From NCBI GenBank assembly GCA_024363285.1, contig AP024710.1, forward strand, positions 2,264,001 through 2,328,000: a stretch of DNA of 64,000 nucleotides, given 5' to 3'. Positions 1-64,000 of the stretch are shown one piece after another; position 1 is the stretch's first letter, and each line of letters opens with the position of its first letter. This DNA comes from Leptolinea sp. HRD-7. Its GTDB lineage: Bacteria > Chloroflexota > Anaerolineae > Anaerolineales > Anaerolineaceae. Position numbers and translations under genes: made by a program. The notes beneath the pieces are model-generated. The model saw nothing but the letters and a program-made list of their open reading frames with translations, searched no databases and had not been told where the DNA came from.

Positions 1-267
1 GCAAATTTACTTGGAGTTGCCGGCATGATCCTTGCTGCGCCTGTTCTGGCTACACTTCAATTGTTCTTTCGATATGTGTTGCGAAAAATGTTCGATAAAG
101 ATCCCTGGGAAGGGGTTGATTTTGAACCGCATAAAAAAGAGACCGGGATATTTATGCCCGGTATTGGTTTGTTCATAAAAAGTTTTGTCTCTAAAATAGT
201 AAATTTCGAAAAAAAGAAGAACATTGCTCAGCCTTCAAATAAAAAACAGGGAGACCACAATGAATAA
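1..267 (+). CDS. AI-2E family transporter (UPF0118/PerM), C-terminal end only
   Basis: The reading frame is open from base 1 and the gene begins outside the window, so only the last 88 residues are seen. They start with a hydrophobic stretch containing the Gly-rich GVAGMILAAP run, then an RYV-R segment and a charged cytoplasmic tail. This matches the last membrane helix of the AI-2E/PerM exporter-like family. Members span the inner membrane about eight times; some export autoinducer-2 or act in Na+/H+ antiport, but the substrate cannot be told here. The stop overlaps the start of the next gene by 8 bases, suggesting co-translation. Confidence 0.7.
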   Translation, partial: ANLLGVAGMILAAPVLATLQLFFRYVLRKMFDKDPWEGVDFEPHKKETGIFMPGIGLFIKSFVSKIVNFEKKKNIAQPSNKKQGDHNE

Positions 268-643
268 ACCTTCCCCATTGATCATAATTCTGGTAATTGT
301 CGCGGTAATCGGTCTGACAACGGCAGCTGTTGTTTTCCTGCAAAAATATGTGCCGGATACGATAAAATCCAGTTCGGAAGGCTCTGAAAATGCCAAGGCA
401 GCCAGACGATGTGAAGAGGTTGTTAAAGCTTCCATGCGAGATGCCACCCGGGCGAAATTTACCGGGCAAAAAGTGGTTACTGTGGGCAAAGGCCGCTATC
501 AGATAACCGGTAGTGTTGACGGACCAAATGCCTCTGGAATTATGGTAAGAGGATACTATAATTGTATTTTCAATTTCAACACCAAATCGTTTGATCTGCT
601 TTCTCTGGAAGGCGATGATGTTTGGAAACCGTTGAAAAAATAG
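260..643 (+). CDS. Small membrane-anchored protein of unknown function
   Basis: 127 residues, family not recognised. The ATG at 260 is chosen over an upstream in-frame start at 224 because a GGGAG ribosome site lies just before it and the upstream start would run deep into the preceding gene. Residues about 5-27 form one membrane helix. The rest is a small, probably extracytoplasmic domain with two cysteines (RRCEE and YYNCIF) that could form a disulfide. It overlaps the transporter gene upstream by 8 bases and is followed by another small gene 16 bases on, so the three are likely one operon. Confidence 0.6.
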   Translation: MNKPSPLIIILVIVAVIGLTTAAVVFLQKYVPDTIKSSSEGSENAKAARRCEEVVKASMRDATRAKFTGQKVVTVGKGRYQITGSVDGPNASGIMVRGYYNCIFNFNTKSFDLLSLEGDDVWKPLKK

Positions 644-659
644 TAAAAAGGAGAATAAA

Positions 660-848
660 ATGTCAGACTCAGAACCTATGGTTAAGACGTTAGGTGAAAC
701 CGAGAACTACATGGCCTGGAAAGCAGAAGAACCCGATGGTGAAAGCACTTATCATCTGGATTTAAATAATGTCACACTTCATTTCTTTACCGAAGAATGG
801 AATGAATTTATTGATCTTGTAAAGAAACTCGATAAAGCCACTCTTTAA
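660..848 (+). CDS. Small acidic protein of unknown function
   Basis: 62 residues, not recognised. A clear AGGAG ribosome site sits 7 bases before the ATG. The protein is acidic, has no membrane segment or signal peptide, and ends in a predicted helix (EEWNEFIDLVKKL), so it should be cytosolic. It is the last gene of the short + strand run and is followed by a strong two-way terminator. A real gene is likely from the ribosome site and spacing. Confidence 0.6.
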   Translation: MSDSEPMVKTLGETENYMAWKAEEPDGESTYHLDLNNVTLHFFTEEWNEFIDLVKKLDKATL

Positions 849-911
849 TTCAATAAATCGAATTACCAACCTCGTTCTGTTTGATGCAAGGTTGGCAATT
901 GATAATAACCA

Positions 912-948
912 AAAGAAGAAGCAATTTAAATTGAATTGCTTCTTCTTT
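912..948. terminator. Two-way intrinsic terminator
   Basis: A perfect 15-base inverted repeat (912-926 against 934-948) with a 7-base loop has an A-run on the left and a T-run on the right, so it can end transcription from both sides. It lies between the 62-residue gene and the convergent NuoE-NuoF gene. A second weaker hairpin (ACCAACCT/AGGTTGG) lies just before it, around 868-897. Confidence 0.8.
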
Positions 949-959
949 AACCTGATCAG

Positions 960-2681
960 TCAAGCTATGAGTTCCGGCCACAATTTTAAGGCTGAGAATG
1001 TAGCATTCAGGGCCGTTTTTCCCATTCGGCAAATTGTTCGCTTTTGCATAAGTTCATCAAAGTCATTAAGAACTCGAATTTCTTCTTTTTTAATATTTAA
1101 ATTCCCTGGCTTATTAAAAAGGCTCATTTGGAATAAAGTTCCCTGGGTGCATGAAGGACATTTCCCGCAACATTCGGCAGCAAAAAATTGACTTATTCGT
1201 AAAAGAATTTGTTTTATCTTGCGAGTTTCATTAAACACAACGATCGAACCTGGCCCGAGAGATAGTCCGGATCTGGTTAAGACGTCCAAAGAGATAGGCA
1301 TATCCAGGTCATTGCCGGTCAAGAACTTTCCGCTTACTCCTCCGACGAGAACAGCTTGCAGTCTATGGGAATCTGATAAACCACCACACAAACCATTGAT
1401 GACTTCTCTAAATGTTTTTCCGTATGGAATTTCAACAAGTCCGGGGTTAATGACATCACCGGTCACTGAAATAAGACAAGTCCCTTTTGAAGTGTCTGTT
1501 CCAATTTTTCGAAATTCTTTTGCTCCCATTCGTAAGATTTTTGGGATGTAGCAGAAAGTTTCAACATTATTTATGATAGTTGGCTTGCCAAACAAACCGG
1601 TGGATGTAGGGAATGGGGGTTTTCCCCGAGGGTAGGCGCATTTACCTTCCAGGGATTCCAGAAGCGCAGTCTCTTCACCGCTGGTATATCGGCCGGCACC
1701 CCTGCGGACTTCAATATCAAAGGAATAATTTGAACCCATAATATTTGTTCCAAGAAGCCCGGCCTCACGTGCGTCTATGATGGCGTTTGATAAAACTTGC
1801 AATGCAAATTCGTAATCCCCATTGATATAAATGAATCCTTTTGCTGCCTGTAAAACATATCCGGCAATGATCATTCCTTCTAAAAGACTATGCGGATCAT
1901 CTTCTATAAGTACACGGTCTTTAAAAGAAGTGGGGTCGGCTTCTGACGCGTTGCATACGACAAACCGGGATTTATGACCAGATGTAGCGGCTTTTTCCCA
2001 TTTAATACCGGTAAGAAATGAGTCACCGCCACGGCCGGTAAGACAGGAGGCTTTAATTTCATCAATCACTTTATCACGCGGAGTGGTAAGCACTGTTTTC
2101 AATGCCTGGTAACCGTCTTTACTCCAATATTCCATTAGCGTACATGTACGGTTTTTTCCACAATTTTTCGTTATTATTCTGTTTGTCCCCATTATCATAG
2201 TCTTAGAATGAAATGGACTTGAGCTTATTTGTTTTGATCTACCCTGCTGAAGTGGAATGCGAAGCAATTCATCTTGAATACTGACTGTTGGCGTATGACA
2301 GCATAATCTAAGGCAAGGAGCTTTTTCAATCAAAAGATCCTCTCCAGAATTGTCCTGGTCGGGGAGATGCCGGATCGTATGAAAAACTGTGTCAACACCG
2401 GCCATCTTACATAAAGGATCGTTACATACGTGTAAAACCGTTTTAGTTACCGGCTTCCTTCGAAAAATCGTATAAAAATTAATGACCTCTTCGATCTCAT
2501 TTACTGGAATTTCAAGACTTTGACTGATATCACGTATCGCGTCATCTGATATGTATCCCTCGAAGTCTTGTGCCGCATGAAGGCAGGGCAATAAGGCAGA
2601 CCGGCTATTTCCCATCTGGAAATGGAGGGTATTTAAGAACATAGAAAGTTCTGGAAGGATGACTGTATCCATTTTTTCCAT
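960..2681 (-). CDS. NuoE-NuoF fusion, NADH-binding diaphorase subunit
   Basis: 573 residues. Residues 1-150 are a NuoE/24-kDa thioredoxin-like domain with the [2Fe-2S] ligands C86, C91, C123 and C127 (C-x4-C, C-x3-C). Residues about 180-573 are a NuoF/51-kDa domain: FMN loop GRGGDSF at 216-222 (usual form GRGGAGF), NAD-site block around 243-260, GEETALLES at 335-343, and the [4Fe-4S] ligands C505, C508, C511 and C551. It should oxidise NADH and pass electrons to a partner, as in complex I, formate dehydrogenase or bifurcating hydrogenase modules. No partner gene is nearby. The start is fixed by GGAGG 7 bases upstream. Several usually fixed loop residues are changed, so activity is likely but not certain. 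Confidence 0.85.
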   Translation of the reverse strand: MEKMDTVILPELSMFLNTLHFQMGNSRSALLPCLHAAQDFEGYISDDAIRDISQSLEIPVNEIEEVINFYTIFRRKPVTKTVLHVCNDPLCKMAGVDTVFHTIRHLPDQDNSGEDLLIEKAPCLRLCCHTPTVSIQDELLRIPLQQGRSKQISSSPFHSKTMIMGTNRIITKNCGKNRTCTLMEYWSKDGYQALKTVLTTPRDKVIDEIKASCLTGRGGDSFLTGIKWEKAATSGHKSRFVVCNASEADPTSFKDRVLIEDDPHSLLEGMIIAGYVLQAAKGFIYINGDYEFALQVLSNAIIDAREAGLLGTNIMGSNYSFDIEVRRGAGRYTSGEETALLESLEGKCAYPRGKPPFPTSTGLFGKPTIINNVETFCYIPKILRMGAKEFRKIGTDTSKGTCLISVTGDVINPGLVEIPYGKTFREVINGLCGGLSDSHRLQAVLVGGVSGKFLTGNDLDMPISLDVLTRSGLSLGPGSIVVFNETRKIKQILLRISQFFAAECCGKCPSCTQGTLFQMSLFNKPGNLNIKKEEIRVLNDFDELMQKRTICRMGKTALNATFSALKLWPELIA

Positions 2682-3111
2682 TTCAAACCTCCAGGTTCGT
2701 AGTTCTGATTATCTACCCGGTCATTAATGAAAAACCTTGATGTATCCCGGTTTTCATGCAGGTCGGTGTTGGTTTTTAATGTTCAGGTATTCTGTGTGGG
2801 TAATTTGATGTACCTGTCTAATCGGGTGATGTTTATAGCCCACCAATGAAGATTGTGGTTTATCCGATGAATGTCTCTAAATTGTTACTGTGAATTATGA
2901 AAAATGAAACTACGGAGTATGCAACCGCGTAGCTGTGATCTTTAAATGCCGGTAGTGTAAATCAATCTATTGGTAGGCTATGAAAATCATGTTGGTTCTA
3001 TAAATCAAATAGAACCCGTTACGTATTATTATTGTACAACATAGCGCAATACCCTTTATTGGCTGAAAAAATACTCCTATATGGTACAATATTTCTATAA
3101 AAAGAGAGACT
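2682..3111. other. 430-base divergent intergenic region
   Basis: It separates the leftward NuoE-NuoF gene from the rightward SIS/dinB operon. No convincing gene is seen. It holds an inverted repeat GGTTCTA/TAGAACC (2994-3000 and 3010-3016, 9-base spacer) and two inward copies of ATTGTAC/GTACAAT (3031-3037 and 3084-3090), the second coinciding with a -10 box. These could be operator sites, but no regulator can be named. Confidence 0.5.
3059..3090 (+). promoter_or_regulatory. Candidate promoter of the SIS-dinB operon
   Basis: An extended -10 (TGgTACAAT, 3082-3090) lies 21 bases before the ATG at 3112. A weak TTGGCT at 3059 is 20 bases further up, which is too far for a good -35, so recognition would depend on the extended -10. 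Confidence 0.4.
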
Positions 3112-4170
3112 ATGAATCTAGATGATCTTAATTCAATTTCTGTAATTGATTCTTCCGGTTTTATCCAATTAATCCGGAAAATGCCTGATTATATTCGGTC
3201 TGCCTGGCAGGCAGGATGTGGGTTTAATTCAAAGATAGAAGGAAAAATTTCCCGAATCATTCTTTGCAGTACCGGCATGCCACACATAACCGATCGGATT
3301 CTGGCAGCTTATCTAAATAATAGTTCTTCCATCCAGGTTTCAATAAATACCGGCGAATTGTTACCTGAATGGGTTTTTGATGGGCAGTCCTTGGTCATTG
3401 TTTTTAGCCAGACCGGCACTGAACCCGAACTAAATCGACAATTGGTACAATGTTCAAGAAAGAATTGTCACCTGCTCTCCATTTTCCCTGAAGGGAATGA
3501 GGCTAAAGGGGTTGAATCAGCCGGATTATCACATTATTCTCTCACTTATTCCTGCCCATCAAAAATAATTTTTATTTACACTTTCTTTTTTACTTTGGGT
3601 TTGTTGGCATCAATGGGATTGGTGATGGCGAATGAAGGTGAGATAGTTGACCTTGTATCTGAACTAGAAAAAACTTGCAATCAGCTCGATCTATCCAATC
3701 CGATCATGTCTAACCCGGCTAAGAGGCTGGCCGGGCAGTTCATGAACCGGCTTGTAACTCTTTTCGCGTCTGAAGCTATGGTTGATGTAGCCAATCTCTG
3801 GAAAGCGCAAATTAATGAAAACGCTAAAGCCTGGGCACAGGTGGAAGATATCAGTACCGCAAGCCGTTCCACTGCAGGTGCTATGTGCTTTCCAGAAGCT
3901 TCACTGACACAAATGATGACTATCTTTCTAGAATCGCCTTTTGATACGCCTGTATGTCTAGCGGCTTCAGGCAAATTGCGTGAGCTATTTATGGTAGAAG
4001 GTTTCAATACCGATTATTATGTTCCATCCGGAAATACTCCATTAAAAGCAATATGGAACGCGATCATCTTTGGCATATTTGTCAGCTATTATCTGGCGAT
4101 TGCCTATGGTATCGATCCTTTCCCCAACCCGGCAATAGAAGAGATGGTCAATTTCCTTTCTGAAATGTGA
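3112..4170 (+). CDS. SIS-domain protein, divergent bifunctional PGI/PMI family
   Basis: 352 residues with the layout of archaeal-type phosphoglucose/phosphomannose isomerases: an N-terminal SIS domain, a second SIS domain, the INENAK segment at 234-239, and a C-terminal tail ending in a DP...P.IE pattern. That family interconverts fructose-6-P with glucose-6-P or mannose-6-P. The sugar-phosphate loops are degenerate: the first reads STGMPHIT (53-60) where GMGGS-type sequence is usual, the second SQTGTEPE (99-106) where SYSGNTEE is usual, and the PELNHNE active-site block after INENAK is missing. It may have changed substrate or lost catalysis. dinB follows 13 bases later in the same operon. 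Confidence 0.65.
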   Translation: MNLDDLNSISVIDSSGFIQLIRKMPDYIRSAWQAGCGFNSKIEGKISRIILCSTGMPHITDRILAAYLNNSSSIQVSINTGELLPEWVFDGQSLVIVFSQTGTEPELNRQLVQCSRKNCHLLSIFPEGNEAKGVESAGLSHYSLTYSCPSKIIFIYTFFFTLGLLASMGLVMANEGEIVDLVSELEKTCNQLDLSNPIMSNPAKRLAGQFMNRLVTLFASEAMVDVANLWKAQINENAKAWAQVEDISTASRSTAGAMCFPEASLTQMMTIFLESPFDTPVCLAASGKLRELFMVEGFNTDYYVPSGNTPLKAIWNAIIFGIFVSYYLAIAYGIDPFPNPAIEEMVNFLSEM

Positions 4171-4183
4171 TCTGGAAGGGTTT

Positions 4184-5380
4184 ATGAAGATTCGTAAGAT
4201 CCTCCACATGGACCTGGATGCTTTTTTTTGCTCCGTGGAAGAACTGCGAAATCCTTCATTAAAGGGGAAGGCTTTCGCGGTTGGTGGACAACCGGGAACC
4301 CGGGGAGTTATTTCAACCGCCTCATATGCTGCCCGTAAGTTCGGGATACATTCTGCCATGCCGACGGGCAGGGCATTGAAGTTGTGTCCGGGGTTAATCC
4401 TCGTTTCATCTTTCCATTCAGAATATGCGGAAATGTCAAAAAAGGTGATGCAAATTGTTGGTGACTTTTCTCCCCTTGTTGAAATACTTTCCATTGACGA
4501 GGCATTTCTTGATGTCAGTGACCTGCCGGATACTCCTTTACAAATTGCCCGTCATCTGCAATCACGAATTAATCGAGAAACACAGCTTCCCTGTTCGATC
4601 GGCGGCGCCACGAACATGCTGGTGGCAAAGATCGCCAATGATTATGGGAAACACCTGCACAAGGATCCTACGCCTCCAAACGCCATAACCATTGTGGAAC
4701 CCGGTACAGAGGCCTCATTTCTTGCTCCACTGCCCATAGACGCGCTATGGGGTGTTGGCCCCAAAACGGCGGAACGAATGACCACACTTCACATCCATAC
4801 CATAGGAGATCTGGCGAAACGGTCGATGGATGAGATGATCAGGTTATTTGGTCAGAGCGGGTGTGACCTGTTGGAACGCGCCAAAGGGATTGATACGCGT
4901 GAAATTCAAGTGGAGCATGAGGCAAAATCTATCAGCCAGGAGACGACTTTTGATAACGATACGGCTGATGAAGAATACCTGCTGAAAACTATCCGTCGGC
5001 TTTCGGCAAATGTGGGAACCCAGTTACGAAAACAGGAAATTACTGCGAAAACGATCCGCATAAAGATTCGTTGGGCGAGTTTTGAAACTCACACCCGGCA
5101 ACTGGCTTTAACCTATCCAACAGATCGAGACTCGGTCATCACGGCGGCAGCCATTGATCTGTTTCACAAGATATGGAGTAAAGGCAAAAAGGTTCGTTTG
5201 ATCGGAGTCGGAGCAGCCCAGTTCACCCGAGAGGCGATTCAATTGAATCTTTTAGAAAAAACAGATGATCGCGAAGAACGTCTTTTGCGTTCAGTTGACG
5301 AGCTGCGTGAACGGTTTGGTAAACAAATTCTGATACGCGGTTTTGACCTGCCTGAGGTTAAAAATAATCATACTCTATAG
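4184..5380 (+). CDS. dinB: DNA polymerase IV (Y-family translesion polymerase)
   Basis: 398 residues, full length. The palm motif HMDLDAFF supplies D10, and SIDEAF supplies D105 and E106, the three metal-binding carboxylates. Helix-hairpin-helix and little-finger regions follow. A QLNLLE segment near residue 352, followed by an RLL..DELRERFG helix, matches the usual clamp-binding and C-terminal region of DinB. It copies past damaged bases with low fidelity. It is translated with the SIS gene 13 bases upstream. The stop overlaps the stop of the convergent GT4 gene by 6 bases, with no terminator between them. Confidence 0.95.
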   Translation: MKIRKILHMDLDAFFCSVEELRNPSLKGKAFAVGGQPGTRGVISTASYAARKFGIHSAMPTGRALKLCPGLILVSSFHSEYAEMSKKVMQIVGDFSPLVEILSIDEAFLDVSDLPDTPLQIARHLQSRINRETQLPCSIGGATNMLVAKIANDYGKHLHKDPTPPNAITIVEPGTEASFLAPLPIDALWGVGPKTAERMTTLHIHTIGDLAKRSMDEMIRLFGQSGCDLLERAKGIDTREIQVEHEAKSISQETTFDNDTADEEYLLKTIRRLSANVGTQLRKQEITAKTIRIKIRWASFETHTRQLALTYPTDRDSVITAAAIDLFHKIWSKGKKVRLIGVGAAQFTREAIQLNLLEKTDDREERLLRSVDELRERFGKQILIRGFDLPEVKNNHTL

Positions 5381-6655
5381 GGTTTCCAGGTGTTCTCCGC
5401 TGGATTTCACAAGCGGATACGACAAAGTCTCATCATACAGTTTAATAATTTCGCGGGTAATTATGTCCCAATCGTATGAACGGGCTGCTGCCGCGGCCTG
5501 TTCACCAAGGCGGTCGCGCAATAAGCGGTCGTGGTAGAGTGTCAACAACCGTTGACTCAGGGCTTCTGCGTCTCCATCTGGTACCACATAACCGGTTACG
5601 CCATCCTGTACTAAAAATGCCAGTCCGCCTACCTGTGAAGCTACTACGGGAGTTCCACAGGCCATAGCTTCAAGGGCTACCATGCCGAAGGATTCATAAA
5701 AGGACGGAACAACAACTGTTTCGGCGGCTGAGTAATAATAAGGGAGAGTATCCTGTGCTTTTTTCCCGAGGAAAATTACCATTTTTTGCAGATCAAGATC
5801 ATCACGCATGGCAAGTAGACGGGCCATCTCTGCGTTCATTTCATCGGGCGAGACATCGGGCTCGCCGCCGATGACCACCAGGTACATCGGACAGCACGAA
5901 CCGGTAGATGATTTTCGTAATAAGGCCAGGGCACGAAGAAGTGTTTCCAATCCTTTTAGCGGTTCGATGCGGCCGACGAACAGGATCATTCGCTGTTCCT
6001 GGGGAATGCCCACTACATCTTTGGCTTCGTCTTTGGGTATTGGATAGAATCTTGACAGATCAACTCCCGGAGGGATAACCCGTATTTTTGACGCCTGTGC
6101 GTGATAAAGGCGTTCCAATTGGGCCCGTTCTGCCAGCGTGGCCGCAACCAAACGGTTTGCCTCGCGAATGACTTTGGTCTCACCGTCAATGCGGTAGTCT
6201 CCTTCAATTTCTGATTCGCTGCGGGCAATGCGGTTCTTCATTAACCCCAGGGTATGGAACATCGTGATCACCGGGCTCTGCCAATGATCGCGCAATGATA
6301 ATGCCGAAAGGCCGGACATCCAGTAGTGGCTGTGAACAAGGTCATACTGAAGTCCACGTTCAACCGCGAATTTGAGGATACCTTCAGTAAACACCGGGAT
6401 ATGAGTGGAAAGCTGCTGTTTAGGGAGGGGGATTTCGGGTCCGGCAGGGATGTGAACCACGCGGTTGCCATACCCGAGGTCATGTAATACATGCGGAATA
6501 TGCTCATCCTGCGAACGGGTAAAAACATCCACATGAACTCCGGCCCGGCCAAGGTGACTTGTTAGTTCCCGCACATAGACGTTCATTCCACCGGTATCTT
6601 TGCCACCTAATGTAGCCAGCGGGCAGGTATGATAAGAAAGCATCGCGATATTCAT
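5375..6655 (-). CDS. GT4 glycosyltransferase, MshA/sucrose-synthase-like
   Basis: 426 residues from the ATG at 6655; a TTG at 6664 is an alternative. The N-terminal Rossmann domain has the GGMNVYVREL loop, typical of MshA (D-inositol-3-phosphate glycosyltransferase), sucrose-phosphate synthase and relatives. The C-terminal donor domain has FVGRIEPLKG and the E-x7-E motif in ESFGMVALEAMACGTPVV. It should transfer a sugar from an NDP-sugar with retention of configuration. The acceptor cannot be read from the sequence; it stands alone, so mycothiol-type synthesis is not supported by neighbours. The stop is convergent with dinB. Confidence 0.85.
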   Translation of the reverse strand: MNIAMLSYHTCPLATLGGKDTGGMNVYVRELTSHLGRAGVHVDVFTRSQDEHIPHVLHDLGYGNRVVHIPAGPEIPLPKQQLSTHIPVFTEGILKFAVERGLQYDLVHSHYWMSGLSALSLRDHWQSPVITMFHTLGLMKNRIARSESEIEGDYRIDGETKVIREANRLVAATLAERAQLERLYHAQASKIRVIPPGVDLSRFYPIPKDEAKDVVGIPQEQRMILFVGRIEPLKGLETLLRALALLRKSSTGSCCPMYLVVIGGEPDVSPDEMNAEMARLLAMRDDLDLQKMVIFLGKKAQDTLPYYYSAAETVVVPSFYESFGMVALEAMACGTPVVASQVGGLAFLVQDGVTGYVVPDGDAEALSQRLLTLYHDRLLRDRLGEQAAAAARSYDWDIITREIIKLYDETLSYPLVKSSGEHLETL

Positions 6656-6669
6656 AATGCTCAATTGTA

Positions 6670-6699
6670 TTGTATTTTCGCGGATTGGTTTGGTATAAT
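6670..6699 (+). promoter_or_regulatory. Promoter of tRNA-Thr
   Basis: TTGTAT (6670-6675), 18-base spacer, TATAAT (6694-6699) with an extended -10 TG at 6691-6692. The -10 ends 9 bases before the mature tRNA, as expected for a tRNA promoter. Confidence 0.7.
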
Positions 6700-6708
6700 C
6701 ACTGCCAC

Positions 6709-6781
6709 GCCACCGTAGCTCAGCTGGCAGAGCAGACGTTTCGTAAACGCCAGGTCATGGGTCCGAATCCCATCGGTGGCT
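6709..6781 (+). tRNA. tRNA-Thr (anticodon CGT)
   Basis: Cloverleaf read by eye: acceptor GCCACCG/CGGTGGC, D-stem GCTC/GAGC, anticodon loop TTCGTAA giving CGT (reads ACG), T-arm ATGGG-TCCGAAT-CCCAT, discriminator T. The anticodon stem has one A-C mismatch. CCA is not encoded. It stands alone between the divergent GT4 gene and the convergent histidine kinase gene. Confidence 0.93.
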
Positions 6782-6815
6782 CAAATTAGTATCATGCAGA
6801 ATTAATTAGCTCCCG

Positions 6816-9728
6816 CTACGGAGCCAGATAGAACGTGACAATGGCCGTGGCGCCATTGTGGTTTTCAAATTTGATCTCCCCGTTCAACGGGCTGACTACG
6901 CTCAACCGCATCACCTGCATACCCACATTCCCACCTGTGCCATCCAGGATTTCCTGCGGCCAGCCCGGACCATCATCTGCAAAACACAGGCGGACCCGGT
7001 TCGAATTCTTTTCTTCTTTGCGGATGGTAACGGTGATCGTCCCTTTTTCTTTATCGAGAAACGCGTGACGAATAGCGTTTGTCGTCAATTCGTTTAAGAT
7101 CAATCCTAAAGCGGTTGCCTGACGGGCATTGATCCATAAATTTTTATCTTGAGAAAAGATACCAATAGTCACCTTTCTTCCAAGCGGTGAAGAGGATGCG
7201 GCATTTTCAATGATCTTTCGAACAAAATGATCTAATTGAACGGGAGACCACTGGCTGGATGAAAGAATATCATGCACGGCAGCCAGACCACTTATGCGGT
7301 TACGCAGATCTGTTAACGCTAACTGATAGTCAACCGGTGATTTGATCTCTCGCTCGGTTTCCATTTCCAGTAAGCCAATTATTGAGGCGATATTGTTTTT
7401 TACCCGATGATTTACTTCATTTAACAGTAACGTTTTTGTTTCAGCATCCCGCCTGGCTTGAGCCAACAGTCGCAAATTATCCTGCGACAACTGTCTCATA
7501 GCCTCAAAATCCTGTTTACGAGCAGTTATGTCTGTGATAATTCCATTAATATAAACCGGGTTGCCGTTTTCATCCATTGTTATGCGGCCAGTTTCAACTA
7601 CCCAGATGTAAGTCCCGTCAGCTTTCTTCAATCGGAACTCCACCTCGAACGGCTTTCTGGATTGAGCAGCGGTATTTATGGCAATTCCTATTTTTTCATG
7701 ATCTTCAGGGTGGGTTATATCTAGCCAGTTAATAGAACCATCCAGTAAACAGTTCTTATCATAACCTGTCATCTTTTCAAAATAATCAGACAAATAAACC
7801 GCTTTATACTGCTGATCAAAAAGTGACCCGAATACAATACCGGGTATGTTGTCTACAAGATTTCGGAAATCTTCTTCGCTTTGCCGCAAATCGTTCGATG
7901 TTTGAACAATATCTGTAATATCTTGTACAATGGTCAGGCTTTGCAGCGTTGTTCCTTTGGCTGAATGATTAAGTGCTGTCTGGTACATATGCAGCCAGTG
8001 TGTTGAACCATCTAACTTGATCCAACGGTATTCACCTTCAACAACTTCACCGATGGGTAAATTTGCCAGTCTTTTTTGTTGTTCCACTGCTTTCGCCCGG
8101 TCATCCGGATGCACCATTTGAATGATCTGGCGGCGATTCATCGCTTTTAATTGTTCAGCTGTATTTCCAAAAAGGTCACAGGTTGCCGGATTAAAAAATG
8201 CCATTTCTTCTTTTTCACGGTCGTAAACAAAGATCGCGAGAGGAGAGATGTTTAGGATTTCATTCAAAAATCGGCGGTTATTTTCAATTTCTTTTTCTAT
8301 TCTTTTTCGATCGGTTATATCAACGCCAATAACAAGGTAAGCATCTTCACCTTTGTTCTTTATTGGTATAGCCCGCATTTCGACATCGACCATATTGCCT
8401 TTTTGGTTGACAAAAGAAATATCAATGGCCGAAGTATCAGGTTTTTCTTTTACACTGACAATATGGCTTCGCAATTTTTGTAAAAGTTCTTCTGACAGTA
8501 ACGACTTAATTTCAAATTCACCGATATTTTCGCTTGAGTCAAGCCCGAGCAATTTGATACCGGCATCATTCGAATAAACTATTTTGCTTTGTTGAAAAAG
8601 AAAAGTTCCGTTGGGAGTGAAATCAACCAGTTTCTGATATAGCTCACGGCTCTCGTTTAAGGCATTTTCACGATCGTGGCGTTCCAATACACTGATGATG
8701 GTTGATTGAAACAGATCGAGGAGAGCTTTTTCGCGTTCAGACCAGAATGGATGTGGAGAGCTGGAACTAAATCCAATATATCCTCTGAGATGATGAGAGA
8801 CAAATACTGGAAGCACCACCATTGATCGAATTCCTGCTTTGATCAAAAACAGGCGTTCGCTGGATGCCTCAGCCGGAATATCAAAAGAGTCAGGTACGTA
8901 AATTGGGTAATTATTTTCCAGTTGATTTTTTGCCCAGGCAAAAAGACTCAAAGGCAAACCATCTGTCATCTGTGAAAAAGCCGGCTTACCCGATTTATTC
9001 CATTCGAATCCCTTCTGGATGGTGTTTGTTTTAACATCAATGAAGCGGATATACCCCTGTTCGGCTGTCAGATACTCTGCCATTTTCTGGAGTGCTTCAG
9101 GGATCTGGTCTTCAATATGGGTGATTTCCGCGTTGATAAACATCGTTGTTATTTCGGAGACTATGTTTTCCCCATCCAGCTGCCTTTTTAATTCTTCTTC
9201 TTTTGTCTTTTGGTCTGTAATTTCACGGAAATAGGTGGCGATACCTATAATATTCCCTTCATCATCACGCCAGGGTTGAAAGAGAAGACTAAAATAACGC
9301 GTCAAATCCCCATATATTCTTGTTATCTCTTTGTAATAAGAACCGCCTGATTTGAGCAGTTTCTTTTTGATTTTTGTATACGTTTCTGCTTCATCCAGGG
9401 TTAGAATTTCGAAATCTGTTTTACCGATTACCTGGTCGACTGCTAAAAGGGGGGTTGAATTCATAAACCATACGTAAACCAGGTCTTTATTTTGAAAAAG
9501 AATGGTATCGGGAGAATTTTTGGAAATTAGCTTAAATCGCCGGTCACGTGAAAGAAGATTGGCATTTTGCTCACGAAGATCGTTATTTTCTGAAATTAAT
9601 TCCTCAGCAAGTTTTTCTAGATCGAATTTGGATAATGTCTTTAGATCTCGGCGGTTAGAAAAATTCTGTCGAGGGGGTTGGTCATTTGCCATTGAAATTT
9701 TTTCAATATTTTTCGTTATTCTTTTCAC
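6816..9728 (-). CDS. PAS/GAF sensor histidine kinase (HisKA_2 type)
   Basis: 970 residues, no membrane segment, so a cytosolic sensor. Order: short coiled coil (20-60), PAS (60-180), GAF (190-345), PAS (360-480), PAS plus PAC (485-605), PAS plus PAC (620-745), then a HisKA_2 dimerisation domain with the phospho-acceptor histidine in LNEVNHRVKNN, and an HATPase_c domain with the N-box NELTTNA and a DDGPGWP G-box. The GTG start at 9728 is chosen because GGAGG lies 5 bases before it. HisKA_2 kinases often act on separate regulators; none lies beside it. The signal is not evident. Confidence 0.9.
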   Translation of the reverse strand: MKRITKNIEKISMANDQPPRQNFSNRRDLKTLSKFDLEKLAEELISENNDLREQNANLLSRDRRFKLISKNSPDTILFQNKDLVYVWFMNSTPLLAVDQVIGKTDFEILTLDEAETYTKIKKKLLKSGGSYYKEITRIYGDLTRYFSLLFQPWRDDEGNIIGIATYFREITDQKTKEEELKRQLDGENIVSEITTMFINAEITHIEDQIPEALQKMAEYLTAEQGYIRFIDVKTNTIQKGFEWNKSGKPAFSQMTDGLPLSLFAWAKNQLENNYPIYVPDSFDIPAEASSERLFLIKAGIRSMVVLPVFVSHHLRGYIGFSSSSPHPFWSEREKALLDLFQSTIISVLERHDRENALNESRELYQKLVDFTPNGTFLFQQSKIVYSNDAGIKLLGLDSSENIGEFEIKSLLSEELLQKLRSHIVSVKEKPDTSAIDISFVNQKGNMVDVEMRAIPIKNKGEDAYLVIGVDITDRKRIEKEIENNRRFLNEILNISPLAIFVYDREKEEMAFFNPATCDLFGNTAEQLKAMNRRQIIQMVHPDDRAKAVEQQKRLANLPIGEVVEGEYRWIKLDGSTHWLHMYQTALNHSAKGTTLQSLTIVQDITDIVQTSNDLRQSEEDFRNLVDNIPGIVFGSLFDQQYKAVYLSDYFEKMTGYDKNCLLDGSINWLDITHPEDHEKIGIAINTAAQSRKPFEVEFRLKKADGTYIWVVETGRITMDENGNPVYINGIITDITARKQDFEAMRQLSQDNLRLLAQARRDAETKTLLLNEVNHRVKNNIASIIGLLEMETEREIKSPVDYQLALTDLRNRISGLAAVHDILSSSQWSPVQLDHFVRKIIENAASSSPLGRKVTIGIFSQDKNLWINARQATALGLILNELTTNAIRHAFLDKEKGTITVTIRKEEKNSNRVRLCFADDGPGWPQEILDGTGGNVGMQVMRLSVVSPLNGEIKFENHNGATAIVTFYLAP

Positions 9729-9791
9729 CCCTGCCTCCGATTATTCGGCAAGATACACCATGAACTTCATTATATGATGATTATCGACTAA

Positions 9792-9818
9792 TTTACATAG
9801 AGGTGCATCGGTTATAAT
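9792..9818 (+). promoter_or_regulatory. Promoter of udk, placed for a leaderless mRNA
   Basis: TATAAT (9813-9818) ends exactly 6 bases before the ATG at 9825, so transcription would begin at or next to the start codon. TTTACA (9792-9797) is 15 bases further up, a short spacer. No ribosome site can exist on such an mRNA. Confidence 0.55.
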
Positions 9819-9824
9819 TCTCTC

Positions 9825-10463
9825 ATGCCTGCTCACTCAAAACCATTGGTTATCGGAATCGCCGGGGGTACCGGTTCGGGGAAAACGACTGTTGCCAGCG
9901 TTATTCTAAATAAGGTCGGTCGATCGCGGATCGCGTACATTCCACATGACGCGTATTATAAAGACCTCCGCCACCTTCCTCCGATACGCCGTCAAGAGGT
10001 AAATTTTGACCACCCGGATTCTCTTGAATCTGAATTGATGATGCAGCATATTAGAGACCTGCGGGATTGGAAATCTGTCTACCTGCCGGTATATGATTTC
10101 ACAACGCACACCCGCACGGAACAAACAGTGGAGGTCAAACCAAGCCGTGTTATCCTTGTGGAAGGCATCTTAATATTTACAGAAGCTTCTCTAAGGGATA
10201 TGTTTGATGTAAAAATATTTGTAGATACCGACCCGGATATCCGCTTCATTCGCCGATTGCAGCGTGATATTGCTGAACGAGGCCGAACCATGGAGTCGGT
10301 AGTCACCCAATACCTGACGACGGTTCGCCCCATGCATCTTGAATTTGTGGAACCGTCAAAACGATATGCTGACGTGATCATACCTGAAGGCGGTTTGAAC
10401 GTAGCCGCTCTTGATATGGTAATCGCCCGTATAGAGATGATGTTGAAATCGGAGCAGGCTTAA
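9825..10463 (+). CDS. udk: Uridine kinase
   Basis: 212 residues, the usual length. The P-loop GGTGSGKT lies at residues 14-21 and the rest matches the uridine/cytidine kinase fold, including the HDAYYKD, FDHPDSLESELM and VEGILIF blocks and the FIRRLQRDIAERGR lid region. It phosphorylates uridine and cytidine to UMP and CMP in pyrimidine salvage. The start follows a -10 box by 6 bases. The VTT membrane protein follows 20 bases after its stop and may share the transcript. Confidence 0.93.
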   Translation: MPAHSKPLVIGIAGGTGSGKTTVASVILNKVGRSRIAYIPHDAYYKDLRHLPPIRRQEVNFDHPDSLESELMMQHIRDLRDWKSVYLPVYDFTTHTRTEQTVEVKPSRVILVEGILIFTEASLRDMFDVKIFVDTDPDIRFIRRLQRDIAERGRTMESVVTQYLTTVRPMHLEFVEPSKRYADVIIPEGGLNVAALDMVIARIEMMLKSEQA

Positions 10464-10483
10464 AACCTGATTTTTTGTATAGA

Positions 10484-11029
10484 ATGACAAATGAAAAAAA
10501 AGATCGATTGTTACGAATAGCAATCATTGCTGGTGCTATTCTTTTTACGGGAATCTTAATTTACAACCGCGAACAAATAAAGAATTTTGGGTCGCTTGGT
10601 TACCCCGGAATATTCCTTGTAGCTTTTTTATCCAGTGCTACTGTATTTGTTCCTCTTCCTGGAATCATGTTTACTACGGCGATGGGGGCCGTGTTTAATC
10701 CTCTCTGGGTTGCAATCGCGGCTGGTACAGGAGCAGGGCTGGGTGAAATGAGCGGATACCTGGTAGGATTTTCAGGCCGAGAGTTGGTGAACAAAACGGC
10801 CTGGCATGAAAAAGTTGAAGGATGGATCCGCAGGTATGGAATCTGGATCATTATTCTTCTTTCCAGTATTCCTAACCCGGCTTTCGATTTTGTTGGATTC
10901 ACTGCCGGAGTATTGAAACTCCCGGTATGGGAGTTTGTTCTGGGTACCATAATCGGAAATATTATTAAAATGTTGGTTTTCGCTTATGGCGGCGCGGGTG
11001 TTTTCAGTTTCTTCCCAATAGCGCAATAG
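10484..11029 (+). CDS. VTT-domain (DedA/YqaA-like) membrane protein
   Basis: 181 residues from the ATG at 10484; a TTG at 10475 is possible. There is an N-terminal membrane helix, then a VTT/SNARE-associated core: a re-entrant PLPG-type loop (VFVPLPGIMFTTAMG), a G.GAGLGEMSGYLVG block, the RYGIWIIILLSSIPNP segment and two closing helices. Proteins of this fold act as lipid scramblases or flippases (for example undecaprenyl phosphate or phosphatidylethanolamine carriers in DedA members). The substrate here is not known. It sits right after udk. Confidence 0.8.
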   Translation: MTNEKKDRLLRIAIIAGAILFTGILIYNREQIKNFGSLGYPGIFLVAFLSSATVFVPLPGIMFTTAMGAVFNPLWVAIAAGTGAGLGEMSGYLVGFSGRELVNKTAWHEKVEGWIRRYGIWIIILLSSIPNPAFDFVGFTAGVLKLPVWEFVLGTIIGNIIKMLVFAYGGAGVFSFFPIAQ

Positions 11030-11044
11030 GTGATTGTACTGTTC

Positions 11045-11073
11045 TTGATAAATGACCAGGACTAAACTATACT
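11045..11073 (+). promoter_or_regulatory. Sigma-70-type promoter of the glycan cluster
   Basis: TTGATA (11045-11050), a 17-base spacer and TATACT (11068-11073). The transcript would begin about 38 bases before the ATG at 11118 and drive the five-gene glycan cluster. Confidence 0.7.
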
Positions 11074-11117
11074 TTCATTTTGATTTTTTAACATCCCAAT
11101 TTTAACCCAGTGACATT

Positions 11118-13169
11118 ATGAAAAAAATATTCTCATCTGAGCGCCTGGTACCTGTTGCGCTTTTCATAGTCTGTGTAATATCATACGGAATCTTAATACC
11201 CTCTCTGGGATTCTACTGGGATGATTGGGTATACATCTGGTTTGCCAAAACCCTTGGCTCCTCCGGTTTCGTAGACGTGTTTTCCCATGATAGACCATTC
11301 CTGGCACTCCTGTATTCCATAAATCTACCTCTGTTAGGTACAAATCCAATTGTGTGGCAGATAGCTGCCCTTATTTGGCGCTGGCTTGCCACTCTATCTT
11401 TTTGGACATGTCTCAGGCTATTGTGGCCTTCTCGTCCGCGGCAGGCACTATGGGCATCCATTATGTTTGCTGTTTACCCGGGTTTCAGCCAACAGTGGAT
11501 ATCGGTCATCTATAGCGAAGCCTTTATTATTTTGGCTGCTTTTTTCGCTTCTCTAAATTTAATGATGGCTGCATTGCGTAAGAGGATTCCATTCTGGCCG
11601 GCAACAATCATAGCGCTGGCTCTTTCAGGTTTCAATCTCTTTTCTACCGAATACTTCTTTGGACTGGAATTACTGCGTCCATTATTGATCTGGTGGATAA
11701 TCGGCGAGTCTGGTTTGCCATTAATTCCACGGATAAAACGGTCAGTGATTAATTGGCTGCCTTACATGGTGGTTCTGGCTGGTTTTTCGATATGGAGGGC
11801 GTTCTTTTTCCAATCAAACACCTATCAGATTTCAGCTATCGAAAGCCTTGCCTCCACTCCTCATACCACAATAATTGATCTACTCAAAACATTAGGCTCA
11901 AATTTCGTGGTTGGCGGCTGGCTCGCGTGGAATCAAATTTTTTCCCCGCCAAATGCCCTTGAATTGCAAATCCTTACAACCCGGCTGTACTGGTTGGCTG
12001 TACTGGCCATGTTCATTTTCACTTTTATTTTTCTTACAAAGGTCCGGTTATTACCGGCTGAGTCAAATGAAGAAATGATCGAGCCCCAAAAATGGGGATG
12101 GCAGGCAGTATTGTTGGGCGTACTGGCATTGCTTGTAGGAGGGATTCCTTTCTGGATAGCTAACCTCCCGCTGACACTTGTCTTTCCATGGAATCGGTTC
12201 ACGCTGGCATTAATGCCGGGATCTGTATTGCTGTTGATTGGGTTATTTGAAGTGTTAATCCGCACGTCACGCCAGAAGATTATTCTGACAGGTATCCTGG
12301 TCAGTCTTGCGGCCGGATGGCAGTTTTATAATGCCAATACCTTCCGCCGTGAATGGGAAGCTTCGCGTGACTTTTTCTGGCAATTGAGCTGGCGAATTCC
12401 GGGGTTAAAACCCAACACGTTACTTCTGACCCATGAATTTCCTTTCAAATACTACAGTGACAATTCATTAACGGCGCCAATTAACTGGATGTATGCTCCT
12501 GAATTTAAAGGTCGCGAAATGCCGTATATGCTTAATTATCTGTCTGTACGTCTTAAGAACAGTCTGCCCTCCGCCAGACCGGACACACCGGTAGAACAAA
12601 CCTACCGCGCGTTGACCTTCAAAGGAAATACATCTGATTCTGTTGCGCTATACCTGGATTCAGGGGGCTGCCTCAAAGTAATGGATTCTTTGTATACAAC
12701 GGCTGAAACCATTCCAGGCCTCCCTTATAAAATGGAACCGGCCATTCCACTCTCCAATCTATCAAGGATCGAGACGAACCCCGATACCCCTGCGGTTCCG
12801 GCTCCCCAGTATTTTCCGGAACCACCGCATGGATGGTGTTATTATTACCAGAAAGCTGATCTGGCACGTCAAATGGGCAACTGGGAAGAAGCTGCCCGGC
12901 TGGGAACTGAAGCACTGGAGAAAAAACTTCTACCTGCCACACCTTCTGACTGGCCTTTGTTTATCGAGGTATTTGGCCGGGTAAATAATTGGAACAGGGC
13001 GGCGGAGCTCACGGAAAATGCGTATGCCACCAACCCCGCCATTCAGCCCGCCTTATGCAAGATATGGGACCGAATCGCAGAGCAGCCGCTAGATGACGAA
13101 GGTAAAGCTTCGGTAAAATACGCGAAGAGTTATATCAAGTGTATTGATACCGGAGTTAAGGAAAATTAA
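11118..13169 (+). CDS. GT-C type membrane glycosyltransferase with a C-terminal soluble domain
   Basis: 683 residues with about ten membrane helices. The first outside loop carries a WDDW motif (34-37), the acidic pair used by GT-C enzymes that take sugars from polyprenyl-phosphate donors. After about residue 430 comes a soluble part ending in a helical repeat region (NWEEAARLGTEALEKK, NNWNRAAELTENAY) that resembles TPR units. It should add sugars to glycans or proteins outside the membrane. The DPM1-like GT2 gene starts 1 base after its stop and probably makes its donor. The family is inferred from topology and motif. Confidence 0.7.
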   Translation: MKKIFSSERLVPVALFIVCVISYGILIPSLGFYWDDWVYIWFAKTLGSSGFVDVFSHDRPFLALLYSINLPLLGTNPIVWQIAALIWRWLATLSFWTCLRLLWPSRPRQALWASIMFAVYPGFSQQWISVIYSEAFIILAAFFASLNLMMAALRKRIPFWPATIIALALSGFNLFSTEYFFGLELLRPLLIWWIIGESGLPLIPRIKRSVINWLPYMVVLAGFSIWRAFFFQSNTYQISAIESLASTPHTTIIDLLKTLGSNFVVGGWLAWNQIFSPPNALELQILTTRLYWLAVLAMFIFTFIFLTKVRLLPAESNEEMIEPQKWGWQAVLLGVLALLVGGIPFWIANLPLTLVFPWNRFTLALMPGSVLLLIGLFEVLIRTSRQKIILTGILVSLAAGWQFYNANTFRREWEASRDFFWQLSWRIPGLKPNTLLLTHEFPFKYYSDNSLTAPINWMYAPEFKGREMPYMLNYLSVRLKNSLPSARPDTPVEQTYRALTFKGNTSDSVALYLDSGGCLKVMDSLYTTAETIPGLPYKMEPAIPLSNLSRIETNPDTPAVPAPQYFPEPPHGWCYYYQKADLARQMGNWEEAARLGTEALEKKLLPATPSDWPLFIEVFGRVNNWNRAAELTENAYATNPAIQPALCKIWDRIAEQPLDDEGKASVKYAKSYIKCIDTGVKEN

Positions 13170-13170
13170 G

Positions 13171-14118
13171 ATGACGCTTGAACCAGGTATTTCTGTGGTA
13201 GTTCCTGTTTACAACAGTGAAACAACCTTACGCGATTTGATCGCTGAACTAGAAACAGAGTTGCCCGATCTAACCGGAAAATATGAAGTCATTTTAATTA
13301 ATGACGGATCTCATGATAATAGTTGGAATGTAATCCATGAAATCTGCGCAGAGAAACCATGGGTGAGGGGCGTGAATATGATGCGCAATTATGGCCAGCA
13401 TAACGCTCTTGTATGTGGAATGCGGCTTGCCAGCTTTGATACCATCGTCACCATGGATGATGACCTTCAACACCCTCCAAAAGAGATAAAAAAACTACTG
13501 CTTCCACTGGCAGATGGATATGATGTGGTTTATGGTATACCGACGAAACTTCCTCATTCGTGGTGGCGAAATGCTTTTTCTCGATTAACGAAGCGGATAC
13601 TCGCCATGGTGATGGGTATTCCAACTATTCGTGATATCGGCGCGTTCAGAGCCTTCCGTACCGATATTCGCCGGGCATCGGATCAATTTCAAAGCCCGAC
13701 TGTAATCTTAGATGTACTGCTTTCATGGGGAACAACCCGGTTTACCACGGTGCCTGTAGAAGAGGCACCGCGGAAAGAGGGAAAATCAAATTACAATTTC
13801 AGCCGGTTGGCAGCTCAGGCTTTATTAATTCTGACCGGCTTTAGCACCGTCCCACTGAGGATGACGAATTATATAGGCTTCATCTTCACAATATTCGGTA
13901 TCGTTATTCTGGTGTATGTCTTATCTCAATACTTTATCGCCGGAAGTATTCCCGGTTTTCCGTTTCTGGCTTCTATGATCGCCATCTTCTCCGGGACTCA
14001 ATTGTTCGCGTTGGGAATTTTTGGTGAATATCTGGCCCGAATATTTGACCGGAGTATGGAACGACCTACATACGCCATATCAAAAACTATTAACAATCCA
14101 AAGGATTTGAATTCTTGA
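13171..14118 (+). CDS. GT2 polyprenyl-phosphate glycosyltransferase (DPM1/ArnC/GtrB-like)
   Basis: 315 residues from the ATG at 13171, preceded by AAGGA; an in-frame start at 13144 lies inside the previous gene. A GT-A fold (residues 8-230) has the VVVPVYNSE start, the MDDDLQHPP metal-binding DxD motif and the KEGKSNYNFSRL block that precedes the membrane part. Two C-terminal helices follow. This layout belongs to enzymes that load a sugar from an NDP-sugar onto undecaprenyl phosphate. The product would feed GT-C enzymes such as the gene just upstream. It overlaps the next gene by 4 bases. Confidence 0.88.
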   Translation: MTLEPGISVVVPVYNSETTLRDLIAELETELPDLTGKYEVILINDGSHDNSWNVIHEICAEKPWVRGVNMMRNYGQHNALVCGMRLASFDTIVTMDDDLQHPPKEIKKLLLPLADGYDVVYGIPTKLPHSWWRNAFSRLTKRILAMVMGIPTIRDIGAFRAFRTDIRRASDQFQSPTVILDVLLSWGTTRFTTVPVEEAPRKEGKSNYNFSRLAAQALLILTGFSTVPLRMTNYIGFIFTIFGIVILVYVLSQYFIAGSIPGFPFLASMIAIFSGTQLFALGIFGEYLARIFDRSMERPTYAISKTINNPKDLNS

Positions 14119-14807
14119 AAGTAGTCATTTTACAGCCGTCATATATTCCCTGGCGTGGTTTTTTTGATCAGATAAACACTGCTGATCTATTTGTTTTTTA
14201 TGATGATGTTCAATATGACAAACGAGGCTGGCGGAACCGCAACCGGATCAAAACTTCCGCAGGTCCAATCTGGTTATCGATACCGGTCTATAATCGCGGG
14301 GCTCAAACGGAACATATTGCGATCAACACTATTAAGATCGTATGGGACAGACCATGGAATAAGGAACACTGGAATTCCATAAAAATGGCCTATTCCAAAG
14401 CTCCGTACTTTTCTCAATATTCCGGTCTGGTAGAAGAGTTTTATTCTGGTAAACCCGAAATGTTGGCAGACTTTACCATTTCAACAACCATTTCTTTAGC
14501 CAGGGCAATTGGAATATCACACACTCGTTTCCTGCGTTCTTCTGAAATCGAAGGGGTTGAAGGCACAAAAACCGATCGTCTAATATCCATTTTAAAGAAA
14601 GTCGGCGCCACTCACTACTTTTCCGGACCATCAGCCAGAGATTATATTGAAACAAATAAGTTTGAAGACGCAGGAATCAGGTTAGATTACATGGAGTATG
14701 ATTACCCCGAGTACCCTCAATTATATCCGCCCTATGACTCGCAGGTTTCCATATTAGATACCCTGTTTATGATGGGGCCCGACACATTAAAGACTTTCGC
14801 AAAATAG
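14115..14807 (+). CDS. WbqC-like protein
   Basis: 230 residues. The N-terminus (ILQPSYIPWRGFFDQI, FYDDVQYDKRGWRNRN) is the hallmark of the WbqC family, found in O-antigen and capsule clusters with aminosugar genes; the biochemical role of this protein cannot be read from sequence. The TTG at 14115 overlaps the stop of the GT2 gene by 4 bases and has AGGA about 9 bases upstream, so translation is probably coupled. A methyltransferase and a WecE-type aminotransferase follow, which suggests that it helps modify the amino sugar made there. Confidence 0.85.
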   Translation: MKVVILQPSYIPWRGFFDQINTADLFVFYDDVQYDKRGWRNRNRIKTSAGPIWLSIPVYNRGAQTEHIAINTIKIVWDRPWNKEHWNSIKMAYSKAPYFSQYSGLVEEFYSGKPEMLADFTISTTISLARAIGISHTRFLRSSEIEGVEGTKTDRLISILKKVGATHYFSGPSARDYIETNKFEDAGIRLDYMEYDYPEYPQLYPPYDSQVSILDTLFMMGPDTLKTFAK

Positions 14808-14814
14808 AGGTTTT

Positions 14815-15456
14815 ATGACTGATCAATCAATCAACATGGATGATATCCGGAATTATTTTGCCGGTAAGTTAGAACAACATGGTGCAACACCACGCGGAGT
14901 CGACTGGAATTCTACCAGCGCTCAGGATACTCGTTTTTCACAGCTTGCCCGGGTTATTCAGCCGATTGACCGGTCATTCTCTTTGCTGGATTACGGAAGC
15001 GGATTTGGCTCATTTTATGATTACATTGTCACGCAGGGTATTAAACCTGAGAGATATATAGGTTTTGATATTGTAGAAGGTATGGTAAATAAGGGGCGTG
15101 AGCTTCATGCCAGTATGGATGGAGTGGAGTTTACCAGCTCTGAGACCAATCTACCTGTTTGTGATTATGTGGTTGCCAGTGGCATTTTTAATATTAAGCT
15201 GGATACCGCCTATGAGACATGGACCGAGTATGTAGTCAAAACACTCACCCGCATGAATGAACTATCAGACCGCGGTTTTAGCTGTAACTTTCTGACAAAA
15301 TACTCTGACGCGGATCATATGCGGCCTGATCTTTATTATGCTGATCCCGGTTATCTTTTTGATATGGCCAAACGCAATTTCTCTCGCAATGTAGCCATTT
15401 TGCATGACTACGATCTTTACGATTTCACCATTATTGTCCGGAAGAAATTGGACTGA
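14815..15456 (+). CDS. Class I SAM-dependent methyltransferase
   Basis: 213 residues with motif I at LLDYGSGFGSF (57-67) and an acidic residue after the next strand (IGFDIVEGM), the SAM-binding pattern of the Rossmann-type class. No membrane segment. It starts 7 bases after the WbqC-like gene. Position among sugar genes suggests methylation of a sugar or nucleotide-sugar, but the acceptor is not known. Confidence 0.75.
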   Translation: MTDQSINMDDIRNYFAGKLEQHGATPRGVDWNSTSAQDTRFSQLARVIQPIDRSFSLLDYGSGFGSFYDYIVTQGIKPERYIGFDIVEGMVNKGRELHASMDGVEFTSSETNLPVCDYVVASGIFNIKLDTAYETWTEYVVKTLTRMNELSDRGFSCNFLTKYSDADHMRPDLYYADPGYLFDMAKRNFSRNVAILHDYDLYDFTIIVRKKLD

Positions 15457-15469
15457 TTGGAACTTCTTA

Positions 15470-16609
15470 ATGGCAGAAACGATTGTTGACTTCAATAAAC
15501 CCTGTATTGTGGGAAAAGAATATGATTACATGGCCGATTCCATTCGGTCTTCACATATCTCTGGTGATGGTAAGTATTCCAAATTATGTCACGAATTTTT
15601 GGAAAATAAACTTGGGATTCCACGCGTCTTAACTACACCTTCCTGCTCACATGCGTTGGAACTTTCCGCATTACTGTTGAATATTCAACCCGGTGACGAG
15701 GTGATTATCCCGGATTTCACATTTGTCTCTACCGTAAATGCGTTTGTTTTACGAGGGGCTAAACCGGTTTTTATTGATATCCGTTCCGATACGTTAAATC
15801 TGGATGAAAGCCAACTTGAACGACTGATCACAGAAAAAACGAAAGCCATTGTCCCTGTACATTATGCCGGTATTGCCTGTGAGATGGATACAATCATGGA
15901 AATTGCCGGCCGATACAATATTCCTGTTGTGGAAGATAATGCTCATGGGTTATTCGGAAAATATAAAAACCGCTGGCTGGGAACCATTGGTTGTATGGCT
16001 ACCCAGAGCTTCCATGAGACAAAAAACTTCACATGCGGTGAAGGTGGCGCGCTGCTGATAAATGACCGCTCTTTGATCGAGAATGCGGAAATTATTCGTG
16101 AAAAAGGCACCAATCGTAGTCGGTTTTTTCGGGGTCAGGTGGATAAATATACCTGGGTATCAGTAGGTTCCAGCTATCTGCTTTCAGATATACTGGCTGG
16201 TTTTTTGTATGCTCAATTGGAAGTATGGGAAGAGATCCAGGCAAAACGTAAATGGATATGGCAAACGTATCACCAGGAACTTTCTGACTGGGCAAAAAAG
16301 AACGGTATCGTTCAACCGACCATCCCCGAGAACGTTGAGCCTTCATGGCATATTTATTATTTACTTTTGCCGGATCTCGACCATCGCCAGGGGATGATCA
16401 GTCATCTGAAAGCAAATGGCGTAAATTCCGTTTTTCACTATCTGCCTCTCCATCTTTCAGAGAAGGGCCGAGAGTATGGCGGCCGTGAAGGTGATATGCC
16501 TGTCACCGAATCAGTAAGCGACCGATTGGTCCGCCTTCCCCTGTATTACGACATGGGCGAAATTGAGATGGAAAAAGTTCTTGAAGCGGTAATATCTTAC
16601 AAACTGTAA
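15470..16609 (+). CDS. wecE: dTDP-4-amino-4,6-dideoxygalactose transaminase (WecE-type)
   Basis: 379 residues from the ATG at 15470; an earlier in-frame start at 15404 overlaps the methyltransferase. The N-terminus FNKPCIVGKEYDYM and the SGDG-YSK block match WecE/RffA. It is a DegT/DnrJ/EryC1-fold PLP enzyme with D156 for the pyridine nitrogen and K185 (SFHETKN) for the Schiff base. It would aminate dTDP-4-keto-6-deoxyglucose to dTDP-4-amino-4,6-dideoxygalactose using glutamate. The enzymes that make its substrate, RfbA and RfbB, are encoded at 22.9-24.9 kb. Confidence 0.87.
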   Translation: MAETIVDFNKPCIVGKEYDYMADSIRSSHISGDGKYSKLCHEFLENKLGIPRVLTTPSCSHALELSALLLNIQPGDEVIIPDFTFVSTVNAFVLRGAKPVFIDIRSDTLNLDESQLERLITEKTKAIVPVHYAGIACEMDTIMEIAGRYNIPVVEDNAHGLFGKYKNRWLGTIGCMATQSFHETKNFTCGEGGALLINDRSLIENAEIIREKGTNRSRFFRGQVDKYTWVSVGSSYLLSDILAGFLYAQLEVWEEIQAKRKWIWQTYHQELSDWAKKNGIVQPTIPENVEPSWHIYYLLLPDLDHRQGMISHLKANGVNSVFHYLPLHLSEKGREYGGREGDMPVTESVSDRLVRLPLYYDMGEIEMEKVLEAVISYKL

Positions 16610-16627
16610 ACATTCAACCCATATTCA

Positions 16628-16636
16628 TGCTAGAAT
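16628..16636 (+). promoter_or_regulatory. Extended -10 placed for a leaderless mRNA
   Basis: TGcTAGAAT (16628-16636) ends exactly 6 bases before the ATG at 16643. No clear -35 and no ribosome site are seen. Confidence 0.5.
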
Positions 16637-16642
16637 TTAATT

Positions 16643-17086
16643 ATGGCTGAAGAGAAAAAAACGTTGAATTTCAAGGAACAACATAAGAAAGATGTCATCT
16701 GGCAGATATGGTTCCCGGTCGGTTTTGGAGCGGCGGCCATGCTGTCTCTTGGAATAATGGCTGTATTCTCCCTTCAGTCCGGTACTGACTCCAGTGCCCG
16801 TTGGGGGCATGTGGCTACCATGTGGCTGTTATTGCCAGTCTTCTTTGTCGGACTGATAAGTTTTTTGTTTCTTGCCGCACTCATTTTCGGGGTGACCAAA
16901 TTGACAGCTATATTGCCTGATTATTCTGCCATTGTTCAGGTGTACGCGCGATTGTTGTCAGCCCGGGTCAAAATTCTGGCAGACCGCTCGGTCAACCCTT
17001 TTATTCAGATAAAAGCTTATAAATCCATGATCTCAAGGTTCTGGTTGGCTTTGTATTATTTGATTCTAGGCGGATACTCCAGGTAA
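16643..17086 (+). CDS. Two-helix membrane protein of unknown function
   Basis: 147 residues, family not recognised. A charged N-terminus is followed by two long membrane helices (about 28-50 and 63-92) and a C-terminal half rich in aliphatic and basic residues that may lie on the membrane. It appears to start a transcript at the promoter just upstream, and a second small membrane protein follows 23 bases later, so the pair may work together. Confidence 0.65.
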   Translation: MAEEKKTLNFKEQHKKDVIWQIWFPVGFGAAAMLSLGIMAVFSLQSGTDSSARWGHVATMWLLLPVFFVGLISFLFLAALIFGVTKLTAILPDYSAIVQVYARLLSARVKILADRSVNPFIQIKAYKSMISRFWLALYYLILGGYSR

Positions 17087-17109
17087 GAAAGATAAAAGGG
17101 ATACCTTAT

Positions 17110-17301
17110 ATGAATTGGAAAACAAAAACACTATTAATTGGTACAACAATTGGCGCGGCAACCGGTCTGGTAGCTGCGCTAATGATGATCCAAAGAGCGG
17201 AAAAAAACCAGACAACACCCAAATTATCTGCCGGTGAAGGTGTAAAGATTGGGATGGGTGTTCTGGGCGTATTGAGAATGTTGGCTGAACTGGTCAGCTA
17301 A
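17110..17301 (+). CDS. Small single-helix membrane protein (YtxH-like)
   Basis: 63 residues with a glycine-rich membrane helix at about 7-27 (IGTTIGAATGLVAALMM) after a short basic N-terminus, then a hydrophilic stretch and a second weakly hydrophobic segment. The pattern recalls YtxH-type proteins, but the length is too short for a firm family call. It is cotranscribed with the preceding membrane protein and is followed by a hairpin. Confidence 0.55.
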   Translation: MNWKTKTLLIGTTIGAATGLVAALMMIQRAEKNQTTPKLSAGEGVKIGMGVLGVLRMLAELVS

Positions 17302-17330
17302 ACAAATGTACGAATCATTCCAAAATAACG

Positions 17331-17351
17331 GCCTTCCAATACCCGGAAGGC
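17331..17351 (+). terminator. Hairpin after the small membrane genes
   Basis: GCCTTCC (17331-17337) pairs with GGAAGGC (17345-17351) across a 7-base loop. There is no T-run after it, so termination may be weak. It separates the small membrane genes from the PfkB kinase gene. Confidence 0.45.
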
Positions 17352-17387
17352 TGTAATCATATGCGCGGGATTAATTTTGAAATCAGG

Positions 17388-17393
17388 TACAAT
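17388..17393 (+). promoter_or_regulatory. -10 box placed for a leaderless PfkB-kinase mRNA
   Basis: TACAAT at 17388-17393 ends 6 bases before the ATG at 17400 and 3 bases before another ATG at 17397. It lies after the 17331-17351 hairpin, which fits a new transcript. No -35 is clear. Confidence 0.4.
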
Positions 17394-17399
17394 CGCATG

Positions 17400-18428
17400 A
17401 TGAAAGCAAAGGATATCAGCAAACCGGTTATCCGGTATTTGATCTCCGGGTCGATTAACCGATCGACCATTGTTACATCAGATGGCCGATATCGGGTGGA
17501 TCAGCCCGGGGGCAGTGTTCTGCAGGCGGCAGGCGGTCTTGCTTTGTGGGATACATCAATCGGGTTACTGGCGGCGGTAAGCCCTGATTTTCCTGAGGAG
17601 TGGATCGCGACTATTGAACGTCGAGGTTTCGATATCAACGGGATTTATAAATCAAAAGAAATCTATGACATGCGGTATTTTGTAGCTTATGATAAGACCG
17701 GAGAGTTGGATCGCAGCGCGCCGGTATCTGTGTTTCGAAAATTACAGACATCTTTACCCCCTGAAATTCTGGGGTATGTTCCTCCTGATATCCAATTAGA
17801 TTCTCGCAATCGGCTGGGATTGACGACTTTGCGACCAGGTGATATTCCTTCGGAATATTTGGATGCCACAGCAGTACATTTTTGTCCGTCTGATTTTCTT
17901 ACCCATTCACTTATTCCTGGTGTATTACGGCAAGGGAATATTCAGACGGTGACGATTGACCCGTCGCCAGGCTATATGAATAAGACTTTCTGGGATGACA
18001 TCCCGCAGGTGGTAACAGGTATTACAGCATTTCTTCCTTCGGAGGAAGAAGTATATAGCCTGTTCGAAGGTAAGACCCGCGACCTGAGAGAGATGGCGGC
18101 TGCCCTCGCGGCATACGGTTGTGAATTTGTGGTAATAAAAAGAGGGGCAAAAGGTGTGCTTTTATACGAGCATGTTTCTCGATCCTACTGGGATATTCCC
18201 GCGTATCCGGTAACTCCGGTTGACCCGACTGGCGCGGGTGACGCCTTTTGTGGTGGATTTATCGCTGGATTGCGCATGAAATACGATCCTTTGGAAGCCG
18301 CATTAATGGGCTCGGTATCAGCCTCTTTCAAGATTCAGGGTACAGGTCCCTTCTATCCAATGGAAGCCCTTGAAGAGCTGGTGAATGCACGATTGGAAAT
18401 ACTTCGGGAAAAATCAGTTAAGAGTTAA
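17400..18428 (+). CDS. PfkB-family carbohydrate kinase
   Basis: 342 residues from ATG 17400. ATG 17361 is in frame, but its only ribosome-like site is inside the hairpin upstream. The C-terminal PfkB signature DPTGAGDAFCGGFIAG holds the anion hole and catalytic Asp, and an N-terminal GG-type substrate region (PGGSVLQAAGG) is present. The family phosphorylates sugars or nucleosides with ATP. The substrate is not clear; the N-terminal lid region is unlike ribokinase or fructokinase. An M24 peptidase gene follows 21 bases later. Confidence 0.85.
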   Translation: MKAKDISKPVIRYLISGSINRSTIVTSDGRYRVDQPGGSVLQAAGGLALWDTSIGLLAAVSPDFPEEWIATIERRGFDINGIYKSKEIYDMRYFVAYDKTGELDRSAPVSVFRKLQTSLPPEILGYVPPDIQLDSRNRLGLTTLRPGDIPSEYLDATAVHFCPSDFLTHSLIPGVLRQGNIQTVTIDPSPGYMNKTFWDDIPQVVTGITAFLPSEEEVYSLFEGKTRDLREMAAALAAYGCEFVVIKRGAKGVLLYEHVSRSYWDIPAYPVTPVDPTGAGDAFCGGFIAGLRMKYDPLEAALMGSVSASFKIQGTGPFYPMEALEELVNARLEILREKSVKS

Positions 18429-18449
18429 TTCCACTTTGAGAGGATTTGT

Positions 18450-19556
18450 ATGTTTTTAGATCGATTCGAAAAACTCCGTAATGGACTGGTTGAAACCGGT
18501 TTTGACGCGGCAGTTGTGAACCCTGGCGCTACTTTAACTTACCTGACCGGTCTATCTTTTCATCTCATGGAACGTCCGGTAGTTTTATTCTATCTTCCGG
18601 GTAAAGATCCTGTACTGGTACTGCCGGAACTCGAAAAAGAAAAGCTGAAATCTCTTCCATTTGAATTTCAGGCTTTTTTTTACGGAGATAATCCTGTAGA
18701 GAGGTTTGACGCGTTTAAGTCCGCGGAAGTTAACCTTGGTCTAAATGGAAAAAAGATCGCGGTTGAACCTGTTCATCTACGGTTTCTTGAATTGGAATAT
18801 TTAAAAAGTGCGGCTCCATCGGCAAAATTTGTCGATGGCAGCGCGATTTTTGATAACCTGCGTATTTGTAAAGACACCTCCGAGCTAAAATTAATGCGTG
18901 AAGCTGTGACAATCGCGCAGAACGCATTCCTCAAATTTCTCCCTCACGTTCATGTTGGTAAAACTGAATTTGAACTGGCAAACACACTGACTACCCTGCT
19001 GTTGGAATGTGGATCTGATCCGGAATTACCTTTTCAGGTGATACTTTCAGGAGGGCCGAATAGTGCCAACCCGCATGCTGTTCCATCGAAGCGGTCACTT
19101 GAGATTGGTGATTTGGTTGTGGTTGATTGGGGCGCCAGTTATTCAGGGTATGCATCAGACTTAACCCGCACATTGGTTTTAGGTAAGCCATCTGAAGAGC
19201 AGTCAACCATCGCTAAGACGGTCTTAGCGGCCAATACAAGCGGACGCAGGGCTGGGAAACCCGGGTTACGTGCCGGTGACGTGGATAAAGCTGCCCGTCA
19301 GGAAATTGAAAAAGCCGGATATGGAACGTACTTCACGCATCGCACCGGGCACGGTCTTGGTATGGAAGGACATGAACCGCCCTATATGTTTGGTGAAAAC
19401 GATGAAGAGTTAAAAACAGGCATGGTCTATACGGTCGAACCCGGAATATATCTGCCTGGAAAATATGGCGTTCGCATAGAGGATGATGTCGTTGTGACTA
19501 TCAACGGCGCCGAATCATTGTCTGATCTTCCTCGTGAATTGTTTGTTATCGAATGA
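18450..19556 (+). CDS. M24-family Xaa-Pro aminopeptidase-like peptidase
   Basis: 368 residues. An N-terminal creatinase-like domain (1-140) precedes the pita-bread catalytic domain. All five metal ligands are present: D226, D237, H301 (TGHGLGMEGHE), E330 (VEPGIY) and E344 (RIEDDV), with H209 as a likely substrate-binding histidine. It should release the N-terminal residue before proline using two metal ions, in the cytosol. AGAGG lies before the ATG. Its last 4 bases (ATGA) overlap the next start, so the two are translated together. Confidence 0.9.
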   Translation: MFLDRFEKLRNGLVETGFDAAVVNPGATLTYLTGLSFHLMERPVVLFYLPGKDPVLVLPELEKEKLKSLPFEFQAFFYGDNPVERFDAFKSAEVNLGLNGKKIAVEPVHLRFLELEYLKSAAPSAKFVDGSAIFDNLRICKDTSELKLMREAVTIAQNAFLKFLPHVHVGKTEFELANTLTTLLLECGSDPELPFQVILSGGPNSANPHAVPSKRSLEIGDLVVVDWGASYSGYASDLTRTLVLGKPSEEQSTIAKTVLAANTSGRRAGKPGLRAGDVDKAARQEIEKAGYGTYFTHRTGHGLGMEGHEPPYMFGENDEELKTGMVYTVEPGIYLPGKYGVRIEDDVVVTINGAESLSDLPRELFVIE

Positions 19557-20182
19557 GCTTGAATATTGACACCTTTGTGTTGGGAGAAATATCCAACAAC
19601 ACATATTTGATTTGGGACGAGGAAACCGGCGAAGCGGCGGTTATTGACCCGAGTTTTAATCCACAACCGATTATCCGTGCCATCAAACAAAAGGGCTTGA
19701 TACTAACTGGAGTATGGCTTACTCACGGACATTTTGATCATTTTATCGGAATTCCAGAAATTATTTCTGCCTTTGGCGCTACCCCTGTTTATTTACACCC
19801 GGCTGACCACGATATGTATTTAACTGGAGGATTGGGTAGTAATTTCGGTTTTTTGGTACCTTTTTTACCACCTGCGTCATCGCTGCCAGACGATTGGAAT
19901 TTTTTTCTTGGAAAATCGAAGATAAATATTTTTGAGACACCCGGACACAGCAAAGGTCATGTAGTTTATTACGCAGAATCGATTTCAACAGTTTTCACGG
20001 GCGATCTGATCTTTAAACTGAGTGTGGGTCGTACTGATCTTCCGGGTGCAGATCAGGATTTGTTGTTGAAGAGTATCTACGAAAAAATCCTCACGCTTCC
20101 TGAAATGACCCGAATTCTGCCAGGGCATAACGAAGCGACGACTATTGCGGATGAAGTGGAATACAATCCATATCTGAATTAA
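19553..20182 (+). CDS. Metallo-beta-lactamase-fold hydrolase, glyoxalase II-like
   Basis: 209 residues with the metal-binding set of the family: THGHFDH (H58, H60, D62, H63), GHSKGH, FTGDLIF and a final LPGHNE histidine. The RTDLPGAD segment is typical of YcbL-type glyoxalase II-like hydrolases. It probably cleaves a thioester or related bond with two zinc ions. The start overlaps the peptidase stop (ATGA), and a terminator follows directly. Confidence 0.87.
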   Translation: MSLNIDTFVLGEISNNTYLIWDEETGEAAVIDPSFNPQPIIRAIKQKGLILTGVWLTHGHFDHFIGIPEIISAFGATPVYLHPADHDMYLTGGLGSNFGFLVPFLPPASSLPDDWNFFLGKSKINIFETPGHSKGHVVYYAESISTVFTGDLIFKLSVGRTDLPGADQDLLLKSIYEKILTLPEMTRILPGHNEATTIADEVEYNPYLN

Positions 20183-20215
20183 AAAAAAAGGCCGCCCGAA
20201 ATCACAAGGGCGGCC
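20182..20215 (-). terminator. Intrinsic terminator of rny
   Basis: GGCCGCCC (20190-20197) pairs perfectly with GGGCGGCC (20208-20215) across 10 bases. Read on the - strand it ends in a 9-base T-run, so it ends the recX-rny transcript. It may also stop + strand readthrough. Confidence 0.85.
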
Positions 20216-20233
20216 TGGATGTTTCAGTGATGT

Positions 20234-21772
20234 TTATTTGGCATATTCTGTGGCGCGGGTTTCGCGGATCACAGTCACTTTGATCTGACCGGGATATTGC
20301 ATGGTCTCTTCGATCTGTTTGGCAATATCTTTCGCCATACGGGTGCTGGCCAGATCGTCAATCTCTTCCGGGCGGACAATGATGCGAACTTCGCGACCGG
20401 CTTGAATGGCATAGCTCTGTAAAACGCCTTTGAATGAGTTTGCTACTTCTTCGAGAGAACGCAGCCGCTTGATGTATTGTTCAAGGTCTTCACGGCGGGC
20501 GCCGGGGCGGGCACCGCTAATGGCATCAGCAGCTTCCACAATGACAGCTTCCACTGATTCTTGGTCGGTCTCATGGTGGTGTGAAGCAATGGTGTTGACA
20601 ACTCTTGCATTGACGCCGTAGCGTTTGGCAAATTCCGCGCCGATCATGGCATGAGTGCCTTCGGTGTTGTGGTCCATGGCTTTACCAAGATCATGCAGCA
20701 GACCACCCGCCTTGGCTACTTCCACATTGGCGCGCAATTCCGCGGCTAATACGGCGGCAAGTTTGGATACTTCAACCGCGTGAGCCAACTGGTTTTGCCC
20801 GTACGATGTGCGGTATTTCAAACGGCCCAACATGCGGGTGACTTCTGGATGCAAACCGGCAACACCGGCATCATAAGCAGCCTGTTCACCGGCTTCCTCG
20901 ATATCTTTTTCAACGAGACGCTGTTCGTCACCCAGTACTTTCTCAATGTGGGCCGGGTGAATACGTCCATCAAGGATAAGGCGAGAGAGAGCGCGGCGGG
21001 CGATCTCACGGCGGACCGCGTCAAAGCATGATACTGTAACGGATTCGGGTGTATCATCAACAATCACATCTACACCGGCAGCCTGCTCAAAAGCACGAAT
21101 ATTACGTCCGTTGCGTCCAACAATTCGGCCTTTCATTTCTTCATTCGGAAGAGTGACGATAGAGGATGTCACTTCAGCTACATGATCTGAAGCTACCCGC
21201 TGGATGGCGTCGGCGATCATTTCGCGGGCGCGTTTTTCACCTTCGGCGCGGGCTTCAGCTTCGATCTGGCGGATAATGCGGGCCATATCATTGCGAGCTT
21301 CTTTTTCTGTTTCAGCCAGAAGTTGACTGCGGGCTTCTTCTTGCGTCATTTTGGCGATGTTTTGCAGTTCTTCCAACTGCTGGCTATACATCTTTTCCAC
21401 TTCATTTGCACGGCGGTCTAAAACGCTCTGGCGTTTGTTCAATGCCTGCTCTCGCTGCTCAAGACGTTCAACGCGAACATCCAAATCCGCGCGGCGTCGT
21501 TGCAGCCTGTCTTCTTCGGCCGCGTGTTCAGCGCGTATTTTCGCTGCTTCAGCTTCTGATTGTTGAAGAATTTTTAAAGCCTTGTCTCGGGCTTCCAGTT
21601 CGATGGTTTTCGATTTTTCATTTGCCGCGGCAACGATACTGTCGGCTTTATATTGTTGTTCCTTTTTAAAGTTACTGGCCATGATACGCGCGATAACAAT
21701 TACCGCGATTATCAAGACAACAATGTCGCCTATTAATATGAGTATTGGAACAAAGTTCCCCGGTTGATTCAT
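20234..21772 (-). CDS. rny: Ribonuclease Y
   Basis: 512 residues, the usual length. Domains in order: an N-terminal membrane helix (about 8-28), a long charged coiled coil (35-200), a KH domain with the GRNGRNIRAFEQ loop (about 217-228), and an HD domain with the metal-binding HDLGKAMDH motif. It is the endoribonuclease that starts mRNA turnover in many Gram-positive-type bacteria lacking RNase E, working at the inner membrane. AGAGG precedes the ATG. It lies 24 bases after recX in one operon and ends at a strong terminator. Confidence 0.96.
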   Translation of the reverse strand: MNQPGNFVPILILIGDIVVLIIAVIVIARIMASNFKKEQQYKADSIVAAANEKSKTIELEARDKALKILQQSEAEAAKIRAEHAAEEDRLQRRRADLDVRVERLEQREQALNKRQSVLDRRANEVEKMYSQQLEELQNIAKMTQEEARSQLLAETEKEARNDMARIIRQIEAEARAEGEKRAREMIADAIQRVASDHVAEVTSSIVTLPNEEMKGRIVGRNGRNIRAFEQAAGVDVIVDDTPESVTVSCFDAVRREIARRALSRLILDGRIHPAHIEKVLGDEQRLVEKDIEEAGEQAAYDAGVAGLHPEVTRMLGRLKYRTSYGQNQLAHAVEVSKLAAVLAAELRANVEVAKAGGLLHDLGKAMDHNTEGTHAMIGAEFAKRYGVNARVVNTIASHHHETDQESVEAVIVEAADAISGARPGARREDLEQYIKRLRSLEEVANSFKGVLQSYAIQAGREVRIIVRPEEIDDLASTRMAKDIAKQIEETMQYPGQIKVTVIRETRATEYAK

Positions 21773-21796
21773 AGTTTCCTCTTGGTATTCATATAG

Positions 21797-22435
21797 TTAA
21801 GGTAAGAATTCCGCTCCCATCTGGAGTGAATGCCAGATTTGCTGAACGGCTTGCTGAGTGGTTCCAAAGGTGAAACCACGGCGGGCAAGGTATCCAGTCA
21901 TCTTTATGCGGAATTCATCAAACGGCAGATCTTTACACCGAGACGCATATTTCTCTGCCGTTTTTAATGCAAGAGATGATTCGTCAAGATTACAGATTGC
22001 CGACTGAATTTCAGTATCAGCCAAACCTTTTTGGTGCAATTCCAGTACCAGAGCGCGTTTTGAGCGTGGGCGAAAGATACAGCGGTTTTCCACCCATATT
22101 CGCGCGAATTCCGCATCTCCCACCAGATTGGCATTTTTCAATCGATTTATAACGGAGGCGATAATTTCTTCTCCGTATCCCGCTTTTTTCAGGCGGGATG
22201 TTACTTCAAAAATTGATCGCGGACGGGTGTTAATCAACCGCAAAGCCCGCATATAGGCTTTTTCGAGCTCATCTTTTTTGAGGAGAGTTTCGATTTTTTC
22301 TTTATCAATTTCATCACCGATATTCAACCACGCGCCGACCAACCGCTCAACACCGAAAGCAAATTCGCCGTCAATATAAATGTTGAGACGGTTTAGATTA
22401 TTTTTTTGAACTTTCAGCGCAGTAATCTTCGGCAC
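21797..22435 (-). CDS. recX: Regulatory protein RecX
   Basis: 212 residues. It has the helical RecX repeats: the KAYMRALRLINTRPRSIFEVTSRLKKAGY block, the ANLVGDAEFARIWVENR block and the final LARRGF segment. RecX binds RecA filaments and limits recombination. The GTG at 22435 is the only sensible start and has a weak AGAG before it. recA is not in this window; instead recX is transcribed with rny. Upstream is a repeat-rich intergenic region. Confidence 0.9.
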   Translation of the reverse strand: MPKITALKVQKNNLNRLNIYIDGEFAFGVERLVGAWLNIGDEIDKEKIETLLKKDELEKAYMRALRLINTRPRSIFEVTSRLKKAGYGEEIIASVINRLKNANLVGDAEFARIWVENRCIFRPRSKRALVLELHQKGLADTEIQSAICNLDESSLALKTAEKYASRCKDLPFDEFRIKMTGYLARRGFTFGTTQQAVQQIWHSLQMGAEFLP

Positions 22436-22900
22436 AACTCTATCCCTTATGGGAATTTGGCTTACCGCCTGATACTGGAAGATGAAGGGGTATTTTCAGG
22501 TATGTTCAAATACAGGGATATTTTCCTGTATTTTCAGTCCACCCGGTATGAATTGATGAGCAGGTTGGGATGTTGTAATGGAACAGTGTGATGAATATAT
22601 ACCCGGAGGATATTTTTATCCACTGCTGTAAATACAGGGCTGCGGCGAATCTGTAAAATTCAAGTATTCCCTGTATAAAACTGCCATGCTGCCAACTACT
22701 ACTCCCGTACCGGGAGGGACGATTCTGAAGAACTCGGACAACTTCTTCGTAAAAGGCAATCTGTAGAAACCTACAGAAAATAATTTAAGGTCTGCCTGTA
22801 TATTATTATACATGAATTTATAGTTTCTGCTTCGTGGTTCTACAAATCCTGCTCAATTATCTACTATAATTCTACCGATATTTTCAATACTGGAGGGTGA
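22436..22900. other. 465-base divergent intergenic region between recX and rfbB
   Basis: No convincing gene is seen. Besides the TGTA/TACA repeats listed separately, it holds a CTCCCG/CGGGAG hairpin (22702-22716) and a TATAAT (22865-22870) about 30 bases before rfbB, which is a likely -10 for the polysaccharide operon; a good -35 is not evident. A GGAGG lies just before the rfbB start. Its length and structure are unusual for this gene-dense window. Confidence 0.6.
22508..22812. repeat. Cluster of TGTA/TACA inverted repeats (possible operator array)
   Basis: Four perfect inverted repeats share the same core: AAATACAGG/CCTGTATTT (22508-22533, 8-base gap), CTGTA/TACAG (22626-22637, 2-base gap), CTGTAG/CTACAG (22761-22776, 4-base gap) and TGTATA/TATACA (22797-22812, 4-base gap). 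Half sites occur at 22630-22639 (AAATACAGGG) and 22669-22677 (CCCTGTATA). The third has the CTGT-N8-ACAG spacing of the enterobacterial LexA box. The array lies upstream of rfbB and far from recX, so it more likely serves the polysaccharide operon. Confidence 0.55.
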
Positions 22901-23989
22901 ATGGCAAACTGGCTTGTAACCGGTGGGGCGGGATTCATCGGGACGAATTTTATTCACCATATCCTTTCCATCCGTCAGGATGTGACAGTTGTAAATTTTG
23001 ATCTGCTAACGTATGCCGGAAACCCGGACGGGCTTTCAATGTATGCGGGTAATCCGCGTTACCGGTTCATTAAGGGTGATATCTGTGACCGTAAACAGGT
23101 GGACGCCGCGCTGCGCGATAACTGTATCGATACGATAGTGCATTTCGCCGCCGAGTCTCATGTTGACCGGTCGATCCTCGGGCCGATGCGATTTGTGATG
23201 ACGAATGTCAACGGGACGGCTACGCTATTAGATGCCGCCCGCGATTACTGGGGCAGGGAAGGGAAAGATATTCCAGGTGAAAAACGCTTTCACCATATAT
23301 CTACCGATGAAGTGTTTGGCAGCCTGAAACCCGATGAGCCGGCCTGGACGGAAGCTTCGCCGTATATGCCAAATTCACCCTATGCCGCCTCGAAAGCCGG
23401 CAGCGACCATCTGGTACGCGCGTACGGGCATACTTACGGGCTTCCGGTGACGATCTCCAATTGTTCCAATAATTACGGGCCATACCAGTTCCCGGAAAAA
23501 TTGATCCCGCTGGTTATTTTGAACGCGGTCAACGGGAAACCCCTGCCGGTGTATGGCGACGGACAACAGATCCGTGACTGGCTGTATGTGGAAGACCACT
23601 GCGAAGCCATTCGGCTGATTCTGGAAAAAGGCAAACCCGGAGAGACGTACAACATTGGTGGAATGAACCAGCCGGCCAATTTGACCATCGTGAAGACCAT
23701 TTGCAGCCTGTTGGATGAACTGGTGCCAGATCCGTCCTTCTGCCCGCATGAAAAATTGATCACGTATGTGCAAGACCGCCCCGGGCACGACCGCCGGTAC
23801 GCTATGGATAGCACGAAGATTAAACGTGAGCTGGGCTGGTCACCAAAGTACACTCTGGAGACCGGGCTGCGGAAGACTGTGGAGTGGTATTTGGCCAACC
23901 AGGATTTTGTGCAAAAACTGACTGACCGGTCTGATTTTAAGAATTGGATGGATGAGAATTACACGGAACGCGGAGGGTCATCGAAATGA
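22901..23989 (+). CDS. rfbB: dTDP-glucose 4,6-dehydratase
   Basis: 362 residues, extended SDR fold. The NAD-binding GGAGFIG motif is at residues 8-14, the catalytic STDEVFG block and the YAASK (Tyr-x3-Lys) pair follow, and RDWLYVEDH and [11 protein letters not shown] are typical RfbB blocks. It converts dTDP-glucose to dTDP-4-keto-6-deoxyglucose. GGAGG precedes the ATG, and the stop overlaps rfbA by 4 bases. rfbC and rfbD (the rest of the rhamnose pathway) are not in the window; a WecE-type aminotransferase at 15.5 kb could use the product. Confidence 0.96.
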
Positions 23990-24858
23990 AAGGGATCATT
24001 CTGGCTGGCGGGTATGGCACCCGCCTTTATCCGTTGACTCTTGCCATGAGCAAGCAGCTCCTGCCTGTGTATGACAAGCCGATGGTGTATTACCCGTTAT
24101 CCACGTTGATGCTTGCCGGGATCCGTGAGGTGCTGATCATCACGTCACCAGAAAGTATGGACGCCTTCCAGCGCCTTCTGGGTGACGGTTCCCAGTGGGG
24201 GATGCGTTTTGAATACACCGTGCAGGAGTCTCCGCGTGGGCTGGCGGACGCTTTCATTTTGGGAAAAGATTTTGTGGGTTGTGAACCGGCCGCGTTGATC
24301 CTTGGCGATAATATCATCTACGGATCCGGTTTGGTGGAGAAGCTGCAATCCGCGGCGACAAATAAAGAAGGCGCGGTGGTGTTTGCCTACCCGGTGCGTG
24401 ACCCCGAACGCTACGGTGTGGTTGAGTTTGACGATGCGACTGGCAAGGTGATCAGTATTGAAGAGAAGCCGAAAAAACCAAGATCGAACTTTGCCGTGCC
24501 GGGGATCTACTTTTTTGACGAAACCGTATGCCGGAAGGCAGCGGATCAGAAACCTTCAGCCCGTGGGGAATTAGAAATTACCGATCTGATCCAGAAGTAC
24601 CTTGACGATGATCAACTGCGGGTGGAAGTGCTGGGCCGCGGTATCGCCTGGCTGGATGCCGGCACGCAGGAGTCACTGTTGCAGGCGGCGAACTTTGTGC
24701 AGGTGGTGGAAGAACGCCAGGGTTGGATGATCTCTTGCCCGGAAGAGATTGCTTACCGTATGGGCTATATTGACCGTGAGGGGCTGAGGAGGCAGGCGGA
24801 GAAGGTCAGCGCGAATCAGTATGGTCAATATTTGCTGCGGTTGCTGGAAGATGAATAA
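23986..24858 (+). CDS. rfbA: Glucose-1-phosphate thymidylyltransferase
   Basis: 290 residues, standard length. It has the nucleotidyltransferase signature [11 protein letters not shown] near the N-terminus, then [11 protein letters not shown] and LGDNIIYG, all typical of RmlA/RfbA. It makes dTDP-glucose from dTTP and glucose-1-phosphate, the first step of the dTDP-sugar route. The ATG overlaps the rfbB stop (ATGA). Base composition is clearly richer in G and C than that of the genes that follow. Confidence 0.96.
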
Positions 24859-24881
24859 AATATCAAACTGCGGATTTTATA

Positions 24882-26399
24882 GTGTTGGATAGCGCCGACA
24901 ATACCAATCACGACTTCAGTATCGTAATAAAAGGAGCTGGACTTTCTCTTTTAGGGAAGGTTGTTGGACGGTTCTTGAGCTTCATCTCAGACATAATATT
25001 GACAAGGACCCTAGGCGCAGGAATATTTGGCTTATATTCTATAGGTTGGACTCTCTTCAGAATCTTCCAGATGATTGTACCATTGGGGTTGCCACAGGGG
25101 GTTATACGTTACATTCCAAAATTCCAAAATGATGGTTCTAAAGAAAAAATAAAAGGATTATTTCTTGGCGCCTTTACTATTTCATTTGTTTTTGGTTTGA
25201 TATTTGGTTTACTTTTCTACCTGTCATCTTTCTGGCTTAGCAATTCAATTTTTCATAAACCTGATTTGCTTCCCGTGTTCCAGCTTTTTTCCTTTGTATT
25301 CCCATTTTGTCCTATTCTTTTCATATCAGCCAGTTTGTTTCGCAGTCAGTTCAAGATGAACAATTCTGTTTTGCTTGAAGATATTGGACAACCTTTTATT
25401 GGATTGGTTTTAATAATTTATTTTGTGGTTTTTACTAATTTGTCTTTTAGAAACGTGATCTTCTCTGAATTATTTTCCTTCATGATCTCAGGATTAATTG
25501 GAATTTATTATTCTGTTAGGATGTTCAAACAAGTTTTATCACCTAATATCACTCCTGATCTATCTCAACTAAAACAAGTCCTTGCATTTTCTATTCCGAC
25601 TTCGCTAGCTGGCGTATTTTCAGTAATTGTTTTTTGGGTTGACCGCCTTATTGTCGGTATTATGCTCCCCGCTTATGAAAATGGAATTTACCAAATTCTG
25701 TCTCAGCTTTCCATGATCTTTGTTATTTTCTATGCATCGTTCAATGCCATTTTAGGTCCGATGTTTTCAAATTTATTCGCTCAAAAAGACAAAAAACGAC
25801 TTCAGGAAATTTATCGGGTTGGTACAAAATGGAATTTTTATCTCGGAGTAATTCCATTTATTGTGATAATTCTCAATTCATCAAAGTTGCTTGGAATAAT
25901 ATATGGGGATGAATTCAAATCAGGGGCAATGGCCTTGATTGTTTTGTCATTTGGGCAATTAATTAACTGCGCTACAGGATCAATTGGTACTTTATTAATC
26001 ATGACTGGTCAACAGAAGAGTTGGTTTTGGATGACGACAGTTTCGCTGATTATCAATTCGATTTTCTGCTTTCTTCTGGTTCCGAAATTGGGATTGCTTG
26101 GTGCTGCCCTAGGTACTTCGATTTCAGTAGGTGGAATGAATATTGCGGCTACTATTTATGCTAGAAAAAAAGTAGGCTTATGGCCTTATGATAGACGTTA
26201 CTTAAAAGGATTACTGGCTGGAAGTACGGCACTTCTGTTGGGTTGGGCAAGTTCACAAATGTATCTTACAGCCTGGATATCATTTATTACAGTAAGTTTT
26301 GTGGTTATTTTCATTTTTATTCTTTGTCTATTTTTAATCGGTTTTGACCAAGAAGATAAAATACTATATCAAGTATTTCGGAAACGGTTGGGATTTTAA
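24882..26399 (+). CDS. Wzx-like oligosaccharide flippase
   Basis: 505 residues with about twelve to fourteen membrane helices, in the MOP/polysaccharide-export layout. The N-terminal block (IKGAGLSLLGKVVGRFLSFI...TRTLGAGIFGLYSIG) is characteristic. It should flip undecaprenyl-diphosphate-linked repeat units across the inner membrane. The GTG at 24882 is used because no other start gives the full N-terminus; no clear ribosome site precedes it. The gene is markedly AT-rich compared with rfbBA 23 bases upstream, pointing to a different origin. Confidence 0.87.
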   Translation: MLDSADNTNHDFSIVIKGAGLSLLGKVVGRFLSFISDIILTRTLGAGIFGLYSIGWTLFRIFQMIVPLGLPQGVIRYIPKFQNDGSKEKIKGLFLGAFTISFVFGLIFGLLFYLSSFWLSNSIFHKPDLLPVFQLFSFVFPFCPILFISASLFRSQFKMNNSVLLEDIGQPFIGLVLIIYFVVFTNLSFRNVIFSELFSFMISGLIGIYYSVRMFKQVLSPNITPDLSQLKQVLAFSIPTSLAGVFSVIVFWVDRLIVGIMLPAYENGIYQILSQLSMIFVIFYASFNAILGPMFSNLFAQKDKKRLQEIYRVGTKWNFYLGVIPFIVIILNSSKLLGIIYGDEFKSGAMALIVLSFGQLINCATGSIGTLLIMTGQQKSWFWMTTVSLIINSIFCFLLVPKLGLLGAALGTSISVGGMNIAATIYARKKVGLWPYDRRYLKGLLAGSTALLLGWASSQMYLTAWISFITVSFVVIFIFILCLFLIGFDQEDKILYQVFRKRLGF

Positions 26400-26511
26400 T
26401 TAATAGTTTACCAAAAAAAATTTTTACCTTTGAAACAAAATTTTTTAATTTATTCCATTTAAAGCTTTTTTTCCTCTCTACGGAAGTTTATTATCTACGC
26501 CATTTTGAGGA

Positions 26512-27363
26512 TTATGGAAAAAGAATTCGATTGATAATATAATCAAACCTTGGATCATATATCATTAACCATAATCCGAGGAGGCCAGCACCAGTTATCC
26601 AGGAATCAGGTAATAAACCATACAACGCCAATGGAAATGAATAAGGTTGAATATATGTTGAAAGCATTGGTGCTGTTGCAATTGAGAGTTTGAACTTTTT
26701 ATCACGTATTGCTACAACAAAAAGAGCCAGACCAATTGGAATAGAAAAAGGCCACAATGTCTGTTTATCACCAAAGTAGGTAATCATGAATTCGGCTTTT
26801 GCGAAATAATTACCAAATATGATAAACGACAACAAAAACAAAATAAAAACCGGACCAAAGACTCTCCAAATTTCTCTTGCCCCACCATTTTTCCAACTAA
26901 TAATTGCCCAGTATAAAGCCAGAAAGCCGCCAATTTGTGGTTTAATCATAACAAGTAGAAGCCCCCATTGTGGAGGTAGAATGAAACCTATTGCGACAAT
27001 CCAATCAATATTTACTTGAACCATGTTATATAAGGTCCCCATCTTTCTAAAAGTGAATCCCAAACCCAAAATAGATAAAGCTGCCCAAAAAGCATTCCCA
27101 AGCTTCTCGGGTAAAAGCGCAAATGGGATTATTGGTATTAGTACCCAGGGCGGATTAAAGAATTTGGGGACTAAATACGGATTACGAAAGTTAATTAGCT
27201 CCAATGCAGCTGGACGAAAAATCATCTTCCAATGTTCAAGGACTGGATATGTAACATAAATAAAATGCGAAAGGAAAAAGAATAAGAAAACAAAAATAGC
27301 TATGCTAATCCAAGTCCTATATCGTATAAGGTATTCTTTTATTAAAAAATATTCATTATGCAA
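26512..27363 (-). CDS. GT87-like integral membrane glycosyltransferase
   Basis: 283 residues with about eight membrane helices. The loop NPYLVPKFFNPPWVLIP resembles the acceptor-side loop of GT87 (DUF2029-type) polyprenol-phosphate-dependent transferases. It is shorter than the usual 400 residues, so it is a compact or trimmed member, and the call is tentative. The start is a TTG at 27363 with GAGG 6 bases upstream. It is AT-rich and is the only gene on the - strand between rfbB and the Wzy gene, which breaks the + strand operon. Confidence 0.55.
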   Translation of the reverse strand: MHNEYFLIKEYLIRYRTWISIAIFVFLFFFLSHFIYVTYPVLEHWKMIFRPAALELINFRNPYLVPKFFNPPWVLIPIIPFALLPEKLGNAFWAALSILGLGFTFRKMGTLYNMVQVNIDWIVAIGFILPPQWGLLLVMIKPQIGGFLALYWAIISWKNGGAREIWRVFGPVFILFLLSFIIFGNYFAKAEFMITYFGDKQTLWPFSIPIGLALFVVAIRDKKFKLSIATAPMLSTYIQPYSFPLALYGLLPDSWITGAGLLGLWLMIYDPRFDYIINRILFP

Positions 27364-27451
27364 GAAAAACCTCGTAATTCATTATTGAGATCAATGGATT
27401 CATCCTCTTGTAGCTTCTTTTTTCTACAAGGGTAATCTGCTGTAATATTCG

Positions 27452-28297
27452 ATGAATATATTTATAATGGAAAACATGAAAAAAATAAAACGAATAAATT
27501 CATCTGAAATTACGTTAACTAGAATGTCAAACGCCATAAGAATCCGAATAAAGGATATTCGCCATTTAATCCAATGGTATTTACTTCCATCTGCAGAAAC
27601 TAATCGAATTGCGCTAAAGAATTTTCGTAATTTACATCAGGGGAAGCGATGCTTTATTGTGGCTAATGGACCTAGTTTGAGAAATACAGATCTCAGTTTA
27701 TTAAAAAACGAAATTACATTTGGATTAAATCGAATTTATTTAAACTTTAGCGTTTCTGATTTTCGTCCTTCTTATTATATTTCAGTCAATGAACTTGTCT
27801 TAAGCCAATATTCAGATGAAATTGAAAATTTAAATATGCCAAAATTCGTCAATTGGAATATGAGGGAAGCATTCCACAATAATAATAATATATTTTTCTT
27901 AAAACCTAAATTTACGATTAACGACTACTTCGCTGATGATATATCAAAGCCTATTGTCTTTGGCGCAACAGTTACTTTTGTAGCACTGCAAATCGCTTAC
28001 TTTATGGGTTTTTCACAGGTAATTCTGGTAGGTTTAGATCATAATTTTGTCGAAAAGGGAATTCCAAATAGTATTGAAAAACGGAAATCCGATTTGGATA
28101 ATAACCACTTCAATCCTAATTACTTCCCTAAAGATACGAAATGGCAACTCCCTGACCTTTTAAGATCCGAAATAGATTATCAACTGGCAAATGAAAAATT
28201 CGCTTCTGATAATCGCGAAATTTTAGATGCAACTATAGGTGGGAAATGTCACGTATTTAAGAAAGTAGACTATCTTTCGGTTTTTAGCAATGCATAA
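27452..28297 (+). CDS. DUF115/MptE-like protein of the polysaccharide locus
   Basis: 281 residues. The block CFIVANGPSLRNTDLSLLKNE followed by FGLNRIYL matches the N-terminal core of DUF115/6-hydroxymethylpterin pyrophosphokinase MptE-like proteins. The same fold occurs in bacterial glycan clusters and resembles some sialyltransferase-like enzymes, so a glycosyltransferase role is possible. The later VILVGLDHNF segment is also typical. No membrane segments. AT-rich. Starts at 27452, 27467 or 27476 are all possible. Confidence 0.65.
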   Translation: MNIFIMENMKKIKRINSSEITLTRMSNAIRIRIKDIRHLIQWYLLPSAETNRIALKNFRNLHQGKRCFIVANGPSLRNTDLSLLKNEITFGLNRIYLNFSVSDFRPSYYISVNELVLSQYSDEIENLNMPKFVNWNMREAFHNNNNIFFLKPKFTINDYFADDISKPIVFGATVTFVALQIAYFMGFSQVILVGLDHNFVEKGIPNSIEKRKSDLDNNHFNPNYFPKDTKWQLPDLLRSEIDYQLANEKFASDNREILDATIGGKCHVFKKVDYLSVFSNA

Positions 28298-28393
28298 TTT
28301 GAGATTTTCTTCTAAAGAGAAAAGAAATCAGGATATTTTGCAATATTTAAATTTTATTATAAGAATGAACACCGAAAATGAAATAATTGTGCA

Positions 28394-29149
28394 ATGAGTA
28401 GAATATTGGATATTAATATTTCAGCAATAAATTATTCCAATGCCTCTCATCAAATTGTGGATTGGGGGAGAGCTCATGAGAGCAGGTATGTATGTGCTTG
28501 TAACGTGCACATGATTATGGAAGCGCACGACCACCTTTCATTTCGTCAAATACTAAATAATGCAGATTTAGTTACACCGGATGGCATGCCCCTGGTCTGG
28601 ATGATGCGGATAAAGGGCGAACCCAACCAGTCAAGGGTTTATGGCCCAACATTAATGCTCCATATATTAGCCCTGGCAGAGAAAGAAAAACTCCCGATTG
28701 GTTTTTTGGGCAGTACTGATCATGTACTTACTAAATTATCAATTAACTTGAAGAAGAAATTTCTAAATCTGATGATTAATTACTGTAACAGTCCATCCTT
28801 TGGGAAACTATCTGAGACTGAAAATAATAAAATTATTGAAGAGATCACACAATCCAAAATCCAGATTCTATTTGTAGGTTTAGGCTGCCCAAAACAGGAA
28901 ATCTGGATGGCAGAGCACAAAGGGAAAATCCCTGCCGTAATGGTAGGCGTCGGCGCGGCGTTTGACTTCCACGCCGGAGTAAAACCTCAATCGCCGCCAT
29001 TTTTACAAAAGCTTGGGTTGGAATGGCTTTTTAGACTTTTCCACGAACCCAGACGCCTGTGGAAACGGTATCTTTACAATAATCCCCGTTTCATCATTCT
29101 GGCTATCGCCGATTTGTTAGGTTTGTATCATCCGGCTAAAATGAAGTAG
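28394..29149 (+). CDS. WecG/TagA/CpsF family glycosyltransferase (GT26)
   Basis: 251 residues. It has the family blocks CNVHMIMEAH, ADLVTPDGMPLVW, GPTLMLHIL, FVGLGCPKQEIWM and VGVGAAFDFHAG. Enzymes of this family add the second sugar, often an N-acetylmannosaminuronate- or ManNAc-type residue, to an undecaprenyl-diphosphate-linked primer. It sits 1 base before the WbaP-type gene that would make that primer. The first two thirds are AT-rich and the last third (after about 28,880) is G+C-rich, so a recombination junction may lie inside the gene. Confidence 0.92.
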   Translation: MSRILDINISAINYSNASHQIVDWGRAHESRYVCACNVHMIMEAHDHLSFRQILNNADLVTPDGMPLVWMMRIKGEPNQSRVYGPTLMLHILALAEKEKLPIGFLGSTDHVLTKLSINLKKKFLNLMINYCNSPSFGKLSETENNKIIEEITQSKIQILFVGLGCPKQEIWMAEHKGKIPAVMVGVGAAFDFHAGVKPQSPPFLQKLGLEWLFRLFHEPRRLWKRYLYNNPRFIILAIADLLGLYHPAKMK

Positions 29150-29150
29150 T

Positions 29151-30554
29151 ATGCTTCGTCGTTTTTCCACCAATTTTGCCCTTCTCTCCATTTTCCTTGA
29201 TGGACTTTCCGTCCTTCTGGGATTGTGGCTATCCAGCATCCTTCGTCCGTGGATGAATCAGTTTTCCTTTTTCGAAAAGGTGGCTGACTGGCAGGTTACC
29301 CCAAAAGCACTCTACATCATCTTTCCATTGATATGGCTCTTGATATTTTTAGCGTTTTCAATATATGATGGCACAAAATATATGCGCGTAGTCGACGAAA
29401 TGGCCGCTCATTCTGGCGCGGTTTTCATCGCGGCTATTTCATCCGCCGGTATTCTGTACCTCTCCTTCCGTGAAGTCTCCCGCGCGCTGTTCGTGGTTTT
29501 TGTAGTCCTCACCTATGTGTTGACGGTCACCTGGCGGCTGGTTGTGCGCTTGTATTTCCGGTCACAGCAATTGACGCCTGCCAGAAAACGCCGGGTGCTG
29601 GTGGTAGGCGCCGGGTCGCTGGGGCAGCGCATTCGCGATCAGATCAATTCCATTCACGACCGGGGTTTGACCTTTGTCGGGTTTGTGGATGATGATGGCA
29701 GAGAAATTGACAAAGTCCTTGGCGGCAAGGGAGAGATCAAGCAGGTTGTCACAAAACACAAGATCAGTGACGTGGTCATCGCGCTGCCGTATTCCGCCTA
29801 CCCGGAGCTTGGGCAGATCGTCCAATGCATGGAAAAAGATCCGGTTCAGATCTGGGTGGCACTTGGTTTCTTTGACCTCGCACTCTATAAGACAACCATA
29901 GAGAATTTCGCTGATATTCCCATGCTGGACCTGCGTGCTTCAGCGATCGACAACTACCAACGTATGGTCAAGCGGGTGTTTGATGTGCTTATTTGTACAA
30001 TCGGACTGCTTTTCGCGCTGCCGGTAATGGCTTTGATCTCACTTGCCATTATGCTGGAGGATGGACGTCCGATTTTCTTCCTCCAAAAACGTGTGGGGGA
30101 AAACGGCCGTATTTTCTCTATGTTCAAGTTCAGGACAATGGTGAAGAACGCGGAGGACTTGCAGAACCAGGTGGAAAAGATTGATGCCGATGGGAATGTC
30201 ATCCACAAACTGCGCGACGACCCACGCGTCACCCGGGTGGGGAAGTTCCTGCGGCGGTTCAGCCTGGATGAGGTTCCCCAGATCTTTAACATTCTGGGTG
30301 GCACCATGAGCCTGGTGGGTCCGCGGCCTGAAATGCCCTATCTGGTGGATAAATACCAGCCCTGGCAGCGCAAACGTTTTGCCGTGCCACCAGGGCTGAC
30401 AGGCTGGTGGCAGATCACCGGGCGCAGTGACAAACCGATGCACTTGCACACCGAAGATGACCTGTATTACATTCAGAATTATTCCATATGGCTGGATATC
30501 CAAATATTGATCCGCACAGTCTGGGCTGTACTGATCGGGAGAGGTTCATACTGA
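29151..30554 (+). CDS. Initiating polyprenyl-phosphate sugar-phosphotransferase (WbaP/WcaJ type)
   Basis: 467 residues. Four N-terminal membrane helices are followed by a CoA-binding-like Rossmann domain (VLVVGAGSLGQRI) and, after a fifth helix, the Bac_transf catalytic domain: PIFFLQKRVGENGRIFSMFKFRTM, DEVPQIFNILGG, SLVGPRPE and PGLTGWWQITGRS. It transfers a hexose-1-phosphate (often glucose or galactose) from UDP-sugar to undecaprenyl phosphate, the first step of the repeat unit. It follows the GT26 gene by 1 base. Confidence 0.94.
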   Translation: MLRRFSTNFALLSIFLDGLSVLLGLWLSSILRPWMNQFSFFEKVADWQVTPKALYIIFPLIWLLIFLAFSIYDGTKYMRVVDEMAAHSGAVFIAAISSAGILYLSFREVSRALFVVFVVLTYVLTVTWRLVVRLYFRSQQLTPARKRRVLVVGAGSLGQRIRDQINSIHDRGLTFVGFVDDDGREIDKVLGGKGEIKQVVTKHKISDVVIALPYSAYPELGQIVQCMEKDPVQIWVALGFFDLALYKTTIENFADIPMLDLRASAIDNYQRMVKRVFDVLICTIGLLFALPVMALISLAIMLEDGRPIFFLQKRVGENGRIFSMFKFRTMVKNAEDLQNQVEKIDADGNVIHKLRDDPRVTRVGKFLRRFSLDEVPQIFNILGGTMSLVGPRPEMPYLVDKYQPWQRKRFAVPPGLTGWWQITGRSDKPMHLHTEDDLYYIQNYSIWLDIQILIRTVWAVLIGRGSY

Positions 30555-30563
30555 CCATGCAAA

Positions 30564-31877
30564 ATGAGAATTATTGAACAGGACCGGTTGGTCAGGCGTT
30601 TATCAGGGTTTCTGGATGGCTTGATCATCTTTTGCGGATTATTGGTCGTGAATTCTACGGCCACTACATTCACGTCTCAATTTCCTGATTTTAGCGATTT
30701 CTCGGAACCGGCGTGGATGATGGTTGGAGCTGCCGTATTTATCCTCTTCGCGATCGCATTGCAGATAAAGATACACTCACTGGGCCGGGATTTTAAAAAT
30801 TTGTGGATGCAGCAAAAACCTCTGATCATCTTTGTCATCTACTGCGCGATCACATTGTTATGGAGTACGTACGAACTTGCCAGTGTGTACGAATTCTCGC
30901 TTATGCTTTTTGCCACCATGGTCGCTTCTTACTTTGTTACCCGGTTTCCCTCTAAAAAAGTTTTAAGAATTATTTACTATTTTGGTGTGGTTTCAGCCAT
31001 CCTCAGTGTTGTACTTTTATTTTTACTGCCTGATTACTCCCGTTTGAACAATGTGGTTTTCAATGGCGCCTGGCGAGGTGTTTTCTGGCATCGCAATCAC
31101 ATGGGCAGCCTGATGGCCTTTTTTAGCACCCTGTATCTTTTTGACATGGTTGGAAATTGGAAGAAGTGGAAACGGTTTTGGGTCAGCCTTGTGTTGTTTG
31201 TCACATCAACTGTGCTGGTGTTCGGAAGTTGGTCAGCCACTGGAATTATTATTTTTTTCGTATTGAACGCGCATCTAATTCTGGCTTTGTTGTGGATTCG
31301 GTTCAGAGAAAAACTAACCCGCAAGCATTACTTAATTCTACTGGGAGTTTCCCTGGTACTTATTTTGGGAATGCTGCTTAACTTGAATCTGATTTTCGGG
31401 CTGTTAAAGCGCTCATCCACTCTCACCGGGAGGACACCCATCTGGGAAGACATGCTCGTAAATTTGTGGCCTGTCAGACCACTATTTGGGTATGGTTTTG
31501 GTGCGATATGGAACCAGGAGTATTACCGGGTTTTGATCCAAACCAGGCATCAGTGGGCTTATGAAGTATTCTTCGGGGATAACGGGTTCATTGATCTGTT
31601 GTTGAACACCGGATTGATAGGATTGGGATTGTTCCTGTATTACTTCATTCGGGTTGGTATCAATAACATCAAAAAATTTAAACAACACCATGATCTGGAT
31701 CTTTTTCCACCGGTATTGATATTCGTTTATGTTTTATGGGCGAATATCTCATACAGCTTCCTGTGTGAGGTGGATCAATTTGTCTGGATGTTGTTGGTGA
31801 TTTCTTCCTTCTTGCCCGTAAAAGTTTTAGAAGAGAAGATGATCGCGCAAAGCAAAACCAGCAACCCCCAACCGTAA
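30564..31877 (+). CDS. Wzy-like polymerase / O-antigen ligase family
   Basis: 437 residues with ten or more membrane helices. A large outside loop late in the protein carries FGYGFGAIW and the HNGFIDLLLNTG-like segment (here DNGFIDLLLNTGLIGLG) that is typical of the Wzy_C/O-antigen ligase family. It should polymerise flipped repeat units, or ligate them, on the outer face of the inner membrane. It starts 9 bases after the initiating transferase. The last 103 bases overlap, tail to tail, the coding end of the convergent gene. Confidence 0.87.
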   Translation: MRIIEQDRLVRRLSGFLDGLIIFCGLLVVNSTATTFTSQFPDFSDFSEPAWMMVGAAVFILFAIALQIKIHSLGRDFKNLWMQQKPLIIFVIYCAITLLWSTYELASVYEFSLMLFATMVASYFVTRFPSKKVLRIIYYFGVVSAILSVVLLFLLPDYSRLNNVVFNGAWRGVFWHRNHMGSLMAFFSTLYLFDMVGNWKKWKRFWVSLVLFVTSTVLVFGSWSATGIIIFFVLNAHLILALLWIRFREKLTRKHYLILLGVSLVLILGMLLNLNLIFGLLKRSSTLTGRTPIWEDMLVNLWPVRPLFGYGFGAIWNQEYYRVLIQTRHQWAYEVFFGDNGFIDLLLNTGLIGLGLFLYYFIRVGINNIKKFKQHHDLDLFPPVLIFVYVLWANISYSFLCEVDQFVWMLLVISSFLPVKVLEEKMIAQSKTSNPQP

Positions 31878-32986
31878 AACCAGCCAAACAGGGTGAAACC
31901 GGCCATTGATGTTTTGAAATTATCCAACACATGCACTACCGGAACAGAAAAGATCACGGCACTCACATAATACTTCCAGTTCCATTTTTTTATTTCAAAG
32001 AATACGGGCAATAACAACAGGGTATATCCTGTCCACGCAATGGGGGAGATTAATAAAGAAATAGTGACTCCCAACGCGTTAACGGCAGTGTCAACCGGCC
32101 GGTGTTTATATATGTGCCATAAAACGGACAGGCTGAGTATTGCTCCAAGGAGTATGCCAGCAACCGGTTCCCCTATGCGGGCTGTGAGACCCTGGAAAGA
32201 ATTATTACCGGGAAAGAGCAGTAAAACAGGTGTAAATAATTTACTAGCTTCAAGCCATTGACTATAGATCTCGAATCCATTGGTAGCAACAGGTATTAGG
32301 CTCACAAGCAGACCGGTGAAACCGGCAGACAGGAAAGTCTTCCATCGCCCCGCGGCAAGAAGAGCGAACGCCCAGAAAATAAAGTTAGGTTTAAAGGCGA
32401 TCAACAATCCCAATATTATTCCTGCCGGAATTTCTTTATTATTCTTTATGAAAACATACGTCAGGACTGCCAGTAACAGCAAGAAACAATAAAGCTGCCC
32501 AAGTTGAATTGTGTGCCAGAATCCGGCTAGAGATACGGCCCAGGCAATTCGAAAAATCGCCGAAGTGCCGATCTTCTTATATGTATGTTGAAGCAGAATT
32601 ATCGATACCGTGAATAATAGTACTGAAATGATCCGCCAGGTATTTATAGATACAAACGGGTCAATATTCGCGATTTGTTTAAAAATGACAACAGATATCG
32701 GCGGGTTTAGATTAGGTGCGTCTCCTGAGAGCGCGATCCCCTTGAAAGTGACATTAAAAACGAGCGGAGAGTCTGATGAATATGGATTTTCTCCTGCCTC
32801 TGATAATTGCCCGGCAGCGATGAACGAGCCAAAATCATGCAATTCACCCAGCGTTGTGCCAACAAAGATAGCGTTAACGGAATAAACATATAGCAATAAT
32901 CCGGTGACAATAATTGTTTTACAGATATTCCCCAATCGGGAGAAGATTCTTTTGCCTGTCTCCACTGTTCTATTTCTTTTTTCCAA
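31775..32986 (-). CDS. GT87-like integral membrane glycosyltransferase
   Basis: 403 residues, the usual length for the GT87/DUF2029 family, with about ten membrane helices. Family-like blocks are NPYSSDSPLVFNV, NLNPPISVVIFK, LGQLYCFLLLLAVLTY and GLLIAFKPNF. Members use polyprenyl-phosphate mannose or related donors outside the membrane. The TTG at 32986 lies 2 bases after the stop of the gene upstream, with GGAAA before it, so the two are translated together. The 3' end overlaps the convergent Wzy gene by 103 bases. Confidence 0.75.
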   Translation of the reverse strand: MEKRNRTVETGKRIFSRLGNICKTIIVTGLLLYVYSVNAIFVGTTLGELHDFGSFIAAGQLSEAGENPYSSDSPLVFNVTFKGIALSGDAPNLNPPISVVIFKQIANIDPFVSINTWRIISVLLFTVSIILLQHTYKKIGTSAIFRIAWAVSLAGFWHTIQLGQLYCFLLLLAVLTYVFIKNNKEIPAGIILGLLIAFKPNFIFWAFALLAAGRWKTFLSAGFTGLLVSLIPVATNGFEIYSQWLEASKLFTPVLLLFPGNNSFQGLTARIGEPVAGILLGAILSLSVLWHIYKHRPVDTAVNALGVTISLLISPIAWTGYTLLLLPVFFEIKKWNWKYYVSAVIFSVPVVHVLDNFKTSMAGFTLFGWFYGWGLLVLLCAIIFSSKTFTGKKEEITNNIQTN

Positions 32987-32988
32987 GG

Positions 32989-34584
32989 TTACTTTTCCAT
33001 CTTCTTTAGAATAAGTACAGAATCATTCTCAAAAATGATTTTGTTATTTGTTGATTGCCGAAGCGACAATTCCAAAGGGATTAAACAATATCCGTTATTC
33101 GACATGCAATCCGTCTTGGTTATATAAACATGCGAATATGCTAAACTATATTGCCCCGCCCAGATTTCAAGACAGGAAGTTCCTTTATTCATACAGCTTT
33201 TTAATTCATAATAGTTCTTTTTATTTTTATCGAATTGACCATCCGGAAGCCATTCTGAACCTTGAACGGTAGTCATACTTTTTCTCCCTGATAAAACCGG
33301 GAACCATTCATTTGACCGATCTGCCCCCCAGGTAATCGCGGAATCCAGAACAATGAATTGACTGTCTTCCGGGGTGTTTTCCTTGACCCACTCCATGGCG
33401 GCTCGCTCGGGTTTGGATAAGGCTTCCAGCGCCGAGTTTTCCCCGGATGGCGCGAGAAATCCCATGCAGAATGGGATCAGAACTGAAAACGCGATGAAGA
33501 TCGAACTGTACGAAGGGACGAGATTCCTTTTCGTGTTCCCTTCTTGTGCTGTACGCCTGTCATCTAACCGGTTCAATGCCGGTAGAATGATGGAAAACAC
33601 GGTGATAGACGCGAAAATCGTCACCGGAAAGATCAGGGGACGGTTCACACTTCTGGGACTGAAGAACATGATCAAAAGGAACCAGAGCACAAGCCGGAGC
33701 CTGCCGGAAAACAGACAATAGATCAAACCAATAATGGCCAGCACGTTGACATACGTCACAAGCTTCTCATCGGTGAAGGACATACTGAGCAAATGGGCGA
33801 TGGATGTTATCGGATTGAACTCGCCTGACGAGAGGGCGGATACCATGGGGGAGAAGCCGAAACGGCTGAGAACTGTCAGCCAGTAGGGAGACGTCAACAG
33901 CAGCACTCCGGTTGCATAGACCAGCGCGGTCTTAACAAAGGTTTTAAACCGCATGGCTGGAAAAGAGAACAAGGCAATGCTTATTCCCGTTAACACACCA
34001 TATTCAAGGTGATGTAGCATCATCATAGAAGCGAAGAGAATCGATAAAAACAAACGGAATTTTTTCTGCCGGTTTATAAACGCGAGGTAGAAATATAACG
34101 ACAAAATAAAGAACAATTGCGCGGGTGAGCGGGTCAACCCGCCGCCGGATATCAGCCACTCATATCCTGGTGGAATGATGGCATAAAAGGCTGTAGCCAG
34201 AAGTGCCTGGTTCTTCTTCCGGAGAATCTCAAATGCCAGAAAGAAGAAAGCCGGGATAGAGAGAATATTGAAGAATAATGGCAGGAACCGGAGGATGGAT
34301 ATATGGTCGATTTGGAGCCATTCGTTTACATATGCGGCCAGATAAAAGGAGAGAGGTGGATACACAAAGGGAATCTTTGCATGATTGAATGAAATGAAGA
34401 ATGGCAATACAAAATTGTTTTTTTGCAGGTCAATGATCATCGTGTAGAACATTCCGCCGTCATTTAATACAAAATCAGATCGGGTAATGTAATACAGCCG
34501 AAGCCATAATCCGGCGAGGATAATAAGAAGTAGGCTTACCAACGGGTTTGAGGCTTTTGTTCCGCTCTTTTTTATCAGACTCAT
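32989..34584 (-). CDS. GT-C type membrane glycosyltransferase (GT39/PMT-like)
   Basis: 531 residues with about ten membrane helices. The first outside loop has an acidic residue in LNDGGMFYTMI and a later FVYPPLSFYLAAY segment, the layout of ArnT/PMT-like GT-C enzymes. A soluble C-terminal part (about 400-531) holds WVKENTPEDSQFIVLDSAITWG, typical of the domain after the membrane part in these enzymes. The donor is probably a polyprenyl-phosphate sugar. It lies between two other membrane enzymes on the - strand. Confidence 0.7.
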   Translation of the reverse strand: MSLIKKSGTKASNPLVSLLLIILAGLWLRLYYITRSDFVLNDGGMFYTMIIDLQKNNFVLPFFISFNHAKIPFVYPPLSFYLAAYVNEWLQIDHISILRFLPLFFNILSIPAFFFLAFEILRKKNQALLATAFYAIIPPGYEWLISGGGLTRSPAQLFFILSLYFYLAFINRQKKFRLFLSILFASMMMLHHLEYGVLTGISIALFSFPAMRFKTFVKTALVYATGVLLLTSPYWLTVLSRFGFSPMVSALSSGEFNPITSIAHLLSMSFTDEKLVTYVNVLAIIGLIYCLFSGRLRLVLWFLLIMFFSPRSVNRPLIFPVTIFASITVFSIILPALNRLDDRRTAQEGNTKRNLVPSYSSIFIAFSVLIPFCMGFLAPSGENSALEALSKPERAAMEWVKENTPEDSQFIVLDSAITWGADRSNEWFPVLSGRKSMTTVQGSEWLPDGQFDKNKKNYYELKSCMNKGTSCLEIWAGQYSLAYSHVYITKTDCMSNNGYCLIPLELSLRQSTNNKIIFENDSVLILKKMEK

Positions 34585-34671
34585 TAGTTCATAACCCCGG
34601 ATCCGTAATTACCGTGACTGGTGACTGAATATCTGCTAATTGTATATCCAGAAAGTCCATACTGGCCTGCA

Positions 34672-35622
34672 TCATACATTTTCCCACTGGCTCAAAATTG
34701 TCGCGACCAGAATGGGGTAGAGGGTAGAAAGCAGTCTAACCTCCTGCCAGAGGCCAAAAACAAGGTAAAAAACCAGATAGACGGGTACCACCCGCCAGGC
34801 TTTCCGGATGAAATCCGGTGCTGTTTTATAGCCATGGAAAACCAGTATCCATAACGCTCCCAGGAACAGGAATAGATTGATGACTGTAAAAAATAAAGCC
34901 GAAGGTGTCAAATTCCTCTGAATTATTTCAGTCAATGAAAGCTGAGGAACGATCCCCAACCAGAGACGCAACCCGACAAAGACTGCTGCCCAGATGGCAA
35001 CATAACCTACGCTGCACAGTATTTGCCGTGGCAGCATAAAGGGCCGGTTAGGGGACATGTGAACCAGCAGGTACGCCAGACAAAGCACAACGCCAGTCTC
35101 GCGGTTTAAGGAAGACATAAGTATGATGACAGCCAGCAGTACGGATTTATCCTTATATATAGCCATCAAACCAGCGGTAAATAAACCGATCTCCAGAATT
35201 GACCACGGTTGAAAGTATCCGTCACCAAAAGCAACAAGCAGGCTTATAGCTGTGATCAAAAGACCGGTAAAGGCGAGCTTGCGTGAAAACCAGAAGCGTA
35301 GAAATCCATACAGCAAGAACAGAGTGAAGGCTATACTGAACTGGTAATACAGAAAATAGCTGAATAGAAAATTGTCTTTCGGGTTACCGGGAAATAATGC
35401 GCCGATTGATTGAATGATATAGGGAACAAGTATCCTGTACCGCATGGGTGCTTCAGCACTATGGTCAAGGAGTGATTGGTAGAGTTGACTGGCCGCTTCG
35501 GGAGTCCACCGAAAAATGGCGATGTTATACAGGCTTGTCGCAATAACTGAAGAGATCGAGATAATGAAAAGAAAAGTAAACAAGCGAGATTGCTTAAAAG
35601 CTTGCGGTGATTGTCTAAACAC
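34672..35622 (-). CDS. Polytopic membrane protein, probably glycan-related
   Basis: 316 residues with about eight membrane helices; family not firmly recognised. Features include MRYRILVPYII early in the first outside loop and SSLNRETGVVLCLAYLL later; the NRET-type motif after a helix recalls DUF-type GT-C-like proteins in polysaccharide loci. The GTG at 35622 has AGGAGAG just upstream. It is first in a three-gene - strand run that ends in the overlap with Wzy. The next gene follows 87 bases later. Confidence 0.6.
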   Translation of the reverse strand: MFRQSPQAFKQSRLFTFLFIISISSVIATSLYNIAIFRWTPEAASQLYQSLLDHSAEAPMRYRILVPYIIQSIGALFPGNPKDNFLFSYFLYYQFSIAFTLFLLYGFLRFWFSRKLAFTGLLITAISLLVAFGDGYFQPWSILEIGLFTAGLMAIYKDKSVLLAVIILMSSLNRETGVVLCLAYLLVHMSPNRPFMLPRQILCSVGYVAIWAAVFVGLRLWLGIVPQLSLTEIIQRNLTPSALFFTVINLFLFLGALWILVFHGYKTAPDFIRKAWRVVPVYLVFYLVFGLWQEVRLLSTLYPILVATILSQWENV

Positions 35623-35715
35623 AATTCTCTCCTACGAAAAATTTGTTTCAAAAGGCTTTTTTCGACTGGAATGATGGCTTATCTGATTTCATAAGTGTAG
35701 CAATGTCTTTGCCAG

Positions 35716-35743
35716 TTGACAAAAATTGAGGATCTAATAGTAA
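35716..35743 (+). promoter_or_regulatory. Candidate promoter of the lipoprotein-Wzz-Wzy operon
   Basis: TTGACA (35716-35721), a 16-base spacer and TAGTAA (35738-35743). The leader before the lipoprotein ATG at 35828 would be about 78 bases. The -10 is weak. Confidence 0.45.
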
Positions 35744-35827
35744 ATTCATCAGGCTATCCGGGTTTTAAATGGCTGATTGGATTTAAGGGTAAAATCATTA
35801 AATCCACCAATTTTTTCGAGGTCATTC

Positions 35828-36655
35828 ATGGTAAAGAAAGTCCTCCTGTTTTCAGGTCTTCTAATTATCATTTCTGCATGTGTGATCACTTCTCCATCAG
35901 AATTATTTCAGACTACTCCAACAATATGTGTGGAATGCGTTCAGGCGACCATTTGCGCAGAGAATCAAACGGACGACGCCTGCCCGGTGGATGAGACTAT
36001 CGCGCCATGGGATTTAACCCCAAGCGCGACAATCCCTCCTACAATTACGGAACCCTTTACTCCAACCACTGAGGGCAATGAACCAACACAGACAGAAACA
36101 TATACACCAACCACGGTAGTAGAGAAGACAGAAACCCCTGTTCCAACCCGGACATTAACCCCGGTTGCCGAAGCCCTTGTTCCGGAGGAAGTAAGCCCTG
36201 AATCCGCTGATCTCGTTTCACGTACACCGATTCCCGAGCTTCCCACACCAACGATCTATCTAACTCAGACCGGTGAGTGGGTGTATAAAGCACAACCCGG
36301 GTCTCCAAAATACATGAAAAATTTCGCCCATCCAAATTTGTTATGCAGTTGGAGTGGTGTTGCCGGGCAGGTATTTGGACCAGAAGGTGCACCTCAACCG
36401 GATGTGGTGGTTGTCGTTTCTGGCATTGCTAAAGGAAAACCGATTGAAGAAATCGGGTATACAGGTGCCGCTCCGGCGTATGGCGAAAATGGATACGAAA
36501 TTGAATTCCCAACCGGACCGGTAAACACAACTGATGCCATGATGATTCAGCTTTTTGATCTGCAGGGTAATGAACTTTCAATGCGGTATGTGTTTGATAC
36601 CTATATTGATTGCAAGAAGGCTCTGGTAATTTATAATTTTGTTCTTTCGAAATGA
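35828..36655 (+). CDS. Lipoprotein with Thr/Pro-rich linker, function unknown
   Basis: 275 residues from the ATG at 35828 (GAGG 6 bases upstream); an in-frame start at 35777 lacks a signal sequence at its N-terminus. A short signal peptide ends in a lipobox IISAC, so the mature protein is lipid-anchored outside. Next come four more cysteines, a long Thr/Pro/Glu-rich low-complexity linker (about 60-160), and a compact C-terminal domain with LLCSWSGVAGQVFGPEG that looks like a beta-sandwich. It is the first gene of the Wzz-Wzy-metallopeptidase run. Confidence 0.7.
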   Translation: MVKKVLLFSGLLIIISACVITSPSELFQTTPTICVECVQATICAENQTDDACPVDETIAPWDLTPSATIPPTITEPFTPTTEGNEPTQTETYTPTTVVEKTETPVPTRTLTPVAEALVPEEVSPESADLVSRTPIPELPTPTIYLTQTGEWVYKAQPGSPKYMKNFAHPNLLCSWSGVAGQVFGPEGAPQPDVVVVVSGIAKGKPIEEIGYTGAAPAYGENGYEIEFPTGPVNTTDAMMIQLFDLQGNELSMRYVFDTYIDCKKALVIYNFVLSK

Positions 36656-36663
36656 ATTATTGA

Positions 36664-37455
36664 ATGGAAAACCCGAAAACTGTTCGAAGCACCTTCAACC
36701 TGCTGGATCTGCTGTCACACTTGATTCAGGGATGGAGACTTCTGGTTATTGGAATTGTAGCCGGTGGACTATTGGGATGGTTGTCAACCACTCTGATCAA
36801 ACCGGTATATGAGTCAACAGCTGTGTTCACGTTTGTTATCGATTATGCCCGAACCGGGTTGTTGACAGATATAGAAGAGGATCAGGTACTGGAAGTCGCC
36901 GGAGACTTGATCAAATCAACCGATGTACTTGAAATGGTTAAATCGCAGGCTTCATCTAAGGGAATAGTAATTGATGAGTCGATCTTGACAGAAAATTTCA
37001 CAACAGAACGCCGGTTTAATCAATGGTTATTGAAAGTTCAGGCCAGTGAACCTGATACCGCTGTTATTCTGGCGAATCTGTGGAGTCAGGTTTCTCTGGC
37101 TGAATTCCAAAAAGCTTCATTGGCAGCAACAAAAGCGGATGGACTTAGCCGATATATACTTTCGCTGGAAACCTGTTACCAGCAAAGTACATCAGGGCAG
37201 GTGGCACAACCTTTGTGTCAGGCGTCTGACCGAAAAAAATTACAGACTGAATTAGAAAATGCCGGTGTTGACCTTCAACATTGGATGAAAGAATCACGCG
37301 GGCTATTTGCCGGTCTTAATTATTCAATTGCCAGGGAAGCTGTCAAACCTCAAAACCCAACACAACATTCCCGGGGAACACTAATATTAGCCGGTGGATT
37401 AGCCGGAATGTTGACTGTAAGTCTCCTTCTTCTTCTTACACATCCGGTCAAATAA
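36664..37455 (+). CDS. Wzz-like chain-length determinant, no kinase domain
   Basis: 263 residues. Two membrane helices (about 24-44 and 240-258) flank an extracytoplasmic domain of mixed helices, the layout of polysaccharide co-polymerases. The N-terminal block LLDLLSHLIQGWRLLVIGIVAGGLLGWL, then IKPVYESTAVFTF, matches the Wzz domain start. It should set polymer length with a Wzy protein. No tyrosine kinase (Wzc/CpsD) domain or gene is seen in the window. A Wzy-like gene follows 1 base after its stop. Confidence 0.8.
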   Translation: MENPKTVRSTFNLLDLLSHLIQGWRLLVIGIVAGGLLGWLSTTLIKPVYESTAVFTFVIDYARTGLLTDIEEDQVLEVAGDLIKSTDVLEMVKSQASSKGIVIDESILTENFTTERRFNQWLLKVQASEPDTAVILANLWSQVSLAEFQKASLAATKADGLSRYILSLETCYQQSTSGQVAQPLCQASDRKKLQTELENAGVDLQHWMKESRGLFAGLNYSIAREAVKPQNPTQHSRGTLILAGGLAGMLTVSLLLLLTHPVK

Positions 37456-37456
37456 A

Positions 37457-38908
37457 ATGCGCGGCTTATACCGGTTATACAACATAAGCGTTGACGTTTT
37501 TTGGGCGATGTTATTGTTTGTCTTACCCATCACCAGCATGCCGGCTGTAAGAGATCTTCTGCATATCAATACCATTGCCAGTCCGTCCGTCCTTTTCCTG
37601 GGTATTTTAGCTGTTGTGTGGCTGCTCCCATATTTGATCTACAAAGGGGAATTGCCAGTCGAGGCTTTGCCTTTAGTCGGATTTTTAGTGGTTTGTCTGC
37701 TTTCTCTGGTATTGTCTGGATTTATTAATATTCCAACATTCAAATTCGCCGGGATCATTCGTCCTTCTCTTTCCGCCTTTGTGACATTACTTGTTGGGAT
37801 CGGTTATTTGTTCTTAACGTTTTCTCGGGTCACAACAGGCAATGCGTTCCAGCGAACCATATTCTGGATCTATGTTGGCGGTTTACTTATGATCGTCTGG
37901 TCCTTGATGCAATCGGGAGCCTGGTTCATTTTTAAACGATATCCGGATTGGATGCGTGATTTTCAGGATCTCCTTTCCCTTGGGCCGCTTTACCGTCAGC
38001 GGGCGACGGGCTTCGCGTTGGAGCCTTCGTGGCTGGCACATATGTTGAATATGCTCTACCTGCCGATGTGGCTTTCGGCGGCAGTCACCGGTTACTCGAT
38101 ATTTGGTTTTCGATTATTCAAAAGAATAACAGTGGAAATGGGACTGCTGATCCTGGGCGTGTTGACATTGGTCCTCACCTTTTCACGGGTTGGTTGGTTT
38201 ACTTTCTTTTGCATGGTTGCTTTACTGGTGATAAAGGTAAATATTCGATTGATCCGCTGGATCAGGATGCGCTTTAAAATACGCGCAAATCTGACGGCAA
38301 TCTCAACAGTCGGAATAACTCTGATTTTGGTATTAATTTATCTTGCGATTGCTGTCGGGGCTGCTTATGGAATGAGCCGGGTCGATCCGCGTATGGCAGA
38401 CCTGTTTACGCCGCAATTCTGGCAGTTGAACAACCTGAACCGGTATGCTAACGCGCTTCAATTTGGCGAGCGAGTTGTCTACTGGCAGGCCGGATGGGAC
38501 GTATTTAATAAATTCCCTCTTTTTGGGGTCGGGTTGGGTAATTCCGGCCGCTGGTTTGTCGATACAATTCCACCTTATGGGATGAACCTGATCGAAGTAC
38601 GTCAATTGTTGTTCCGTGCGCCAGATTTACCGAATAGTAAAAATCTATGGGTACGCTTGCTGGCAGAAACCGGTATAGTCGGCTTTGCGTTTTATACCGC
38701 CTGGTTGTTCTCTGTTTTAAAACGTGCTGTAACATTGAACAGAATAAATTCGCGCGTATTGAAAATGACTGGATACTGGGGTATCTTCATCATCACAGGT
38801 TTATTTTTTGAAGGATTTAGCATTGATTCATTCGCTATGCCCTATTTCTGGATTTCAGCCGGATTGGTACTGGCTTCCGGGCGGTATGTCAGTGACGTCG
38901 ATAATTGA
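37457..38908 (+). CDS. Second Wzy-like polymerase / O-antigen ligase
   Basis: 483 residues with about twelve membrane helices. A large late outside loop contains WQAGWDVFNKFPLFGVGLGNSG and LWVRLLAETGIVGF, both typical of Wzy/WaaL-family proteins. RATGFALEPSWLAH earlier is also a common block. It directly follows the Wzz gene, so it is the more likely partner for chain-length control. The other Wzy-like gene lies at 30.6 kb; the two proteins are not close in sequence by eye. Confidence 0.85.
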   Translation: MRGLYRLYNISVDVFWAMLLFVLPITSMPAVRDLLHINTIASPSVLFLGILAVVWLLPYLIYKGELPVEALPLVGFLVVCLLSLVLSGFINIPTFKFAGIIRPSLSAFVTLLVGIGYLFLTFSRVTTGNAFQRTIFWIYVGGLLMIVWSLMQSGAWFIFKRYPDWMRDFQDLLSLGPLYRQRATGFALEPSWLAHMLNMLYLPMWLSAAVTGYSIFGFRLFKRITVEMGLLILGVLTLVLTFSRVGWFTFFCMVALLVIKVNIRLIRWIRMRFKIRANLTAISTVGITLILVLIYLAIAVGAAYGMSRVDPRMADLFTPQFWQLNNLNRYANALQFGERVVYWQAGWDVFNKFPLFGVGLGNSGRWFVDTIPPYGMNLIEVRQLLFRAPDLPNSKNLWVRLLAETGIVGFAFYTAWLFSVLKRAVTLNRINSRVLKMTGYWGIFIITGLFFEGFSIDSFAMPYFWISAGLVLASGRYVSDVDN

Positions 38909-38928
38909 TGAGCCATACTGGAGGATAA

Positions 38929-40941
38929 ATGGATAATAATAAAATTTGGATCATTATTGGTATTGTTCTGGCCTTATTGTGTTGTTGCTGTCTGGTTGGC
39001 GGATACGCAACCTACAAAATCTTGGAAACCGAGAACATAAATTGGGAAGATATTTTTTCTGAAAGTTCTCCCACGAAAGAAACAACTCAAACAGAATCGT
39101 TGGCTGTAGATTTTCCGCCAGTGGGGGCAAAAGTAGATCCCGGTGCTGTGGAAACACAGAACACACTGAATAACACATTGGTTCCAATAAATGACCTCCG
39201 TGAACTGGCGATGCGCCTAAAAGGCATAAAGGATATTCCTGAAACTCTTAATACCCAACCTGAAGTTTTCAATGTTGGCGATCAGAAAGAGTTTAACGCA
39301 CTTAATACCGATACAAATGAAAACTTCAAGGTCACAACGAAACTGGCTTATAAAACTGAGCATGCCTATTTCTGGATTGAGAATGGCGTTAAGTATGATA
39401 AAGACAGGGTAAAGAAATTAGGAGATCTGTTTGAAAATCAAATCTACCCCACCGACCGTGAATTTTTTGGTTCAGAGTGGAAACCGGGCGTGGATGGTGA
39501 TGACCATCTATATATTATTTACTGCCGTGGATTAGGAGATAATATTGCCGGGCTGTTCTCTTCCATAGATTCCATCCATCCTCTGGCCCGTCCGGATTCA
39601 AACGGGCATGAATCATTCTTCATGAGTGCCGATAATCTGAATTTTGGTGAAGAGGATTATGGCACTCTGGCGCACGAATTCCAGCACATGATCCACTGGT
39701 ACCGCGACCGTAATGAAGATACCTGGATGAATGAGGGCTTCTCTGTTCTGGCTGAGTTCCTCAATAAATTCAGTGTCGGCGGTTTTGATGAATTGTTCGT
39801 CATGAACACTGATCGGCAATTGACGGATTGGCCAAATGATCCTGACCAGACAACCCCCCATTATGGAGAATCATTCCTTTTTCTCACGTATTTTTTGGAT
39901 CGGTTTGGCGAAGACGCTACGAAAGCCCTGGTTGCCGAACCTGAAAATGGAATGGCGGCTATTGATAAAGTATTGAAGGAGATTAACGCAAAAGATAAAG
40001 TGACTGGAAAAACTGTCACCGCGGATGATGTGTTTGCCGATTGGGCTGTAGGTATGTTCCTGAAGGATAGCACAGCCGGTGATGGCCGTTTCACCTATCA
40101 TAACTACAAAGAATCTCCAAAACCGGAAATCACTGAAACTGTTACAGATTGTTCAACATCCGATATAAAACGCGATGTAGCACAGTATGGTATCGATTAC
40201 ATTGGTCTAAAATGCAAAGGCGATTACACATTGAATTTTCAAGGAGTTCTGGAAACCGGTGTACTGGCAGAGAACCCACATTCCGGAAAATACGCGTTCT
40301 GGTCAAATAAGGGTGATGAGTCGGATATGACCCTTACCCGCGACTTTGATTTCTCATCAGTCAAATCGCCGATAAAAATGGATTACTGGATCTGGTACGA
40401 TCTGGAAACGGATTACGACTTCGCATACCTTCAATATAGTGAAGATGGCGGAAAGACGTGGACAATCTTGCCCACCGCGTCATGTACATCAGAGAATAAA
40501 TCCGGCAACAGTTATGGTTGCGGTTGGAATGATGTGAGCGGTGGTTGGGTTAAGGAATCAGTGGACCTGTCTTTCCTGTCTGGAAAGAAGGTCACGCTCC
40601 GATTTGAATACATTACAGATGCCGCGGTAAACGGCGAAGGGTTGATGCTGGATGACCTGTCAATTCCGGCAATCAATTATCAGACCGATTTTGAGTCTGA
40701 CAACGGCGGCTGGGAACCGGCTGGCTTTGTGCGCATTCAAAATATGCTTCCGCAGACCTACCGTGTATCATTGATCCAGTATGGAGTTCCGTCAAAAGTA
40801 ACATATATAGTTCTTGACGAAAGCAACAAAGCCAGTATACCGGTATCTATTACTGATTCGAAAGGCGCGGTGCTGGTAGTCAGTGGAACAACGCGGAATT
40901 CACGGCAGAAAGCTGTATATCAGTTCAGTTTAACGAAATAA
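38929..40941 (+). CDS. Secreted, membrane-tethered zinc metallopeptidase (immune inhibitor A-like)
   Basis: 670 residues. One N-terminal helix (6-24) with four adjacent cysteines (18-21) anchors the protein; the rest is outside. The zinc motif HEFQH is at 249-253, with a third ligand candidate E269 in MNEGFSVLAEF, as in gluzincin-like peptidases. A beta-rich region (about 420-590) with GKYAFWSN, TLTRDFDFS and MDYWIWYDLE resembles the MAM-like domain of M6 immune inhibitor A. The last 80 residues form another beta domain. GGAGG precedes the ATG. It ends the Wzz-Wzy operon. Confidence 0.82.
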   Translation: MDNNKIWIIIGIVLALLCCCCLVGGYATYKILETENINWEDIFSESSPTKETTQTESLAVDFPPVGAKVDPGAVETQNTLNNTLVPINDLRELAMRLKGIKDIPETLNTQPEVFNVGDQKEFNALNTDTNENFKVTTKLAYKTEHAYFWIENGVKYDKDRVKKLGDLFENQIYPTDREFFGSEWKPGVDGDDHLYIIYCRGLGDNIAGLFSSIDSIHPLARPDSNGHESFFMSADNLNFGEEDYGTLAHEFQHMIHWYRDRNEDTWMNEGFSVLAEFLNKFSVGGFDELFVMNTDRQLTDWPNDPDQTTPHYGESFLFLTYFLDRFGEDATKALVAEPENGMAAIDKVLKEINAKDKVTGKTVTADDVFADWAVGMFLKDSTAGDGRFTYHNYKESPKPEITETVTDCSTSDIKRDVAQYGIDYIGLKCKGDYTLNFQGVLETGVLAENPHSGKYAFWSNKGDESDMTLTRDFDFSSVKSPIKMDYWIWYDLETDYDFAYLQYSEDGGKTWTILPTASCTSENKSGNSYGCGWNDVSGGWVKESVDLSFLSGKKVTLRFEYITDAAVNGEGLMLDDLSIPAINYQTDFESDNGGWEPAGFVRIQNMLPQTYRVSLIQYGVPSKVTYIVLDESNKASIPVSITDSKGAVLVVSGTTRNSRQKAVYQFSLTK

Positions 40942-40952
40942 CAGTTTCGTGA

Positions 40953-41168
40953 TTAAGCTTTCGGAGCGCGCAGTGCCTGGAGTTGACTCTCCAGCTCGGC
41001 GCGCTTTTGATCTCTTGCTTCGGTCAGCTCTTTTTGCAGGCGCTGTATCCGGCTTGATGCCTCAAGACGTAACTGATCTCCCGTTACAGGAGTTAACAGG
41101 AGTGCGACAGCCGCTCCGAGCAATCCACCGGTGAAAGCGCCAAGCATGAAACTGAAGATTTTTCGCAT
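40953..41168 (-). CDS. YtxH-like small membrane protein
   Basis: 71 residues. A glycine-rich membrane helix (about 5-27: FMLGAFTGGLLGAAVALLLTP) is followed by the P-x-TG-x-x-LR turn and a charged coiled coil, the exact layout of YtxH-type (general stress) proteins. GGAG lies about 7 bases before the ATG. It ends 11 bases from the convergent metallopeptidase gene, and it follows the PAP2 gene on the same strand. A + strand reading frame over the same bases is a shadow. Confidence 0.8.
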   Translation of the reverse strand: MRKIFSFMLGAFTGGLLGAAVALLLTPVTGDQLRLEASSRIQRLQKELTEARDQKRAELESQLQALRAPKA

Positions 41169-41214
41169 TTTCGATTCTCCTGATATTAGAAATTGTTCGC
41201 AAAGAAAAGAGCAC

Positions 41215-42201
41215 TCAAGCTTTTTTTATAACCGCGAGACCGGTCTTGTGAAACACAAAAGGTGCCAATCCGCTTAGCCAAAAGCCGGTCAACCCCGACC
41301 TGATAAATCGAACTACCAGGGCAACAACAGAATCTGAATGGGGTGTAATTAATCCCAGGCTGCCATATATCAATAGTATACCGGCTATTCCCAACAGACA
41401 ACGCCATATCAATCGGGATATGTTTCCGGAGATATCAAATTTTCCCTCATGGCCGGTCAAGACCCGAAGCCAACAAGCCCCGGCTGCGAAGCCGATCCAA
41501 ATACCGGCACTGTCCACCACATCTTTCATGGTAACCGGATGGATCGTTGATGCGGACTGCGTGACCCATCCAATCGGCATTTGCCAGGGTGTCAATTGCG
41601 CATAGAAAAAATAACCGGATGCTATAAAAACAATTCCCAAAAGAGCTGTCACAATAAACACCACAAAGGAATTCTCGCGTTTGACCCAATCGGTAACAGG
41701 CTTATCCAGATTGAACATCAATCCTATCAAAACAAAGCCAAGAACCCATCCGCCAAGTACATCAGATATAAAATGCACTCCAAGATAAACCCGGGAAAAT
41801 CCAATCAAAAAAATCAATAATAACGCGCCTGTGATCCATTGGCGTTTACGAGTGTTAATTCCCAGATATCCATATATCGCTGATGACATATTGGCATGAC
41901 CGGAAGGAAATCCGAAGGATGACTCAGTACTCAGGGCTTTGACCTTCGAATCCACCCAGTAGGGCCTGGGTGAATGGAGTGCCAGCTTAAAAATGCTGTA
42001 AAGATTATTCGTAATGAACAGGGAAATACCCAGCCTTAAACCTAACCGGGTATCAATACACCAGTAAACGACGGCTACCAAAAGTGTCAGAAAGACCACA
42101 GAACCAATAAAGCTCATCAGTTCCATGAACACATTTAGACTATTTCCATTGCCAGATAAATTTTGCAGAATAAGATTGTATTGAGAATCTAAGGGTATCA
42201 T
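41215..42201 (-). CDS. PAP2-family membrane phosphatase
   Basis: 328 residues with about eight membrane helices. The three PAP2 motifs are present: KLALHSPRP (motif 1, K-x6-RP), FPSGHA (motif 2, PSGH) and SRVYLGVHFISDVLGG (motif 3, SR-x5-H-x3-D). It should remove phosphate from a lipid phosphate or diphosphate such as undecaprenyl diphosphate, on the outside. A C-terminal extension (about 215-328) adds four helices not needed for the core. It is divergent from the transglutaminase-like gene. Confidence 0.9.
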   Translation of the reverse strand: MIPLDSQYNLILQNLSGNGNSLNVFMELMSFIGSVVFLTLLVAVVYWCIDTRLGLRLGISLFITNNLYSIFKLALHSPRPYWVDSKVKALSTESSFGFPSGHANMSSAIYGYLGINTRKRQWITGALLLIFLIGFSRVYLGVHFISDVLGGWVLGFVLIGLMFNLDKPVTDWVKRENSFVVFIVTALLGIVFIASGYFFYAQLTPWQMPIGWVTQSASTIHPVTMKDVVDSAGIWIGFAAGACWLRVLTGHEGKFDISGNISRLIWRCLLGIAGILLIYGSLGLITPHSDSVVALVVRFIRSGLTGFWLSGLAPFVFHKTGLAVIKKA

Positions 42202-42210
42202 TGGTATAGT
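42181..42210 (+). promoter_or_regulatory. Promoter of the transglutaminase-like gene
   Basis: TTGAGA (42181-42186), an 18-base spacer and TATAGT (42205-42210) with an extended -10 TG at 42202-42203. It overlaps the first codons of the divergent PAP2 gene, so the two could interfere. Confidence 0.55.
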
Positions 42211-42260
42211 ATGCCCACCATATCCATGTTAGATTTTTTCAATTGTACACTCAATTCATT

Positions 42261-44576
42261 ATGACCAAACTGAAACCTTTGGATTATTTGTCCATATTTC
42301 TGATCGTAGTTTGTGTGTGGCTGCCGGCGGCAGTATTAAGAAGCACAGGATGGTCAATGGGTTTGCAATTGGTCGAGATACTTGCCGTCATGTCGGTCTT
42401 AGCTGGCATAGGACTGGGGAGAACCCGTCTTTCCGGCGGGCAGGTCGGCGGAATTTTCTTTTTATTGACCATAATTGTTCCTCCTACGATTTTTATCATC
42501 GCGATGACCACTACCGGCGGACCAATTGACCGTCTGGCCGAATTTATTATCCGAATGAATCAGGCCGTAACGCAAGTTTTTATCGGGCGGGTTATACAGG
42601 ATTCAATTCTGTTCACATTTTTCTGTGGATATTTTTTCTGGATGATCGGATATTTCACCGGATATGGATATTCACGGCGCGACAATCCCTGGCAAGGACT
42701 TCTTGCCGCGGCTGTAATATTCGGGGTTATTATTTTTTATAATGGTTCAACCCGCTCCGCTGAATGGATCGGGGCGATCCTGGTATTCTGCCTCTTAATT
42801 CTGACTGCCCGTTTGTATTGGAATCAAAAAATCTTTGAATGGAAAAACAACCATTATTTCATCGAACCGGGTGCCGGCAGGTCGGTTTTTTGGATTGCCG
42901 GGGTTTTCAGCCTATTGCTAGTTTTAGGTTCCTGGAACCTTCAAACACTAATTCTTTCATTCACTCCCGGTACCCCGGAGCAGGAACATTTTTCGCAGTT
43001 TATGAAAGACATCCAATCCGGATTACAGACAAGTATTCCCGCATTACAAACCGCGACAAGTCTTACAGGTTCATATCCGGGTAGTTTAAAACTTGGCTCT
43101 CAAGCCCCCCTGCAGCAAACAGAAGCTTTTCAGGTAAAAGTCATCGGGACAGTCAATTCGGTGTCACGGTTTTACTGGCGCGTGAGAATCTATAACCAAT
43201 TTATTAATGGGCAATGGCGCGTTCCAGATGTCACTGCTATGAATGGCGTCTTTTTTCAAAAAGATGAATTGACCACGCGTTCTTTATTTTCACCGATAAA
43301 GATTCAATACATCTGGCAAAGTGGTGACGGAACTATTGTCCCTTATACTGGACGGGTAATAGGCATCGATATCCCTTTCAGATTTGAACCCTTCTCATTA
43401 AACGGTACGTTAACGGGTGATGGTGTTTTATATCCACAAAAGCCGTTGTCTAAGAACAGCCTGCTGATGGTGGATAGTGCCATTTTTACCGGAAAAGACG
43501 TTGATTTGCGTGCCGCCGACCCGATCATTCCGGTAGAAATTCTGGCGGAGAACCTCACAATACCTTCCACAATGCCGAAACGGGTGATTGACCTGGGACG
43601 GCAACTGGCAGTTGGTCAGACGATGTACGACCGCGTTGAGGCTGTCACACAGTATTTGCGAAAAGGGTATGTGTATAAGAGCCAGATCTCACCTGTTCCG
43701 TTCGGTAAAGATCCGGTAGATTGGTTCCTGTTTGATTCAAAACAGGGTTTCTGTAACTATTTCGCCAGTTCTGAAGTCATCCTATTAAGGGCGGCTGGTA
43801 TACCGGCCAGGCTTGCTGTAGGCTACAGCCAGGGTGAACGTACAGCCGACGGATTTCAAATCCGCATAAACAACGGACATGCCTGGCCGGAAGTGTACTT
43901 TTCCGGAATAGGATGGGTCCCGTTCGAACCTACAGCCTCTGAACCCGATACTCCGTATGCTTCCGGTGACAGAACCGGGGTCAACGGGAATCAACCGCAA
44001 AACCAGACTCAACAATCCAGTCTCCCATTCAACACACAACCACCGTCTACTGATTCTATTCAGTCTGAAGATTCCCCGTACGACTCCATGAAGGAATCTC
44101 TACTTTCTCGTTGGGGCATTCCCGCGATCGTTCTCGTGGCTTTAATTGTGTGCGGGGCCGGGATATGGCTGGGATTCCGCAAGAATATCTGGAAGAAACC
44201 ACCACGATTGTCCCGTTTGGTTATGGAATGGGTTTCAGCGTTGCACTGGAAAGTGCCTGGATGGCTTGCTCGATGGGACTGGTATACCAGTCTTCCGGAA
44301 ATGGGGAAGCAATATGTGCGTCTGGTAAAACTGGCCAGGCTATTTCGATTGTGTCCTGATACATCTTTGACGCCGTATGAAATGCTTGATGGATTACTTA
44401 AGATTATGCCGGAAGCCGCTAACGATTTGTCTGTGTTTAAAGCAGGGCTTTATACAGCGTTATATAGCCCTGATCCGGATTACATGGATGAATCAGGCAG
44501 GGCTGCCGGAGCAGCCCTGCAAAAAGCTATATGGAACGCTTTCTGGCGGAAGATATTCCGTCCACCGGTACGTTGA
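42261..44576 (+). CDS. TgpA-like transglutaminase-domain membrane protein
   Basis: 771 residues from the ATG at 42261; a TTG at 42243 is possible. N-terminal membrane helices (about seven, to residue 235), a large outside part with the transglutaminase core (catalytic Cys in GFCNYFASS, His in GHAWPEVYF, then an Asp/Glu in FEPTASEP), a Gln/Ser/Pro linker, a late helix (about 620-640) and a C-terminal cytosolic DUF4129-type tail. The TgpA family is linked to surface-protein processing. It ends exactly where the convergent VIT-vWA gene ends. Confidence 0.9.
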   Translation: MTKLKPLDYLSIFLIVVCVWLPAAVLRSTGWSMGLQLVEILAVMSVLAGIGLGRTRLSGGQVGGIFFLLTIIVPPTIFIIAMTTTGGPIDRLAEFIIRMNQAVTQVFIGRVIQDSILFTFFCGYFFWMIGYFTGYGYSRRDNPWQGLLAAAVIFGVIIFYNGSTRSAEWIGAILVFCLLILTARLYWNQKIFEWKNNHYFIEPGAGRSVFWIAGVFSLLLVLGSWNLQTLILSFTPGTPEQEHFSQFMKDIQSGLQTSIPALQTATSLTGSYPGSLKLGSQAPLQQTEAFQVKVIGTVNSVSRFYWRVRIYNQFINGQWRVPDVTAMNGVFFQKDELTTRSLFSPIKIQYIWQSGDGTIVPYTGRVIGIDIPFRFEPFSLNGTLTGDGVLYPQKPLSKNSLLMVDSAIFTGKDVDLRAADPIIPVEILAENLTIPSTMPKRVIDLGRQLAVGQTMYDRVEAVTQYLRKGYVYKSQISPVPFGKDPVDWFLFDSKQGFCNYFASSEVILLRAAGIPARLAVGYSQGERTADGFQIRINNGHAWPEVYFSGIGWVPFEPTASEPDTPYASGDRTGVNGNQPQNQTQQSSLPFNTQPPSTDSIQSEDSPYDSMKESLLSRWGIPAIVLVALIVCGAGIWLGFRKNIWKKPPRLSRLVMEWVSALHWKVPGWLARWDWYTSLPEMGKQYVRLVKLARLFRLCPDTSLTPYEMLDGLLKIMPEAANDLSVFKAGLYTALYSPDPDYMDESGRAAGAALQKAIWNAFWRKIFRPPVR

Positions 44577-46742
44577 TTACTCTATTATTTGAATAACGGA
44601 ATGCCCGTCCACCACAAGAACCTGCGTTCCCAACGCGAGACACGCCGCGATTGTCGGGTTTGAACGCGACAGGTTAAAATACTCATCCGACAGAAATTTG
44701 ATTTTTCTGGCAGTCATCGTGTCAGGGTCATAGGCAGTATCCGTCCAGACGCCATCTTTCAACACAAAGGTACGCGCGCCAACGTTTTTGATGATCTGGC
44801 TGGCATCAGACGTAATGGCCGGGGCGGATTCGGATTGCGCCAGGCGGTTTTGTCCTTCGGCTTTCTGCACGGCATCCGCGCCAAAGGATGGAGCTGCCGC
44901 GGCGCCTTTCATTTCTCCAAAGGTTTGAGTTGACAGACGTTCCTGTTCAACTGCGCCCAGGGCGGGTGGTTCGGTCACCAGATACGATGTATAGGGTGTG
45001 ACAATTCCGTAGCGGATACTTAATTTGACGATCTGGTCAACGGTTTCTTTTTCCACGCCTTCGAGACGGATGCTGTTCAATAATGAACCGATCTTGCGCG
45101 CCGCCCATAAACGAGGGAGGCTCGATTCCGGCCCGCGGATAGACGGACTTTCTTCTGTGAACGTCATATTGTCATACCGGAAGGTTTGAGACTCTCCGTT
45201 CACTTTGCCCTTCAGACGGATATCCGCTTTACCGCCCTCATGGTACCGGCCGGTTACCACAAGTTGTGAACCTTGAAACAGGTCCGGCAATGGCTGCGGA
45301 TAGACATCGTATGTTCTGATCCCCGAGAATTCCAATTCGAGATCGGTCAATACGGGTGTGGAGATTTTTTCATAGAAACCGGAAAGGACGGCATCAAGGT
45401 CTTCTTCCGGTTTTACGTATGTACTGGCGCCATGATGGTTTTGGCTGAGGGAATCCAGCAGTAGTGTATCCACGTCATAGCCAACACCGAATGGGAAAAT
45501 GCGGATGTTTTCTCCCGCGGCATCGGCAAAGTTGGCCAGAATACGCCGGCTGTCACGGATTCCAACGGTTGGCAGCCCGTCCGTGAGGAAGAGAAGATAA
45601 GCGGGTCGGTCACTCTCCGCGGCTTTAGCTGCGCTGAGCAGGGCACGGTTAATATCGGTGCTGCCTCCCGCGCTGATCGAATCCACCCAATCTATGGCTT
45701 TGGACGCATCAGAAGCCGGAGATAGACCGGGCGCGAACTGTTCAATGCCGCTGCTGAAGGTGGTGACATGGAAGCGATCGGCTTCTCCCAGATGAGATAA
45801 TACATATTTTGCCGCAGATTTCGCCTGCCGAATCTTTTCACCTTCCATGCTGCCCGAGCGGTCGATGACCAGCAGGATATCTTTAACTGTATGCTCTATA
45901 TTGGCTTCAGGCCGCGGGGCAGCTAAAAGCAGGAAGAAGCCATCCGGATCAGATGGGTCACGTCCGTCAAGGTAGGTGAACAGATGCAGGGCTTCTTCAT
46001 TGCCGTAGGAATAGAAGAGGTCAAAATCGGTATCGGGTTTTATGTTACTGGCTTCATAGCTGGCAACGGCATTGTTTTCATCCTTACGCAGGATGTCAAC
46101 TTCGTGGGAAGGCGAATAAACGGCGCGGATAGGCTGCCCCGTTTCAATTTCAACGGTAACAGATACTTTTTCCAAAGGTTCCGCCGAGAACTTCTCTGTG
46201 TTCAGCGGGTAACTGTATTTAACAAGGCCTCCTTCGGCCGTCAACGCCTGGGTGTATTCCAGTTCCACCCGGCGGCTTTCACCGGGTCCAATGGGGAAAA
46301 TGCTGGCCTGAACCGCACCGCGATCCATGTATTCCAACAGGGCAGGGTCGCGCATACTGCGAACAATATCTTCATACGTCTGGCGCGCTTCTTCAGCAGA
46401 CAGGACCTTTCCGTTTACCGGTTTCCCGGCAACCCATAAAGTGAAGTTTTGAACCACAGCGTCAGACGGCAGTGGGAAGATATATGTGCCTTCGACCGTT
46501 GAGTTTCCGGTATTTATGAAAGTCTGGTCAACATGGGTGACGGCAAGCTGGTCTTTTATTTTCACGGTGACAATGTGTTCTTTTACCGTCAGCGGTGTTT
46601 GTGAGATGGGTGGTCTGGGGCAGGTGATAGGGTTGCATATAGGCGGTTCGGGAATGATAATTCCGTCCGCCTGCACGGGAACAATATATGTCATTAAAAA
46701 GAATACAGCTAATAACAGACCGGAAAAAGTTTTGTTCCTCAT
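44577..46742 (-). CDS. Secreted VIT and vWA domain protein
   Basis: 721 residues from the ATG at 46742, fixed by GGAGG 5 bases upstream. A signal peptide (1-26) precedes a VIT domain (about 45-165, with NTGNSTVEGTYIFPLPSDA and YEDIVRSMRDPALLEY) and a vWA domain (about 285-460) with an intact DRSGS MIDAS motif. The layout matches inter-alpha-trypsin-inhibitor heavy-chain-like bacterial proteins, which bind matrix or partner proteins through a metal ion. A C-terminal beta domain follows. Its stop abuts the stop of the transglutaminase-like gene with no gap. Confidence 0.92.
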   Translation of the reverse strand: MRNKTFSGLLLAVFFLMTYIVPVQADGIIIPEPPICNPITCPRPPISQTPLTVKEHIVTVKIKDQLAVTHVDQTFINTGNSTVEGTYIFPLPSDAVVQNFTLWVAGKPVNGKVLSAEEARQTYEDIVRSMRDPALLEYMDRGAVQASIFPIGPGESRRVELEYTQALTAEGGLVKYSYPLNTEKFSAEPLEKVSVTVEIETGQPIRAVYSPSHEVDILRKDENNAVASYEASNIKPDTDFDLFYSYGNEEALHLFTYLDGRDPSDPDGFFLLLAAPRPEANIEHTVKDILLVIDRSGSMEGEKIRQAKSAAKYVLSHLGEADRFHVTTFSSGIEQFAPGLSPASDASKAIDWVDSISAGGSTDINRALLSAAKAAESDRPAYLLFLTDGLPTVGIRDSRRILANFADAAGENIRIFPFGVGYDVDTLLLDSLSQNHHGASTYVKPEEDLDAVLSGFYEKISTPVLTDLELEFSGIRTYDVYPQPLPDLFQGSQLVVTGRYHEGGKADIRLKGKVNGESQTFRYDNMTFTEESPSIRGPESSLPRLWAARKIGSLLNSIRLEGVEKETVDQIVKLSIRYGIVTPYTSYLVTEPPALGAVEQERLSTQTFGEMKGAAAAPSFGADAVQKAEGQNRLAQSESAPAITSDASQIIKNVGARTFVLKDGVWTDTAYDPDTMTARKIKFLSDEYFNLSRSNPTIAACLALGTQVLVVDGHSVIQIIE

Positions 46743-46815
46743 CGCCGCCTCCTTCAACCAACTATTGATTGGCTACTGTATCAAATAGACGATGACGGAA
46801 TGAAATTTGTTCCGA

Positions 46816-48579
46816 TTACCGGTCAAACGCGAAAAGGTTGTTTTGTTGCTGCCACAAATCTCGATACAGGCCGTCAACAGATGCGAGTTCGTTGTGGGTT
46901 CCCCGCTGAACAATGCAGCCGCCATCCATTACCAGGATCTCGTTAAATAATTCCATACTGATCAGCCTGTGAGTAGCCAGTATCACTGCAATACCAGAAT
47001 TTATTTTCAAAAGCCGTTGTAAAATCTCCTGTTCCGAGGATAGATCAAGGTTGGAAACCGGTTCATCTGCCAGGATGATTGGCTTATTTTGCAGCAGTGT
47101 CCGGGCTAATAACAGGCGTTGGCGTTCACCGCCGCTCAACTGGCCGGCATCGTCCCCCAACCATGTATCAAATCCGTCCGGTAATGCGGTGAACCATTTT
47201 TCCAACCCTACATCTTTCAGTACCTTTGAGTATTCATCATTTCTTGCACCGGATAGTTTTAGGTTTTCCGCCAGTGTCGCAGAAAACAGGTATCCATTCT
47301 GAGACAATACTGCCTGATAGGAGCGGAGCTTGCTTCCGTTAACTGTATTGATATCATTTTCGTTCCAAAAGATCATTCCATCTTCGACCGGAAGATATTT
47401 CTGGATGGATTTGATCAATGTGCTTTTTCCACTCCCACTTGGACCTACCAGGGCAATTTTCCAGCCCGGCTTAACCGTTAACAAAATATCTTTTAAGGCA
47501 GGTCGGGCTGTGCCCGGATAAGTGAAAGTCAGATCTCGAATGACCAATTCACGGAAGTTTTCAATTTCCAGGGGAATTGACGGTTCTTGAACCGGATGAG
47601 GACGGTCCGCTATGGTAAACAACCGCCGGGCGGCAGCCATGCTGACCTCGATCTTTGCGGAAGACGCCGGCAGCAGGTTGACCGGCTCAAAGCCCGCCAG
47701 TGTGATCAATGCCAGAACTGCCAGAGTTACTCCGTCTATCCGGCCCGCACGTACCAGAGGAATTGCGATATATAGAACCGCGACAAGCGTCAGGTTGGAG
47801 AACAGGATACCCAGAGCCAGCGCAGATGAGTGCAAAGCGGCGAGCGAAAGGTTTGCTGATGACGATTCTACAGAGGCTGACTGAATCTTCTTAATATGTT
47901 TTTCCATTGAGTCAGACACCAACAGGGTTCGCGCGCCGTTCACAGTGTCAGCGGCCAGCGCGGAGAGTTTCGCTCTCGCGGTGACCACGGCTTCTGCCCG
48001 GGGTTGGCTTAATGAACGAACTTGGAGGGTAAGAACCAGACCTGTAAGGATAAGACCGGATGCCAGAATGGCTGCAAGAGTAATGGAGTATTGCAGGGTG
48101 AAAAGGCTGATGCCAATAGTCACCAGAGCCGCGGAAAGCGGAGGAGCAATGCCCCTCACATAAAAATCTTCAAGGGTTTCAATATCCTGGATCGACCGTG
48201 CCAGCAAGTCACCGGATTTCATATCTTCAATACCTCCCGGCACCAGCGGTTCTACGGATTGGAAGAACCATGAGCGGATACGTCCCAGTAACCGGAAATT
48301 GACGGAGTGCGAGACCAATCGCTCCAGATAGCGGAAGACCCCTCGCGCAATGCCAAAAGTGCGCACCCCGACGATAGAAACCTGTAGAACCGCAATCGAC
48401 GGATGAAGAGCTGCTGTGGCAATGAGAAAGGCGGATGTTCCCAGCATGCCCACACTGGCCGCGGTGGTGGCCGCTGAAAGCAGGATTGAAAGCAAGATCT
48501 CTTTCAGGTATGGCTTTGCGAACACCAACAACCGTTTGAAGGTAGACACGGCAGATCGTTTGCTGGAAAGGGTATTCAT
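46816..48579 (-). CDS. cydC: Thiol reductant ABC exporter subunit CydC
   Basis: 587 residues from the ATG at 48579, which overlaps the cydD stop by 1 base (TGATG); an upstream in-frame start lies inside cydD. Six membrane helices precede an ABC ATPase with Walker A GPSGSGKST, signature LSGGERQR and Walker B IILADEPVSNLD. With CydD it exports cysteine and glutathione, needed for cytochrome bd assembly. The cytochrome bd genes cydAB lie 12 kb away on the other strand. Confidence 0.92.
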   Translation of the reverse strand: MNTLSSKRSAVSTFKRLLVFAKPYLKEILLSILLSAATTAASVGMLGTSAFLIATAALHPSIAVLQVSIVGVRTFGIARGVFRYLERLVSHSVNFRLLGRIRSWFFQSVEPLVPGGIEDMKSGDLLARSIQDIETLEDFYVRGIAPPLSAALVTIGISLFTLQYSITLAAILASGLILTGLVLTLQVRSLSQPRAEAVVTARAKLSALAADTVNGARTLLVSDSMEKHIKKIQSASVESSSANLSLAALHSSALALGILFSNLTLVAVLYIAIPLVRAGRIDGVTLAVLALITLAGFEPVNLLPASSAKIEVSMAAARRLFTIADRPHPVQEPSIPLEIENFRELVIRDLTFTYPGTARPALKDILLTVKPGWKIALVGPSGSGKSTLIKSIQKYLPVEDGMIFWNENDINTVNGSKLRSYQAVLSQNGYLFSATLAENLKLSGARNDEYSKVLKDVGLEKWFTALPDGFDTWLGDDAGQLSGGERQRLLLARTLLQNKPIILADEPVSNLDLSSEQEILQRLLKINSGIAVILATHRLISMELFNEILVMDGGCIVQRGTHNELASVDGLYRDLWQQQNNLFAFDR

Positions 48580-50309
48580 CAAGATTTCTCCCCGGCAAAG
48601 AGAGCCGCATACCCGCCGTTGCATTTAATGAGGTCATTGTGACTGCCGGAACACTCCACACGGCCATTATTCAGCAAAACCACCTGATCTGATTGACGTA
48701 CTGTCTCTTTCCGGTGGGCAATGATCAGACAGGTTCGTCCATACATCAAGGTACGGATAGATTGGTTCAGGTCAGCCTCAAGCAGGGCGTCAAGATGAGA
48801 TGTGGGTTCATCCAGCACCAGAAAGGGAGCGCCTTTCAGGAACGCGCGGGCGAGACCGAGCCGTTGGGCTTGTCCGCCGCTAAAACGGAAAGCGTTCTCG
48901 CCGATCGGGGTATCTAATCCTTCAGGGAGTGAGGAAATAACGTCTGTCAGCCGCGCTTCGGATAATGCTGCTTCCAGTTCTGTTTCTGACGCGGCAGGGT
49001 TCGCGATCTTCAGGTTTTCACGCACGGTATCATTGAAAAGCACTGGCTGTTGGTCCAGATGGGCGATCCCGGCGCGCCAGTCCTTTAATGGTATGGTCTG
49101 GATGTCAACATCGTTGTAGAAGATCGTTCCTTCCGATGGACGGATAAACCTTAAAAGGAGGGCTGCCACTGTACTTTTGCCGGAGCCGTTCAAACCGACA
49201 AGAGCAGTGGTTTCACCGGAATGCATCTCAAATGACAGATGGCTGAGAGCTTCTTCGGTACGGTCAGGGTAGGTGAATGAGACATTGTCAAACCGGATGG
49301 TGAAAGGTTGGGTAAAAAGGCCGGGAATGGGTTGCCCAACCGAGTTAATGTCCAATTCTGGATGGTCCAGTACCTCAAAAATTCGGCGTGCCACGCTGAC
49401 CCCATTACGGGAAGCATGAAAACGCGCTCCTACCTGACGCAGCGGCAGGTAAAATTCCGGGGCGATGACCAGCAGAAAGAAAGCCTGACGGAAGTCAATC
49501 TGAGCGTACAAGAGCCGAATTCCAATTTCCACCGCGATCACAGCCACGCTCAGGGTGGCGGCCAGTTCCAATACCAGCGCGGATAAAAAGGAGATTCGCA
49601 ACACCCGCATGGTAGCCTGTCGGTAACTTTCGCTTACCCGGTCAAGCCTTTCGGTGTGCTCATGGCTGTGCCCCAGATTTTTCAGTTCTACCAGACCTCG
49701 AATAGAATCAAGGAAAAAGGCACTCATCCGGCTGAAAGTACTGTATTGCCGGCGGGTGAGTGTTTCGGTTGTTTTTCCTACCAGAATCATGAATATTGGG
49801 ATAAGCGGAGCTGTTACTAACAGGACTATGCCAGAAAGTGTATCAAGGGGAAAAACAACTGCCAGAATTCCGACAGGTAAAATTACCGCGATGATCAGCT
49901 GCGGTAGGAACTGGCTGAAATAGGCATCGAGAGTGTCTATAGCGCCGGTCAATGTGTATATGATTTCGCCGGATTTTTTCGTCTCCAGGTAGGCAGGCCC
50001 CAAACGCAGAATTTTTTCGGATAAAGCAATCCTTAATCCTGACCGAATCTTTTCCGATAGGATGGCGGCTATCTGCTCGTGGACAAAAACCAGAAATGCC
50101 CGAAGGATAATAATGATGATCAGTGAGCGGAGAATCGGTAAACTACCACTCAGATCCATTCCGTGTAGATGTACCCCATCAATTATTTCAGATAGAAACC
50201 ATGACTGGAGAATGACCAACCCACCGGATAGGATGGCAGTCCCCGTTACGGCGATAAAAATCCATAATGATGAAGTGGCGAGGGTATTCAACCGGCGTTG
50301 AATAGACAT
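48579..50309 (-). CDS. cydD: Thiol reductant ABC exporter subunit CydD
   Basis: 576 residues. Six membrane helices, then an ABC ATPase with Walker A GLNGSGKST, signature FSGGQAQR and Walker B FLVLDEPTSHLD. The N-terminus and the order cydD-cydC identify it as the heavier partner. The start is the ATG at 50309; a good promoter ends 6 bases before it, so the mRNA is probably leaderless. No ribosome site is seen. Confidence 0.92.
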   Translation of the reverse strand: MSIQRRLNTLATSSLWIFIAVTGTAILSGGLVILQSWFLSEIIDGVHLHGMDLSGSLPILRSLIIIIILRAFLVFVHEQIAAILSEKIRSGLRIALSEKILRLGPAYLETKKSGEIIYTLTGAIDTLDAYFSQFLPQLIIAVILPVGILAVVFPLDTLSGIVLLVTAPLIPIFMILVGKTTETLTRRQYSTFSRMSAFFLDSIRGLVELKNLGHSHEHTERLDRVSESYRQATMRVLRISFLSALVLELAATLSVAVIAVEIGIRLLYAQIDFRQAFFLLVIAPEFYLPLRQVGARFHASRNGVSVARRIFEVLDHPELDINSVGQPIPGLFTQPFTIRFDNVSFTYPDRTEEALSHLSFEMHSGETTALVGLNGSGKSTVAALLLRFIRPSEGTIFYNDVDIQTIPLKDWRAGIAHLDQQPVLFNDTVRENLKIANPAASETELEAALSEARLTDVISSLPEGLDTPIGENAFRFSGGQAQRLGLARAFLKGAPFLVLDEPTSHLDALLEADLNQSIRTLMYGRTCLIIAHRKETVRQSDQVVLLNNGRVECSGSHNDLIKCNGGYAALFAGEKS

Positions 50310-50315
50310 GGTTCA

Positions 50316-50344
50316 ATTGTGCACGAGGCATCGGAATACGTCAA
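50316..50344 (-). promoter_or_regulatory. Promoter of cydDC, placed for a leaderless mRNA
   Basis: On the - strand: TTGACG (50344-50339), a 17-base spacer and CACAAT (50321-50316), ending exactly 6 bases before the cydD ATG. Both boxes and the spacing are close to consensus. Confidence 0.6.
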
Positions 50345-50370
50345 CCAACTTTGTGCAGACTGGTATCACG

Positions 50371-50414
50371 AAAAAAAGCTCCACCGGAGAACAAGTGTTT
50401 TCTCCGATGGAGCT
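50371..50414 (-). terminator. Intrinsic terminator of the coiled-coil protein gene
   Basis: A 15-base stem (50377-50391 against 50400-50414) with one G-T pair and an 8-base loop, followed on the - strand by a T-run of seven. It ends the 50461-51030 gene and isolates it from cydDC. Confidence 0.85.
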
Positions 50415-50460
50415 CAAGGATTGTAAGCCGTTCACCTCGAAAACCTGATAATAAGGATCA

Positions 50461-51030
50461 TTATGGTTGAACGACTGGTTTCACGGTGGGGCGGGGATTA
50501 GCCTTTCGGAATTCATCACCGGCAGTACGAAGTTCCTTTATCGCCCGGGCTAATTCTTTTCGAACACTTTCATTGCCTTTGTGAATTGTTTCAACAGTTT
50601 TTATTGCCTTTTCTCTGTCAGTCACTTTTCCAGTGTTATCAAATCCATTGTGTTCTTTGATCAGCTTTTCGGTTTTATCATATTCAAGCCGGATCTCGCC
50701 TATTTTCGTATTGAAGTCAGCCAGAGCCTTTTCAAGAGCTCCTACGTCTTTACCGTTTGCTTTTGCGCGGGCGATCAATTCGGATAATTTGCTGGAATCT
50801 TTGACAGCCTTGGTGATCATCTCTTGCTGATGTTCATGGGCTTTCTGTTCAAGCTTGAATGCCTGATCAAGAGGTTTTCTATCACTCTGCGGTGCCGAAG
50901 GTGGTGGTGTGGTATCGTCAGCCGGTGTACTGGCAAACACGCTTCTCGCGGGGACTACATTAAGAGCCATTGTTGCCAGCAAAACGGCGGCAAAAATAAT
51001 GTTAGTTCCGATTGAAAAAAGTCTTTTCAT
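50461..51030 (-). CDS. Secreted coiled-coil protein of unknown function
   Basis: 189 residues, not recognised. A signal peptide (1-34, cut near VFAS) is followed by a Thr/Pro-rich stretch and a long, highly charged helix region (about 60-175) with heptad-like spacing (KAHEHQQEMITKAVKDSSKL, ELIARAKANGKDVGALEKAL). It ends in a Pro-rich tail. This is a secreted or periplasm-like coiled coil. GGAGAGG lies before the ATG. It has its own strong terminator, so it is a single-gene unit. Confidence 0.65.
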   Translation of the reverse strand: MKRLFSIGTNIIFAAVLLATMALNVVPARSVFASTPADDTTPPPSAPQSDRKPLDQAFKLEQKAHEHQQEMITKAVKDSSKLSELIARAKANGKDVGALEKALADFNTKIGEIRLEYDKTEKLIKEHNGFDNTGKVTDREKAIKTVETIHKGNESVRKELARAIKELRTAGDEFRKANPRPTVKPVVQP

Positions 51031-51102
51031 TTCCTCTCCATTTCAGTAAATGTTTTTTTCAATCGATATTGTAGGAATGGAGCATTATGCCAGTATTTTA
51101 AT

Positions 51103-51120
51103 CGTGTAATGCACGTGTAA
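51103..51120. repeat. Tandem CGTGTAA repeats 11 bases apart
   Basis: CGTGTAA at 51103-51109 and 51114-51120, in direct orientation with an 11-base period (one helical turn). The pair lies 73-90 bases upstream of the coiled-coil protein start and could be a regulator site. No regulator is known. Confidence 0.35.
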
Positions 51121-51141
51121 ATTTTTCCAGGAATTTACATA

Positions 51142-51174
51142 AAAAGAGGGCAGATTTGATTTCTGCCCTCTTTT
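51142..51174. terminator. Intrinsic terminator of leuS (two-way)
   Basis: A 13-base perfect stem (51142-51154 against 51162-51174, core AGAGGGCAGA) with a 7-base loop, A-run on the left and T-run on the right. It lies 21 bases after the leuS stop on the - strand. Confidence 0.87.
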
Positions 51175-51195
51175 TTGAATTAATCAGAAATATTT

Positions 51196-53652
51196 TTATC
51201 CAACCACGTTGACCAACCGGCCGGGGACGTAAATCACCTGTTTGGGTTCCCGCCCATCCAGCGCGCGTTTAACGGATTCGTTCGCCAGCGCGGCAGCTTT
51301 TGCTTCGGCTTCTGTAACAGACACAGGCACGATCAGACGGTCACGAACTTTACCATTGACCTGCAAAACCAGAGTGATGTTTTCATCAGCCGCGGCGGCT
51401 TCGTCAACCTTAGGCCAATCCTGTTTATGGATGGAATAGCCTTTGCCCAGTTTACTCCAAAGTTCTTCAGAGATATGCGGCGCGACAGGAGCCAGCATAC
51501 GCAGATAAATATCCACCGCTTCATCCCAGGCTTTGGATGGACCTGGATTTTCCTGGCGAAATTTCTGCATATCATTTAACAATTCCATCAAACCGGAGAC
51601 AATGGTATTAAATTCAAAGTTCTCGAAATCGCGGGTGACAGAACGCAGAGTCTGATGCAGTTTGCGACGGAGATTCTTCTCCGCTTCAGGTGAAGGGCTT
51701 TTGCCGGTAGAAGGTTCAAGGATGATCGCCCACACCCGGCGCAGCCAGCGTACGGTACCATCAATACCGGTCTTGTTCCACGGCGCTCCCAGGTCCCAGC
51801 GAGCAAAGAACATGAGGTACGCGCGAACGGAATCGGAGCCGTAGGCCTTTACCAGATTATCCGGAGCGACCACGTTACCGCGGCTCTTGCTCATCTTCTC
51901 GGAATCTTCACCCAGAACGATGCCTTGATTGCGCAGGGTTAGCATAGGTTCAGAACCTTTGGCAATACCCATATCACGCAGAGCTTTCTGGAAAAACCGG
52001 GTGTAGATCAGGTGCATGGTGGCATGTTCGATACCGCCGGTATAGACATCAACGGGTGCCCAGTAGTCATATTCCTTAGGATCAAATGGTCCCTTATCAT
52101 AATCAGGTGACAGATAACGCAGGTGATACCAGGAGGAACACATAAATGTATCCATGGTATCTGTCTCACGTTCCGCCGGACCGCCGCAATTTGGGCAGGT
52201 AGTCTTCTTCCAGGTGGGGTGAAGTTTGAGCGGACTTTCACCGGTCGGTTTCCATTCCACATCATCTGGCAATAGAACGGGCAATTGATCATCTGGAACA
52301 GGTAGTACACCGCATTTTTCGCAGAACACCATGGGAATGGGTGCGCCCCAGTAACGCTGACGTGAGATCAACCAGTCTCGAATGCGGTAATTTGTAGTGG
52401 CATGACCGGCATTTTTATCTTCCAGGTATTTAATGATTCGTTCCATTGCCTGGTTTTCAGGTGTGCCTGTCAATTCGCCGGAGTTAACCATACGGCCTTT
52501 AGCCGGAACGGCCGCTTCCATTGTTGCCCCATCCATATCAGGAGCGCCGTCTGGTTGAATAACAACTTTAATGGGCAGGTTGAATTTTCGGGCAAATTCA
52601 AAGTCGCGCTGGTCATGTGCCGGTACGGCCATAATGGCGCCGGTACCATACGTCATCAAAACATAATCGGCAATCCAAACAGGAATTTTCTCGTTGTTCA
52701 CTGGATTGATGGCATACCCGCCGGTGAAGACACCGGTCTTTTCTTTATCGGCTGCTTCGCGTTGGATATCGGATTGGCGAAGGGCTTCCGCCTGGTAGGC
52801 TTCCACCTGGGATTTCTGCTCAGGTGAAGTCAGTTTGGCCACCAGGGGATGTTCCGGCGCCAGAACCATAAATGTGGCGCCCCACAGGGTATCAGGGCGG
52901 GTGGTGAAGACTTCCAGCGGATCGCCCTGTTCGGTTCGGAAGGTAACAGACGCGCCGGTGGATTTACCGATCCAATTTGTCTGCAAGGTTTTTACGCGTT
53001 CCGGCCAGTCGATGGTACTGAAATCGAGTAATTCTTCAGCGTAGGCGGTAATTTTAAAGAACCACTGATTCAGATCTTTCTTGATAACCGGAGTGCCGCA
53101 GCGTTCGCAATGCCGGTCGTCACCCCAGACCTGCTCGCGTGCCAGGGTAGTATTGCAGGTGGGGCACCAGTCTACCGGTGAGAACTTGCGGTAGGCCAGT
53201 CCGTGTTTATAGAGTTGGGTGAAGAACCACTGTGACCATTTGTAGTATTTGGGGTCAGCGGAAATAGCTTCGCGGCGCCAGTCAAACATACCGCCCATGC
53301 TTTTAAGCTGGCCACGCATGCGCTCAATATTGGCATACGTCCATGTTTTGGGGTGGATATTCTTTTTTATCGCGGCATTTTCAGCCGGTAAGCCAAATGC
53401 GTCAAACCCCATGGGGAAAAGTACATTGAAACCGCGCATGCGCATGAACCGCGCGCGGGCATCAGCGGGCGTCATGGCATACCAGTGGCCGATATGCAGG
53501 TCTCCGGAAGGATAAGGCAGCATGGTCAACGCGTAGTGTTTGGGTTTGGATGTGTCTATATCAGAATGATATAGACCGTCATCTTCCCATTTTTTTTGCC
53601 AGCGCGGTTCGATCTCGCCGGGTTCGTATGTAGGGATTGAAGCCTGACTCAT
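51196..53652 (-). CDS. leuS: Leucyl-tRNA synthetase
   Basis: 818 residues from the ATG at 53652, which has GGGAG 6 bases upstream; another ATG at 53658 is 2 codons earlier. Class I synthetase with HIGHWYAMTPADA (HIGH motif), the CP1 editing domain with TTRPDTLWGATFMVLAPEHPL, paired-cysteine zinc-like segments (CPTCNTT, CERCG), KMSKSRGN and the C-terminal anticodon-binding and LeuS-specific parts. It charges tRNA-Leu. Expression is controlled by the T-box leader just upstream, and the gene ends at a strong terminator. Confidence 0.97.
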   Translation of the reverse strand: MSQASIPTYEPGEIEPRWQKKWEDDGLYHSDIDTSKPKHYALTMLPYPSGDLHIGHWYAMTPADARARFMRMRGFNVLFPMGFDAFGLPAENAAIKKNIHPKTWTYANIERMRGQLKSMGGMFDWRREAISADPKYYKWSQWFFTQLYKHGLAYRKFSPVDWCPTCNTTLAREQVWGDDRHCERCGTPVIKKDLNQWFFKITAYAEELLDFSTIDWPERVKTLQTNWIGKSTGASVTFRTEQGDPLEVFTTRPDTLWGATFMVLAPEHPLVAKLTSPEQKSQVEAYQAEALRQSDIQREAADKEKTGVFTGGYAINPVNNEKIPVWIADYVLMTYGTGAIMAVPAHDQRDFEFARKFNLPIKVVIQPDGAPDMDGATMEAAVPAKGRMVNSGELTGTPENQAMERIIKYLEDKNAGHATTNYRIRDWLISRQRYWGAPIPMVFCEKCGVLPVPDDQLPVLLPDDVEWKPTGESPLKLHPTWKKTTCPNCGGPAERETDTMDTFMCSSWYHLRYLSPDYDKGPFDPKEYDYWAPVDVYTGGIEHATMHLIYTRFFQKALRDMGIAKGSEPMLTLRNQGIVLGEDSEKMSKSRGNVVAPDNLVKAYGSDSVRAYLMFFARWDLGAPWNKTGIDGTVRWLRRVWAIILEPSTGKSPSPEAEKNLRRKLHQTLRSVTRDFENFEFNTIVSGLMELLNDMQKFRQENPGPSKAWDEAVDIYLRMLAPVAPHISEELWSKLGKGYSIHKQDWPKVDEAAAADENITLVLQVNGKVRDRLIVPVSVTEAEAKAAALANESVKRALDGREPKQVIYVPGRLVNVVG

Positions 53653-53678
53653 AATCATCTCCCGATAGTAGGTTAAAT

Positions 53679-53711
53679 AAAAAAGTCCTCGCCATCAGGG
53701 GCGAAGGGACT
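53679..53711 (-). terminator. T-box regulated terminator
   Basis: AGTCC/GGACT and CGCC/GGCG arms form the stem (53711-53684), followed by a T-run of six on the - strand. It competes with the antiterminator formed by the T-box sequence at 53730-53716. Confidence 0.85.
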
Positions 53712-53913
53712 TACTCCGTGGTACCACCCTGCTTGCCCGGTAAACCGGACCGCTTTGGGCGCTGTAACGGGCGAACCCGCCGCTGGCTGAATTTCTTCAC
53801 CGCGGCCGCGTACCATTTCGGGTACGACGGGCGAGTTCGGTCTTCGCGCTCCGTAGCGCCTGCCGGACTCACACCTGATGCCGGCTCTCTGACGGATGAC
53901 GTACTACTCCCGT
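53679..53913 (-). promoter_or_regulatory. Leucine-specific T-box leader of leuS
   Basis: Read on the - strand. The bottom of stem I pairs ACGGG (53913-53909) with CCCGT (53831-53827). The AGTA loop motif follows the first arm, and the specifier CTC followed by G (53835-53832) sits right before the second, so the codon is Leu CUC. AGAGAGCCGG and a matching CCGGC give the upper stem. The T-box AGGGTGGTACCACGG is at 53730-53716; its TGGT pairs with the ACCA end of an uncharged tRNA with discriminator A, as in tRNA-Leu. A terminator ends the leader. It starts only 10 bases after the tRNA-Ala 3' end. Confidence 0.92.
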
Positions 53914-53923
53914 TTTATGTGTG

Positions 53924-53996
53924 TGGACCCAGAGAGATTCGAACTCTCGGCCTTCTCAATGCCATTGAGACGCGCTCCCAACTGCGCTATGGGCCC
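53924..53996 (-). tRNA. tRNA-Ala (anticodon GGC)
   Basis: Cloverleaf on the - strand: acceptor GGGCCCA/TGGGTCC (one G-T pair), D-stem GCGC/GCGC, anticodon stem TCTCA/TGAGA with loop ATGGCAT (GGC, reads GCC), T-arm GAGAG-TTCGAAT-CTCTC, discriminator A. CCA is not encoded. It lies 37 bases after the other tRNA-Ala and 10 bases before the T-box leader. Confidence 0.94.
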
Positions 53997-54033
53997 ATTC
54001 AATTGTTAATCTCTGTTGTCGATCCCGTTCCAG

Positions 54034-54106
54034 TGGACCTGGAGGGATTCGAACCCTCGGCCTCTTCAGTGCGATTGAAGCGCGCTCCCAACTGCGCTAC
54101 AGGCCC
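54034..54106 (-). tRNA. tRNA-Ala (anticodon CGC)
   Basis: Cloverleaf on the - strand: acceptor GGGCCTG/CAGGTCC, D-stem GCGC/GCGC, anticodon stem CTTCA/TGAAG with loop ATCGCAC (CGC, reads GCG), T-arm GAGGG-TTCGAAT-CCCTC, discriminator A. CCA is not encoded. It is very like the next tRNA-Ala in the D-arm, so they are paralogues. Confidence 0.94.
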
Positions 54107-54123
54107 GTTACCAGAGTGATTGC

Positions 54124-54152
54124 ATTTTACTTGAGGGGTAGGGTCTTGTCAA
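54124..54152 (-). promoter_or_regulatory. Promoter of the tRNA-Ala pair and leuS
   Basis: On the - strand: TTGACA (54152-54147), a 17-base spacer and TAAAAT (54129-54124). A consensus -35 and near-consensus -10, 17 bases before the first tRNA. It probably drives both tRNAs, the T-box and leuS, since no other promoter is evident before leuS. Confidence 0.8.
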
Positions 54153-54218
54153 GAGTTCGCTTAGGGTTTTTGTTGCCCAAAAAAGCCTTAATTTATGGGA
54201 ACTCTCACACGTTAAAAT

Positions 54219-54262
54219 AAAAAGGACCTGTTCAAATTGTCCTTAATGAACAGTTCCTTTTT
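54219..54262. terminator. Two-way terminator hairpin with no gene to end
   Basis: A 16-base stem with one mismatch (54219-54234 against 54247-54262), 12-base loop, A-run left and T-run right. Neither neighbour points at it: the tRNAs run leftward away from it and the propeller gene runs rightward away. A rival stem AAGGAC/GTCCTT (54222-54227 with 54239-54244) shares bases with it. Confidence 0.75.
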
Positions 54263-54300
54263 TCGCCGTCCCCTAACGGCAGGAGTAATTAAATCCTCTG
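54219..54300 (-). ncRNA. Candidate small RNA
   Basis: On the - strand, the orphan terminator would close a short transcript holding a GCCGT/ACGGC hairpin (about 54264-54282) and an AGGA/TCCT pair. A perfect TTGACA lies upstream at 54333-54328, but the -10 is poor (TAAAAA only 14 bases on), so the promoter is unsure. No known RNA family is recognised. Confidence 0.3.
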
Positions 54301-54480
54301 CTGTTGATTTTTATCTGATTTTTATCCTGTCAATGTTCATATATAGTAAAATTGCTAATCGCAACGATGCTTTGCTGTTTTTCACTGAAGCGGGGAAACG
54401 TACCTGACGAAATTCTTAAATCAGTATAAAGAATTGCGAAAAATAAAACGGCAAAAAAACTGCAAATATCTGGCAAATAT

Positions 54481-56616
54481 ATGAACCTAAATATAAACAT
54501 GGAAACCTTTACAATTTCATACGATATTGTTTATCCAATATTAAAAAAGTTTTATGACGATAGTGTGTTAGAAGCTTCAGAATTACAGAATCTGGCGCTT
54601 GTTCAGATTTGTCGTAAAAACAATCCACTATACTCAACCAGTCAAGCCATCCGTTTTGTTTTTACCGATGTTCTGAAAACTTTACAAAATGGTTCTGAAA
54701 AACAGGAATTTTATGCTTACATATTAAAAGGCCGATTCTGGGATGAATATTCCATAACGAAAATGATCACATCTGACCGCCTAAATCAGATGCCGCAAAG
54801 AACATTTTCAAATGAGCAAAAAAAGGCAATCAATGCTTTTTGCCAGATTCTTATTTCGCAGGAACAAAAATGTCGTAAAGAATACCCGGAATATAGTGGC
54901 TTTTCTGCTATTCAAAAAAATCCTGTTTTGTCCTCTGATGAAAAGCATAATCAGAATAACGGGGTTACATTCTCTTCAACAAAAAAAATGGAGAAGAGTA
55001 TCAGAATACTACTGGCAACAATTGGTGTTCTGGTACTCCTGGTAATGATACTTTCGTTAAAATCGATTAGCGATATCAAATCAATTGCCATTATTCCCAC
55101 TCCGACTTCTATAGAACAAAAAAACGCTGCTGACTCTGCTAAAGCTACTGCGCTCCCCATTTTTTGCCAGGAGAAAGAAATATCTCCTGTTGTAGTGACG
55201 GATCCTCAGTTTATGCGCAGCCAGGGATTGATCACATTTGACAAAGTATCAAACCCGGGAATTATCAATAATAAGGTGCGTTCCTTATACGCTGTGCAGA
55301 ATGGGTTATGGATAGGGTACTTCGCCACTGACCAGGATTCAGCCAGCGGTGTTAGTTTTTATGACCGGGAGCACAAAAGACTGTTAAATTGCAGCCAGAT
55401 AGGTGTTACAGACGGTCAAAATGTCAACGATATTGTGATAGACCACGCTGATTTAGTCTGGGTGGGAATGGAGAAGGGGGGAATTGCCCGTTACGACGGA
55501 AAAACCTGGCGGTTATACACAACGGCTGATGGGTTGCCTTCAGAATGGATATACGGTCTTTATGTTGATGATGAAAATTACATCTGGGCCGCCACATTTA
55601 AAGGTGTGGCCAAATTTGACGGAAATCAATGGCATACCATTTATTCAGTGGAAAATGGAAGCCTGGTAAATGATCGTGTGCACGTTATTACCATGGATAG
55701 CGAAAAGAATATCTGGATCGGCTATATTGAAAATGGTGTCAGTGTGTATCACCCATCCAGTAAAACATGGGAGCATTTTTCCGCTGCCGAAAATGGACTT
55801 TCTGGTAATAAAATTCGCAATATTATGGTACAGAATTCAGCGGATAGTGGTGTAGATACTGTTTGGATTGCTACATTCGACAATGGGTTAAGTCAGTATA
55901 AAAATGGGGTATGGGCGGCTTTTACAGAGAAAGATGGAATTCCATCAAATCGATTACTTGATGTAGCTTTGGATAAGTATCACCGTGTGTGGGTAGCGAC
56001 CGAAAAAGGTACAGCCTTCCTGCAAAATAACACATGGAAAACATACGACAACCTTGAAACCTTTAACCTGGCTTTTGGGATTAATTGTGCGGGAAAAACA
56101 AATTATTGTATGGATGATGAAAATGTGTTTACTGGAACCAGTAAGCTAGGTTTTACTCATTCGAAAATTCCTCTCCCTGATGCCGGATTAGAAGTTCTCT
56201 CGGTTTGTTTTGTCAGGGAAGACAAATCTGAAGTATGTCCCGACCTCATAAAGGATCTGGCAAACAACACTGTCATCGCGAATTATCCAGAGACCTTAAA
56301 ATCTGGAGACAAATTCTTCATGAAAGTAACGGTTTCCCCGTTCAAGCCTTATCAATTACTTGAGAGCCGTGGTGATCAATTGATCAATATTGACGCGGAT
56401 GAAACCCGATTATTTGGCACTTTTCCTCGAATTCCGGTCTCAGGTTCAGTTGACTCTGGTCAAAATTTCACATTTTTTGATACGAATAATCCGTTCGTTG
56501 TACCTGCTTTGGAGGATACTACTTCTAACACATTCACCAGCACCTGGCGAATGTGGATGCATACGAGACTGATCGGGCCGAACATCCGGATTTCATTTAC
56601 AGTCAAACCCGGTTGA
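54481..56616 (+). CDS. Membrane protein: HTH-like cytosolic domain, one helix, outside Reg_prop propeller
   Basis: 711 residues. A helical N-terminal domain (1-165) contains LKGRFWDEYSITKMITSDRL, then MPQRTFSNEQKKAINAF, a pattern like the sigma-4-type helix-turn-helix regions of Chloroflexota regulators (inferred by eye). One membrane helix (174-194) is followed outside by a two-component-regulator propeller (about 255-540): repeats such as LWIGYFATD, VWVGMEKGG, IWAATFKG, IWIGYIENG, VWIATFDNG and VWVATEKGT. A beta-sandwich ends the protein. This could be a ToxR-like sensor-regulator. No ribosome site is seen; ATG 54499 is an alternative start. Confidence 0.75.
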   Translation: MNLNINMETFTISYDIVYPILKKFYDDSVLEASELQNLALVQICRKNNPLYSTSQAIRFVFTDVLKTLQNGSEKQEFYAYILKGRFWDEYSITKMITSDRLNQMPQRTFSNEQKKAINAFCQILISQEQKCRKEYPEYSGFSAIQKNPVLSSDEKHNQNNGVTFSSTKKMEKSIRILLATIGVLVLLVMILSLKSISDIKSIAIIPTPTSIEQKNAADSAKATALPIFCQEKEISPVVVTDPQFMRSQGLITFDKVSNPGIINNKVRSLYAVQNGLWIGYFATDQDSASGVSFYDREHKRLLNCSQIGVTDGQNVNDIVIDHADLVWVGMEKGGIARYDGKTWRLYTTADGLPSEWIYGLYVDDENYIWAATFKGVAKFDGNQWHTIYSVENGSLVNDRVHVITMDSEKNIWIGYIENGVSVYHPSSKTWEHFSAAENGLSGNKIRNIMVQNSADSGVDTVWIATFDNGLSQYKNGVWAAFTEKDGIPSNRLLDVALDKYHRVWVATEKGTAFLQNNTWKTYDNLETFNLAFGINCAGKTNYCMDDENVFTGTSKLGFTHSKIPLPDAGLEVLSVCFVREDKSEVCPDLIKDLANNTVIANYPETLKSGDKFFMKVTVSPFKPYQLLESRGDQLINIDADETRLFGTFPRIPVSGSVDSGQNFTFFDTNNPFVVPALEDTTSNTFTSTWRMWMHTRLIGPNIRISFTVKPG

Positions 56617-56625
56617 TAACAGCGT

Positions 56626-58053
56626 TTACTGTACCACTCCTTTTCTTGCCCAATCTGCTCCAATTACCAATGTAATATCCATTGGTGAATCGGGTATGTA
56701 TTTTACATAAATTTGGTTTGAATCCACTCCGAAAACTTCTGAAAGGTAACGCGTGGTATATACTGTGGTGGTATAGCTGCGAATTATGGTTGTTGTAGAT
56801 GAACCGGTGGCCGGGGCAACTGAAACAACATTAATTCCTTTGCCGCGTAGAAATTCGGCGGTTTTCTCTCCCAGTCCTTCTATCCGGCTGGCGTCACTGA
56901 TCTCCACCCGGGCGCCCTCTTCTTTGAGAATGGTTTCCCAATCGTCACCAAATTGAAGGCTTCCTTCAGATGTTCCAGTGGCGAAAATTGAATCGCGCAA
57001 TTCATGGATCTTTAATGGGTTGGGTACGAGGATATCCAGACCGTCGGGTGATTTGGCAAAGTTGACCATGTGCGTGTCAATCACGCCTTTTTTGATATTC
57101 TCCGGTGGAATGGATTGCGCCAGATACGCCAGTCGGATAATGTCATCCAGTGTCAAGTTTGTTTTAATCCCTTTTGACAGACTGGCATACAGCTCAGGTG
57201 CTTTTGCGACCAGAGTGGGGAGCATATTCAGGTTCACCACCTGATTGCGGATAGCCATCATAACTTCCTGTTGACGTTGCGCGCGGTCAAAGTCATCAAA
57301 TTCGGTGTAACGGTTGCGCGCGTATGCCAGTGTCACAGCACCGCTGAGGGTTTGCGTTCCCGGTTCAAGAATAATGGTGTTGCCGGGTCCGACAGGATCC
57401 ACCTTGATTGCTTTCTTAATCTTCATATCAAGGCCGCCCAGAGCGTCAATAAACTCAACAAAGGTATTGAAATTGATCTGGGCATAATAATCGATCGGAA
57501 CACCCAGAAAATTTTCCACGGTTTGCCGGGCCAGCTCAGGGCCGCCGCCGGGAAGTTGATAACGTTCTCCGAGGAAGTAGGCCGTATTGATCTTGTAGTA
57601 GTCAAAACCCGGGATGATCGTCCATATATCACGGGGGATGGACATCATGCCGGCGGTTTTTGACAGTGGATCCACGGTTAGAAGGATCATTGAATCAGAA
57701 CGCGGAGTGTCACCTGCTTCCCAGTCTCGGTAATCTAAACCCAAAAGAAGGACTGTGACACGTTTTGTCCCGTTCCATTGGATGGGAGTCGGTTGGATTT
57801 CCGCGGGAATGTTCACAATCCGGGTTGGAATGGCTGTTTCACCAGGAAGGGGAGTAGGATAGTCAGTTTTTAATGGATCAACATTGAGCAGAGGATTCCC
57901 CGGGAGTGGGGTGATATTCCATGAAATGACCAGCGCCCGCACAATGGTAAAAGAAACCAGCGCGGCTGTCACAGTAAAAATGGCGATAATGATCTGGATG
58001 ATCAGGGTGACTATATCGAAGGTTCTGCGGACTTTTACAGGCTGAGTATCCAT
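56626..58053 (-). CDS. LytR-CpsA-Psr (LCP) family protein with LytR_C domain
   Basis: 475 residues. One N-terminal membrane helix (about 15-42), a Pro/Thr-rich linker, the LCP domain (about 95-270) with VLLLGLDYR, PRSDSMILLTVDP, MSIPRD and the YARNRYTEFDDFDRAQRQQ arginine block, then a LytR_C domain at 360-475. LCP enzymes join polyprenyl-diphosphate-linked glycans to peptidoglycan, which fits the polysaccharide locus in this window. It is convergent with the propeller gene, 9 bases apart. Confidence 0.92.
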   Translation of the reverse strand: MDTQPVKVRRTFDIVTLIIQIIIAIFTVTAALVSFTIVRALVISWNITPLPGNPLLNVDPLKTDYPTPLPGETAIPTRIVNIPAEIQPTPIQWNGTKRVTVLLLGLDYRDWEAGDTPRSDSMILLTVDPLSKTAGMMSIPRDIWTIIPGFDYYKINTAYFLGERYQLPGGGPELARQTVENFLGVPIDYYAQINFNTFVEFIDALGGLDMKIKKAIKVDPVGPGNTIILEPGTQTLSGAVTLAYARNRYTEFDDFDRAQRQQEVMMAIRNQVVNLNMLPTLVAKAPELYASLSKGIKTNLTLDDIIRLAYLAQSIPPENIKKGVIDTHMVNFAKSPDGLDILVPNPLKIHELRDSIFATGTSEGSLQFGDDWETILKEEGARVEISDASRIEGLGEKTAEFLRGKGINVVSVAPATGSSTTTIIRSYTTTVYTTRYLSEVFGVDSNQIYVKYIPDSPMDITLVIGADWARKGVVQ

Positions 58054-58134
58054 ACGCCGATTCTACCCCCAATTTTTGATTGGGAATAATCCGCGATATC
58101 TTATCTGGTATTACAGGAAAATCACTCTACACAA

Positions 58135-58749
58135 TTAGAGCGCAGCGAAGATATCCTCATCCGATATGGCACCGTGACGGGTTATTATGGGCGGTTCCAC
58201 ACTGCAATCCACGATGGTTGACGGGATACCGCCGGTCACTTTACCGCCATCCAGTATCAGGTCAATACGCGTGTCCAATTGCGCGAGAACATCCTCCGCG
58301 GAAAGCGGGTTGGCTTGACCACTCAGGTTTGCCGATGTAACCGCCAGTGGGCCGCAGTGGTGTAACACGGTCAATACAGGTTCGTAGTCTGGCATCCGGA
58401 CAGCTACTGTAGGGCCACTGGAAAGGTTCTCCGGCAGTTCTGGCTGCCGGGGAACTATCAAAGTAAGACCGCCAGGCCAGAATTTATCTGCCAGCTTTCG
58501 CGCGGATTCTGGTACTGTTGAGGCTACCTGATCAAGGTGCTCCTTTTTTCCAATTAGAACTGGGATGGCTTTGGTCATATCACGGCCCTTAGCCTGGTAG
58601 ATTCGGTCAATAGCGGAACGCGAATGCAGGTCAGCGGCCAACCCATAAACGGTATCGGTTGGAAAAGCCACCAGTCCACCAGCCTGGATTACCAGTAAGG
58701 CTTCTTTTAGCGAGTTGAAAGAATTAATCGGTAGAACCCGGGTTTTCAT
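58135..58749 (-). CDS. Threonylcarbamoyl-AMP synthase (Sua5/YrdC/TsaC type)
   Basis: 204 residues from the ATG at 58749, which has GAGGT 7 bases upstream; a GTG at 58758 is possible. The YrdC fold shows FPTDTVYGLAAD, the KGRDMTKAIPVLI nucleotide-binding block, GLTLIVPR and TSANLSG. It makes threonylcarbamoyl-AMP from threonine, bicarbonate and ATP for the t6A37 tRNA modification. No C-terminal Sua5 domain is present. It overlaps the EamA gene by 26 bases and belongs to the prfA-prmC cluster. Confidence 0.93.
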   Translation of the reverse strand: MKTRVLPINSFNSLKEALLVIQAGGLVAFPTDTVYGLAADLHSRSAIDRIYQAKGRDMTKAIPVLIGKKEHLDQVASTVPESARKLADKFWPGGLTLIVPRQPELPENLSSGPTVAVRMPDYEPVLTVLHHCGPLAVTSANLSGQANPLSAEDVLAQLDTRIDLILDGGKVTGGIPSTIVDCSVEPPIITRHGAISDEDIFAAL

Positions 58750-59638
58750 CAAAAACACCTCGATTGATATTAATAATGTCTTGTGTGATCAATACACCAA
58801 TTATGGCGATCATTCCGCCGGAAATCTGAAGTATGGATACTGGTTCTCCGGTCAAAACCGACAAAGCCAGACCGATGATGGGGATCAGGTTAATAAACGG
58901 GGCAGCCTGAGATGCTTCCATTTTACTCAAACCAAGATTCCACAAAAAATACGCCAGAGCCGATGCAAATACTCCCAGATATATCAACGCACCCCATGCG
59001 GGAAGTGTGATAATCGGAATTCCTTCCCGCGAAATTTCCCATATAGCTAATGGAAGCAGGTAAATGACACCGGAATAAAAGCTGGCTGTTGTACTTACCA
59101 GAGGATCAATCCCTTCGGGTAACTTGCGGCTTTGGATATTATAGATGGACCAACTTACAACACTGGCAATGATCAGCAAGTTACCGATCATAGTAGCTGA
59201 ACCTGCATCAGAGGGATTGCCGGATATCAGTAATATTCCCGCTATAGACAGACCGATCCCGATGGAATGGGGTGTAGTGATTTTCTCTTTGAGAATAACT
59301 ACGGATAGCAACGCGACCACGGCCGGTATAACTGCCTGGATCAAAGCGGCGTTTGCCGTCGATGAAAGAGAAAGCCCGATCGTTGCCGGTCCATAATACA
59401 GTGCGATACCTGTCAGGCCATACAGGAGGTATTCTTTCTGGAAGATTATTGGTAGTCGGAATCCCTGTTTCAAGGCAAAAGGCGAAAGGGCGATCACCGA
59501 GATAATTAAACGCAAGGTGACTACCAGAAAAGGACTGATTGTGTCCATCAAAGATTTCGTGATCACAAATGTTGAGCCCCAGATAGTGGAAGCCGCGATA
59601 AGGGCAAAAATTCCGGTTGAAAAGGGTCTTTTTTTCAA
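58724..59638 (-). CDS. EamA-family DMT transporter
   Basis: 304 residues with ten membrane helices in two EamA repeats: the first opens at AASTIWGSTFVITKSL, the second near GNLLIIASVVSWSIYNIQSRKL. The family exports or imports small metabolites such as amino acids or nucleotides; the substrate is unknown. The TTG at 59638 gives the full first helix and has only a weak ribosome site. It sits inside the prfA-prmC-tsaC cluster, which is usually uninterrupted in bacteria that have it. Confidence 0.88.
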   Translation of the reverse strand: MKKRPFSTGIFALIAASTIWGSTFVITKSLMDTISPFLVVTLRLIISVIALSPFALKQGFRLPIIFQKEYLLYGLTGIALYYGPATIGLSLSSTANAALIQAVIPAVVALLSVVILKEKITTPHSIGIGLSIAGILLISGNPSDAGSATMIGNLLIIASVVSWSIYNIQSRKLPEGIDPLVSTTASFYSGVIYLLPLAIWEISREGIPIITLPAWGALIYLGVFASALAYFLWNLGLSKMEASQAAPFINLIPIIGLALSVLTGEPVSILQISGGMIAIIGVLITQDIININRGVFDENPGSTD

Positions 59639-59659
59639 TGTTGAGTACCAGTTTCTTTT

Positions 59660-60529
59660 CTATATCTGAATGGAAATTAGACGGTCTAATCCCGCAAGGT
59701 CTTTTGTCAATGTCATTTTTGCCTGTGGAAAAAATCGATGAGCTGCCTGTAGCGCTCTTTCGCCCTGTGAGGCTTCTATTTCCAACAATATCAATCCGCC
59801 TTGGTTAATCCGGTCTTGCGTCTGCTGAAGGAGTTCGATGATCAGAACCAGCCCATCAGGGCCGCCATCTAATGCCAGTCGGGGTTCATGCCGAGCGGCT
59901 GGCAAATTGTCGACCGTAGCTGAAGGAATATAAGGCAGGTTAGCGCATACCAGGTCATATTTTTCCGAATCACCTATGAGCAGGTTTCCCTGTCGTACGC
60001 GCATTCTGCTGGCGGTTCCATAAATTCGGGCATTTTGTTCTGTCACCTCCACCGCCAGAGGGTCTATATCCACGGCTGTCATCAGCAAATCCGGTACTTC
60101 TGCGGCTAACGTTACCGCGATACAGCCGGTTCCACTGCCAATATCTATGGCTTTTCGTCTTTCGGGATTTAAACGCAACCAGGAGATGGCAGCTTCCACC
60201 AGTAATTCTGTTTCAGGACGCGGTACCAACAAGCCGGGGCGAACATAAAATGTGCGGCCGTAGAAATCGCGATTACCGGTAATATACGCGAAAGGATAGC
60301 CTTCAGAAAGCCGGTTGACAATATCATTCATTTCACGAAGAATCTCATCTGGAATTGTGTGTTCCGGATGAGCGATAACCCATGAACGCGGCATATTCAA
60401 CGCGTGAGACGCAGTCAATTGTGCTTCAAGGGTAGCCGAATCACTAACCGGTCGCATCCGGAGGCTGGCTTTTTTCAGCCACTCTCCAAGTTGATTATTC
60501 GTTGGAAGCAGCGAGTCGTTCGGCTTCAT
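59660..60529 (-). CDS. prmC: Release factor glutamine methyltransferase
   Basis: 289 residues from the ATG at 60529; longer in-frame starts lie inside prfA. It overlaps prfA by 35 bases. N-terminal helical domain, then a Rossmann methyltransferase domain with DIGSGTGCIAVTLA (SAM motif I), PRPETELLVE and an active-site loop that reads NLPYIP where NPPY is usual. It methylates the GGQ glutamine of release factors. Position after prfA makes the call secure. Confidence 0.92.
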   Translation of the reverse strand: MKPNDSLLPTNNQLGEWLKKASLRMRPVSDSATLEAQLTASHALNMPRSWVIAHPEHTIPDEILREMNDIVNRLSEGYPFAYITGNRDFYGRTFYVRPGLLVPRPETELLVEAAISWLRLNPERRKAIDIGSGTGCIAVTLAAEVPDLLMTAVDIDPLAVEVTEQNARIYGTASRMRVRQGNLLIGDSEKYDLVCANLPYIPSATVDNLPAARHEPRLALDGGPDGLVLIIELLQQTQDRINQGGLILLEIEASQGERALQAAHRFFPQAKMTLTKDLAGLDRLISIQI

Positions 60530-61556
60530 CGCGCATCGACAGTTCATCAATAAACACATCGAGTTCACCATCCAACACACCGCTAATGTTGAACGATGAC
60601 ACGTTGATCCGGTGATCTGTTATACGCGATTGAGGGAAGTTATACGTGCGGATCTTTTCGGATCGTTCTCCGGTGCCTACCTGTGAACGACGGTCTGCTT
60701 CCAGATTGGCGATACGTTTTTGTTCTTCAATATCATATAAACGGGCGCGTAAAATGCTTAATGCCCGTAATTTATTCTGCAATTGTGATCTTTCATCCTG
60801 GCAGGCGACAACCAACCCGGTGGGGAAATGTGTGATCCGGATAGCCGTAGAGTTCTTTTGAACGTTCTGTCCGCCTGCTCCGGCAGATTTAAATACATCG
60901 ATCTTGATGTCAGACTCAGGGATTTGAATATCGAGCTCATCGATCTCAGCCAGAACAGCCACGGTTACAGTTGAAGTGTGAATGCGACCGGATGATTCAG
61001 TCGCTGGAACACGCTGAACACGGTGTACCCCTGATTCCCATTTTAGGCGTGAATACGCCCCTTTGCCTTTAACCATGAAAATGATCTCTTTGTAACCACC
61101 GATACCGGTGTCATTCTGTGACATAACTTCAACTGACCAGTTTTTGCGTTCGGCATATCGGGTATACATACGAAAGAGTTCTGCCGCAAACAGCGCGGAT
61201 TCGTCACCACCGGTACCGGCACGAATTTCAACGATCACGTTGCGCTCATCTCGCGGATCTTTCGGCAAAAGAAGCGATTTTAATTCTTTTTCCAGTCCCT
61301 GGATGATCGGGATCAAATTTTCTAAGTCCGTTTCAGCGAGAGCGCGCAATTCATCATCCTCTTCCTGAAGGAGAATTTCTGCTTCTTCCCGCTGTTTGAT
61401 GGCCTGACGGTATTCCCGAGTTTTCAATACGATGGGTTCAATTTCAGCGCGTTCTTTGGCTAATTCTGTGGCGCGCTGATAGTCTTCACCAGTCTCTTCC
61501 AACAGGTGATTAATTTCGTTATAGCGTTCTTCGATTCCTATCAGTTTTTCGAGCAT
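60495..61556 (-). CDS. prfA: Peptide chain release factor 1
   Basis: 353 residues. An N-terminal coiled-coil domain, the RF1 stop-codon motif P-A-T in RVPATESSGRIHTS (which reads UAA and UAG), and the GGQ motif in GAGGQNVQKNSTAIR. The block after GGQ has NVQKN in place of the HVNTTDSA of E. coli. AGAGG precedes the ATG. It is the first gene of the prfA-prmC-EamA-tsaC run. Confidence 0.96.
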   Translation of the reverse strand: MLEKLIGIEERYNEINHLLEETGEDYQRATELAKERAEIEPIVLKTREYRQAIKQREEAEILLQEEDDELRALAETDLENLIPIIQGLEKELKSLLLPKDPRDERNVIVEIRAGTGGDESALFAAELFRMYTRYAERKNWSVEVMSQNDTGIGGYKEIIFMVKGKGAYSRLKWESGVHRVQRVPATESSGRIHTSTVTVAVLAEIDELDIQIPESDIKIDVFKSAGAGGQNVQKNSTAIRITHFPTGLVVACQDERSQLQNKLRALSILRARLYDIEEQKRIANLEADRRSQVGTGERSEKIRTYNFPQSRITDHRINVSSFNISGVLDGELDVFIDELSMRDEAERLAASNE

Positions 61557-61585
61557 ATGCCTCTTCCATTTAACTAGCGAAGGCG

Positions 61586-61594
61586 ATTATACCA
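61586..61594 (-). promoter_or_regulatory. Extended -10 promoter of prfA
   Basis: TGgTATAAT on the - strand (61594-61586), a perfect -10 with extended TG, about 30 bases before the prfA ATG. The -35 is poor. Confidence 0.6.
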
Positions 61595-61613
61595 CTGAGG
61601 GGAAAATTAATAG

Positions 61614-61643
61614 TTGACATAAATGGTAAAGGTTTTGTATACT
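61614..61643 (+). promoter_or_regulatory. Promoter of the Rrf2-cydAB operon
   Basis: TTGACA (61614-61619), an 18-base spacer and TATACT (61638-61643), 20 bases before the Rrf2 ATG. A likely target of autoregulation, though no clear palindrome covers it. Confidence 0.75.
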
Positions 61644-61663
61644 TTATGTGAAAGAATGCACAT

Positions 61664-62086
61664 ATGATCCGATTGAACCGAGAAACAGATTACAGCTTTC
61701 GAGTTGTTTTATGCCTGGCCCGGGCGGGTGACTCAGTGAGGCTATCAACTTCTCAGATACAAAAAGAAATGCACATTCCACCGTCATTTCTGCATCGAAT
61801 TATCGCGTCTTTGGGGCATTCAAATATTATCCTGACATTTCCCGGAAGAGAAGGGGGCGTGCAATTGGCCAGGCCTGCCAGCGAAATTTCATTGCTGGAT
61901 GTGTATGAAGCTGTAGAGGGTCCATTACAGATCTCTCAATGTTTTTCTGAAGAGTGTGACTGTCCTCTCGAGGTGACATGCCCTGTTCAAAAGTCTCTGA
62001 GACATATTCAGAAGGCCGTAGCGCGTGAATTTTCTTCCATCCATTTTGATCAGTTTAACCCTGAAACGGGTTTAATTCTTCCCTGA
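61664..62086 (+). CDS. Rrf2-family transcription factor, probable iron-sulfur sensor
   Basis: 140 residues. A winged HTH (1-75: SFRVVLCLAR, STSQIQKEMHIPPSFLHRII, GREGGVQLARP) is followed by a cysteine loop C93-x4-C98-x-C100-x5-C106 and a C-terminal helix. Rrf2 members such as IscR and NsrR hold an Fe-S cluster in this loop and sense oxygen, NO or redox state. It lies 37 bases upstream of cydA in the same direction, so it probably controls the oxidase genes. Confidence 0.88.
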   Translation: MIRLNRETDYSFRVVLCLARAGDSVRLSTSQIQKEMHIPPSFLHRIIASLGHSNIILTFPGREGGVQLARPASEISLLDVYEAVEGPLQISQCFSEECDCPLEVTCPVQKSLRHIQKAVAREFSSIHFDQFNPETGLILP

Positions 62087-62123
62087 GATTTAGTTTCACC
62101 CAATTTGAATTGAGGAGCGAAAG

Positions 62124-63509
62124 ATGACTGTGTTATCCCTGTCCCAACTCCAATTCGCGGCAACCACGGTGTACCACTTTTTCTTTGTCCCGCTTACGCT
62201 GGGACTTTCCGTGCTGGTAGCGATCATGGAGACATTGTATGTCACAAGCGGTAATGAGGTTTACCGCCGTATGACGAAATTCTGGGGAAAATTGTTCCTT
62301 ATCAATTTCGCCATGGGTGTTGTCACCGGTATCGTCATGGAATTCCAGTTTGGAATGAACTGGGCGAATTACGCCCGGTTCGTCGGAGATATATTTGGCG
62401 CTCCGCTGGCTGTTGAAGCATTGTTGGCTTTCTTTCTGGAATCCACATTCCTTGGCGTTTGGATCTTTGGATGGGACAAGATCTCAAAAAGACTACACGC
62501 CGTGACGATATGGTTGGTGGCTATTGGAAGCAATCTGTCAGCGTTGTGGATATTGATTGCCAACTCCTTTATGCAACACCCGGTAGGGTATGAAATTCAG
62601 GGAACCCGTGCTGTGATGACGGATTTTGGCGCGTTGCTTTCTAACCCGTATGTCTGGAATCAGTTCCCGCATACAGTTCTCAGCGGGTTTACCACTGGTG
62701 CCTTTTTTGTGATGGGCATCAGTGCCTACCATCTTTTGCGTAAAAATCATGAAATTTTCTTCCAAAAGTCATTCAAACTGGCCGCTATTTTTGGAACCGC
62801 TGCTATTATTTTGACAGCACTGGTTGGCCACACTCAGACACAATACCTGGTAAAAAACCAGCCGATGAAACTGGCTGCCGCGGAAGCCCTTTGGAATACT
62901 GAAAATCCCGCGTCTTTCTCGGTATTTACTATTGTTGACCAACCGGCTAAGAAGGATATTGTCTCCATTCGTGTTCCGGGTGTTCTCAGTTTCCTTGCCT
63001 ATAACCAATTCACCGGAGAAGTGAAAGGTTTGAACGACCTTCAGGCTGAATTTGAAGCGAAATATGGCCCCGGTGACTATATGCCTTCTATCCCGATTGC
63101 TTACTGGTCGTTCCGCATCATGGTTGCGGCAGGTACATTAATGGTCCTTTTGGCCGTCTACGCTGTGCTCGTGGCGTACAATCGGAAACCAATCTTGAAA
63201 GCGAAAATGATGAAGCTTTTTCCATACTTCATCGCATTGCCATACATCTCCAACACATTTGGCTGGTTATTGACAGAGACTGGTCGGCAGCCGTGGGCAG
63301 TCTATGAGGTATTGAAAACCGCTGATTCAGTTTCACCTAATTTATCTGTGGGAATGGTATTGACCAGTCTGATCGTTTTCACGCTGCTGTACGGTGTACT
63401 AATGGCGGCAGATATATATCTTCTGGCCAAATTCGCCAAAGCCGGCCCGGCTGACCGGGGTGACGATCCGGCTATTGATGTTAAATCTGAAGAGGCATTC
63501 TGGGGATAG
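62124..63509 (+). CDS. cydA: Cytochrome bd ubiquinol oxidase subunit I
   Basis: 461 residues with about nine membrane helices. The heme ligands match: H18 (VYHFFF), H183 (FPHTVLSG) and M333 in the FRIMV block next to R331. E98 and E106 of the proton path are conserved, and the quinol loop begins GHTQTQYLVKNQPMKLAAAEALW. The loop is short, as in the S class. It reduces oxygen to water with high affinity and no proton pump. GAGGAG precedes the ATG. cydB follows 10 bases later. Confidence 0.95.
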   Translation: MTVLSLSQLQFAATTVYHFFFVPLTLGLSVLVAIMETLYVTSGNEVYRRMTKFWGKLFLINFAMGVVTGIVMEFQFGMNWANYARFVGDIFGAPLAVEALLAFFLESTFLGVWIFGWDKISKRLHAVTIWLVAIGSNLSALWILIANSFMQHPVGYEIQGTRAVMTDFGALLSNPYVWNQFPHTVLSGFTTGAFFVMGISAYHLLRKNHEIFFQKSFKLAAIFGTAAIILTALVGHTQTQYLVKNQPMKLAAAEALWNTENPASFSVFTIVDQPAKKDIVSIRVPGVLSFLAYNQFTGEVKGLNDLQAEFEAKYGPGDYMPSIPIAYWSFRIMVAAGTLMVLLAVYAVLVAYNRKPILKAKMMKLFPYFIALPYISNTFGWLLTETGRQPWAVYEVLKTADSVSPNLSVGMVLTSLIVFTLLYGVLMAADIYLLAKFAKAGPADRGDDPAIDVKSEEAFWG

Positions 63510-63519
63510 GAGCAAATAC

Positions 63520-64000
63520 ATGGACCTGAATACACTCTGGTTTATTCTGATATGCGTTTTGTTTTCCGGGTATTTTGTACTGGAAGGGTTTGATCTTGGA
63601 GTCGGAATGCTTCTGCCGTTTGTGGCAAAAACGGATGAAGAGCGCCGGCAGGTGATCAACACTATCGGCCCTCACTGGGACGCGAATGAGGTCTGGCTCA
63701 TTACGGCTGGCGGGGCAATGTTTGCCGCATTTCCGGGTTGGTATGCCACGCTTTTCTCCGGCTTTTATCTACCGTTATTCCTGATGCTGGTCGGGTTGAT
63801 CCTGCGTGGTGTCGCGCTTGAATTCCGCAGCAAAGATGATAACAAAACCTGGAGGGCGATCTGGGATTGGTCAACGTTTGCTGGCAGCCTGATCCCGTCA
63901 CTGTTGTGGGGTGTAGCATTCGCCAATTTCCTGCGGGGTATTCCGATCGATGCCGCGCAAAATTACACCGGCGGGTTCTGGAACCTGCTGAATCCGTTTG
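63520..64000 (+). CDS. cydB: Cytochrome bd ubiquinol oxidase subunit II, 5' part
   Basis: The open frame starts at ATG 63520 with AGGAG just upstream and runs off the window end, giving 160 residues. The N-terminus LWFILICVLFSGYFVLEGFDLGVGM, then GPHWDANEVWL and FPGWYATLFSGFYLPL, are typical CydB blocks. It is the partner of CydA in the bd oxidase. The rest of the gene lies outside the window. Confidence 0.95.
   Translation, partial: MDLNTLWFILICVLFSGYFVLEGFDLGVGMLLPFVAKTDEERRQVINTIGPHWDANEVWLITAGGAMFAAFPGWYATLFSGFYLPLFLMLVGLILRGVALEFRSKDDNKTWRAIWDWSTFAGSLIPSLLWGVAFANFLRGIPIDAAQNYTGGFWNLLNPF

Follow-up and report, generated by a model that had tools for sequence, protein, structure and literature searches.

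Two tRNA-Ala genes, a leucine T-box leader and the leucyl-tRNA synthetase gene leuS follow one another on a single strand in Leptolinea sp. HRD-7, and only a few bases separate the second tRNA from the leader. This locus raises the question of how many transcripts it produces, and of what relation the tRNAs have to a riboswitch that itself senses tRNA. We have analyzed the unit within its window (the whole stretch of 64,000 nucleotides, positions 2,264,001 to 2,328,000 of contig AP024710.1) and in related genomes. The order of parts proposed in the initial annotation is real: ARAGORN and RF00005 recover both tRNAs, RF00230 the T-box and TIGR00396 the leuS gene, and the promoter matches 11 of 12 consensus bases (Table 1).

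Table 1. Coordinates of the tRNA-Ala, T-box and leuS unit in the window, listed in the order of transcription.
Feature	Position	Strand	Evidence
Terminator-like hairpin AAGGAaCTGTTC / GAACAGgTCCTT followed by a T-run, upstream of promoter	54222..54259	-	Read in sequence
Promoter TTGACA-17-TAAAAT, 11/12 consensus, 17 nt ahead of first tRNA	54124..54152	-	Promoter scan
tRNA-Ala(CGC), CCA not encoded	54033..54106	-	ARAGORN; RF00005, 66.4 bits
tRNA-Ala(GGC), CCA not encoded	53923..53996	-	ARAGORN; RF00005, 64.7 bits
10-base gap, ARAGORN end of tRNA-Ala(GGC) to first stem I base	53913..53922	-	Sequence
Leucine T-box leader, whole RF00230 match	53694..53918	-	Relaxed RF00230 scan; covariation
T-box stem I, motifs AGAGAG and GGTGTGA	53827..53913	-	RF00230 match; covariation alignment
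Specifier codon CTC (Leu), context GAA-CTC-G	53833..53835	-	GAACTCG conserved in relatives
T-box stem III, ordinary short loop	53735..53750	-	Covarying pairs
T-box core GGGTGGTACCACGG (antiterminator, UGGU bulge)	53716..53729	-	RF00230 match
Intrinsic terminator, hairpin and T6; sole one from promoter to leuS	53679..53708	-	Terminator scan; covarying stem
leuS, leucine--tRNA ligase	51196..53658	-	TIGR00396, 995.7 bits (cut-off 548.4)

The hairpin upstream of the promoter (54222..54259) has a loop that exceeds the limit of the terminator scan and was identified by reading the sequence; it probably insulates the unit against upstream transcription, and the segment 54259-54215, where T-runs flank a hairpin on both strands, could be a bidirectional terminator. 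At the other end, the GGGAG ribosome-binding site of leuS is, as read in the sequence, better suited to the second ATG (53652). The proposed spacing of 10 bases between tRNA-Ala(GGC) and stem I is confirmed when counted from the ARAGORN end of the tRNA (53922-53913). Bacterial tRNAs without an encoded CCA are matured by an endonucleolytic 3' cut by RNase Z that is followed by CCA addition, and this route is expected for both tRNAs here since neither encodes CCA. The short gap is thus expected to be a region of RNase Z cleavage into which no promoter fits.

The evidence that the leader is a leucine T-box extends beyond the family match. RF00230 covers it over model positions 1-219 with 56.7 bits (E = 1.6e-11). 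Since Rfam's gathering score is 93, a default scan misses this element, and a relaxed scan was needed to find it. Given this low score an independent check of the fold was made by aligning 32 leaders that share the window layout; in these, 90.7% of the cells at 65 consensus pairs are standard pairs and 39 of the 65 pairs exhibit two-sided compensatory changes, including pairs of stem I, stem III and the terminator. The CTC specifier that had been proposed (53835-53833) lies within a conserved GAACTCG, agrees with the downstream gene and has its reader, tRNA-Leu(GAG), encoded in the same genome. The core GGGTGGTACCACGG with its UGGU and the competing terminator are both present. Leptolinea sp. 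HRD-7 has seven T-boxes, three of which score below the gathering cut-off, and default annotation consequently under-counts T-boxes here. The pairing with tRNAs is specific to the leuS T-box, as no tRNA gene occurs within 1.5 kb of the other six.

To place this unit among its relatives, we surveyed 202 leuS loci together with their upstream DNA and located the tRNAs, the specifier and the T-box core in each. A tRNA-Ala(GGC) gene is located upstream of a full T-box in about 80 of these loci, nearly all from Anaerolineales, and in 71 of them it is itself preceded by tRNA-Ala(CGC). This recurrence, along with a T-box fold that retains compensatory changes, places the order of parts far beyond chance. 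It also means that the arrangement, which had been thought uncommon, is the usual layout in Anaerolineales. Other layouts were observed as well. In eight loci tRNA-Ala(GGC) is directly upstream of leuS, at a distance of 13-200 nt in some of them, with no recognisable T-box, so in some lineages the link between tRNA and leuS outlives or predates the riboswitch. Two further loci have an ilvE-like gene (a branched-chain aminotransferase, named from sequence) between the leucine T-box and leuS.

Relatives with the window layout also address the number of transcripts. A TTGACA-16/18-TANAAT promoter with 10-12 of 12 consensus bases precedes tRNA-Ala(CGC) in 68 of 71 loci, mostly at a distance of 15-23 nt, and the best match at this position averages 10.8 of 12 as compared to 6.5 in shuffled sequence. 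The putative single promoter ahead of the tRNAs is therefore a conserved element. No promoter signal was found between tRNA-Ala(GGC) and stem I in the 51 loci that could be scored (mean 6.27 of 12 versus 6.11 in shuffles), in agreement with the suggestion that the leader lacks a promoter of its own. This gap varies from 8 to 142 nt among relatives; it has its minimum of 8 nt in four close relatives and exceeds 100 nt in some others, which leaves room in the latter for a hidden non-consensus promoter. The scan also found no terminator-like site ahead of the T-box terminator in the window unit, and thus none between the second tRNA and the T-box, where the initial annotation had proposed looking for one. 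A TTGACG-16/17-TANAAT-like site with 9-10 of 12 consensus bases is present before tRNA-Ala(GGC) in 12 of the 71 relatives, so a second start is possible in these; no site of this type is present in the window. Sites of the form TTGACG-16/17-TANAAT between both tRNA-Ala genes were noted individually in nine loci. Taken together, the conserved promoter before tRNA-Ala(CGC), the lack of a promoter signal in the gap and the absence of an earlier terminator-like site support, at the level of comparative sequence, one transcript from tRNA-Ala(CGC) through leuS as by far the simplest reading.

We consider it very likely that one constitutive promoter serves tRNA-Ala(CGC), tRNA-Ala(GGC), the leucine T-box and leuS, with the tRNAs excised and leuS gated. 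From the arrangement of these parts we infer a common precursor, its processing into tRNAs and a response to leucine. According to this model, the promoter would drive both tRNA-Ala genes, a transcriptional T-box and leuS, and RNase P and RNase Z would free the two tRNAs from every transcript irrespective of the decision that the T-box takes. The cut behind tRNA-Ala(GGC) would leave a leader with its 5' end about 10 nt ahead of stem I. Uncharged tRNA-Leu(GAG) would be sensed via the CTC specifier and the UGGU bulge, such that polymerase would proceed into leuS only when leucyl-tRNA is short. When leucyl-tRNA is sufficient, the T-box terminator would stop the RNA and the product would be a plain tRNA-Ala precursor. 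The idea that leuS alone is gated while the tRNAs are always made fits the location of both tRNAs upstream of the sole terminator. What does not hold is the notion that these tRNAs feed the riboswitch, since both are alanine tRNAs while the specifier reads tRNA-Leu(GAG); they are not ligands of the leuS T-box.

Outside of Anaerolineales we observed a second topology in which tRNA-Ala(GGC) is nested within the T-box, between the specifier domain and the antiterminator. The order in these loci is tRNA-Ala(CGC) if present, stem I, stem II, a CCGTTA motif, tRNA-Ala(GGC) and the GGGTGGTACC core, with the tRNA mostly located in the loop of stem III. The window is not of this type, as its tRNA-Ala(GGC) lies upstream of stem I and its stem III loop is short. 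Examples of the nested form include L197 (positions 1256-1563), L203, L162, L205 and L254 as well as the MAG contigs JAJRTP010000043.1, JAAYYY010000293.1, PABI01000058.1 and JAACFF010000090.1. Two loci initially taken as nested owing to chance GAACT matches were rejected, and both have the window layout. ARAGORN reports tRNA-Ala(GGC) in all 60 nested loci examined (56 distinct genomes), and RF00230 spans model positions 1-219 across the nested tRNA in 20 of 20 loci tested, with E values from 2.9e-23 to 0.002 and a score above gathering in 3 of them. An equivalent promoter, again with 10-12 of 12 consensus bases, precedes tRNA-Ala(CGC) in nested relatives. Among 400 Chloroflexota genomes searched by pattern, 52 gave the nested order, with one match to a reversed-pattern control; three of the 52 were discarded as apparent chance matches. 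The pattern search and the survey together place the nested form in about 70 genomes with 25 Chloroflexota family labels. Misassembly is not its cause given that it occurs on long single contigs, for example of 5.6 Mb and 11.3 Mb.

Several observations indicate that the nested tRNA is mostly enclosed by stem III. In L197 the RF00230 model places the tRNA in the stem III loop, as GGAGCAU, tRNA, AUGCUC and then AA. A position-anchored test on 50 non-redundant nested loci, with the expectation taken from swapped partners, found complementary six-base arms flanking the tRNA in 24 of 49 loci (4.7 expected) or 25 of 50 (4.0 expected), and these arms co-vary. A free duplex-energy test, in which the true partner was best in only 11 of 50 loci, was set aside in favor of the anchored one because long arms rich in G+C pair indiscriminately. 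When 22 nested loci, picked mostly for their flanking arms, were folded, 21 formed an enclosing helix and 14 the acceptor stem; this demonstrates compatibility without testing the enclosure independently. In a minority of nested loci an enclosing stem III is not evident. The arm pair is usually preceded by an RRRNG motif, as has been described for T-box stem III, a stem that is also reported to aid sensing of the tRNA acceptor end (PMC7778990).

With tRNA-Ala(GGC) located inside stem III, the RNA of a nested leader must contain a tRNA precursor. This nested copy is most likely a working gene. In most nested genomes tested the tRNA-Ala(GGC) pattern has a single match, at the nested site, and a second copy is clear in two genomes (G173 and G444); these copy counts are approximate since the pattern missed two genomes. 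The window copy is likewise the sole match to the pattern in the genome of Leptolinea sp. HRD-7. If the nested gene is the only source of this tRNA, then transcription and cleavage of the leader have to go on continuously. The switch could still decide before cleavage, as the last ~100 bases would take seconds to transcribe and tRNA processing probably takes longer. We think it likely that across much of Chloroflexota the leuS T-box acts as the obligatory sole precursor of tRNA-Ala(GGC), cut in two by tRNA maturation after the decision, and that the window layout descends from it by relocation of the tRNA upstream of stem I.

To assess the direction of this change, N-terminal regions of 85 LeuS sequences were placed on a tree. 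Nested loci are scattered over all of it, and many of its forks outside one family, f64, are open. Within f64, a genus with a window-like layout (G229 and G175) falls inside a nested clade (100/99 support) and its sister G489 is nested, so in this family a change from the nested to the upstream layout is simpler than the reverse. The tree points to the nested form as the older one and to the window layout as derived, and the same polarity is likely in Anaerolineales.

The same data bear on other explanations of the conserved order. The window unit might consist of two touching units, with the tRNA pair ending by polymerase release or processing and a leuS promoter overlapping tRNA-Ala(GGC) or the 10-base gap. 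Such an arrangement would draw on the fact that tRNA genes can harbour promoter-like sequence and on the second promoter-like site of 12 of 71 relatives; however, the 51 scorable gaps carry no promoter signal, no terminator-like site separates tRNA from T-box in the window, and in nested relatives two units are impossible with the tRNA inside the leader. We regard this explanation as unlikely. It is quite improbable that the co-transcribed tRNA-Ala regulates, for instance by an ACCA end that competes in cis for UGGU, whereby leuS would sense alanine tRNA or tRNA processing too. The discriminator A suits UGGU and several nested loci encode CCA close upstream of the antiterminator, but the window unit and many relatives do not encode CCA, and for this reason the idea was set aside. 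Moreover, nearly all loci have a Leu specifier, and where the RNA chain runs on past the tRNA 3' end, that end should clash in the same manner as an aminoacyl group does. We give the least credence to a degenerate T-box with constitutive leuS, the order being a relic of a nested ancestor: a score of 56.7 bits, below gathering, would be in keeping with decay, yet across 32 relatives the specifier, the UGGU core and the terminator persist along with compensatory changes, and the genome encodes the cognate tRNA-Leu(GAG).

A single transcript with a gated leuS has several implications. A terminated T-box leader is usually regarded as a discarded regulatory RNA. Here the regulatory leader seems to double as an alanine tRNA precursor; as the terminated product would be a tRNA precursor, a constitutive stable-RNA gene and a regulated mRNA would share both a promoter and a conditional terminator. 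In nested relatives the riboswitch would have to decide ahead of the RNase P cut, and these leaders thereby provide a natural test of T-box speed against tRNA processing as well as a natural example of a tRNA serving as a module of RNA structure. T-box annotation at default thresholds overlooks such leaders.

Every part of this system is known, and provisionally it is the combination that is new: we found no published account of a Chloroflexota T-box with a tRNA gene ahead of it or within it, in a literature coverage that was partial. T-boxes have been described in Dehalococcoides, also of the Chloroflexi, for ileS, trpE and a trpB-like gene, which share phylum and element class with the present case, while that account does not include a tRNA-Ala-bearing leuS leader (PMC2494555). 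The leuS leaders of RF00230 share with the window a stem I with CTC, stem II, stem III, a UGGU antiterminator, a terminator and leuS downstream. They differ from it in that two non-cognate tRNA genes would precede the window leader on one transcript, and from its relatives in that stem III is filled there by a tRNA gene. The tRNA genes that precede tufB in E. coli are co-transcribed with the mRNA; one promoter likewise serves tRNAs and a translation gene, and tRNA processing creates the mRNA 5' end, but there the tRNAs and the mRNA are not separated by a terminator-bearing riboswitch. The T-box leader of B. subtilis thrS is also processed. Post-transcriptional leader cleavage that yields a shortened mRNA is common to both systems, whereas the cleavage proposed here would be carried out by tRNA-maturation enzymes and would free a functional tRNA.

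Follow-up and report, generated by a model that had tools for sequence, protein, structure and literature searches.

The gene at 54481–56616 of the window (the whole 64,000-nt stretch of the Leptolinea sp. HRD-7 genome analysed here) encodes, with a probability that we put at about 80%, a membrane-bound one-component transcription regulator that most likely regulates itself. DNA binding, ligand and sensing are inferred, and no experiment has been done. A propeller outside the cell would bind a ligand, and the signal would cross through the single membrane helix to the module in the cytosol, whose sigma-4-like HTH rests on homology shown at the level of the family. This module may then bind head-to-tail to tandem 11-bp repeats on the same face of the DNA, as judged from the covariation of repeats and recognition helices and without binding data. 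The likely primary site in this species is a GCAAA triple between the promoter and the start codon of the gene itself, which makes self-regulation the most likely outcome. Since the triple lies between the presumed transcription start (judged from the possible –10 element AGTATA) and the start codon, its effect on the gene would probably be repression, a sign that is inferred from position only.

Table 1. Window coordinates of the regulator gene, the parts of its product and the upstream elements
Feature	Position	Strand	Remarks
Hairpin flanked by A-rich and T-rich stretches, resembling a terminator on either strand	54222..54263		Counterparts in the other two Leptolinea genomes
AGTATA, possible –10 element (inferred)	54423..54428	+	In all three Leptolinea upstream regions
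Candidate operator, three GCAAA at 54451, 54462, 54473 (11-bp spacing)	54450..54477	+	No binding data
Whole gene	54481..56616	+	711 aa: HTH module, membrane helix, Reg_prop propeller, beta-rich tail
N-terminal output module, residues 1–142	54481..54906	+	Member of a Chloroflexota-wide family; hhalign to STAND-type domains
Sigma-4-like HTH part, residues ~77–130	54709..54870	+	Recognition helix RTFSNEQKKAI; alignment, ortholog identity
Single membrane helix, residues 173–191	54997..55053	+	Hydropathy
Reg_prop propeller, residues 241–565	55201..56175	+	Seven blade motifs
Conserved beta-rich tail, residues 566–711	56176..56613	+	No Pfam match

The gene and the layout of its product

The gene is real: a 711-aa frame stays open over its whole length on the forward strand, and orthologues exist in two of the three other Leptolinea genomes (L. 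tardivitalis YMTK-2 and one Leptolinea MAG). No orthologue was found in the fourth Leptolinea genome (G002). Identity to the two orthologues is 64 and 59% in the N-terminal domain, 70 and 67% in its HTH-like part, 62 and 57% in the propeller and 64 and 61% in the tail, while the linker, the membrane helix and the stretch past it retain just 22–29%. Both ends of the protein thus appear to be under constraint, and conserved domains around a variable spacer are the pattern expected of a two-domain signalling protein. Few parts of the protein are as conserved as the stretch of the recognition helix.

The preliminary description had proposed a DNA-binding-like domain in the cytosol and a Reg_prop propeller outside, connected by one membrane helix, and this remains the best reading. 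Only one hydrophobic helix is present (KD 2.67), and four relatives likewise have one membrane helix each. Reg_prop is the sole Pfam family above cut-off (E = 4.1e–14, three stretches), and the blade motifs are predicted to form one seven-bladed propeller. A model of the ectodomain has a mean pLDDT of 58.8, with propeller blocks mostly at 64–89; its closest structures are ectodomains of Bacteroides hybrid two-component systems, followed by PorZ. The placement of the propeller outside and of the N-terminal domain in the cytosol is inferred from homology. The same order of domains occurs in the two Leptolinea orthologues and in another family (G946, L095), again as module, membrane helix and propeller.

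Pfam and further domain searches revealed no kinase, HisKA, HATPase or receiver domain in the protein, and domain searches found no match to sigma region 2 anywhere in it. Neither the protein nor the module family has a Pfam match to an OmpR/PhoB-type winged helix, and the combination of an OmpR-type HTH with a BTA domain was not matched in either by Pfam or NCBIfam. Viral contigs held no relatives of the full window protein or of the receiver-type and 7TM-type modules.

A Chloroflexota-wide module with a sigma-4-like HTH

Taken alone, the N-terminal domain of the window protein returns only noise from Pfam, NCBIfam and the PDB. A profile built from the three Leptolinea orthologues picked up distant relatives of it, and a profile of 13 sequences has matches in 189 of 400 Chloroflexota genomes (E ≤ 0.001). 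This count is an upper bound for the module, as it includes plain ECF sigma factors that match in the HTH part only (e.g. L067). The window trio aligns with the STAND-type domains at an hhalign score of 111.9 over 114 columns (shuffled maximum 17.4), and the homology takes in the HTH half as well as the helical half at the N-terminus.

The module was found in several architectures. Many relatives carry it N-terminally on NB-ARC/STAND ATPases; others have it on AAA-TPR proteins or ahead of a stretch resembling HATPase plus receiver (read by eye, without a domain scan), and it also occurs C-terminally, after 7TM and GAF domains (L064 in the same genome). It is joined through a membrane helix to a propeller in the window protein, its two orthologues and G946, and to a LamG-like ectodomain in three genomes (G208, G405 and G1026). 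In every architecture seen the module sits on a sensor or a switch, as expected of an output. No paper on this domain or layout was found in the open literature with the terms used.

Two of these groups deserve a separate remark. The own-genome 7TM-GAF protein with a C-terminal module (L064:2334–4244, reverse strand; G000:C1 3545333–3547243) has counterparts in many genomes, often as one match per genome, and the recognition helix of this type is conserved (SESD[LF]YRKQR). Proteins that combine an N-terminal module with a worn HATPase-like stretch and a receiver-like C-terminus (L074, L075, L068, L069 and L077) are present as several paralogues within one genome in some lineages (G597, G618, G576).

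Profile comparison places the module as a sigma-70-region-4-like HTH at the level of the family. A 35-member alignment of it has an ECF sigma factor as its best match in the PDB (E = 0.0015). Sigma70_r4 is matched by 11 of the 35 members (best 9.2e–7), the NCBIfam sigma70-ECF model by 20 and DUF1492 by 21. The window protein's own genome supplied ten ECF sigma factors, with whose region 4 we also compared subfamilies of the module, using 40 column-shuffled versions of each subfamily as a background. The STAND subfamily scored 48.5 (shuffled maximum 13.1), the receiver-type subfamily 49.8 (15.6) and the 7TM subfamily 32.0 (17.1). The window trio alone scored 11.1 against sigma-4, below its shuffled maximum of 15.9, which is noise, and seven membrane-type sequences gave no clear match (17.3 versus a shuffled maximum of 17.0). 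The trio is linked to sigma-4 only via its STAND and receiver relatives, so its HTH rests on transitive homology alone. AlphaFold, run with three sequences, did not give a usable model of residues 1–165 (pLDDT 46.8), and Foldseek on this model returned nothing at E ≤ 0.001. Interferon-gamma structures appeared in the PDB search with E-values similar to that of the ECF match; they were two-piece matches to one helix.

The earlier guess of a sigma-4-like HTH is supported by this family homology and, independently, by the operator-like triple repeat that tracks the domain (see below). The HTH-like pattern noted earlier is real but exceeds that of most relatives by three residues; in the membrane-type group three additional residues stand ahead of the recognition helix.

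A conserved GCAAA triple in front of the gene

Comparison of the three Leptolinea upstream regions shows that the triple ends 3 bp ahead of the start codon. All 15 bases of the GCAAA cores are identical across the three genomes, versus 5 of 12 in the spacers. The exact triple with N6 spacers occurs once in each of the three Leptolinea genomes that have the gene, always just before it, and is absent from the fourth (G002). Across 330 genomes of the order the exact pattern has nine matches, and a backward control has six. Three of the nine directly precede membrane-type module genes (G000, G003 and G405); the other six precede no module gene. Six membrane-type genes are present in this set: the pattern is exact in three, degenerate in G208 and G1026 and absent in G946. 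The GCAAA pattern is also carried by a STAND gene of G221 with a recognition helix likewise of the QKKA type; 25 genomes near G221 contained no other GCAAA-type genes.

Among the first 27 module genes, all seven of the QKKA type score high for the pattern (0–2 of 300 resamplings as good), and the best of the remaining 20 is equalled by 5 of 300. A Fisher test of this contrast (7/7 versus 1/20) is not relied on, since the grouping was made after the motif had been seen. It should be noted that the GCAAA pattern, the period of 11 and the helix grouping were all spotted by eye before testing and are post hoc points. With two mismatches allowed, matches to the GCAAA pattern hardly outnumber those of the backward control, and no wider regulon is visible.

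Triples with a period of 11 bp precede other module genes

Other module genes have 11-bp triples of their own upstream, as judged against first-order Markov resamplings, which were also used for the first 27 genes above and for the resampled sequences below. The statistic was fixed as three 6-mers with at least five of six columns identical (strict cut); a looser cut required at least four. We kept 73 of 87 loci; the others were dropped because their upstream DNA was too short, their module was C-terminal, their score was weak or the domain was a duplicate. At the strict cut a period-11 triple is found in 13 of the 73 genes, the window gene (54451/54462/54473) being one that meets the criterion, and any other period from 7 to 23 gives 0–3. 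None of 77 control genes has such a triple (Fisher test, P-value = 4.7e–5), and resampled sequences gave 0.135 genes on average and at most two in any of 200 runs. The 33 exploratory genes were separated from 40 later ones; these 40, outside the discovery set, include six with a period-11 triple and at most one at any other period. Counted at the looser cut in 100-nt steps from the start codon outward, triples occur in 22/73, 4/73, 4/73, 0/72, 2/71 and 0/71 upstream regions, and the enrichment is confined to the last 100 nt upstream of module genes.

Related genes count more than once in the figure of 13 out of 73. After clustering at 50% identity, period 11 is found in 10 of 50 clusters and other periods from 8 to 15 in at most three. 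Clustering at 40% leaves 29 clusters and only a narrow lead (four for period 11, three for period 9 and two for period 10). Most genes with an N-terminal module (60 of 73) lack a triple at the strict cut, and the period-11 triple is common but not universal in them. The 7TM-type genes show next to none in 20 upstream regions (0/20 at five or more identical columns, 1/20 at four or more). Perfect triples, with all six columns identical at 11-bp spacing, are seen upstream of L155 (TGACGT) and L177 (TGGCCG).

The repeated word follows the recognition helix. Grouped by eye, QKKA helices go with TGCAAA, REQ-type helices with AGTC-like words and RQxRR helices with GGCC. Over 224 pairs with domain identity below 50%, helix similarity and word similarity are correlated (Mantel test, r = 0.343), a value reached in none of 2000 permutations. 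The permutation test controls for phylogeny only partly.

Alternative explanations

The domain might bind DNA without the triples being its autoregulatory site; they could be bound by something else or be other promoter or leader elements. The Leptolinea repeats do extend to within 3 bp of the start codon, a region of translation signals, and in the right frame they might serve as codons. Against this, 11 is not a multiple of three, a stop codon stands directly ahead of the repeats in one orthologue, control genes are devoid of such repeats, and the words vary among module genes and follow the helix. We therefore regard this explanation as doubtful. More improbable still is an adaptor role, in which the N-terminal domain would recruit another protein, similar to the effector-associated domains of STAND ATPases, and would resemble an HTH by ancestry only. 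Adaptor domains are common on STAND ATPases, many relatives of the module sit N-terminally on just such proteins, and the membrane-type subgroup lacks detectable direct similarity to sigma-4. Against an adaptor stand the strong conservation of the recognition-helix stretch and the operator-like repeats that follow the helix type across architectures.

The closest solved ectodomains belong to Bacteroides hybrid two-component systems, and the protein could be imagined as a degenerate hybrid regulator that works through a separate kinase. This we consider very remote from the data, as the HisKA, HATPase and receiver domains are missing and no kinase was noticed by eye among the listed surrounding ORFs. 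A self-regulating one-component regulator remains the preferred interpretation.

Relation to known regulators

The preliminary description had called the protein ToxR-like. The comparison holds for layout and inferred mode of action and fails for the fold: like the ToxR/CadC-type transmembrane regulators (TTRs), the protein has one membrane helix and no kinase, with a probable DNA-binding domain at the N-terminus, inferred to be cytosolic, and a sensor inferred to lie outside, but those proteins use a winged helix, for which no Pfam match exists here, and the window protein belongs to a sigma-4-like family. One of the titles cited in PMC8546550 states a direct-repeat target for ToxR. The proteins of the TTR survey PMC10269533 were found with Pfam DNA-binding models; unlike them, the N-terminal domain of the window protein matches no such model.

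The operator design resembles that of SARPs. According to PMC5930380, the main operator of PimR consists of three heptamers in direct repeat, set 11 bp apart by 4-bp spacers, and is bound cooperatively by monomers. AfsR is described in PMC10936776 as a DNA-binding domain followed by a nucleotide-binding domain and TPR, with 11-bp repeats; similar partners and the 11-bp design recur in the module-STAND proteins. SARPs differ in having an OmpR-type winged helix and a BTA domain; the module finds its matches among sigma-4 models and has none to families of that type. ECF sigma factors share region 4 homology with the module family; the module proteins differ in lacking region 2 and being fused to sensors. 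An ECF-like HTH as an output domain of signalling proteins has been described together with TRADD-N proteins (PMC8195603). Compared with the outputs covered there, the module is without TRADD-N, has its own N-terminal helical half and exists in a membrane-bound form.

The Bacteroides hybrid systems BT4663, BT3049 and BT4673 share the Reg_prop-type ectodomain and are the best structural matches. Their chains are of about 740 residues, versus about 516 here, with one predicted seven-bladed propeller and no kinase. Going by a title, the related BT4663 ectodomain senses a glycan, heparin. Reg_prop proteins carrying a LuxR-type HTH also exist in Bacteroidota, so that joining a propeller to an HTH may not be a novelty in itself.

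A broader interpretation, in which we have moderate confidence, is that Chloroflexota turned sigma region 4 into a reused module that reads three same-face 11-bp repeats, has an operator at its own gene with co-evolution of word and helix, and is mounted on STAND ATPases, receiver proteins and membrane sensors. It would be convergent with SARP and ToxR on another fold. Transmembrane transcription regulators as a kind and ECF-like HTH outputs in other signalling proteins are already known. As far as the searched literature goes, three things are new: the use of the module as an output throughout the phylum, the form of it that is membrane-bound and coupled to a propeller, and triple operators that co-vary with the helix. 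If the broader interpretation is true, an unrecognised class of regulators operates in a large and poorly studied phylum; its targets can be deduced from sequence, and it includes a membrane-bound class that searches with known DNA-binding models would miss. Many module genes would then hold an operator beside the helix that reads it, and such natural protein/DNA pairs could be used to work out how region-4-type helices choose DNA.

Surroundings of the gene

On the other strand upstream lie leuS (named by eye) and two tRNA-Ala genes, and a convergent LytR-CpsA-Psr-like gene (named by eye) follows downstream. These neighbours give no hint to the ligand, the sign of regulation or other targets. 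The terminator-like hairpin reported earlier upstream of the gene is genuine: it folds at –15.6 kcal/mol and has an equivalent at the corresponding position in each of the other two Leptolinea genomes. It (54222–54290 with the following stretch) is located between the tRNA-Ala genes and the regulator, with nothing obvious to terminate; CCGTCCCCTAACGG comes after it, and the whole is similar in the three Leptolinea genomes. The small RNA suggested for this region found no support, the only Rfam matches of note being two tRNAs and a T-box. The T-box leader (53694–53918, reverse strand; E = 1.8e–11, 56.7 bits, below the Rfam cut-off of 93) is just upstream of leuS and directly after the two tRNA-Ala genes on the same strand. 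Elsewhere in this genome (G000:C1, about 2464250–2467700; L025, L027, L030) there is a second, larger Reg_prop protein with an open frame of 1072 aa and counterparts in G001 and G003.
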